Assembly (NCBI GenBank): GCA_018221305.1
Contig: JAAOYK010000031.1
Coordinates: 1-40,114 of the forward strand
Direction of reading: 5' to 3'
From: Candidatus Pacearchaeota archaeon
Lineage (GTDB): Archaea; Nanobdellota; Nanobdellia; Pacearchaeales; GW2011-AR1
Length of the DNA: 40,114 bases
How positions within the stretch are numbered: position 1 is the stretch's first letter; every line of letters starts with the position of its first letter. Positions 1-40,114 of this stretch are shown piece after piece. The translations under genes were made by a program, and so were the position numbers. The notes under the pieces are model-generated. The model did not search any database. It was given only the letters and a program-made list of their open reading frames with translations, and was not told the origin of the DNA.

Positions 1-878
1 GTATAAATTAATAATGCGCCAACAAATATCGCTAAAATAAAAATTACACCTTTACGAATTTTGGATTTTTTTGAACCGCTAGAAAGATTTGCCGACATTT
101 CAAACTCATCAGAGGATTTTGCGGTTTGATTTCTTCCATAAAATATTTCAGTAGTTACCTTATAATGTCCAGGGGGAAGGTCTAAAAATCCAAAACGTTT
201 TATCACGTTCTCTTCAGTATAAACGATCTTATCATCAATACCCCTATAAACTTCATCCCCAGTATCATTAAAAATTGAATAGACTATGCGTATCTTTGAA
301 GGGCCTTGGCCAAAATTTGTAAATTCTGCATGAACCCCTAAATCCCATGTCCGATCTATGGTTTTATCAAGAAGATTTATTATCACATCAAAAAGCTCAA
401 CATAATCTCCAGCAAGATCTTCTTCAAAAACATAAGTTTTAACATTAATTTTTGCAGTTCCTTCATCAATTGATTTCAAAGTCATCTCGGCGTCATATTT
501 TCCATCACCATTTATGTCTAAAATTTTCATCTCATCAACATTAAGATCAAAGGATCTTCCACCAATGCTTGCAAATTCTATAGACTCAGGAGTTATCTTA
601 GACAATATTAAGAAATACCCACGGTCAAAAACATAAATCCTAAATGCATCATACAATTTCATATCAGCAACATAACCTGAATCTAATACATCATCGCTTA
701 ATTCAAAGATTGTTTTCATATCATCAAGTAAAGACATTCCGTCCACATCATCTTCAATAGAACTAGTTATTGAATCTCCAGTAGGTTCTGCAGCAGCAAG
801 ACTACTAATTCCTAACAAAATTATCATAAAAATAGACAGAATTAACCCTAAGATTATAGACTGTTTAAAATTCTTCAT
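1..878 (-). CDS. Secreted/membrane-anchored protein, C-terminus cut by window edge
   Basis: Reverse-strand reading frame open to the window edge and absent from the ORF track: MKNFKQSIILGLILSIFMIILLGISSLAAAEPTGDS...; signal peptide, Asp-rich region, and a C-terminal TM segment (KGVIFILAIFVGALLIY). Confidence 0.75.
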   Translation of the reverse strand, partial: MKNFKQSIILGLILSIFMIILLGISSLAAAEPTGDSITSSIEDDVDGMSLLDDMKTIFELSDDVLDSGYVADMKLYDAFRIYVFDRGYFLILSKITPESIEFASIGGRSFDLNVDEMKILDINGDGKYDAEMTLKSIDEGTAKINVKTYVFEEDLAGDYVELFDVIINLLDKTIDRTWDLGVHAEFTNFGQGPSKIRIVYSIFNDTGDEVYRGIDDKIVYTEENVIKRFGFLDLPPGHYKVTTEIFYGRNQTAKSSDEFEMSANLSSGSKKSKIRKGVIFILAIFVGALLIY

Positions 879-1118
879 ACCCTTAACACCACCTTCTCTT
901 AAAATGTTAAAATACATCTTTGGATATAAAGCTAACGTTGAAATATGTAATAAAAGTTCAAACAATGGTTTAACTTTTAATACTCTCAATAAATATTGGT
1001 TTATTGGAAAAATATAAAATATAAAACCAGAAGGGCTTTTACCCCCTTCTGGCGTGTTATAAAGTGCACTAAAACAACTCTTAACACTAGGTATTGTTTT
1101 AACAGTAAAAATAGAGCA

Positions 1119-1271
1119 TTATGCAGTCATTTCTAATCCGATCTGAAGCCTTGTAATATCTAACAAATCTTCAATTATTACTGTTCTAACCTTTTTTGTT
1201 CCCTGGTATTTCTCATTGCTTGTATCTAGCTTTGTAAGCATTTGTCGCGCTTTCTCTACTTTTTTTTGCAT
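1119..1271 (-). CDS. 50-aa hypothetical protein
   Basis: Not in ORF track; ATG...TAA encodes MQKKVEKARQMLTKLDTSNEKYQGTKKVRTVIIEDLLDITRLQIGLEMTA, preceded by AAGGAGG SD. Confidence 0.6.
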   Translation of the reverse strand: MQKKVEKARQMLTKLDTSNEKYQGTKKVRTVIIEDLLDITRLQIGLEMTA

Positions 1272-1301
1272 TTTCCTCCTTACGAAATAAATTTACCTCT
1301 C

Positions 1302-1475
1302 TTACCCAGACTTTTCATCCAGAATAAAAACAACAACTTCGTTGTCAATGAACTCTTTTTTGCAGCTAATCTTTGCAGAATTACCGCCGTTACTTTTTAC
1401 CTTCTCTGTATAGATACCTTTGTACCCTGATTGCATTACTAAATTCTTCGCAGTTGTTGGATTTATTTTTATCAT
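1302..1475 (-). CDS. Small AbrB/DUF2080-like (transposon-associated/antitoxin-like) protein
   Basis: MIKINPTTAKNLVMQSGYKGIYTEKVKSNGGNSAKISCKKEFIDNEVVVFILDEKSG; 'GNSAKI..KKEFI...V.V.IL' pattern resembles DUF2080/COG3466. Start moved from 1517 to 1475 because a TATA box and a dyad lie between the two start codons. Confidence 0.5.
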   Translation of the reverse strand: MIKINPTTAKNLVMQSGYKGIYTEKVKSNGGNSAKISCKKEFIDNEVVVFILDEKSG

Positions 1476-1476
1476 A

Positions 1477-1494
1477 GGATATCTATGGATATCC
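1477..1494. promoter_or_regulatory. Candidate operator, inverted repeat GGATATC-TATG-GATATCC
   Basis: Perfect 7-bp arms, between TTTATAAAG (TATA-like) and the ATG at 1475 (minus strand). Confidence 0.5.
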
Positions 1495-1714
1495 GGCTTT
1501 ATAAATGTTTTGTTCATTAAAAAGATTTATATATTTGAAGAGCTTATAAAAAGAGTATAAAAAAGAATTCATACATTCTTGAAGGCAAGGAATGCTTTAT
1601 AACAGATATAGAAACTTTTATAAACCATGTTTTTGACCTATTTAGTATTATAAAGTCGTAAAGGTAAATATCCAATTTTAAAAATTTGCTATCTGCCAAA
1701 ATAATTAAGTCAAA

Positions 1715-1924
1715 ATGCATATTTTACAACCAAAACTAACGAAACTAAAACCTACAGAGGTTGAAGAATTGCTTAAACACTATAATATTTCTCTAGCCCA
1801 ATTACCAAAAATAAAAATTACAGATGCTTCACTTCCGGAAGATTGTGAAGTTTCAGAAATTTTCAAAATAGAAAGAATCATTGACGGTGAAAAAGCTATC
1901 TATTACAGAGTTGTTAGCATATAA
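1715..1924 (+). CDS. rpoH: DNA-directed RNA polymerase subunit H (Rpb5 C-terminal-like)
   Basis: Small protein directly upstream of rpoB; LLKHYNISLAQLPKIKITDASLP... IYYRVV motif typical of archaeal RpoH. Confidence 0.9.
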   Translation: MHILQPKLTKLKPTEVEELLKHYNISLAQLPKIKITDASLPEDCEVSEIFKIERIIDGEKAIYYRVVSI

Positions 1925-1949
1925 TTAAATTTAAAAACAAAAAAATAAA

Positions 1950-4900
1950 ATGTTACGAATCGAAAAATCACAATTAAACGAAGAACATATATTAGTTAGA
2001 AAATATTTAGAAGAACATAGTTTAGTTGAATCAAATATTACTTCTTTCAATAATTTTATTGAGCACCGAATGCAAGAGATAGTTACAGAATTAACTGACA
2101 ACTTACCAAAAGAAGACATTGAAATTCGGCTTGGAAAAATAAAAGTTGGTACACCTAATGTTATTGAAGCAGATGGAAGCAGCCATGAGATAACACCTGC
2201 AGAAGCGCGTATTAGGGGCCTTACATATTCTGCACCCATCAGTGTTGAGATTACAATAAAACAAAATAATCAACTTGAAAGTCATGAAGTTGAGATCGGC
2301 CGAATTCCAGTTATTGTTAAAAGTAAAATTTGTAACCTTCATGGGATGGAAAAAGATGAATTGATTAGCAATTATATTGACCCATTAGAACCTGGTGGAT
2401 ATTTTATAATAAATGGTAATGAAAGAGTTATTGTAATGACTGAGGATTTAGCAGAAAATCAGCCATTTATTGAAAAGCCAAGAAATAAGAATTTAATGCT
2501 TAGACTTTTTTCAAAACGAGGAAGTTATAGAATTCCAATAACAATAACTGATACTGATGAAGGAATTGTTGTTGTTTCATTTTCCAGATTTAAAAATATA
2601 CCGGTTGTAGTAATGTTAAAAGCACTTGGAATAACAAAAGAAAGCGAGATTGCACAATATATTGGAAAAGAAAATGATAGTTTGATTGTTAATTTGTATG
2701 AGTATACAGATATTCAAGATTCAAATGATGCAATGCTTGCTATCGCAGAACAAACATCCCTTCAAGGAACACAAAAAGAAATACTTGATAGAATTCAGCA
2801 AAGACTTGATTCATACTTTTTGCCACATATTGGGCTTACTAAAGAAGATAGGGTAGAAAAAGCAATAACATTATGTAAATTTATTAAGCAATTCTATGTA
2901 GCAAAAGAAAGTAGTGAGAGTTTAACAGATAAGGATCATTATGCAAACAAAAGAGTGCGAATGAGTGGAGACCTATTATCAGACCTTTTTAGAGTAAATA
3001 TGAATATATTACTTAGAGACATACAGCATACTATGCAAAAAGTTCAGAAAAGAAAGAAATTTTATTCAATAAAAACAATAGCAAAGTCCACCCTTTTTAC
3101 ACATAGGGTAGAGTCGGCTATTGCTACAGGTAACTGGATTGGTGAAAGATCAGGAGTTACACAGAATATGGATAAAACCAACTATCTGGCAATACTGTCT
3201 CAACTACAAAGAGTTTCAAGTATGCTTCCAGGAGAGCAAGAGAATTTCTTAGCACGTACCCTTCACCCAACACACTATGGAAGATTCTGTCCAGTAGAAA
3301 CACCTGAAGGAACAGAAATTGGATTAAGAAAAAACCTAGCACTTTTAGCAAAAATTTCTACAATGTCAGAATTTTCTGATGAGAAACTTATGAAAATATT
3401 AACAGAACTTGGAATGAAACGGGAAATGCAAAGCAGTGGGTCAGACATATTTTTTAACGGTAGATTTATCGGACATATTGACGAAACACAGAAATTTATA
3501 ACAGAGATTAAAAATAGACGAAGAAATAATGAACTTCCAAGAGTACTTAGTGTAAGATATAATGGGGCATTAGATAATGTTTTCTTATCAACAGAAGTAG
3601 GGCGAGTAATGAGGCCTTTAATAATCATTAAGGAAAATACACCAAGGCTTACACAAGAACATCTTAATCTATTAAGTGATGGAACAATAAAATGGGATGA
3701 TTTAGTAAAAGAGGGTATCCTTGAATATCTAGATGCAGCAGAAGAAGAAAATGCATTAGTTGCTTTAACACAAAAAGAAATTACACCAGAACATACACAT
3801 CTTGAAATTGATAAAATTGACTTTTTAGGTGTAGTTACATCCTTAGTTCCTTATGCAAACTATGACCAGTCGTCTCGATTAAACAGAGGAAGTAAAACAC
3901 AAAAGCAGGCTCTTGGGCTTTATGCAGCAAATTTTTTGTGTAGAATTGATACTGATGTTTCAATTTTACATTATCCTCAACGTCCAATTGTTAGAAGTGT
4001 TGTTTATGATACTTTAAATGTCCACCCAGCAGGTCAAAATGTTATTGTTGCAGTAATGACTCATGAAGGTTATAACATGGAAGATGCATTAATCCTTAAC
4101 AAAGGATCAGTTGACAGAGGTCTTGGAAGAAGCACGTATTATCGACCTTATACATCAGTAGAACTGAATTATGCAGGGGGCCTTAGAGACGAGATAACAA
4201 TACCAGATAAAGATGTTACAGGATATAGAACTGAAGAAAATTATAGATTTTTAGAAGATGATGGTGTAGTATACCCAGAGGCACAATTACATTCAGGTGA
4301 AGCAGTTATTGGTAAAACCAGCCCACCAAAGTTTTTAAGCGAAGTAAGAGAAATTTCAGTAAAAGCTAAAAAGGAAGCTAGCTCAGTTATTCGACAAGAA
4401 GAAAAAGCAACAGTAGATACAGTTTTTATTACTCAAGACAGTCAAGGAAACAGAGTAGTTAGAGTAAAAGGAAGAGATTTACGTATCCCAGAATTAGGGG
4501 ATAAGTTTGCTACAAGCCATGGTCAAAAAGGTGTAGTTGGTGCTATTGTTCCTGAAAACGATATGCCATTTACTTCACGAGGAGTTAGGCCTGACGTAAT
4601 CTTTAATCCACATTCAATCCCTGGGCGTATGACTGTTGGATATTTAATAGAGTTATTAGCAGGAAAAGTCGGATGTTTAGCTGGAAAAATTAAAGATGGT
4701 ACTGGATTTTCTGGACAAAAGCTTGAAGATTTAGAGGACGGACTCAGAAATCTTGGATTCAGGTATGACGGAAAAGAGACTGTTTATAATGGTATAACAG
4801 GTAGAATGCTGAATCTAAAAATTTATATCGGAAACATGTACTACCTTAAGCTTAAATATATGGTCTCAAACAAAATGCATGCGCGTGCGAGTGGTAAAGT

Positions 4901-5231
4901 AACATTACTTACACGTCAGCCAATTGAAGGGCGTGCTCGAGGAGGAGCATTACGTCTTGGAGAAATGGAGCAGCAAGCATTAGTAGCACATGGAGCATCA
5001 TTATTATTAAAAGAAAGATATGATTCTGATAAAGTTGTCATAAACATTTGTATTAAATGCGGTGCAGTAGCTATTGAAGATTCAATAAGAAACAAATTAT
5101 TTTGTCCGATGTGTAACAGCCAAGATGTTGAGCCTGTTGAGATTTCATATGCATTTAAGCTATTAGTTGATGAGATTCAATCAATGCATATCAGAACTAA
5201 ATTTAATCTTAAAAATAAATACGAACAATAA
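1950..5231 (+). CDS. rpoB: DNA-directed RNA polymerase subunit B (fused B''+B')
   Basis: 1093 aa; GDKFATSHGQKGVVG, GGYFIINGNERVIV, RPVETPEGTEIGL-like motif and C-terminal zinc ribbon (CIKC...CPMC). Confidence 0.97.
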   Translation: MLRIEKSQLNEEHILVRKYLEEHSLVESNITSFNNFIEHRMQEIVTELTDNLPKEDIEIRLGKIKVGTPNVIEADGSSHEITPAEARIRGLTYSAPISVEITIKQNNQLESHEVEIGRIPVIVKSKICNLHGMEKDELISNYIDPLEPGGYFIINGNERVIVMTEDLAENQPFIEKPRNKNLMLRLFSKRGSYRIPITITDTDEGIVVVSFSRFKNIPVVVMLKALGITKESEIAQYIGKENDSLIVNLYEYTDIQDSNDAMLAIAEQTSLQGTQKEILDRIQQRLDSYFLPHIGLTKEDRVEKAITLCKFIKQFYVAKESSESLTDKDHYANKRVRMSGDLLSDLFRVNMNILLRDIQHTMQKVQKRKKFYSIKTIAKSTLFTHRVESAIATGNWIGERSGVTQNMDKTNYLAILSQLQRVSSMLPGEQENFLARTLHPTHYGRFCPVETPEGTEIGLRKNLALLAKISTMSEFSDEKLMKILTELGMKREMQSSGSDIFFNGRFIGHIDETQKFITEIKNRRRNNELPRVLSVRYNGALDNVFLSTEVGRVMRPLIIIKENTPRLTQEHLNLLSDGTIKWDDLVKEGILEYLDAAEEENALVALTQKEITPEHTHLEIDKIDFLGVVTSLVPYANYDQSSRLNRGSKTQKQALGLYAANFLCRIDTDVSILHYPQRPIVRSVVYDTLNVHPAGQNVIVAVMTHEGYNMEDALILNKGSVDRGLGRSTYYRPYTSVELNYAGGLRDEITIPDKDVTGYRTEENYRFLEDDGVVYPEAQLHSGEAVIGKTSPPKFLSEVREISVKAKKEASSVIRQEEKATVDTVFITQDSQGNRVVRVKGRDLRIPELGDKFATSHGQKGVVGAIVPENDMPFTSRGVRPDVIFNPHSIPGRMTVGYLIELLAGKVGCLAGKIKDGTGFSGQKLEDLEDGLRNLGFRYDGKETVYNGITGRMLNLKIYIGNMYYLKLKYMVSNKMHARASGKVTLLTRQPIEGRARGGALRLGEMEQQALVAHGASLLLKERYDSDKVVINICIKCGAVAIEDSIRNKLFCPMCNSQDVEPVEISYAFKLLVDEIQSMHIRTKFNLKNKYEQ

Positions 5232-5236
5232 ACAAA

Positions 5237-8200
5237 ATGAAAACAGTTAGAAAACAAGTCGCAAGTTTGCAGTTTACTCTTTTTAATCCTGAAGAGATCA
5301 AAAAGATGGCTAAGGCTAAAATAATAACACCAGAACTTTATGATGTTGATGGTTATCCTGTTGATGGAGGATTAATGGATCTACGTCTTGGAGCTATAGA
5401 CCCTGGAGTTAGATGTCGAACATGCGGGGGAAGATTAAAAGAATGTCTAGGGCATCCAGGAAGTATTGAATTAGCACGACCAGCATTACATATCAAATAT
5501 ATAGCAGTAATTGAATTATTCCTTAGATGTTATTGTTCTGAATGTCATAAAATGATGATAAAACCAAAAGATATGGAAAAGTATAAGACAGTTAAAGATA
5601 GAATAAAAAGAGCTAAAGATACAAAAAAATGTCCACATTGCCTAGCTGAACAAGAAAAAGTCAAACTTGACAAACCAACAACGTTCAAGATAGGTAAAAG
5701 GAGACTTTTCCCTGGAGATATCAGAGAAAAATTGGTTCGTATAACTGATGAAGAAGCAAGTTTAGCAGGAGTTAATCCAAAATCTTTTAGACCTGAATGG
5801 GGAATTTTAACATTACTTTTGGTCCCACCAGTAACAGTTAGACCATCTATTACATTAGAATCTGGAGAAAGAAGTGAGGATGATTTAACACACAAACTAT
5901 CAGACATTATTCGTGCTAATCAAAGATTATGGGAAAACCTTAATGCAGGTGCACCAGAAGTTATTATTGAAGATTTATGGGATTTATTACAGTACCATAT
6001 TACAACATTTTTTGATAACTCAATTGCAAGGATCCCGCCGGCAAGACATAGATCAGGTCAACCACTTAAAACTATAACTGAACGAATTAAAGGTAAAGAA
6101 GGGCGTATAAGACATAATTTAGCAGGAAAACGTGTAAACTTTTCATCGCGTACAGTAGTTTCTCCAGATCCTTCACTTAAAATTAATGAGGTTGGAGTTC
6201 CTTTTGAAATCGCAGAGATTTTAACAGTTAATGAAAGAGTTACTACAACTAATATCAATAAGTTGAAAAAAATTATACTTAACAAACACTATCCAACTGC
6301 TAATTATGTTATACGGCCAGATGGACGACGTAAAAGAATAACAGAAGAATTACGTCAAGAGATCTTAGATGAGCTTACACCAGGATATCAAGTAGAAAGA
6401 CATTTGATTGATGGAGATGTAGCATTGTTTAACCGACACCCGAGCCTTCACAAAGCAAGCTTAATGGCACATTTTGTCAAAGTCTTGCCTTACAAGACAT
6501 TCAGAGTACATCCTGCAGCTGCAGCACCATATAATGCAGATTTTGATGGTGATGAAATGAATGTTCACATTCCTCAAACAGAAGAAGCACGAGCTGAAGC
6601 AAAAGTTTTGATGGATGTAAATCAAAACTTAATCAGTTGTAAAGATAATAGTAATCTTCTTGGATGTATTGCCGATGCAGTCACTGGAAACTATTTATTA
6701 AGCAGCATGAGTCTTACAAAAGCAGAAGCAACACAATTATTGTATAATTCTGGAATAGACCCTATAAACATAAAAAAAGATAATACTGGACTAGAAATCA
6801 TCTCAGCAACAATACCTAAAGTAAATTTTACAGGAAAGTCAAAAACTGGAGAAGAATTTGTTATAAAGAATGGAAAAATTGAAAAAGGAATTGTTGACGA
6901 AAATGTGTTTGGAGTAGAATGCGGGAACTTATTAAAAGTACTTGATAAAGACCATGGAAGAGAAGCGACAATTAGGGCATTAGAAAATTCGTTTACTGTA
7001 GGAACAAATTATCTTACTGACCATGGATTTACAATATCTGTAGATGATTTAAATGTCAATGCAAAGGTTAAAGGATCTACACAAAGAATTATTGAAGATG
7101 CAGAAAGTAGTACTGAAAGAATTCTAGAAGAGTATAAAACAAATAAGTTAGATGTAATTCCTGGAAAAACTGCTGAGGAAACAAGAGAAATTAAGATTAT
7201 GCAAGTATTAAATGAAATCAGAACCAAAGTTGGAAAAGTTGTTGGGGAAGAAGTTCCAATAACAAACCCAGTAAGTGTCATGATGAAGTCTGGTGCGGGC
7301 GGCAATATATTTAATATTACACAGATGGCCTGTTGTGTAGGACAAATGGCATTATGGGGAGAGAGAATAAAGATTGGATTTAGTAACAGAACTTTATCAT
7401 TTTTTAAAGAAGGAGATTTATCACCTAAAGCTCATGGTTTTATATATAGCTCTTTTTTGAAAGGCCTTGAACCACAGGAGTTCTTTTTTGGTGCTATAAC
7501 TGGACGAGATGCATTAATGGATACTGCGCTTCGAACACCAAAATCAGGATACTTATATAGAAGATTAGCTAACGCATTACAAGATATTAGGATTGAGTAT
7601 GATAAAACAGTACGTGATGGAGCAGGAAAGATAGTACAGTTCATATATGGGGAAGATGGAAAAGATGTTTCAGGCTTACATAAAAATCAAGACATATCTC
7701 CAGGAGAAGCTATTGGTATAGTTACAGCACAAAGTTTTGGTGAACCTTCAACTCAAATGACATTAAACACGTTCCACTTGGCAGGTGTATCAGAAATGCA
7801 GGTAACATCAGGACTTCCAAGATTAATCGAAATCTTTGATGCAAGACGTACACCTTCAACACCAGCAATGGATATTTATCTTGATAAAGATCATAGTAAT
7901 GAAAAAGATGCTAAAGTTATCGCAGAAAAAATTCAAGAAGTAAAGCTTCAGGATATTGCACAAGAAATAAAAATTAACTTTAGTGAAAAAAGGATCGAAG
8001 CGGTTATTGATACTCATGCATTAAAAAGAGTTCATAGTTCAATTGAAAACATTGCTAAAAGACTTAATGAAAATAAACGATTAAGTTCAAGCTGTAAAGC
8101 AAAAGGAAACTCATTAATATTTTCTGAAAAAGAAAAAAACTTTAAGCAAATATACAAACTTAAAGAAAAAATCAAAAATACACAAATTTCAGGAATTGCT

Positions 8201-8845
8201 GGAATTGAACAAATTTTGGTTGTCAAGCGTGAAAAAGATTATGTAATACTTACTGCAGGTACAAACTTGAAAGAAATCTTAGAATTTAAAGGAATTGACA
8301 GAAAAAAAACAATTAGTAATGACTTGCATGAAGTTTGTGATGTGTTAGGCATAGAAGTTGCTCGAGCAGTAATAATGAAAGAAATTAATAAGGTTAAAGA
8401 ATCACAAGGGCTTGATATTGATAAACGACATTTAATGTTAATTTCTGATGCAATGACTTCTGAAGGATTAGTTAAAGGTATTACACGAATGGGTATAATT
8501 TCTCAGAAATCATCAATCTTAGCGCGTGCAAGTTTTGAAACACCAGTTAAACAGTTTGTTAATGCTACACTTAAATATAATAAAGATGAACTTAATTCAG
8601 TTATTGAAAACATAATCTTAAATCAGCCAGTGCCAGTAGGTACAGGTCTTCCTGGATTAATGGTTGAAGTTACAGGGCCACTGACAGACAAAAAGCAAAA
8701 AAGTGACAAGTCAGTAGAATATTTAACAAAGAATACAAAAGATTCATCAAAACATACAACAGAGCCTATTGATGAAATAAAACAAGCAAAAGAAAAGAAA
8801 AAGGCAGAGAAAAAAACTTCTAAAAAGAAAGACGAGAAAAAATAA
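5237..8845 (+). CDS. rpoA: DNA-directed RNA polymerase largest subunit, A' and A'' in a single ORF
   Basis: NADFDGDEMNVHIPQ catalytic motif, N-terminal zinc cysteines, and A''-specific GIVTAQSFGEPSTQMTLNTFHLAG and ...ARASFETPVKQ in one uninterrupted 1202-aa frame; Lys-rich tail. Confidence 0.97.
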   Translation: MKTVRKQVASLQFTLFNPEEIKKMAKAKIITPELYDVDGYPVDGGLMDLRLGAIDPGVRCRTCGGRLKECLGHPGSIELARPALHIKYIAVIELFLRCYCSECHKMMIKPKDMEKYKTVKDRIKRAKDTKKCPHCLAEQEKVKLDKPTTFKIGKRRLFPGDIREKLVRITDEEASLAGVNPKSFRPEWGILTLLLVPPVTVRPSITLESGERSEDDLTHKLSDIIRANQRLWENLNAGAPEVIIEDLWDLLQYHITTFFDNSIARIPPARHRSGQPLKTITERIKGKEGRIRHNLAGKRVNFSSRTVVSPDPSLKINEVGVPFEIAEILTVNERVTTTNINKLKKIILNKHYPTANYVIRPDGRRKRITEELRQEILDELTPGYQVERHLIDGDVALFNRHPSLHKASLMAHFVKVLPYKTFRVHPAAAAPYNADFDGDEMNVHIPQTEEARAEAKVLMDVNQNLISCKDNSNLLGCIADAVTGNYLLSSMSLTKAEATQLLYNSGIDPINIKKDNTGLEIISATIPKVNFTGKSKTGEEFVIKNGKIEKGIVDENVFGVECGNLLKVLDKDHGREATIRALENSFTVGTNYLTDHGFTISVDDLNVNAKVKGSTQRIIEDAESSTERILEEYKTNKLDVIPGKTAEETREIKIMQVLNEIRTKVGKVVGEEVPITNPVSVMMKSGAGGNIFNITQMACCVGQMALWGERIKIGFSNRTLSFFKEGDLSPKAHGFIYSSFLKGLEPQEFFFGAITGRDALMDTALRTPKSGYLYRRLANALQDIRIEYDKTVRDGAGKIVQFIYGEDGKDVSGLHKNQDISPGEAIGIVTAQSFGEPSTQMTLNTFHLAGVSEMQVTSGLPRLIEIFDARRTPSTPAMDIYLDKDHSNEKDAKVIAEKIQEVKLQDIAQEIKINFSEKRIEAVIDTHALKRVHSSIENIAKRLNENKRLSSSCKAKGNSLIFSEKEKNFKQIYKLKEKIKNTQISGIAGIEQILVVKREKDYVILTAGTNLKEILEFKGIDRKKTISNDLHEVCDVLGIEVARAVIMKEINKVKESQGLDIDKRHLMLISDAMTSEGLVKGITRMGIISQKSSILARASFETPVKQFVNATLKYNKDELNSVIENIILNQPVPVGTGLPGLMVEVTGPLTDKKQKSDKSVEYLTKNTKDSSKHTTEPIDEIKQAKEKKKAEKKTSKKKDEKK

Positions 8846-8889
8846 TTCTTTTTAAGAGAACTTAAATACTTCTTATTGTTTGTTATTTT

Positions 8890-9285
8890 ATGTTAATTGA
8901 TTATGAGTCAATAATCAAAATTGTTCTGGCTGTTATAATCGGAACAGTGATTGGTTATGAAAGAAAAAAGGCAGGTAAACCAATTGGTTCACGTACTCTT
9001 GCACTTGTATGTGTCTCTACAGCTTTTATTGTTATTTTAGGACAAACTTATATCCCGCTTGAAATTGGACGAGTTTTGCAAGGAATATTAACAGGGCTTG
9101 GATTTTTAGGGGCAGGAGCAATAATTGCCCATGGAAAAAATATCATAGGGCTTACAACTGCTGCAACAATTTGGAGCATTGCAATACTTGGTATTGCAAT
9201 AGGCTTTGGAGAATATATCTTGACTGCAATAGTTGCTATTATTATTTTTACATTATTAACATTAGGTAAGGTTCATACAAAATAA
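8890..9285 (+). CDS. MgtC/SapB-family membrane protein
   Basis: VIIGTVIGYERKKAGKPIGSRTLALVCVSTAFIVILGQ...ILTGLGFLGAGAIIAHGKNIIGLTTAATIWSIAILGIAIG is the MgtC/SapB TM-domain signature. Confidence 0.88.
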   Translation: MLIDYESIIKIVLAVIIGTVIGYERKKAGKPIGSRTLALVCVSTAFIVILGQTYIPLEIGRVLQGILTGLGFLGAGAIIAHGKNIIGLTTAATIWSIAILGIAIGFGEYILTAIVAIIIFTLLTLGKVHTK

Positions 9286-9450
9286 TTTTAGTGTCGGAGA
9301 TTGTTACAAAAAAATCTAATTGTTCTTGTTCAGGGGGAAAATTAAAATTTTATATAAAACCTTTTTTAGTATTACAAAGTTGTAAATTCCGACGAGAAAT
9401 CCATAGTAAGGTTTATAAATCAAACAAATTATAGAAATGGAGTCAAGAGG

Positions 9451-9891
9451 TTGAAACTTTTTATTGGAAAAATGACAAAAACTTTGGATATGAGATTTAT
9501 TAGATATGCTAACTTGTTTGGACGAGTAACGCGTATCCGGACAAACCATTGTTTTGAATATAATAACACAATTGTTTTTGCAGTACCTAGAAAATTTGTA
9601 ATGCGGGCGATTGGGAAAGATAATTCTAACTTAAAACAATTAAATGATCTAATACGCAAAAAAATAAAAATTGTTGCAATACCTCAAGGAAGAGAAGATA
9701 TTGAAAATTTTGTATCTGTTATTACACGTCCAGTAAAATTTAAAGGCATAGAAATTAAAGATGACGATGCAATAATTACTGCAACAACACAAAGTAAGGC
9801 GTCACTTATCGGACGAGGAAAAGTGAGAATGGAAGAAATGCAAAAGATTTTGCAACAATATTTTGCAATAAAAAAATTAAGATTTAAATAA
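9451..9891 (+). CDS. nusA: NusA-like KH-domain transcription factor
   Basis: Position before rps12; KH-type AIGKDNSNLKQLNDLIRKKIKIV. Start TTG at 9451 or ATG at 9472. Confidence 0.8.
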   Translation: MKLFIGKMTKTLDMRFIRYANLFGRVTRIRTNHCFEYNNTIVFAVPRKFVMRAIGKDNSNLKQLNDLIRKKIKIVAIPQGREDIENFVSVITRPVKFKGIEIKDDDAIITATTQSKASLIGRGKVRMEEMQKILQQYFAIKKLRFK

Positions 9892-9982
9892 AAAATATCT
9901 CTCAATTAAAAGAACTTCTTAAACCTGGATATAAGAAACCTTTAAAAAGCCTAATTAAGATTAATACTTATTATATTATAAG

Positions 9983-10405
9983 ATGGGACTAAGAAATGCG
10001 ACAAAATTAATGAAAAATAGACGAAAGTTTAGATGGAAAGATCGTAAATATAAAGTTAGAACTCTAGGACTTTTTAAAAAATCTGACCCGTTAGGGGGCA
10101 AAAATCAAGCTAAAGGTATTGTTACAGAAAAAGTACAAAAAGAAGCAAAACAGCCAAACTCAGCTATGAGAAAATGTTGCAGAGTTCAATTAATTAAAAA
10201 CAGTAAAATAGTTACAGCATTTATCCCAGGAAACCTGGCACAGAAATTTGTTGATGAGCATGACGAGGTAATGATTGAAAGAATTGGTGGAAAACAAGGA
10301 AGAAGTAAAGGAGATATTCCCGGGGTTAGGTGGAAACTTATTAAAGTAAATGATCAACCATTAGCAAGATTATGGATGGGCAAGATTGAGAAGGGACGTA
10401 GATAA
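9983..10405 (+). CDS. rps12: 30S ribosomal protein uS12
   Basis: [34 protein letters not shown]. Confidence 0.97.
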
Positions 10406-10413
10406 TTAACAAA

Positions 10414-11061
10414 ATGGAAGAACAAGTACAAATAGAAGAGCAAGTAGAAAAGCCTGAACAAAGTCCTCTTGATTTTAAATTATTTGATTTATATGATGTT
10501 AGCGAGATTAAAGTTGAAGATCCTGGAATGAAGAGATATATTAATCTAAGTCCTAAACTAATGGTTAAAAGTCATGGCAGAATCAGGGAAAAGTTTGGAA
10601 GAGGTAAAATTAACCTTTTAGAACTTTTTGCAAACTTGGTAGCAGTCCCAGGACATAGAGGAAAAAAGCATAAGATTATAACAGGACATAAGACTGGAAA
10701 ATATAACCAAAATATGAAGATTGTTCTTGACTGTTTAAAAATAATTGAAGAGAAAACAAAACAAAATCCAGTACAAGTTTTAGTTACTGCGTTAGAACAT
10801 GCTGCTCCAAGAGATGGTGTAACAATTATAGAGTATGGTGGTGCAAGATATCCTCAATCAGTAGATATAAGCCCAGTACGAAGAGTTACAATGACTTTAA
10901 GACACATAGTCCATGGAAGTTATGATAAATCTTTTAACAAAAAGACAAAAATTGAGCGTGCTTTGGCAGACGAGATAATTAAAGCGTACAAAAATGATTC
11001 TGATAGTTACTCAATGGCAAAGAAAAAAGATTCAGAAAAGCAAGCTAATTCTGCAAGATAA
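10414..11061 (+). CDS. rps7: 30S ribosomal protein uS7
   Basis: NPVQVLVTALEHAAPRDGVTIIEYGGARYPQSVDISPVRRV; follows uS12. Confidence 0.97.
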   Translation: MEEQVQIEEQVEKPEQSPLDFKLFDLYDVSEIKVEDPGMKRYINLSPKLMVKSHGRIREKFGRGKINLLELFANLVAVPGHRGKKHKIITGHKTGKYNQNMKIVLDCLKIIEEKTKQNPVQVLVTALEHAAPRDGVTIIEYGGARYPQSVDISPVRRVTMTLRHIVHGSYDKSFNKKTKIERALADEIIKAYKNDSDSYSMAKKKDSEKQANSAR

Positions 11062-11120
11062 AGAGTGATAAACCTAAATTCTGAGGACAAGGGGCAAAAT
11101 AATATAAGGAATATTAAAAA

Positions 11121-11453
11121 ATGCCAGATCAAAAACCTAAATTTCTGTTGCGTGAAGGAAAAGATTATAACCCAACGAAAGAGAAATACGAGATGTTTAT
11201 AACCTGTATAGCTGAAGGTATGGCTTATTGTAATGTTTATGATGAAGATGGTAATAGATCTTTAATGGATGTCCCTGTAAGCGATCTAGAAAAAGTGTGC
11301 GATGGAGACGTAAAGGCTGGCTTAATATTTAATGTACATGTAAAAAATCAAGGAGAAGAAATTAGTTTTTCTCAGTTAAAAAGAACACCAATGAGTAAGC
11401 AAGAATTTGATAAGCTTTATCAATATTATGAAAAAGAGTATGGAGATCTTTAA
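11121..11453 (+). CDS. Hypothetical protein (110 aa)
   Basis: Intact ORF between rps7 and fusA, 3 nt from the next ORF. Confidence 0.7.
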   Translation: MPDQKPKFLLREGKDYNPTKEKYEMFITCIAEGMAYCNVYDEDGNRSLMDVPVSDLEKVCDGDVKAGLIFNVHVKNQGEEISFSQLKRTPMSKQEFDKLYQYYEKEYGDL

Positions 11454-11456
11454 AAA

Positions 11457-12287
11457 ATGCCTGAATTTAATGAATCACTTAATTATCTAGACTTTCTCGC
11501 AACCCAGGTTGGATTAGAACCTAAAAAGTTTGAAAGTGAGCAGCATTTTAGACAACGAGTTTTTCGTGCATATGTTGATTCTGGGGGTGGTGCTGCTGAG
11601 GCATTAATGGCCTTAACAGGAAAAGATGCAAACGATTTTACTGATGAGGAAAGAAACATGGAAGTTGCGCTTGGCATAGAGATGAATAAAGCACGAAATG
11701 AAAAATATGAAATACAAAATGATACTCATTTAATGCTGACATGGAAAGATTTTGAAGATATAATGTCTGGAAATAAGTTTGAAAAAGATTACACTGAAAC
11801 ATTTCAAGGACGTTACAGCCCTGAAGAGCTTAGTATTTGGACACAAAAAGATAAAGGATTATTATTAATTGCTGGAAGTCATACTGGAACAGAAAAAAGT
11901 GCATGTGAGCTTCAATTACATTATGAACTTGCACTACAGAGGCCAAAACTAGAAATGGGCAATGACGAGAGCCATGCCATGCATCAATTGACACTGGATG
12001 CGGGTTATGATCATGGAAAAGATAAAGATGGTAAAATAATGGCATTATGTTGTTCGCGTGATTCTCGAAAAGGATTAATTGAACATATACAAAAAATTGA
12101 TGAATCTCCTTTTGAAACAAACAATCCTTGGAAATATTTTAAAGATCATGATTTATTTTTGCTAAATTATCACGAAAAAGGAACCAAGGCCAATATTAAA
12201 AATCGTAAAGTGATTACAAATGCGAAATTACAAAATTTGCCAGAAAATGTTAAAGAAATGATTGGATTTTATGATAAATCTGAGTAA
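11457..12287 (+). CDS. Hypothetical protein (276 aa)
   Basis: Intact ORF; no family recognised (contains GLLLIAGSHTGTEKSACELQLHYELAL and MALCCSRDSRKGL). Confidence 0.75.
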   Translation: MPEFNESLNYLDFLATQVGLEPKKFESEQHFRQRVFRAYVDSGGGAAEALMALTGKDANDFTDEERNMEVALGIEMNKARNEKYEIQNDTHLMLTWKDFEDIMSGNKFEKDYTETFQGRYSPEELSIWTQKDKGLLLIAGSHTGTEKSACELQLHYELALQRPKLEMGNDESHAMHQLTLDAGYDHGKDKDGKIMALCCSRDSRKGLIEHIQKIDESPFETNNPWKYFKDHDLFLLNYHEKGTKANIKNRKVITNAKLQNLPENVKEMIGFYDKSE

Positions 12288-12346
12288 TTAATAATACTAT
12301 TTTAAATTATAATCTTTTTTAAATAACCTATATAAATAATATTCTT

Positions 12347-12808
12347 ATGAGTAATGAAACAATATATGCGAACTGGTGCGAACAAATTAAAGCAGTTAAG
12401 ACAGACATACTAGAAAAGCCAGAAATTCTTAGTCAGTATGCAACTTGGCTTGAAACAAGTGAAAAACATACAAGAAGAAAAGGTGAGGATGTATATAACA
12501 TGATGCTTGGGCTTATGCATTCAGTGTCTGATACAAATCTTATTCCAGGAGTTGGCTGGAAAAACTTTGTAAAAATAGTAAGCCAGGTTCAAAAAGAAAC
12601 AGGATTAGATCTTGGTGTTTGTGAGTATTTACAAGATAATGTTGATAATTCCATGAGGTCGCAATATCTTGGAGAAGAAGGGCTAGAAAACATGGCAGCA
12701 TGTACTGCAAATGAAAATCTACTTATATCATTATTTCCAACATGTATACCCCCATCAAGATGTGATTGTCCTTATAGAATTGCAAAACTTGAGCAAAAAA
12801 GCAGATAA
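12347..12808 (+). CDS. Hypothetical protein (153 aa) with C-terminal Cys cluster
   Basis: ATG 23-30 nt after a TATA-like element (tatataaataat); C-terminal CIPPSRCDCPYRIAKL. Confidence 0.75.
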   Translation: MSNETIYANWCEQIKAVKTDILEKPEILSQYATWLETSEKHTRRKGEDVYNMMLGLMHSVSDTNLIPGVGWKNFVKIVSQVQKETGLDLGVCEYLQDNVDNSMRSQYLGEEGLENMAACTANENLLISLFPTCIPPSRCDCPYRIAKLEQKSR

Positions 12809-12911
12809 ACCTTAGGAAAGCTTTTTAAACCCAAATCCTTATGAATTATTATCGCGTAATTTTTTACAGATTAACTATTATTTAAAAATATATTTAAAAA
12901 AAACACAAAAA

Positions 12912-15101
12912 ATGGCAAAAAAAGAAACATCACTCGAAAAAATTAATAGGCTTACAGGCCAACAAGACTCAATCAGAAACATAGCTACAAGCGCACACAT
13001 TCACCATGGTAAAACTGCGTTAACTGACAATTTGTTAGCTGCAGCAGGAATGATGAGTGAAAAGCTTGCAGGAGACCTAGATGGTGGTATGGCGACATGG
13101 CAGCATGCTGATGAGCAAGAAAGATTATTAACAGTAGACGCAGCAAATGTGTCAATGGTTCATGAGTTTAATGATCACGAATATTTGATTAACCTAATAG
13201 ACACGCCAGGACATGTAGATTTTTCAGGTAATGTTACACGAGCTATGCGGGCAATTGACGGAACAATAGTTCTTGTTTGTGCAAGTGAGGGACTTATGCC
13301 GCAAACTGAAACTGTAATGAAGCAGGCGTTACGTGAACGAGTAAAACCAATACTTTTTATTAATAAAACTGACAGAATGATTAAAGAATTAAAACTAACA
13401 CCTGAAGCAATGCAGGAACGTTTTATGAAGATAATTAATGATTTTAATCTATTACTTGAACAAATTGCAGAAAAAGAGTACAGAGAAGAATGGAAAGTTA
13501 ATGTTGCAGATGGAAGCGTTGTTTTTGGGTCTGCTAAAGATAACTGGGCATTATCAGTTGCATTTATGCAGAAAAAAGGAATCAGTTTTAAAGATGTAAT
13601 TGATGCATACAAGCTTCCAGACGATGAAAGAAAAGATTGGTTCTGGGACAAAGCACCATTATATGAAGTATTATTAGATTCAGTAATCAAGCATTTGCCA
13701 AGCCCTGTTGAAGCGCAAAAATATCGAATTCCTAAAATTTGGCATGGAGACCCTGAATCAGAATTTGGAAAAAATTTAATAAATTGTGACAAAGATGGAG
13801 AATTAGCATTTGTTATCACAAACACAGTTATTGACAGAAGGAGTGGCAAAGAAATTAATGCAGGAAGATTATTTTCAGGAACACTTAAACCTGGAATGGA
13901 AGTTTACCTAAATACAGATAAGAAAAAGCAACGGATTCAACAAGTTTTAGTATATAATGGAATAAAACCTGAACAATTGGAAGAAGTTCCTGCAGGTAAT
14001 GTTTTAGCAATAACAGGAGTAATCTCAGAACCTGGAGAAACGGTTACAACAAGCCCGCAAGAATCTTTTGAAAATATTCGACACATCTTTGATCCAGTAA
14101 TTACTAAATCTATCACAGTCAACAAGCCTCAAGATTTGCCAAAATTAATTGACGTATTAAAAAAAGTTGCAAAAGAAGATCCAACATTAAAGATTGAAAT
14201 TAATGAAGAAACAGGAGAAAACTTAATGAGTGGAATGGGCGAGCTTCATTTAGAAATTATTGAAAACAGAATAAAAACAGAGAAAGGAGTAGAAGTTAAA
14301 ACCTCAGAACCAATAGTTGTGTACCGTGAAACAGTGAGCAAGAAAGGTCCAACTGGTGAAGGAAAGTCCCCAAATAAGCATAATTTATTTTTTATTGAAG
14401 TTGAACCTCTAGATGAAGAAGTTTATCAAGCAATAAAAAAAGGTGATTTGCCTGAGCGACGAATAAAGAAAAAAGATCAAGATGTTTGGGATAAGCTCAA
14501 GGAAGCAGGCGTTAGTAATGAGGAAGCGCGCCAGTATAGAAATATTTACAAAGATTGTGTCTTTTTGGACAAAGTTCGTGGAGAAGTTCACATGGATGAA
14601 GTACTATCAATGATTTTAGATGGATTTGAACAAGTTGTTGATGCAGGTACATTATCACGAGAGCCGTGTATGCGAATGAAAGTTAGTTTAGTTGATATTA
14701 AACTTCACGAAGATGCAATACATAGAGGTCCTGCGCAAGTTTATCCTGCTGTAAGAGATTCTATGAGAGGTTCTATTGGAGGAGCAGGTCCATGTATATT
14801 TGAGCCTGTACAGACATTAATGGTTGAAGGACCGTTGAACCATATGGGGGACTTAACAAAGTTAATACAAGGTAAACGTGGGCAAGTTGCAGACATTGAA
14901 CAAGGTTCAGGGCATGTAATCATTAAAACTAAACTTCCAGTAGCAGAAATGATCGGGCTAGCTAGCAATGTTAGAAGCGCTACAGAAGGACGTGGAACAT
15001 TTAGCATGGTTGACCAGAATTTTGAAAAAGTTCCTGCTCAGCTTCAGCCAGAAATAGTGAAAAGAATTCGAGATAGAAAAGGGTTAAAAGAAAACGAATA
15101 A
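12912..15101 (+). CDS. fusA: Translation elongation factor 2 (aEF-2)
   Basis: GTPase motifs AHIHHGKTALTD, DTPGHVDFSG, NKTDR; conserved AIHRGPAQVYPAVRDS loop containing the diphthamide-type His. Confidence 0.97.
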   Translation: MAKKETSLEKINRLTGQQDSIRNIATSAHIHHGKTALTDNLLAAAGMMSEKLAGDLDGGMATWQHADEQERLLTVDAANVSMVHEFNDHEYLINLIDTPGHVDFSGNVTRAMRAIDGTIVLVCASEGLMPQTETVMKQALRERVKPILFINKTDRMIKELKLTPEAMQERFMKIINDFNLLLEQIAEKEYREEWKVNVADGSVVFGSAKDNWALSVAFMQKKGISFKDVIDAYKLPDDERKDWFWDKAPLYEVLLDSVIKHLPSPVEAQKYRIPKIWHGDPESEFGKNLINCDKDGELAFVITNTVIDRRSGKEINAGRLFSGTLKPGMEVYLNTDKKKQRIQQVLVYNGIKPEQLEEVPAGNVLAITGVISEPGETVTTSPQESFENIRHIFDPVITKSITVNKPQDLPKLIDVLKKVAKEDPTLKIEINEETGENLMSGMGELHLEIIENRIKTEKGVEVKTSEPIVVYRETVSKKGPTGEGKSPNKHNLFFIEVEPLDEEVYQAIKKGDLPERRIKKKDQDVWDKLKEAGVSNEEARQYRNIYKDCVFLDKVRGEVHMDEVLSMILDGFEQVVDAGTLSREPCMRMKVSLVDIKLHEDAIHRGPAQVYPAVRDSMRGSIGGAGPCIFEPVQTLMVEGPLNHMGDLTKLIQGKRGQVADIEQGSGHVIIKTKLPVAEMIGLASNVRSATEGRGTFSMVDQNFEKVPAQLQPEIVKRIRDRKGLKENE

Positions 15102-15193
15102 TTCTGATATAAGAAAAAATTATGATATTTCTTAAAAAGATTGCATTACCATAAAGCTTTTATAGGATAGTTGGATAGTTCAGTAATTTAAAA

Positions 15194-15847
15194 ATGAAAG
15201 AAAATAGTTTAATTATAACACTTGAACAAGCATATGATGAGCTTGAAATATCCGGGCAACAGCGAGGATCTATTGGAACTTACCTAGGTCTTATTTATAA
15301 TAAAGATGTCCCTACATGGGAGCATTCAGTAAGGGTTGGACTAATAGGTAAAAAGATTGCACAATATACACATATTGTTGAGCCAAAAGCATTATTTTAT
15401 CCAGGACTGCTTCATGATTCAGGAAAACCATTAGTAGATTCAGCATCGCTTAATGCAGAAAATTTTGATGAAGATGACATGAAAGAACTAGAACGTCATG
15501 TGCTTTATGGATATAAGTTACTTAAAGATATTCATCCGTTTTCTGCAGCAGTACTCTTGTTTCATCATTATTTTCAAGAAAATAAGTATCCAAAACATCT
15601 TCCTGCAAACTGGGATAATGGATATACTGAAGGTGAAAAAGCATTAATCAAATATTGTGGGCGTCTTTTGTCTATCGCAGACACTTATGATGCCATGACT
15701 ACAAGGACGAATAATAAATTTGTAGAAGATGGCACAGAAAGGGTTAAAAAACTTACACCAGAAGAAGCACGTGAGAAAATGTTTGCAACAAATAAGGACC
15801 AAACATTTTTGATTGAACAATTATATAAGGAGGAAATATTTAAGTAA
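15194..15847 (+). CDS. HD-domain phosphohydrolase (HD-GYP-like)
   Basis: WEHSVRVGLIGKKIA...LLHDSGK...LLFHHYFQENKYPKHLP...LLSIADTYDAMTT. Confidence 0.85.
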   Translation: MKENSLIITLEQAYDELEISGQQRGSIGTYLGLIYNKDVPTWEHSVRVGLIGKKIAQYTHIVEPKALFYPGLLHDSGKPLVDSASLNAENFDEDDMKELERHVLYGYKLLKDIHPFSAAVLLFHHYFQENKYPKHLPANWDNGYTEGEKALIKYCGRLLSIADTYDAMTTRTNNKFVEDGTERVKKLTPEEAREKMFATNKDQTFLIEQLYKEEIFK

Positions 15848-15851
15848 AAAT

Positions 15852-16391
15852 ATGGTACTTTATTTTATAACAGGTAACAAGAACAAATTTGAAGAATTTA
15901 AAAGTATTTTAGATTATGTTGAGCAGCTTGATATTGATCTTCCAGAAATTCAAAGTATTGACGCAAAATTAATAATTAAAGAAAAATTGCTTGAAGCAAC
16001 AAAACATCAATCAGGTGAATTTATTGTCGAAGATACCTCGCTTTACCTTGATTGCCTAAACGGTCTTCCGGGCCCATTAATAAAATGGTTCATGGAAACT
16101 ATAGGAAATGAAGGATTATACAACATTGTGGAAAAATTGGGAGATAATAAAGCAAAAGCTAAAACAATCATAGGATATAGCGACGGTAATGATATTTATT
16201 TTTTTGAAGGAGAAGTTTTTGGCAAAATTGTAAAGCCTAGTGGAGAGACAACGTTTGGATGGGACCCAATCTTTATGGCTGACGGGCATGACAAAACTTT
16301 TCAAGAAATGGATAAGAATCAGAAAAATATGATTAGTATGAGACGGCTTGCGTTGGAAAAATTAAAAGAATTTTTAGAAAAAGAAAAATGA
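15852..16391 (+). CDS. XTP/dITP (non-canonical purine NTP) pyrophosphatase, HAM1/RdgB family
   Basis: FITGNKNKFEEFKSIL; VEDTSLYLDCLNGLPGPLIKWF; FGWDPIFMADG. ATG at 15852 chosen over the track's alternative start at 15813. Confidence 0.92.
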   Translation: MVLYFITGNKNKFEEFKSILDYVEQLDIDLPEIQSIDAKLIIKEKLLEATKHQSGEFIVEDTSLYLDCLNGLPGPLIKWFMETIGNEGLYNIVEKLGDNKAKAKTIIGYSDGNDIYFFEGEVFGKIVKPSGETTFGWDPIFMADGHDKTFQEMDKNQKNMISMRRLALEKLKEFLEKEK

Positions 16392-16834
16392 TTACACAAT
16401 ATAACGGGGTTGGGGCAATAATCACTAACTCAGACAAAAGCTTATTTTATGTTCAAGAAAAAGATGAAGAATATCGGTTTAAAGAGTTTATTGGATGTTC
16501 TTCTTTTTTTGGGGGCGGGATAGAAAAAGATGATAAAAATGAGTTTGAAGCATTAAAAAGAGAAATAAATGAAGAACTCCCAACAGTATCAAACATTCTA
16601 TTTAATGGAGCTATTAAAAAAGTTGACGCGTTTATTATTAAGCATGGTGAAGAAAATTTTACATTTACATTGTTTGAAATAATTATACCAAATGAAGAAT
16701 TATTAAAGTTTGAAAATATATCTCCTACAGAGGGTAGAGGAAAGCTATTAAAATTACAGGAACTACAAAAACAAAAATGGGTCTGGAACTTGCAAGTTGC
16801 AATAAACAAATATTTAGAAAAAGTGGTTAATTAA
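16388..16834 (+). CDS. NUDIX-domain hydrolase
   Basis: FFGGGIEKDDKNEFEALKREINEELP resembles the Nudix box; overlaps the previous stop by 4 nt (ATGA). Confidence 0.75.
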   Translation: MITQYNGVGAIITNSDKSLFYVQEKDEEYRFKEFIGCSSFFGGGIEKDDKNEFEALKREINEELPTVSNILFNGAIKKVDAFIIKHGEENFTFTLFEIIIPNEELLKFENISPTEGRGKLLKLQELQKQKWVWNLQVAINKYLEKVVN

Positions 16835-16877
16835 GGATATAAATCCTTTTATATCCTCAAGAATTTTGATAGATACA

Positions 16878-17123
16878 ATGTCAGAAATGCAATCACATCT
16901 AAGCGATATGTTAGAAAATTTAAGAAAAGTTTCTCCAAAAGATAGAGATTTAAGTGAATATTTAAGAATCCTTGAATTATCAATGAGCTTGGCGCAAAGT
17001 GAACTAGAAGACTTGAACAAGAATTGTCACAAGAACCAAATAAAACTAAGTGTTAAATCAGCACTTAGATATTTAGAAAAAAGAAAAGATTTTCATGTAG
17101 AAAAATTGCTTGAAATGCGTTAA
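16878..17123 (+). CDS. Small helical hypothetical protein
   Basis: MSEMQSHLSDMLENLRKVSPKDRDLSEYLRILEL...; in-frame ATG at 16878. Confidence 0.55.
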   Translation: MSEMQSHLSDMLENLRKVSPKDRDLSEYLRILELSMSLAQSELEDLNKNCHKNQIKLSVKSALRYLEKRKDFHVEKLLEMR

Positions 17124-17171
17124 AATTTCTTCAAACAATAATTTTAAAAATAGATTTTTGTATTAATATTT

Positions 17172-17228
17172 ATGAGAATACTTGAACTATTACAAAAAAG
17201 TTTAGCAATACCAATACAATATTGGTAG
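17172..17228 (+). CDS. Putative 18-aa leader peptide upstream of speD
   Basis: ATG..TAG = MRILELLQKSLAIPIQYW; AT-rich TATA-like element about 25 nt upstream; stop 49 nt before speD; 3' end overlaps an inverted repeat. Confidence 0.35.
   Translation: MRILELLQKSLAIPIQYW
17209..17227. repeat. Perfect inverted repeat TACCAATA-CAA-TATTGGTA
   Basis: 8-bp arms, 3-nt spacer, read directly. Confidence 0.8.
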
Positions 17229-17277
17229 TTGCATAATCCTTTCTTTTTTCTATAAAATTAAACATTTATTATTTATC

Positions 17278-17652
17278 ATGAAAATAAAAAAATTGCATGG
17301 ACTTGGAAATCATTTAATGCTTGATGGATATAGTGAAGCAGAAATACATAACACAATGTTTATTGAAAACATTTTAATGGGAATTGTTAAACAAGTTAAA
17401 ATGAATGCTATATCAAAACCGTTAGTTATTAATCATACGGCAGACGACAACCTGGAAAGCGGGATTACAGGAGTCATAATACTTGCAGAAAGTAGTATAA
17501 CAATTCATACTTATCCAAACAAGAAATGGTTTACATTAGACATTTACTCGTGTAATGAGTTTGATATTGGTAGTGCAATAAATTTTCTTGTAGACAAATT
17601 AAAAGTTACTAAGTATAAAAAACAAATAATTATGCGGGGAGAAGATATATGA
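17278..17652 (+). CDS. speD: S-adenosylmethionine decarboxylase proenzyme
   Basis: AESSITIHTYPNKKWFTLDIYSC (autocleavage/pyruvoyl Ser and catalytic region). Confidence 0.93.
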   Translation: MKIKKLHGLGNHLMLDGYSEAEIHNTMFIENILMGIVKQVKMNAISKPLVINHTADDNLESGITGVIILAESSITIHTYPNKKWFTLDIYSCNEFDIGSAINFLVDKLKVTKYKKQIIMRGEDI

Positions 17653-18542
17653 AAGAAGTAAAATCAATAAAAGTTAAAGAAGAAATGAAAGTAAAAGAAT
17701 TAGTTAGTGAAATGTCTGGCATGGGATTTGGTGCCGGAAAAATTGCAAAGGCATCTAGCATACTAAAAGAAATGGTAACAGACAAAGAATGTAAAATCTT
17801 TTTAGGAGTCGCAGGAGCAATGGTTCCTGCTGGAATGAAACAAGTTATAATTGATCTGATAAACAAATCAGAAGTTTTTGTCACAACAGGAGCAAACCTG
17901 ACACATGACCTTATTGAAAGTTTAGGAGATCATCATTACATAATGGATAAACCGGTCAGCGACGAGGAATTAAACAAACAAGGCCTTGATCGTATTTATA
18001 ATGTGTTAATGAAAAATTCTGTTTATGAAAAGCTTGAACAATTTTTTGAAAGAAACTGGGAAAAATTAAAAACATGCACAAATATTAAAGAGCTACTTTG
18101 GAAGATCGGGGAACTATGTCCGGGTAACGGGATCTTGAAAACATGTAGTGACAAACAAATTCCAATATTTTGTCCTGCATTGGCAGATTCTGGAATTGGG
18201 TTAATGATTTGGGGCAGACTTGCTAGTGGCAAACAAATAAGCATTGATGCATTTTTTGATATGAAAGAAATTATTGACATTGCCTGGACTTCTAAAAAAA
18301 ATGGAGTAATATATATCGGAGGAGGTACACCTAAAAACTTTATACAACAATCATTACAATTTGCTAAAGGTGCAAATTATGGTATACAAATAACAACAGA
18401 CAGACAAGAACCTGGAGGTAGTAGCGGAGCACCATTAGTTGAAGGGATTAGTTGGGGGAAAATGAAAAATGATGGAAAGTTTGTTGATGTTTTTTGTGAC
18501 GCAACAATTGCAATGCCTTTAATTCTTGCAAGCATAAAGTAA
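17649..18542 (+). CDS. dys: Deoxyhypusine synthase
   Basis: SGMGFGAGKIAKA, TTGANLTHDLIE, PALADSGIGL, GGGTPKNFIQQ, SWGKM active-site Lys motif; 4-nt overlap with speD. Confidence 0.94.
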   Translation: MKEVKSIKVKEEMKVKELVSEMSGMGFGAGKIAKASSILKEMVTDKECKIFLGVAGAMVPAGMKQVIIDLINKSEVFVTTGANLTHDLIESLGDHHYIMDKPVSDEELNKQGLDRIYNVLMKNSVYEKLEQFFERNWEKLKTCTNIKELLWKIGELCPGNGILKTCSDKQIPIFCPALADSGIGLMIWGRLASGKQISIDAFFDMKEIIDIAWTSKKNGVIYIGGGTPKNFIQQSLQFAKGANYGIQITTDRQEPGGSSGAPLVEGISWGKMKNDGKFVDVFCDATIAMPLILASIK

Positions 18543-18595
18543 AGTAAGTAGTACAAAATAAGAATATTTATAAATTAAAAATAGAATAATCTAAT

Positions 18596-18988
18596 ATGCC
18601 AGAAAGACTATATGATTTTAATAAAGTTCATACAGAAGTTCTTGAGACAATAGAGCATGAAGGAGGATTAGCAGGAATTGCTATTTATGAGAAAAAAAAG
18701 AGTGCTTATGATCTGCTTCCAGACACTTTTCCAGAAGGTGTAAATAATGAAGATCGTCTAGATGATAATTATAGAGTTTCTCAAAAATTAGAAATTGTAT
18801 CTGCCTTGCAAGAACATGAAGATATGTACGTGGCTGACGTATTATTAAGTGAAGAGGCTAGTGATGAAGAAGTTGTAGACATACAAATAAGATTTCTGAA
18901 AAGGGGAATACAAACATTCAGGGACGTAGATGAAGGTAAATTTACTAGACCGAATTATGAACAATTAGACAAACTAGATAATTTATAA
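18596..18988 (+). CDS. Hypothetical protein (130 aa)
   Basis: Intact ORF with a TATA-like element (tatttataaatt) upstream. Confidence 0.65.
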   Translation: MPERLYDFNKVHTEVLETIEHEGGLAGIAIYEKKKSAYDLLPDTFPEGVNNEDRLDDNYRVSQKLEIVSALQEHEDMYVADVLLSEEASDEEVVDIQIRFLKRGIQTFRDVDEGKFTRPNYEQLDKLDNL

Positions 18989-19002
18989 AACAAAAATTAA
19001 TA

Positions 19003-19641
19003 TTATTTCTTTTTTAATTTTTTCCATAAAAAGTAACTATATACTACGGGTATTAATGCTGCAAGAAGTACAGAGATTAAAATAAACCAGATCATATATT
19101 CTTGAAAGAAAATTGAAACTAAAATAATAAGGCCTGCTATTTTAAACAATTTTGAGCCAAGTTTATGAGTTTCTTCCCAGACTTTATCATTACTTATTGT
19201 CCAAGGAGTACGTATTCCCATGAACCAGTTTCTTTTAATTTTGTCTAAAATAAAGCCCAGATAAATAAAAATAAGTGCAACCGCAGGAATGATTATATTA
19301 CTTATATTAAATTTGTAACCAAGGTTTGCAAAGATTATTGACGTTTGAATAAACAGAAAGAAAATCATCATAAGAACAACAAACCCGTCATAATACTTTC
19401 TAAATTTTTCAATATTTTTTTTCAGTGGGTCAATTATTGGGATTGCAAGAAATAAAAGCAGCATACCAATTGACACTATCGGCATTAAAAATATTCCCCA
19501 GAATTTGCCCATATATCCGTTAACTTCACCTTTTGCGTTCCAGTGACTTGCGACCCTTTCTGGCATCTGCGGATAGTAATATATAGAAATAATAAAACCA
19601 ACCAAAATTACCAAAACTGCCAAAATCGTTGTCTTTTTCAT
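19003..19641 (-). CDS. SdpI/DUF1648-family membrane protein
   Basis: MPERVASHWNAKGEVNGYMGKF (DUF1648) and NWFMGIRTPWTISNDKVWEETHKLGSKLFKIAGL (SdpI signature). Start MKKTTILAV at 19641. Confidence 0.9.
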   Translation of the reverse strand: MKKTTILAVLVILVGFIISIYYYPQMPERVASHWNAKGEVNGYMGKFWGIFLMPIVSIGMLLLFLAIPIIDPLKKNIEKFRKYYDGFVVLMMIFFLFIQTSIIFANLGYKFNISNIIIPAVALIFIYLGFILDKIKRNWFMGIRTPWTISNDKVWEETHKLGSKLFKIAGLIILVSIFFQEYMIWFILISVLLAALIPVVYSYFLWKKLKKK

Positions 19642-19726
19642 AATATTAACTAGTATCAATAGTTTAAATATGTTCTTTTACCTTGAGAACAATAATTCTT
19701 AAATAGATGCTTAGTGTTTGATTCAA

Positions 19727-20152
19727 ATGTCAAAGTGGTATAGTTCAAAATGGGTGAAGACATTAGTAATTGCAGGGATTATAACTCTTGGGACTGCTAC
19801 CACGCTTAACCGGCCTGATTCTATAAATATTAAAGGGTCGCTTGAGAACCAAGTCATAAACAGTAAAGAAAGATTAAAAGCACGTCAAGGAGATATAGTA
19901 AAATTAAAATTACAAAGTTTTGATAAAGATGGAATAGTTAGTGAAGAATTATATGTTGGTGGAATGTTAAATGAAAAAAAAATACATGACAAAAAAAGGT
20001 ATATTTCACGAACTAAAGAATTAGATACAAAAGATATGCATCTTAGATATCATTATATATCTTATTATGTTAAAGATAGTCAAGGAGATGTACAATCAGA
20101 TTATATTTTGCTTGAAATAAAAGATAGCGATATAATGAATCACGAATATTAA
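19727..20152 (+). CDS. Hypothetical secreted/anchored protein
   Basis: MSKWYSSKWVKTLVIAGIITLGTATT N-terminal hydrophobic segment, then a beta-rich stretch. Confidence 0.6.
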   Translation: MSKWYSSKWVKTLVIAGIITLGTATTLNRPDSINIKGSLENQVINSKERLKARQGDIVKLKLQSFDKDGIVSEELYVGGMLNEKKIHDKKRYISRTKELDTKDMHLRYHYISYYVKDSQGDVQSDYILLEIKDSDIMNHEY

Positions 20153-20159
20153 ACAAAAA

Positions 20160-20648
20160 ATGAGACTGACAAAAAGAGTAAAACAAGGGTTACTTGTCAT
20201 GGGACTTACAGGTGCAATCTGGGGCGGATATATTTCTAAAACTAATTCAGAAAAGTTTGCTACAGATTATAATAAAACTGATATATTTAAAAAAATGATA
20301 TCTTATGATAAGTCGATCAAAGAGATTGCAAGCCTTTTGGAAAAATCTGAGACAGTAATGGAGCAGCGAGAAAAAGAAACAGGAATCAGCCCATTAACAA
20401 ACAAAAAAGTTGCAGAAAGTTATATTAGAGCAAAAAAAGCTCAGATAAAACTAATGGAACAATACTTAGAATATATGAATTCTGAGGAAGTTAGTAATCA
20501 AGTTGAAAAATTGTCAAGATATAAAGATAATGCAAGTTATGGACGAGTGATGGCTGAAATGTCCATGGTTGGAATTTTCTTAGGATTAGCTAACCCTCGG
20601 AAGCCTAAACAGAAAGAAGATAAAATATCTCATTCTCCAACTTTATAA
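20160..20648 (+). CDS. Hypothetical membrane-anchored protein (162 aa)
   Basis: Hydrophobic N-terminus LLVMGLTGAIWGGYIS; starts 8 nt after the previous ORF. Confidence 0.6.
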   Translation: MRLTKRVKQGLLVMGLTGAIWGGYISKTNSEKFATDYNKTDIFKKMISYDKSIKEIASLLEKSETVMEQREKETGISPLTNKKVAESYIRAKKAQIKLMEQYLEYMNSEEVSNQVEKLSRYKDNASYGRVMAEMSMVGIFLGLANPRKPKQKEDKISHSPTL

Positions 20649-21459
20649 TTTCAAAGTTTATCTTAAGCCTTTCTAACATTCTTTCAAACCAGACACGTCT
20701 TGGTTTATTCATTTGTTTCATTGTTATTGTTTTAGTTGCAAAACTTACAACAATAAAATCTGTAATATTAATTAACTGCTTTATCAGAGCTTCACTAGCT
20801 TTATGATTTTTAATATCAATTACGTCAAGAGTTTTAAACAAAAACGCAATATTACTTTTTGGTAAATTTTTTACATTATCAGTATCTGTCATATCCAATA
20901 TTTCTGCATGTCCAAAAAAACCTCTCTTTTTCATTACTTCAAAATATTTGTTTAGAAAGTTAATATCTTGCTCATCAATGTCATAACAGAAATATTTTAC
21001 TTTTTTTAAGTCCATAAAAGGGTATGATAATGGGTTCATGCCACAACCCAAATCAACAATAGTTTCTGGAAAACCTGTATGCTTAAAAATAGATTCATAC
21101 AGAAAAGAGTAATCATTAACACGTTCTTTAGTTGAGACAACAATAGATAAAAGTTTTTTTGTTATTTCTAAAATATCTTTATTATCACTATTAACATGTT
21201 TTTCTAATTCTTCCAGGTAAAGGTTTCTTTTCCGTTTTCCTTTTGTCTGAAAACTAGAATATTTCTTATGCAACATAGACCTTATTTGTTTAATAGATTC
21301 TCTATCAATAGAGGTCACTTTTGGGTTTGATTTTAAATAATTTTTAATTTCTTTTATAACAATATCGCTTGATAAAGATTTATATTTCTTGTTTGATTTT
21401 ACTTTTTTTAACAAATTTGATAAAAAAATCTTATCAACCTTGATTTTATTTTCTTTCAT
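20605..21459 (-). CDS. 16S rRNA (guanine-N7) methyltransferase, ArmA/Rmt/FmrO-like family
   Basis: KKYKSLSSDIV, STKERVNDYSFLYESIF, IVDLGCGMNPLSYPF, YDIDEQDINFLN, FIVVSFATKTI...WFERML, NEIFYLLSV all align with motifs of ArmA/RmtB recalled from knowledge. Confidence 0.82.
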   Translation of the reverse strand: MKENKIKVDKIFLSNLLKKVKSNKKYKSLSSDIVIKEIKNYLKSNPKVTSIDRESIKQIRSMLHKKYSSFQTKGKRKRNLYLEELEKHVNSDNKDILEITKKLLSIVVSTKERVNDYSFLYESIFKHTGFPETIVDLGCGMNPLSYPFMDLKKVKYFCYDIDEQDINFLNKYFEVMKKRGFFGHAEILDMTDTDNVKNLPKSNIAFLFKTLDVIDIKNHKASEALIKQLINITDFIVVSFATKTITMKQMNKPRRVWFERMLERLKINFEIIKLENEIFYLLSV

Positions 21460-21577
21460 AGGTTTGATTAGTTGCGAGGGTATAAAAGATTAACTAAGAA
21501 ATTTTATCGTCGAGAAACTAAAAAGGAAATTTAAACAAAATTTTGCCGAAACATTTATAAACCCTAATTTTTATCCT

Positions 21578-22891
21578 ATGGTACTTAAAAATATTAAAGA
21601 TATTAAAAATATGGCACCAGAAAAACCTGTTATGAATATTGTTTTCGTTGGTCACGTTGATCACGGAAAATCAACAACAGTTGGAAGACTAATGTATGAT
21701 TCAGGAATTTTACCTGAAAATGAGATGAAAAAGTTAAAAGAGGAAGCTATTAAACAAGGTAAAGCAGGGTTTGAATTTGCATATGTTATGGATAATATTA
21801 AGGAAGAAAGAGAACGTGGAGTTACAATTGATCTAGCTTATAAAAAATTAATCACACCAAAAAGACAAATCACAATAATTGACGCACCAGGTCACAAGGA
21901 TTTTGTTAAAAACATGATTACTGGAGCAAGTCAAGCAGATGCAGCATTCTTAACAATTGCAGCTAAAGAAGGTGTTCAACCTCAAACTAAGGAACATTTA
22001 TGGTTACTTAGAACAATGGGTGTTGCACAAATTGCAGTAAACATTAACAAGATGGATACAGTAGACTATTCTCAAGAAGCATATGACAAAGTTAAAAAAG
22101 ATGTTTCTGATTTATTAAAAGTTGTAGGAATTAACCCAGAAAAAACAGTATTTTTAGCAATTTCAGGATTAATGGGCGATAATGTTTACAAGAAAAGTGA
22201 CAAAATGGCTTGGTATAAAGGGCCATCAGTATGGGAACAACTTGATGCTTTTGACGAACCTAAAAAACCAACAGATTTACCTATGAGAATGGCAATCCAG
22301 GATGTTTATGATATTACTGGTATTGGTACTGTTCCTGTAGGAAAGATTGAAACTGGAATCATGAAACTTGGACAAAAGGTTAAAGTTATTCCAGGAAGAA
22401 CAGGTAGTGGTGTTGACGGTGAAATTAAAACTATTGAAATGCACCATGAACAATTAACAGAAGCACCTGCTGGAGATAATGTAGGAGTTAATATTCGTGG
22501 AGTTGGTAAAAAAGATATTGCTAGAGGAGATGTAGTATGTGATGCTGCTAACCCTGCAACAATGGCTGCAGAATTTACAGGACAAGTTGCTGTTATTAAT
22601 CATCCAACTGTTATTGCAGTAGGATATACGCCAGTGTTTCATGTACACACTGCACAAGTGCCATGCCAATTAACTGAAATTATTCATAAAATTGATCCTA
22701 AAAGCGGACAACCAATGGAAGGAAAAGTAGATTTCCTAAAGAATGGTGATGTTGCTATGTGTAAGTTCAAACCAATGGGTAATTTAGTAATTGAGAAATC
22801 TGGTGTTAACCCACATATGGCAAGATTTGCTATCAGAGACGCAGGAGCTACAGTAGCAGCAGGCGTATGTACAGACTTAGTCGAGAAATAA
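21578..22891 (+). CDS. tuf: Translation elongation factor 1-alpha (aEF-1A)
   Basis: [45 protein letters not shown]. Alternative start MAPEKP at 21611. Confidence 0.97.
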
Positions 22892-23120
22892 AATTTCATT
22901 TATTCTATTAAATACTAACCAAACAAACTCATTCATGTTTTTTTTACAATGTTAACAATTTTTTTGATTGAATTTCTGAAGATTTTAAAAAACTTTATTT
23001 AAAAGTTGTTATTTTAAAAAAATCATAATAATTTAGAGAGGTGTATAAAAAGAGATTGTATAAGTTGAATGAACAGGATTTAAAAAAAAAAATAAAAGAA
23101 AAAAAATAAAAGACTAAGAG

Positions 23121-23195
23121 CTATTCTTCATCATCCAAATCAAGCCCCTCAATATCATCGATAAACTCATCTTGAGACATATTATCACTCCTCAT
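23121..23195 (-). CDS. Acidic microprotein (19 or 24 aa)
   Basis: (MRSDN)MSQDEFIDDIEGLDLDDEE-stop; GAGGAGTGATA SD immediately upstream of the inner ATG (23180); TATA-like TTTAAATA further upstream. Confidence 0.45.
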   Translation of the reverse strand: MRSDNMSQDEFIDDIEGLDLDDEE

Positions 23196-23211
23196 TTTTT
23201 AATCATATATC

Positions 23212-23224
23212 ATACTAGTAGTAT
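23212..23224. promoter_or_regulatory. 13-bp dyad ATACTA-G/C-TAGTAT adjacent to a TATA-like element
   Basis: Perfect inverted repeat just downstream of TTTAAATA on the minus strand, upstream of the microprotein. Confidence 0.4.
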
Positions 23225-23559
23225 TTAAACTTTTTCGTTCTTTCAGAAGTATACTCAAGAGAAATAAAGTTTTTAAAGCTTAATTCTCTTTTAAGTTATA
23301 TCTAAAAATATTGGGTTAAATAATGGATCTTTAAAAGTGTAAGACCATAACATTTATAAAGAAAATATTTCTAGATTTAGTAATATATAATCAAAAATAT
23401 AAGAGATATTATCGATTACAAATCACGAATCACACATCAACATTCCGTTCATGTTCATTACTTTCGGAAACTTGGTTAAGACAAAAAGTCAAAAAGGACC
23501 TAATTGTCGGTAAGTATTTGAAGAAGATTTCTTATATTTAAAATTAAAAGGATAAAAAT

Positions 23560-24747
23560 ATGGCAAAAATAAGTCCAGTATCAATAAAGTACATTGTACA
23601 TGCAAAACTTGAAGCAGAAGGAGCTATAGAAAAACCAGACATAATTGGAGCAATATTTGGTCAAACAGAAGGTTTACTAGGAGACGACCTAGAAATGAGA
23701 GAGTTACAAAAGAGTGGAAAAATTGGTCGAATAGAAGTTTCTGCACATTATGAAGACGGAAAGACTACTGGAGAAATTGAAGTGCCTTCAGCAATGGATA
23801 AAACAGAGACAACAATAATTGCTGCAGCATTAGAAACTATTGAAAGGGTAGGCCCTAGTGACACAAAAATAACAATTCAAGAAATTGAGGACGTGCGAGG
23901 CAGTAAACGAGACTATATACTAGAACGTGCGAAAAAGCTAATGGAAAAACTAGGAGATACTGGAAACGGAATGAGTGAAATGACAGGAGAAATTAAGGAT
24001 TCGGCGCGTATATCTAAAATGCAAACATATGGTACTGAAAATCTTCCATGCGGAGATTTAAGTGGAGATGAAGTAATAATTGTTGAAGGAAGAGCTGATG
24101 TTATTAACTTATTAAAAAATGGAGTGAAGAATGCTATTGCGATGAATGGTATGAAATTACCACAAACAGTTGTAGAATTAACAAAAGAAAAACCAAACGT
24201 AATATTATTTGTTGACGGAGATAGAGGCGGAAGTTTGATTATAAAAAATGTTACAGAACAAGCAAAAATTGATTTTGTTGCAATGGCTCCAGACGGAAAA
24301 GAAGTTGAAGAACTTACTGGTAAAGAAATTTTGCAAGCTTTGCGAAAAAAAGTAAAAGCAAATGAATTTAATAGAACACAAAGAGGACGAGGAGTAAGAC
24401 GATATCCAAGAGAACGTGAAGAAGTAAAAGAAGAAAAAGAAGAACCAAAAAAACCATTAAAGATTAAAAAAATGACTAAGAGTGAACGTGAAAATATTAA
24501 AGATGAACTTGACAACCTTATAGGAAGTAAAGGCATTATAATTTTTGATACTGATCTTAAACGTATAAGAAAATTACCGCTTAGCAAACTAGGAAACATA
24601 CGTCTTGAGGAAGATGCATACATTATAGCAATAGATGGTACTGCTACACCCAGAATTGTGAAAACTTGCGAAAAAATAAGATGTCATAATCTTATAGCTA
24701 CAAATTTTGTTGATGTTGAAACAGACATTAACTTGAGTAGTCTTTAA
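23560..24747 (+). CDS. dnaG: Archaeal DnaG-like primase / exosome-associated Toprim protein
   Basis: Archaeal DnaG N-terminus (KYIVHAKLEAEGAIEKPDIIGAIFGQTEGLLG...) and Toprim VEGRADVINLLKNGVKNAIAMNG...LFVDGDRGG. Confidence 0.94.
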   Translation: MAKISPVSIKYIVHAKLEAEGAIEKPDIIGAIFGQTEGLLGDDLEMRELQKSGKIGRIEVSAHYEDGKTTGEIEVPSAMDKTETTIIAAALETIERVGPSDTKITIQEIEDVRGSKRDYILERAKKLMEKLGDTGNGMSEMTGEIKDSARISKMQTYGTENLPCGDLSGDEVIIVEGRADVINLLKNGVKNAIAMNGMKLPQTVVELTKEKPNVILFVDGDRGGSLIIKNVTEQAKIDFVAMAPDGKEVEELTGKEILQALRKKVKANEFNRTQRGRGVRRYPREREEVKEEKEEPKKPLKIKKMTKSERENIKDELDNLIGSKGIIIFDTDLKRIRKLPLSKLGNIRLEEDAYIIAIDGTATPRIVKTCEKIRCHNLIATNFVDVETDINLSSL

Positions 24748-24806
24748 CAAGTTTTAAATATTCTTTATTATTAATATTACTGAAAAGAAGGGGTACATAT
24801 AAAAAA

Positions 24807-25310
24807 ATGTCAGGTGCTATAAAAACAGTTCTTGAAGCTCAAGAATATTTAAAACTTAAAAAGTGGGTAGGTATAGGAGTCGTACTTATAATAATGGCTT
24901 TAATAATACTTGCTGCAGTATATTTATTTTATTTACCAAAAACATGTCCAGACCCTACAAATAGTGGATGTTTTGTTGCATCATTAGAAAAATGTGATAA
25001 AGTGCAATGGACACGTCAAGGTAATGAAGCAGATTGGACATATACAGTAATTGGAAAATCTGGAAAAGAAAGTTGTAAGGTTAATGTCAAATTAGAAGGG
25101 GTCAGAGAAGGGTCTAGCGACAGTGAGAGCTTAATAAAAAAGCAAATGACATGTATTGTCCCAAAAAGTGCTACTCAGTTTCCTGAGAAAGATATTTCAA
25201 AATGTTCAGGGAAGTTAAAAGAAGATTTACAAGACACAATAATTCAAAAGATGCATAATTATCTGATTGAAAACGTTGGTGAGATAAAAAAAGAGTTTTC
25301 TGGGTTCTAA
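24807..25310 (+). CDS. Membrane-anchored hypothetical protein, Cys-containing ectodomain
   Basis: Single N-terminal TM segment (WVGIGVVLIIMALIILAAVYLFYL) followed by a soluble domain with about six Cys. Confidence 0.65.
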   Translation: MSGAIKTVLEAQEYLKLKKWVGIGVVLIIMALIILAAVYLFYLPKTCPDPTNSGCFVASLEKCDKVQWTRQGNEADWTYTVIGKSGKESCKVNVKLEGVREGSSDSESLIKKQMTCIVPKSATQFPEKDISKCSGKLKEDLQDTIIQKMHNYLIENVGEIKKEFSGF

Positions 25311-25397
25311 CACCCTATATAATATAGGAGAAGCATACAATGGTAAAAATCAAATAGATTTTTAGCTATTTAAATTTCAACAAACAAAAATTTAAAA

Positions 25398-26177
25398 ATG
25401 GTAAAAATAAGGTTTGGTCCTGCAGGGCTTGGGTCAGTAAAAGATGCAATACGTAATTTAGAAGAGTTCAAAGCATTAGGCTTACAAGCATGCGAAATAG
25501 CTTTTACATATGGAGCATATATAAAGCATGAAAAAGATGCAAAAGAAATAGGTAAAGCAGCAAAAAAGTTAGGAATTAAACTATCAATACATGCACATTA
25601 CTGGATAAACCTAAATTCAAAAGAAAAGGCAAAAATTAATGCATCAAAAAAACGAATCCTTGAATGTTGTCGTGTTGGTGAGCAACTTGGAGCGCACAGG
25701 GTAGTTTTTCATCCTGGATTTTATGCAGGGATTGATAAAGAAACAACTTACAAAAATATTAGTGAAGCCATACTTGAAATGCAAAAGATTATCAAAGAAA
25801 AAAAATGGAAAATACGTCTTGCCCCTGAAACTACAGGCAAGGTTAATGTTTTTGGTTCAATTGATGAAATTGCTAAACTAGTCAAAGATACAAAGTGCGA
25901 ATTTTGTATTGATTTTGCGCATATCAGAGCCCGTGAGAAACATGTTGATTATAACTACATAAAACAAAAGTTTGGAGCACATAAGCAATGGCATGTACAT
26001 TTTTCAGGCATTATTTATGGTGATAAAGGCGAACAAAAGCACAAAAAAACAACAAAAAGTGAATGGAGCACGCTTCTTAAAAATCTTCCAAAAGATAAAG
26101 AAATTATAATAATTAATGAAAGCCCAGATAATGTCCAAGATTCAGTAGACGGATTAAAATTAGCCAGTAGACACTAA
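25398..26177 (+). CDS. nfo: AP endonuclease family 2 / endonuclease IV-like protein
   Basis: TIM-barrel motifs LSIHAHYWINL, RVVFHPGFYAG, RLAPETTGK, CIDFAHIRAR, HVHFSG. Confidence 0.88.
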   Translation: MVKIRFGPAGLGSVKDAIRNLEEFKALGLQACEIAFTYGAYIKHEKDAKEIGKAAKKLGIKLSIHAHYWINLNSKEKAKINASKKRILECCRVGEQLGAHRVVFHPGFYAGIDKETTYKNISEAILEMQKIIKEKKWKIRLAPETTGKVNVFGSIDEIAKLVKDTKCEFCIDFAHIRAREKHVDYNYIKQKFGAHKQWHVHFSGIIYGDKGEQKHKKTTKSEWSTLLKNLPKDKEIIIINESPDNVQDSVDGLKLASRH

Positions 26178-26522
26178 ATGCTTTACTGCTTTTGTTATTA
26201 TATCAAAAGGAGTATTTTTATCAAAATATTTAACAGAACCATTATATTTTATTAAATCAGGCTTGAATGCATGCCCAGAATTAATAATTACAGGAAAATC
26301 ATAATTCCTGCGTCCTACTTCATTTATTAGCTCATAACCATTCATTTCTGGCATGTCTAAGTCTGTTATCAATAAATCAGGCTCTTTATCTGCTATTAAT
26401 TCTAATGCTTTGCGCCCATTACTAGCTGCTGCAACATCATATCCCTGACTTTCCAATACAACAGTACAAGTCGCTAAAAGATCTAAGTCATCTTCTGCAA
26501 TAACTACTCGTTTTTGATTCAT
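26160..26522 (-). CDS. CheY-like response-regulator receiver domain
   Basis: VVIAEDDLDLL...PDLLITDLDMPEMNGYELI...YFDKNTP. Confidence 0.9.
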   Translation of the reverse strand: MNQKRVVIAEDDLDLLATCTVVLESQGYDVAAASNGRKALELIADKEPDLLITDLDMPEMNGYELINEVGRRNYDFPVIINSGHAFKPDLIKYNGSVKYFDKNTPFDIITKAVKHLVSTG

Positions 26523-26583
26523 ACAATAAATTCAGAATCAAAGTTTAAAAAATTAATGTACAACTATATTAGAACTAAATGCT

Positions 26584-26871
26584 TTACAGCACGCCTTCTT
26601 CATCAAACTCTTTTGACATTTTTATACGCATGTCTATTTCTTCTAGAACGCGCTTGGCTTTTTCAGGAGCTTGCCTACAAATGTTTAAAACATAAAGCAT
26701 TTTACGCAAAATCTGGTCATAACTTTCCCGATCATACTCTTTTAATTTGTTAAGACGCAACTTTGTCTCGCGCGCAATCTTGATTGTAGTCTGATTTATA
26801 GAATTACCATTTATTGAAGCCTTGACAGCAACTGTTTTAACTTTTCCCTTAGATATTGTCTTTTTAACCAT
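26584..26871 (-). CDS. VapB/RHH antitoxin-like protein
   Basis: TTIKIARETKLRLNKLKEYDRESYDQILRKML resembles archaeal VapB-type antitoxins. Confidence 0.55.
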   Translation of the reverse strand: MVKKTISKGKVKTVAVKASINGNSINQTTIKIARETKLRLNKLKEYDRESYDQILRKMLYVLNICRQAPEKAKRVLEEIDMRIKMSKEFDEEGVL

Positions 26872-26923
26872 TTTCTATTATATTCATTGAAATATAGCCT
26901 TTTTAGCTTATTAAGCCTAGACT

Positions 26924-26939
26924 GTATACCAACGTATAC
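26924..26939. promoter_or_regulatory. Two GTATAC half-sites spaced one helical turn (GTATAC-CAAC-GTATAC)
   Basis: Read directly in the divergent intergenic region, next to TTTATAAAGG. Confidence 0.45.
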
Positions 26940-27046
26940 TTTATAAAGGTTATGATTAGTGTAATTATTTTATAGTTAATACAACATCGTAATATTTATA
27001 AAGGATTTTAAGGTCTTATGATTAATTAAATTTACCTATACCTAAC

Positions 27047-28297
27047 ATGAAAAACAAAGCATTGTTGGTTTCTTTTAGTGCATTTTTCGCATTAGTTTTA
27101 ACTTTAAGCATTGTTTCTGCGACTTATACGCGTCACGGTTCTGATGGATTTGTAGAGATTGAAAGAGTTTCAGTTAATGGAATTGATCTAGACAGCGCCA
27201 GAACAACTGTTGCGGGTTATGTGTCTGACACAGTACCTGTAGAGATTGAGTTTGAAGCACAAGATAGCTTAGAAGATGTTCGTGTGAAAGTTTATATTGA
27301 AGGTTACAAAGATGAAGTTTATTTATCTACTGAACGATTCAGAATTGTTGAAGGCAGTACAGACGTAAAAAGATTCTCTGTAAGATTACCAGACAGTATA
27401 GATCTTGATGACGGGCTATCAGACGAAGTTTTAACTTTAACAGTAAGAATTACTGCTAAAGGCGAAGACGAAGTTGAGAAAGACTATAGCATAAGAATGC
27501 AAAAAGAATTATACAGCTTGAGTTTTTTATCTGCAGAAGTACCTTCACAGGTCATAGCAGGTAGTGTTATTGCTGTAGACGTTGTTTTACAAAACAACGG
27601 AGCTACACGATTAGATAACACTTTTGTTACAGCAACAATTCCAGACCTAGGGGTCGAGAAGAAAATATACTTTGGAGACATTGAAAACGATGTTGATGAA
27701 GATGATGAATACATCAATGATGTTATGCACAAGAAAGTATATTTAAGCATTCCACGTAATGCTGCTCCTGGAATCTACGATGTTGAAGTTGTAGCATCTA
27801 ACTATGATACAAGTGAAACAATTACAAAGAAGATTGTAGTTGGTGGCGCTGAAACAGGTGTTTTACCAACAGTTACAAGCAAAGCTATTGCTACTGGCGA
27901 AGATGCAACTTTTGAAGTTGTATTGGTTAACCCTAATGACAGGATGGTTGTTTATTCAATAACACCAGAAGAGTCAAAAGGATTAGTCGTTACAGTAGAA
28001 GAGCCTGTTATTACTGTTGCTAAAGATTCAAGCCGAACAGTTAAAGTTAGGGTTAAAGCTACAGATAGTGCTGAAGAAGGAACACATATAGTGACCGTGA
28101 ATATTAACTCAGAATCTGGTCTTGTGGACCAAGTTGATTTGACAGTTAATGTTGAAGACGAATCAGCAAATAATACAGTATTAGTACTAACAGTAGTTCT
28201 AGCAATAATATTTATCGTATTATTGATAATCCTAATAGTTCTTTTAACGAAGAGACCAGTAGAAACCGAAGAATTCGGAGAAACAAGTTATTACTAA
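27047..28297 (+). CDS. Putative S-layer / cell-surface protein
   Basis: Signal peptide, beta-rich ectodomain (COG1361-like repeats), C-terminal TM VLVLTVVLAIIFIVLLIILIVLLTKR and short tail. Confidence 0.75.
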   Translation: MKNKALLVSFSAFFALVLTLSIVSATYTRHGSDGFVEIERVSVNGIDLDSARTTVAGYVSDTVPVEIEFEAQDSLEDVRVKVYIEGYKDEVYLSTERFRIVEGSTDVKRFSVRLPDSIDLDDGLSDEVLTLTVRITAKGEDEVEKDYSIRMQKELYSLSFLSAEVPSQVIAGSVIAVDVVLQNNGATRLDNTFVTATIPDLGVEKKIYFGDIENDVDEDDEYINDVMHKKVYLSIPRNAAPGIYDVEVVASNYDTSETITKKIVVGGAETGVLPTVTSKAIATGEDATFEVVLVNPNDRMVVYSITPEESKGLVVTVEEPVITVAKDSSRTVKVRVKATDSAEEGTHIVTVNINSESGLVDQVDLTVNVEDESANNTVLVLTVVLAIIFIVLLIILIVLLTKRPVETEEFGETSYY

Positions 28298-28360
28298 AAA
28301 TTTTCTTTTTTTTCTTTTTTTTAAAATTTTTGTTTCTCCCTTTTTTTTTTATTTATTTAT
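28298..28360 (+). terminator. Poly-T archaeal transcription terminator
   Basis: Long T-rich tracts (tttttctttttttttaaaatttttgtttctccctttttttttt) directly after the S-layer-like gene. Confidence 0.7.
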
Positions 28361-28388
28361 AATTAAAATGAGGTGCAAAACGTAAAAA

Positions 28389-28757
28389 ATGTTAACACGA
28401 ATATTAGTCTGCGAAGATGATGTAGATACTGCTAAAGCATTATGTAGACATATTGATGATATACCTAATCATGAATCAGTCATGCTTGTAAAACAAAACA
28501 GTCCAGGGTTTGTTATGGACAGTATTGTTGAAGCAATAGAAAGATTTTCTCCAAAATATGCAATAATTGATGGATTATATGGAAGTTGGCAAACAGTAGC
28601 AAAACTTGCAGTAGAAACTGACCCAAACATTATACCTATTATTCTTAGCGGAGATGAAAACACAGTTAAACTTGCTCAAAATGCAGGATATACTGCATTT
28701 TCAAAGCCTAGTGACGGGGATGCTTTGTTTAAATACATTACAGACAAAAAAAGATGA
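28389..28757 (+). CDS. CheY-like receiver-domain protein
   Basis: RILVCEDDVDTAKAL...YAIIDGLYG...IPIILSGDENTVKLAQNAGYTAFSKPSDGDALFKYI. Confidence 0.82.
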   Translation: MLTRILVCEDDVDTAKALCRHIDDIPNHESVMLVKQNSPGFVMDSIVEAIERFSPKYAIIDGLYGSWQTVAKLAVETDPNIIPIILSGDENTVKLAQNAGYTAFSKPSDGDALFKYITDKKR

Positions 28758-29272
28758 GTAAAGAAAAACTTGTACCACGCACTGAAGTTGTAACAAACTT
28801 AAGACCTTATTTACAAGACTTAGCAGATTCTACATCAATTTTAAGAATATTTAGGGATCGTGAAAAGATTACAGAATCGTGCATTCCACTAAAAGAAGAT
28901 AGAATCATTAAAGTGTATGGTATTACTGATTATGATCCATTATCTTCTAATCCACAAAATATGATCCCAGAAAGTAGAAAAAGGGCAGAAAATGGGATTA
29001 CATCAATAACTATTACGCCAAAGCTTGCAGGGCAGCATTTAACATTTTATTGGAGCGAACATAATTCTACAACTAAAAGGGTTGAAGAAGAAGTAAAAGT
29101 TCCAGATATCCTTAGTATTGGAGGAAAAGAAAACAGACAAACAATTAAGCTTAGCAATGGTGTTAATTATAGTTTTTTTCACAGATTAAAAAATGTGCAC
29201 AATCCATTTCGAGATTTTATGCAGCATGCACAAGATTTTAACCTAGAAGAGTTTGGATGGGGCTATTATTAG
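28754..29272 (+). CDS. Hypothetical protein (172 aa), translationally coupled to receiver protein
   Basis: 4-nt ATGA overlap with the receiver ORF. Confidence 0.7.
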   Translation: MSKEKLVPRTEVVTNLRPYLQDLADSTSILRIFRDREKITESCIPLKEDRIIKVYGITDYDPLSSNPQNMIPESRKRAENGITSITITPKLAGQHLTFYWSEHNSTTKRVEEEVKVPDILSIGGKENRQTIKLSNGVNYSFFHRLKNVHNPFRDFMQHAQDFNLEEFGWGYY

Positions 29273-29421
29273 GTGTATTATTAAAAACTACACTGCTTTT
29301 TAAACATATAAGCTCTTGCATAAGAATTATTCACATTTTCTAAAGTTATTACAAATAGAAAAAAATAATAAGGACTGTTACTTAATAATATCAGAATAAA
29401 TTGTACAAATTTTAACATAAA

Positions 29422-29796
29422 ATGATAAATGCGCAAGAAGATAAAGTAATGAAAAAACTTACACGAGCCTCAGCATACCTAGTTACTTATGCGCGAGAAA
29501 TTGTCAAATATGCAACAGAAGCACAAACTGAAGAAAAAACAGACGAATTGTTTAGGGATTATGAATTAGCACTAAAGTATAGCCAAAAGTACCATGAGGC
29601 GGCTGCACAAGCCTATAAGATGGCTGCTGAGGCAAATGAAGAAGGATTAGACATAAAATATAGCATAATGCCTGAACTTGAAAGCCTAGTCAAAGGACAT
29701 ATAAAAGATATTGAAAAAGTAGTAGAAAGACGTCGTAAAAGTCTTGGATTGAAAAGTTTGCAGGCACTTAAGCGAAAAATTAAACTTCGAGGCTAA
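29422..29796 (+). CDS. Helical hypothetical protein (124 aa)
   Basis: Intact ORF; Ala/Glu/Lys-rich helical composition. Confidence 0.65.
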   Translation: MINAQEDKVMKKLTRASAYLVTYAREIVKYATEAQTEEKTDELFRDYELALKYSQKYHEAAAQAYKMAAEANEEGLDIKYSIMPELESLVKGHIKDIEKVVERRRKSLGLKSLQALKRKIKLRG

Positions 29797-32644
29797 GAAT
29801 TTTAGAAATTCCTTCCTGCATTGTTACACCGTACAAATTATTTGAAGATTCTGAGATTAATGAATCATTATGAGTAATTATCAAATATTGGCCTTCTTTC
29901 ATATATTTTTTTAACAAATATGCCAAACGTTCACTATTTCTCCTATCAAGGGCTGCATCAATTTCATCAAAAATGTAAAAGCAATAGGGTCTAAACTCTT
30001 GTACAGCAAAAATTAATGACAAAGCAACCAAAGTTTGTTCACCACCTGACAAAGAAGTTACATCAAAATATTTTCCACCCCCAACCTTTACATGGATATT
30101 TAAGCCGCCATCAAAAATTTCTTTTTTGTCTTGTGGTTCTAAAGTAACAATACCCTTTGTAGACAATTGAGAAAAGTTTCGTGAAAAAAGATCATTAACA
30201 TCTTTTAAAGTACCAACAAAAGCCTTTTTCTTTTTACGATCAATTTGTGCAATGATTGTCAAAATTTCTTCTTTTTCATGCATTAACTGATCAACTTTTT
30301 CTTTGATTTTGTCATACTCAGCTTTTATTCCATCATAAACTTCTAATGCGCGCAAATTAACATTACCAATACGCGATAATATTCCTTCAGAATTTCGTTG
30401 ACGTTCTTGCAATTTTTCTATTGGTAAAGAAATTAATTCAACTCCTACAAATTCAGAAAACTCTTGCTCAAAAGTTTCTTTACGTGCATTAACCTGGGCA
30501 CGTTCTATCATTAAATTGTTAACATCATTTTCAAAAAGGCGTTTATCATTTTGCTGGTGCAAAAGATGACTTTCAAAAAACCTTATTTTGTCCTGAAGCT
30601 CGTTCTTTTTCTCAAACATTTTTTGATATTTTCTTTTCAAAACTTCAGCATTTTCTTCTTTTTCTTCAACAATGTTTTGTTTTTCATCTAATGTATCATT
30701 AATATCTTTTAAATCATCTTCAATATCTTGCCTATCGCGTAGGATTTGTTTTATCGCAAGACGAATACGTTCTAGTTCGCGTTGTTTAGTAGTTATCTCT
30801 ATTCCAAGATTTCTTTCCTCACTACGTGCAAGTTCGTTTACTTCTAAACGCAGGTTTTCATATTGTTCCTCACTAATGTTAATCTTTGAAAACTTATTAT
30901 CTAAAGTTTTTTTCTTTGTCATTAAATTTTTCAGTTCACCTTCAAAAATCTTTATCTGCTCATTATTACGTCTTAACTGATTCTTACGATCAGTCATTGA
31001 TTGAATTTTTACTAAATCAATCTCACGTTTATTAATCTCAATTGATATCTGGCCAATAGTATCTTTTATCTCATTTAATTTTGTACTTATCTCTTTTGCC
31101 TCATTTTCAGCTTTACCGATTAATTCTTTAGCATTTTTCATATCATTATTAGACTTGTTTACAACTTCATCAATATGCTCTTTAGTCATTTTTGTTTTAC
31201 ATAACGGACAAATGTCAAGTTTTGAAACTTGCACTTTTATTTTTTCAGCCTCGCCAATTATCTGATTTTGTATGGCTTCAATCTTTCCTTTTTCTATACT
31301 TACATTAGAAAACTGTTCTCTTGAATTTTTTTGTTTTTCAAGCTCTTGTTTTAATCTTATCAACGCGTCTTGATGCTGTTCAAGTGTCTCTTTAATATGC
31401 ACTTCTTTTTCAGTAGACTCTATTTGTTCCAAAACAAAATTTGATTCATTTTTAAGTGTTTGAATTTGTCTTTTTTTATCCTCTAATTGAGAATTAACAG
31501 TAGACAAATTAAACTTAATAAGATAAAATTTACGTTTAAGCTCGTCTAACTCTTCTAACTTCTTTTTTTTGTCACTCAAATCTTTTTTAGTATTTTTTCC
31601 TTTTTCTGTCTTCATTTCTTCAATCTCTTTAGTTGACGCTCCTATATCATTCTCAAGTGCACTTTTTCTTCTATCAAGCTCGTTTAACTGATTTTCAAAA
31701 TTTTCTTTACGAGCGATCATGCCAGCAATTTCTTGTTTCAAGGTAGAAATTTGGGCAATTAATGTATCTTGTTCAAGCCCTGAAGATTTTTGGATAGATT
31801 GCGAGATCTGGTTAACTTTTTCTGTTAGCGTATTAATCTCGTTTTTAGTTTTTTGGATCTGATACTCTTTTTTTTCAATTTCTTTTTTCTTTGTATCAGC
31901 ATGGCCAAGGATAATTTTTAATTCTTTAGCTTTTTCTTGAACCTTTCTGTCAATGATTGATGCTTTGCACCGTTTAACAGTTGACTCTAACTTTTTAAAA
32001 CGAAGAGCTTGCTCACGCTCGTTTTCCAGATTACGCATATAATTAGTACGTTCTCGAAGAACTGCGTTTATTTGTTTTAGTCTTGCATCTGTTCTGTCTA
32101 ACTCTTTTAAAGATTTTTGTTTACGCATCTCATACACAGAAATACCTGCAACTTCTTCTATGACTTTGCGTCTATCTTCTGCTGGCATTTTAACAAAACG
32201 TTCAATCTCTCCCTGCAAGATAATATTAAATCCGTGAGGATCAATACCTGCCTGAGACAAAAGTTCAAGAACTTCTTGACGTGTACGTGTTTCTTTATTA
32301 ATCTTGTACACACTTTGCCCATTCTTTTTAACAACTCTTCTAATTAATATTTCATCTTTATCAAGGGCAAAGGTTTTATTTTTGTTATCAAAAGTTATCT
32401 CAACAGATGCTTCATTGCTTCCTTTATACTGCTTATTTCCTGAAAAGATTAAATGAGAAGCTTTTGCTGCACGCATTGATTTTATTGACAAGCGGCCCAG
32501 AACAAAACATAGAGCGTCTGTGACATTAGATTTACCAGACCCGTTTGGACCTACTATTACATTAACATGTCTGTCCATATGCATCACTGTTTCTCTGGCA
32601 AAACTTTTGAAACCCTTCATCACCAGTTTTTTTACATAAGTCAT
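29780..32644 (-). CDS. smc: SMC-family chromosome segregation ATPase with central zinc-hook-like CPLC motif
   Basis: KGFKSF...VNVIVGPNGSGKSNVTDALCFVLG, NIILQGEIERFVKMPAEDRRKVIEEVAGI, LSGGEQTLVALSLIFAVQ, FYIFDEIDAALD; CPLC at residues 479-482 of 954; no hinge domain recognised. Confidence 0.95.
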   Translation of the reverse strand: MTYVKKLVMKGFKSFARETVMHMDRHVNVIVGPNGSGKSNVTDALCFVLGRLSIKSMRAAKASHLIFSGNKQYKGSNEASVEITFDNKNKTFALDKDEILIRRVVKKNGQSVYKINKETRTRQEVLELLSQAGIDPHGFNIILQGEIERFVKMPAEDRRKVIEEVAGISVYEMRKQKSLKELDRTDARLKQINAVLRERTNYMRNLENEREQALRFKKLESTVKRCKASIIDRKVQEKAKELKIILGHADTKKKEIEKKEYQIQKTKNEINTLTEKVNQISQSIQKSSGLEQDTLIAQISTLKQEIAGMIARKENFENQLNELDRRKSALENDIGASTKEIEEMKTEKGKNTKKDLSDKKKKLEELDELKRKFYLIKFNLSTVNSQLEDKKRQIQTLKNESNFVLEQIESTEKEVHIKETLEQHQDALIRLKQELEKQKNSREQFSNVSIEKGKIEAIQNQIIGEAEKIKVQVSKLDICPLCKTKMTKEHIDEVVNKSNNDMKNAKELIGKAENEAKEISTKLNEIKDTIGQISIEINKREIDLVKIQSMTDRKNQLRRNNEQIKIFEGELKNLMTKKKTLDNKFSKINISEEQYENLRLEVNELARSEERNLGIEITTKQRELERIRLAIKQILRDRQDIEDDLKDINDTLDEKQNIVEEKEENAEVLKRKYQKMFEKKNELQDKIRFFESHLLHQQNDKRLFENDVNNLMIERAQVNARKETFEQEFSEFVGVELISLPIEKLQERQRNSEGILSRIGNVNLRALEVYDGIKAEYDKIKEKVDQLMHEKEEILTIIAQIDRKKKKAFVGTLKDVNDLFSRNFSQLSTKGIVTLEPQDKKEIFDGGLNIHVKVGGGKYFDVTSLSGGEQTLVALSLIFAVQEFRPYCFYIFDEIDAALDRRNSERLAYLLKKYMKEGQYLIITHNDSLISESSNNLYGVTMQEGISKILSLEV

Positions 32645-32691
32645 GTGTTAATTAAAGAAATAGTGTTTTTAAAGTTTGTTTGGATTCATTA

Positions 32692-33072
32692 TTAGTCCCA
32701 GTATCCTGTTCCTTTCCAATATTCTTGTGTGAGCCACTCTTTTCCATGTTCTGAGATTATCTTTGAAGAAGCCTTAATAAGCCCGTGGCGATCATCTGTT
32801 AATTTTTCTAATTCAGAATCATTTAATCTTTTTAAGGATTCATTACCTTTAACAAGGCGGTCTTCTGTGATTGCAAAAACACCCATTTCAGTATATTCAT
32901 ACCCTGGAAGTCCGCTCCCAAATGCATCCATTGTTAGATAAAAATGTTCTGCACTCCCTTTTTCTCCTACCTCTATATCTTCGAGAGGAATTACATAAGA
33001 ATTTTGTTCAAATTTTACTCGTCGTAAAAAAATAGTTCCCTTAGGAATTATATCTTTTTTAATTGCTACCAT
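32692..33072 (-). CDS. Hypothetical protein (126 aa)
   Basis: Intact ORF between smc and rnhB. Confidence 0.65.
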   Translation of the reverse strand: MVAIKKDIIPKGTIFLRRVKFEQNSYVIPLEDIEVGEKGSAEHFYLTMDAFGSGLPGYEYTEMGVFAITEDRLVKGNESLKRLNDSELEKLTDDRHGLIKASSKIISEHGKEWLTQEYWKGTGYWD

Positions 33073-33126
33073 TTTAAAAAAATAAACTTTTTGTTTATAA
33101 TAATTTGTGTGTTCGATTAGATAGGC

Positions 33127-33777
33127 TTAGAAGTCTTCTATACTTTTCTGACCAACAGGCCGGGCATACCTTTGATAAGTACTCCATGATTTTCTGAAAA
33201 TTTCTGGACACTTGTCCCAATTCTCTTTAACAAACGCTATAGTTTTTGGATCAGCAGGATAACCAGACCCAATAAGACCATATTTTTCTTTAATTTTCTC
33301 AACTTGACGTTCTCGTTCAACTTTTGCCAAAATCGATGCAGCTGCTGAAGTTTTATAATTAACATCTGCTTTATGTTCAACAATTAATTCAATTTCTTTA
33401 TTTGTTACAAGATTTTGTAGATATTCTTTATACGCTTTCTCATTAATGCTTGGACAGTCAATGATTGCAACATCTGGGTTTAGCTTGTTAATAATTTCTG
33501 CTTGTTTATGCGCTTCTAACCAGTTTAAGTTTAGTTCTCCTGAAAAGATTGCAGCGTCTATTACTTCTGGTTCTACGACCAAAACTTCATATTTTACACC
33601 TGGAATAGAACGTATATCTTTGTCAAGTTTTACGCGCTGCTTTTGCCATAAGGTTTTAGAGTCGCGTGCTTTTTCTATTAAAGGTATATCTTCTTTGTCA
33701 AGCATTACGCCTGCAATAACCATTGGACCAATTACTGGGCCTCTTCCTGCTTCGTCAATTCCTAGAACTTTTGTCAT
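33127..33777 (-). CDS. rnhB: Ribonuclease HII
   Basis: VLGIDEAGRGPVIGPMVIAG; AAASILAKVERERQVEKI; GSGYPADPKT. Confidence 0.96.
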   Translation of the reverse strand: MTKVLGIDEAGRGPVIGPMVIAGVMLDKEDIPLIEKARDSKTLWQKQRVKLDKDIRSIPGVKYEVLVVEPEVIDAAIFSGELNLNWLEAHKQAEIINKLNPDVAIIDCPSINEKAYKEYLQNLVTNKEIELIVEHKADVNYKTSAAASILAKVERERQVEKIKEKYGLIGSGYPADPKTIAFVKENWDKCPEIFRKSWSTYQRYARPVGQKSIEDF

Positions 33778-33925
33778 TATGTACCCCTACTTTAGAAATA
33801 AAAAATGTCTACTTTATAAATATAGTTGAAATATAACAAGACATCACTAAGAAATAGTCATAAAAATAGGACAATAGTTAGTTTTATAAATCCCCTGGGG
33901 CTGAAAATTGTATGTATACGCATAT

Positions 33926-34001
33926 AGCGGGGTGGAGAAGTCTGGAGTTCTCGCCGGGCCCATAACCCGGAGGTCGCGTGGTTCAAATCCCGCCCCCGCT
34001 A
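33926..34001 (+). tRNA. Initiator tRNA-Met (CAU)
   Basis: Hand-folded cloverleaf: acceptor AGCGGGG/CCCCGCT, D stem GAGA/TCTC, anticodon stem CCGGG/CCCGG with loop CCCATAA, T loop TTCAAAT, discriminator A. A1-U72 and three G-C pairs in the anticodon stem are initiator hallmarks. Confidence 0.9.
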
Positions 34002-34092
34002 TTAATATTATTTTTCTATTAGAGCTATTTATATAAAGCATTAATTTATTTTGTTGTAGAAAAAGAGAAGAAGCAAAACAAAGACACTAAAT

Positions 34093-34114
34093 AAACTACC
34101 CCTTTAGGTAGTTT
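34093..34114. repeat. Hairpin AAACTACC-CCTTTA-GGTAGTTT
   Basis: Perfect 8-bp arms read directly; followed by GATTCAC. Confidence 0.7.
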
Positions 34115-34209
34115 GATTCACGGTTGGGGCGTAATACCTTTATGTGACCTGAGAGTGATGTACTTTGTCTGCATTATGGGTTTTGTCTACAAAATTGTTT
34201 ACATTAGAA

Positions 34210-37200
34210 TTATTTCTTTCCACCCGTCTTCCTAAACCCAAAAAACCAAACAATCCCTGCAATAATAACTATAACAACAACAATCACTCCAATCAACCAA
34301 TAAAACCATGTATTCATGCCTCCACTAGCAAATCCACCTTCCTCTCCGATCCTATCACCCTCATCTTGACCTTCACCACTTTCTGCAGAATCCACACCAT
34401 CACCTTCACCTGCAGAAACCACCTCAATCGCTTCATTAATCTCTGTCAAGGTCAAATTAGCCTTCACCCCTGCAATAGAATTCAACTTAACCAATAAATC
34501 ATAAAAAGAATTATTATTCAGGTCAAACTTTTTTTCCTGCCCAACACTAATAAGAAAATTAATTGGATCTGAAGTCAAAGTAATATTAACAATACTATCA
34601 ATGATAGACTTAACCTCCAAACTATGATTTTCGCCTTTAGAACTAAAACTAACCCGGTCACCTTTAGCTAATTGTGCAGCATACCCAGACTTAATCTCTT
34701 CCTTACTGGCAGTATACGTCATGGCTACAACTCCTCCTCCACCACCGCTACTCCCCCCAGGATCGTTATTAACATCCACTGGTGTTTCACCTGCTGAGTA
34801 AACAGAAAAACTTGTTACATTAAACACAAAATTCCCAGAACCATAACTAACTTCCACGCAATCCGAACAAACTGCCCCATCTTTTAATACTCTAGGATTA
34901 GTATAAGTCAGATTATAGAGTGAAAGTGTCGCAGGTTCATTAAGTTCAGGCAATACACTACTGTTTAAAGAGATCCTGTTAAAACTTATATTAACATGCT
35001 CACTAATATTAACAAAAGTACTATTTAATGTGACAGAATCAAAACTCATCTTGCCACTGCTTGTCTGTTCGATTACTATTGGAATATTAACAAAATCAGT
35101 CAGATTAGTAAAATTTGTTGTGATTCCATCAAACTCAGAATAATTAATCACTGGCCTGAAAACATTTAATGTTATATTATTGCTTGCCACACTAATAACA
35201 TTAGTTCCATTAAAAGTGATATACCGTGTCCCGTTCCAACCAACATCTGGCACTAACGTAACAATAGAAGTTGTCTGATTTATATCAACACTTATATTCA
35301 AAACAGTAGTATTAGTATAAGTCAAACTATCACTGTCTATGTCTGTAAAATACTGACTCAAATTCAAAGTTAAATTCGAATTCATGACCCAGCTCTTATT
35401 AGAAATCACTGAAAATTCTGGAACAGAATTTAATATTATCAAGATGGAAGAGTTGTACCAATTGCTCCAGTCAGTTCCATCATTTACTCTTACAGAAAAT
35501 GTCCAGTTTTCTCCTTTTGTAGTATACCCCGACGTTACCGACGACAAATTCGCTAAACCCACAACCTCTGTATCATTCCTATACCATTTTGTTTCATTTA
35601 GTGTTTCCACTGAAGACTCAACATCATTAAACACATAAACTCCGGTTAATGTCTCGTTCGTCTTATTCAAACCCAAAGCAGTAAGATTCACGCCTGATAC
35701 CCAAGGAACATCATTAACAGCATTCACACTAACAATAAAACTATCATTTGCCCAAGCACTCCCATCTGTCACGTTAACAATAATTGTTGAAGACCCAGAC
35801 GCATTAGCCAAAGGAGTTGAGCAATTCAAATAATAAGCAACACTAACATTATAAACAATACAGTTGATCAATGAAGAATTACTTTGGCTTTGCACATAAA
35901 ATGTTAAATTGTCCAAGTCAGTATCAGACCCATACAATGACAAATTATAAAATTTGTCAGCAGGCGCCACATCTTCATTAGTTGAATTGTCAGGAATCCC
36001 AGACAATACAGGTAAAGAATTTGCTACAACAAAACTTTGCAAACCTCCAATCTGCAGATTGCCTGCAGAATCATTTGCATAATATCTCCAGCTCACATTA
36101 ACATCCTTAGAATAATTCCCAGAATTTAACACAAACGAATAAACATCTCCAGAAGAACTCAATGAAGAATAATTAACAAAACTCCCGCTTGAATTAACAG
36201 AGATCCATACATCATCTAATCCCACCCCAGTATCACTTACTGTCGCGTTCAGAGTAACACTTGTGTTCGTATAAACAGTTGTCAAACTTTTATTCTCTGA
36301 CCCTACGCTCGGAGCAGTAGTATCAATAGTAAAAGCCCTAACACTCGAGTTCTCCACATTAGTGACATTATCTCCTGCCTGTATCTTCCATAAATATGTC
36401 CCATCCCCTTCACCACTTAAATTAATTGTAAAGATATAATTAGTATCATTAGCCCCAGAACTGTTTGTCTCATTAAGGTGCCACCCTCCGCCCCAATTCC
36501 CCCACAAACTCACACTACTCAGATTCAAGTTATCAGCAACTGTCACGTTAAACATAATATTATACGAGCTAAGGTTAGCTCCAGCAACAGGAGAATTAAG
36601 CGTCACAACCGGCCTATCAAGGTCTGCCAGCGTCGTAAAACTCTGTGCCGCTGACCAATTACCAGCTTCAAGGCCTGTATCAATTGTCTGCACACTCCAA
36701 TAATATGTAGTTGAAGGCGAAAGTCTGTCAACCTTCAAAGTAAAATTCTTCCGCTGCATCATGTTACCAAAGTAGCCGAATGCAGTTCCACCGCGACTTG
36801 CATCCCCTGCACCGCCATAAATACCACTGATAATACTATGGTTATTTGCACTAGTCCCTAGCTTAAGATTGTAATATAATCCTGTAGAAATTGTCTCATT
36901 ATCCGACCCATTAAGCCATCCTAAGGCTATTTCTCTGTTATTATAAGCATATGAAAAACTTGCTGGAGGGGTTGGTGCAACATTAGGTGTTGTTATGTTA
37001 TTTATGTAGACTTTCTGAGATTTTATTACAACCAAATCCAAATCTCCATCATTATCAATATCCCCCCAGATTGCTGAGCCATCTCTCTCACCTGTTAAAT
37101 TAGATTCTGCGGTTGTATCTCTTGCAAAAGCAGACCCGTTATTTCCTATAATATGGATTTCATCCCCTCCCAAATTAACTAAATCTAAATATCCATTATT

Positions 37201-39954
37201 ACTATAATCTCCTAACATCATGGATCCCCAAATTAAATTAGACAAATCTAAATTCCATGAGGATACATATGTCCACATACTTTCAACACTTTCATTATTT
37301 ATGCCTACATTAAAGCTACCCCCACTAACACAATAATCAAAATCACCATCATTATCTATATCCCCCCATGCAACATTGGCTTCATCACGACGAGTAGTAG
37401 ACCAGTTACTATTCTCAATTAAACTTGTTCCATTATTAATATAACTTTTGGAAGAATCCTCTCCGATTATATTTAAATCTAAATCACCATCATTATCTAA
37501 GTCAACTAAGCCTGGTGAAGATTTACCCTCGCTTGTAATTTCTTGGCTCAAGGGAATATTCCCAATAAATGTAGTACCATTATATAAGTAAGTAATATTT
37601 AATCCGTTGCTTCCACTCTTTCCTGGGAAAACCAAATCTAAGTCACCATCGTTATCCATATCTCCAAATGCAACAGAATATGAGCCAGCTTCTTCTGGCA
37701 CAATAGTTTCTTGCCACGTTGAGTTTTCAACAAAACTCGTTCCATTATTTGTATAAAGAGTACTATTAGATATACTACTCAATACTAAATCTAAATCTCC
37801 ATCATTATCTATATCTCCAAATGCAAGTGAAGCTCTCCTAATATTCAACAAATTTTGCTCCCATGTAGCATTCTCAACAAAGGAAGTCCCATTATTTATC
37901 CAAACATAACTTTTATCTGCAACATTGCACACCCCAATTCCAGAATCACACCCTATACTGACCATATCTAAATCCCCATCATTATCTATATCTCCAAATA
38001 TTGCTCCGTTATGAGAATTAGACCCCGTCAAATTTCCCTGCCACTGCGGGCTTTCAATTAACCCCACACTTATACCAATAGAAAAACTTCTAGTTTCACT
38101 TGTCTGACAATTAGTAGCATTATCACAAGCTACTATGTACCACTGAGATGTTCCTTGTACAGGAACATATTCAGAAAAGATATAATCCGTATTATTTATT
38201 CCAGATGAATTTATTTGTTTCTGACTCCATCCATTACCCCAATTCCCCCACAAACTTACATTACTCAGATTAAGATTATCAGCAACTGTCACATTAAACA
38301 CAACATTGTACGAACTAAGATTCCCTCCAACCACAGGAGAATTAAGCGTCACAATAGGCCTATTCAAGTCTGCCAGCGTCGTAAAACTCTGCGCCGCTGA
38401 CCAATTACCTGCCTCAAGACCAGTATCAATACTCTGCACGCTCCAATAATACGTAGTTGAAGGCGAAAGCCTATCAACTTTCAAAGTAAAATTCTTACGC
38501 TGCATCATGTTACCGAAGTAGCCGAATGCTGTTCCGCCGGCATCATTGCTAGAACTTAATCCCCCATAAATTCCACTAATAATTGAATGATTATTTGCAA
38601 TAGTTCCTAGCTTTAAATTGTAATAAAGTCCAGTAGAAATTGTTTCATTATCTGATCCATTAAGCCATCCTAAGGCTATTTCCCTATTGTTATAAGCATA
38701 TGAAAAACTTGCTGGAGGAGTTGGTGCATTGTTAGGTGTTGTTATGTTGTTAATGTAAATTTTTGCTTCTTGACCACCAAGTTGAGCGACTCCAATTTCT
38801 ATTAAATCTAGATCAAAATCGTTATCCAAATCCCCCCATACCAGAGACCCTGCTTGTTTCGAAGTTATGTTTACTTGCGCAGTGGAATTTTCAATAAGAG
38901 ATGTACCATCATTCCTATAAATCTTAGTGTAGGGAGTTCCACCACATTGACCATTTATTACTAAATCTAAATAACCATCATTATCATAATCTCCAAAAAC
39001 ACTAAATCCATAAAATAGTCCAATTATACTTCCTTCCCAATCAGTATTCTGCACAAAAATTTCTTCAGATTGAGTTCCATTATTTTCATAAAACCAACGC
39101 CCAGTAGTTACGCATGCTCCTTTTTCTCCCATAAGAAAGAGATCAAGATCATTATCATTATCTATATCTCCCCATGCTGTAGATGCATGATCCATAGCGA
39201 CTATATTCTCTGTTGAATTGAATATAAAACTAGTACCATTGTTCATGTATACTTTAGTAGAAAATAATCCAATTACAGATAAATCTAAGTCATTATCGTT
39301 ATCCATGTCAACAAGTGCAGTAGATACCCTGCTTGCGGCAGTTATATTGCTATCCCAAGAAGAATTTCCAACAAAAGAAGTGCCGTTATTGATGTATACC
39401 ACCCTAGAAGTACCTGAAAATTTAACAACTACTAAATCCAAATCGCCATCTAAATCTAAGTCTCCTAATGCTATTGGACCGTTGGCTTCTTCATTAGATG
39501 GATTCAGATCTCTTTGCCAATCAATATTTTCTGTAAGAGAAGTACCATTATTAAGATAAATTTTAGTTGTCTGACTCGAATCGCTACCGCCAATAACTAA
39601 ATCTAAATAACCATCATTATTAACATCACCAAATGCAATTGAGGGCCATAAGTTGCCAGATAAATTTTGTTGCCAATTTTGATTTTCAATGAGACTAGTG
39701 CCATTATTAAGATAAATTTTTGGTTTTTCATATGCGGTACATGTTTGAACGTTACCGCTACTGCATCCTGCCCAGGCTAAATCTAAATCACCATCATTAT
39801 CAACATCTCCAAGGGCCGTGACACTATGTAATGTATAACTAAGATTTGATTCCCATGTTGAATCTTCAATCAGCCCTACATCACTTGCACTAATTAAATT
39901 TATCAAAACTAAAGATACAACTATAGCTATGACCAACAATCTTCTCTTTTTCAT
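34210..39954 (-). CDS. Giant surface protein: two FG-GAP/VCBS blocks, FN3-like modules, Ig/cadherin-like region, C-terminal TM
   Basis: 14 copies of a D-x-D-x-D/N-x-D-L-D-L-like motif in two sets of seven; signal peptide MKKRRLLVIAIVVSLVLINLISA; C-terminal WFYWLIGVIVVVIVIIAGIVWFFGF + KTGGKK; many N-x-S/T sequons. Confidence 0.92.
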   Translation of the reverse strand: MKKRRLLVIAIVVSLVLINLISASDVGLIEDSTWESNLSYTLHSVTALGDVDNDGDLDLAWAGCSSGNVQTCTAYEKPKIYLNNGTSLIENQNWQQNLSGNLWPSIAFGDVNNDGYLDLVIGGSDSSQTTKIYLNNGTSLTENIDWQRDLNPSNEEANGPIALGDLDLDGDLDLVVVKFSGTSRVVYINNGTSFVGNSSWDSNITAASRVSTALVDMDNDNDLDLSVIGLFSTKVYMNNGTSFIFNSTENIVAMDHASTAWGDIDNDNDLDLFLMGEKGACVTTGRWFYENNGTQSEEIFVQNTDWEGSIIGLFYGFSVFGDYDNDGYLDLVINGQCGGTPYTKIYRNDGTSLIENSTAQVNITSKQAGSLVWGDLDNDFDLDLIEIGVAQLGGQEAKIYINNITTPNNAPTPPASFSYAYNNREIALGWLNGSDNETISTGLYYNLKLGTIANNHSIISGIYGGLSSSNDAGGTAFGYFGNMMQRKNFTLKVDRLSPSTTYYWSVQSIDTGLEAGNWSAAQSFTTLADLNRPIVTLNSPVVGGNLSSYNVVFNVTVADNLNLSNVSLWGNWGNGWSQKQINSSGINNTDYIFSEYVPVQGTSQWYIVACDNATNCQTSETRSFSIGISVGLIESPQWQGNLTGSNSHNGAIFGDIDNDGDLDMVSIGCDSGIGVCNVADKSYVWINNGTSFVENATWEQNLLNIRRASLAFGDIDNDGDLDLVLSSISNSTLYTNNGTSFVENSTWQETIVPEEAGSYSVAFGDMDNDGDLDLVFPGKSGSNGLNITYLYNGTTFIGNIPLSQEITSEGKSSPGLVDLDNDGDLDLNIIGEDSSKSYINNGTSLIENSNWSTTRRDEANVAWGDIDNDGDFDYCVSGGSFNVGINNESVESMWTYVSSWNLDLSNLIWGSMMLGDYSNNGYLDLVNLGGDEIHIIGNNGSAFARDTTAESNLTGERDGSAIWGDIDNDGDLDLVVIKSQKVYINNITTPNVAPTPPASFSYAYNNREIALGWLNGSDNETISTGLYYNLKLGTSANNHSIISGIYGGAGDASRGGTAFGYFGNMMQRKNFTLKVDRLSPSTTYYWSVQTIDTGLEAGNWSAAQSFTTLADLDRPVVTLNSPVAGANLSSYNIMFNVTVADNLNLSSVSLWGNWGGGWHLNETNSSGANDTNYIFTINLSGEGDGTYLWKIQAGDNVTNVENSSVRAFTIDTTAPSVGSENKSLTTVYTNTSVTLNATVSDTGVGLDDVWISVNSSGSFVNYSSLSSSGDVYSFVLNSGNYSKDVNVSWRYYANDSAGNLQIGGLQSFVVANSLPVLSGIPDNSTNEDVAPADKFYNLSLYGSDTDLDNLTFYVQSQSNSSLINCIVYNVSVAYYLNCSTPLANASGSSTIIVNVTDGSAWANDSFIVSVNAVNDVPWVSGVNLTALGLNKTNETLTGVYVFNDVESSVETLNETKWYRNDTEVVGLANLSSVTSGYTTKGENWTFSVRVNDGTDWSNWYNSSILIILNSVPEFSVISNKSWVMNSNLTLNLSQYFTDIDSDSLTYTNTTVLNISVDINQTTSIVTLVPDVGWNGTRYITFNGTNVISVASNNITLNVFRPVINYSEFDGITTNFTNLTDFVNIPIVIEQTSSGKMSFDSVTLNSTFVNISEHVNISFNRISLNSSVLPELNEPATLSLYNLTYTNPRVLKDGAVCSDCVEVSYGSGNFVFNVTSFSVYSAGETPVDVNNDPGGSSGGGGGVVAMTYTASKEEIKSGYAAQLAKGDRVSFSSKGENHSLEVKSIIDSIVNITLTSDPINFLISVGQEKKFDLNNNSFYDLLVKLNSIAGVKANLTLTEINEAIEVVSAGEGDGVDSAESGEGQDEGDRIGEEGGFASGGMNTWFYWLIGVIVVVIVIIAGIVWFFGFRKTGGKK
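36491..36990 (-). repeat. Internal direct repeat, copy 2 of FN3-like/linker module within giant surface gene
   Basis: Near-identical to 38237-38736 (e.g. gtctgccagcgtcgtaaaactctg; ttgctggaggNgttggtgca); start points 1746 nt apart. Confidence 0.8.
38237..38736 (-). repeat. Internal direct repeat, copy 1 of FN3-like/linker module within giant surface gene
   Basis: See 36491-36990; minor in-frame length difference in the GGLSSSNDAGGTAF / GGAGDASRGGTAF segment. Confidence 0.8.
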
Positions 39955-40022
39955 GTATAAATTAACATATAAGACTATTTAAATTTTAATAACGAGAACT
40001 GACCAGTTATCGCCGATAGAAT

Positions 40023-40114
40023 TTATTCCTCATACTCATTTACTTTCAAGGAAGTCTTTGACCTCACGAGAGTAAAGATAACAAATGTTGCACACAATAT
40101 TGCCAGTATAACTA
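40023..40114 (-). CDS. C-terminal end of a membrane protein gene, truncated by window edge
   Basis: Open frame ending ...VILAILCATFVIFTLVRSKTSLKVNEYEE-stop. Confidence 0.45.
   Translation of the reverse strand, partial: VILAILCATFVIFTLVRSKTSLKVNEYEE

Follow-up and report, generated by a model that had tools for sequence, protein, structure and literature searches.

A gene of a Candidatus Pacearchaeota archaeon encodes what is very probably the SMC subunit of an Smc–ScpAB condensin whose hinge has been replaced by a Rad50-type zinc hook, a reading for which there is no biochemistry. The group carrying this hook-SMC, which is large and made up of tiny uncultured archaea, is inferred to be the GTDB order Pacearchaeales. 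Inferred, too, are zinc binding and hook-to-hook dimerisation (both by homology only), the complex with ScpA, the condensin role, chromosome folding and which way the domain was transferred.

The window, i.e. the whole stretch of DNA that was analysed (40,114 nucleotides), holds the gene at 29780..32644 on the minus strand, an ATG-initiated ORF of 954 residues that scores 500.7 bits with the SMC_prok_A model and has full-length orthologues of 60–69% identity within the same genus. Both the extent of this ORF and the SMC-type head motifs that the first-pass annotation had claimed for it (KGFKSF, VGPNGSGKSN, the EEVAGI segment and SGGEQ) were found exactly as described. All parts of the protein are given here by residue and by minus-strand coordinates. 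The ATPase head has its N-terminal half at residues 1–167 (32144..32644), supported by matches to solved Smc heads and by AlphaFold; this half contains the Walker A motif GPNGSGKS (residues 32–39; 32528..32551), of which G32, P33, N34, G35, G37, K38 and S39 are invariant in alignment A1. The C-terminal half (residues 796–954; 29783..30259) matches solved Smc C-terminal heads, has invariant signature residues and includes the LSGGE signature and the DEIDAALD Walker B motif. Between the two halves, AlphaFold helices define an N-terminal coiled-coil arm (residues 168–475; 31220..32143) and a C-terminal one (residues 488–795; 30260..31183), each 308 residues long. The arm tip, where a hinge would be expected in an SMC, is formed by the zinc-hook loop (residues 476–487; 31184..31219), assigned from AlphaFold and from the register of Rad50 hooks, with the putative zinc ligands in a CPLC motif (residues 479–482; 31199..31210) whose C, P and C are invariant.

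That no hinge can be read in this protein was already part of the first-pass annotation, with detection of a hinge fold in the central region named there as a refuting result, and the claim withstood every search made for one. Pfam SMC_hinge (PF06470) was found neither in the 954-residue protein nor anywhere in its own genome, which is 61% complete, and the AlphaFold model contains no globular hinge. A hinge query taken from a relative of the same class, which detects 23 of 23 canonical SMCs, returned only noise against the hook-SMCs and against the hookless SMCs of the order described below. Across the class, SMC_hinge occurs in 200 of 281 sampled genomes, every one of them outside this order, and none of the at least 62 order members in that sample is among the matches.

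In place of the hinge, C479-P-L-C482 sits at the exact midpoint of the protein, with 308 residues of arm on either side when measured from fixed head anchors. The same value is the median for both arms over 104 measured hook loci (the head boundaries used for these lengths differ from those of PMC5344682). In the AlphaFold model—a monomer built from 28 sequences and of moderate confidence (pLDDT 78, pTM 0.42)—helices 421–475 and 488–587 enclose a loop of 12 residues that is non-helical and bears two strand marks; the arms break near 344–354 and 587–614. Model and arm lengths together thus bear out the central CxxC, flanked by coiled coil on both sides, that had been read from the DNA alone. 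Conservation singles out the same spot: over residues 315–709, an alignment of the protein with 27 relatives (38–69% identical to it) has C479, P480 and C482 as its only invariant columns. Likewise, each of the best 80 matches in the named genome collection, mostly MAGs of Candidatus Pacearchaeota and Nanoarchaeota, has a single CxxC, which is always central and reads CPLC, CPVC, CPIC or CPTC. Judged from these alignments, conservation of the CxxC in the hook-SMCs is far beyond chance.

The hook also resembles those of Rad50 in more than its cysteines. Pfam Rad50_zn_hook matches residues 477–507, so that the HMM check proposed in the first-pass annotation did hit the hook, yet the score of 16.5 bits stays under the curated cut-off of 24.3; a similar hook in a relative (L057) clears it with 28.2 bits. 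The consensus of the SMC hooks, [IV]SK[LM]D.CPLCK[ST]K[IV]T.EHI..I, parallels that of the Rad50 hooks of the class, I..L[DN].CPLCKQ.V[ST].EHK..I. An HMM of the SMC hook in which C, P and C were masked still matched 36 of 37 Rad50s in the exact hook register (median 18.4 bits), as opposed to −1.3 bits on canonical SMCs. With the hook masked, the flanking coil matches Rad50 no better than background, so that the traceable part is confined to the hook plus about 25 residues next to it. These sequence comparisons lead us to conclude that an SMC has acquired a hook domain of the Rad50 type. Its donor lineage is unresolved, and SMC hooks score better with Rad50s outside the order than with those inside. 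The most likely source is a Rad50-type gene, and the transfer would date to an early stage of this archaeal order. A rad50 homologue lies near 4 of the 80 named hook-SMC loci and an mre11 homologue near one; rad50 beside a hook-SMC is a possible setting for hook exchange. In genome G161 (locus L152, 1820–6810), rad50 directly follows the hook-SMC gene downstream on the same strand.

In Rad50, one CxxC per chain amounts to half a zinc site, and two chains share one zinc ion. A hook-SMC with one CxxC per chain would therefore be expected to share its zinc between two chains, joining the arm tips. According to the mechanism proposed here, the two antiparallel coiled-coil arms would end in the CPLC hook instead of the SMC hinge, and each of two chains would give two cysteines to one shared Zn2+. 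The ATP-driven heads would bind the kleisin ScpA together with ScpB, and the ring or rod closed in this way could load on the chromosome and fold DNA like an ordinary condensin. The first-pass annotation had likewise read a chimera with Zn-mediated hook dimerisation into the gene; the combination of an SMC with a Rad50-type hook is supported, and zinc binding and dimerisation are still inference only. That a Rad50 hook can stand in for the hinge has been demonstrated experimentally with Bacillus subtilis Smc, which sustained normal growth when its hinge was swapped for the Rad50 hook of Pyrococcus furiosus (PMC5344682), and the reverse swap is functional in fission yeast (PMC6969161).

A different possibility is that the protein keeps the condensin role while its CPLC loop is no dimerisation device at all, but a single-chain metal site, a redox switch or a contact for a third protein, with dimerisation provided by heads and kleisin or by the arms. 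This we regard as improbable. Two ligands per chain need a second chain to complete a zinc site if Rad50 chemistry applies, the motif occupies the exact symmetric apex and is invariant wherever a hook is present, and its sequence matches hooks of Rad50 that dimerise. What keeps the idea alive are relatives that have lost or never had a hook and retain intact heads, in which a known tip interface may be dispensable.

Eight such hookless SMCs of 781–809 residues were found in the order (L041–L048, from genomes G045, G048, G036, G050, G044, G047, G041 and G037), belonging to families f6 and f7 and to part of f4; both hinge and CxxC are absent from all eight. Their existence means that the hook is not indispensable across the order. 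An AlphaFold model of one of them (8 sequences, pLDDT 71) has arm breaks at about 350–360 and 445–456 and a short apical helical hairpin; going by this model, the hookless SMCs seem to be without the distal arm as well as the hook, and they are possibly condensins that have no known apical dimerisation domain of any kind. The trees do not unite them in one group and require three or more switches between the hook and the hookless state. Because the deepest branch is a hookless pair, the trees do not decide between an ancestral hook with several later losses and a hookless ancestor with a single gain.

The head of the protein is, as far as its sequence can tell, of the SMC type and related to SMC rather than to Rad50. 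Whole-protein scores reach 501 bits with SMC_prok_A and 496 with SMC_prok_B, against at most 81 bits with archaeal Rad50 models and 108 with the model of the ASRP family, and Pfam SMC_N matches with 197 bits. Both SMC scores lie under the curated cut-offs of TIGR02168/TIGR02169 (496 versus 567 and 501 versus 729 bits), a shortfall that fits the missing hinge and the shorter arms; on a hinge-bearing relative from the class, the same two models score 783 and 598 bits. A sequence search matched residues 1–258 to solved Smc heads with an E value of 7e-97. Among solved structures, archaeal and bacterial Smc heads come closest in sequence; in fold, the closest are the condensin SMC of yeast and a Smc head of Pyrococcus yayanosii that includes the coiled-coil joint. 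A tree built from the heads of 59 proteins separates SMC from Rad50 by a branch of about 3.7 changes per site (support 100). A careful second tree, of 44 SMCs, gathers the proteins of the order into one clade (100/99), next to those SMCs of the class that carry a hinge. A head phylogeny inside Rad50 had been named by the first-pass annotation as a result that would refute it; the protein falls among the SMCs, outside Rad50.

These data also bear on membership of the ASRP family (coalescin ClsN, Sph) or of the arcadin-4 proteins, which has in its favour that ASRPs are archaeal and carry a zinc hook (PMC9389158) and that the ASRP model does return its 108 bits. Such an assignment is very hard to sustain: SMC models score about five times higher, the cut-off of the ASRP model is 300, and a hinge-bearing SMC of the class and the organism's own Rad50 obtain 77 and 105 bits with it, so that 108 bits reflect background relatedness. 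In addition, the heads nest with those of hinge-bearing class SMCs—albeit in trees that included no ASRP sequence (ClsN/Sph)—and ScpA and ScpB co-occur with the hook-SMC. An ASRP identity was excluded on the grounds of this score, which is far under 300.

The partner genes fit a condensin. The protein's own genome encodes a ScpA of 348 residues (contig C37, 46 bits), and of the 51 genomes of the order among the relatives, 42 have a ScpA and 47 a ScpB; in the protein's own genome, which is 61% complete, no ScpB turned up. The first-pass annotation was right that neither scpA nor scpB adjoins the SMC gene, ScpA being encoded elsewhere in the genome, and a neighbourhood search of the 80 named loci, whose queries did not include ScpB, showed no ScpA homologue close to the SMC gene. 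The genome search for a kleisin, Rad50/Mre11 and a second canonical SMC, also proposed at that stage, yielded ScpA and a separate Rad50 of 683 residues with its own CPTC hook, encoded beside Mre11 (contig C27), and no second, canonical SMC in what is available of the 61% complete genome. Its other SMC_N matches are the Rad50 by Mre11, a recF and two further ATPase ORFs. Genomes with the hook-SMC also encode ScpA, ScpB and a distinct Rad50, which points to a kleisin-type condensin rather than a renamed Rad50. With regard to the assembly itself, contig C58 (L060) is a dnaN–recF contig of bacterial type and probably a contamination.

There is next to no prospect that the protein is instead a repair ATPase, Rad50 itself or similar to it, whose sequence has drifted towards SMC and which acts with Mre11 on DNA ends: its hook is homologous to Rad50 hooks, it and its arms are shorter than the class SMCs, and rad50 or mre11 lies near the gene in the few relatives mentioned, yet the gap between 501 and 81 bits, the fully supported split of the tree, the true Rad50 adjoining Mre11 in the same genome and the Rad50-sized hook ORFs found alongside the hook-SMC in most order genomes speak against it, and the head trees together with the separate Rad50–Mre11 pair were taken to exclude it.

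Turning to distribution, a condensin of hook-for-hinge design that is natural and order-wide, alongside sub-lineages in which hook and distal arm were lost or are primarily absent, is the likely overall picture, if less assured than the nature of the protein itself. In a sample of 200 genomes from the order, 191 match the 954-residue protein, although the hook was not read in every one. An artefact or a truncated SMC was excluded as an explanation, since most of about 190 genomes of the order contain a comparable intact ORF. When a hook profile was run over samples of the class and the phylum, ORFs of hook-SMC size appeared in this order only; hook-profile ORFs outside the order were mostly of 680–850 residues and were taken as Rad50, which all 16 of those fetched proved to be.

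Some of these SMC genes are interrupted. In two hook-SMCs (L056 and L057), an intein of about 520 residues with Intein_splicing and LAGLIDADG domains is inserted at the P-loop of Walker A, and such an intein probably resides in other SMCs of the order and class, whose ORFs are about 1490–1690 residues long; three ORFs of about 1493 residues (L076, L137 and L138) probably bear it.

Set against known systems, the hook-SMC shares with Smc–ScpAB (TIGR02168/TIGR02169) the head motifs, the long antiparallel arms, the co-occurrence of ScpA and ScpB and a single SMC found per genome, but differs in having no hinge and a zinc hook at its apex. It is also smaller, with 954 residues compared to about 1100–1180 in prokaryotic SMCs and arms of 308 compared to about 359 in the class. 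With Rad50/SbcC (PF04423), it has in common the apical CPxC hook and its flanks (I..L[DN].CPLCK..[VI][TS].EH...I); unlike these proteins, it has SMC heads, lacks an adjacent mre11 in nearly all loci and coexists with a separate Rad50. ASRPs (ClsN, Sph; NF045487) are likewise archaeal members of the SMC superfamily in which a hook replaces the hinge; true SMC-type heads, the low ASRP score and the presence of ScpA/ScpB set the hook-SMC apart.

Hook-bearing archaeal relatives of SMC are thus already known in the form of ASRPs such as coalescin and Sph (PMC9389158), which are a head family separate from the hook-SMC. An open-access search, which did not extend to subscription papers and preprints, returned no description of a kleisin-type SMC in which a zinc hook occurs naturally and no literature on a Pacearchaeota or DPANN SMC with either hinge or hook. 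As far as the searchable open-access literature goes, the exchange of hinge for hook in an SMC had previously been seen in engineered proteins only. The closest counterpart is B. subtilis Smc(Zh) (PMC5344682), which also combines SMC heads and arms with a Rad50 hook in the place of the hinge; it is a laboratory construct, functional in vivo, whereas the archaeal architecture it matches is natural and, on the present reading, order-wide.

That the one SMC detected in an entire archaeal order lacks a hinge is evidence from nature that a minimal joint can be enough, in line with the engineered B. subtilis chimera. The hinge may have duties beyond joining the arms, as a DNA gate, in DNA binding or within the extrusion motor, and this question is open. 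Should the SMCs of the hookless sister lineages still form a condensin, these lineages would offer a test of the need for any apical joint. More generally, apical domains appear exchangeable between families of the SMC superfamily in the course of evolution.

Finally, the genes around the hook-SMC deserve brief mention. Upstream on the same strand lies rnhB (33127..33777, minus), encoding RNase HII (PF01351, 135.5 bits), and an RNase HII homologue recurs in 61 of the 80 named loci within the fetched stretch of up to 3 kb on either side of the SMC gene, making it a conserved neighbour outside the SMC complex. Two small flanking ORFs (29422–29796 on the plus and 32692–33072 on the minus strand) have no Pfam match, and no counterpart of either was detected beside the SMC gene at the 80 named loci. 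Further along the window, 34210–39954 on the minus strand encodes a protein of 1914 residues, probably a large one of the cell surface, in which FG-GAP repeats are numerous and Ig-like stretches occur.
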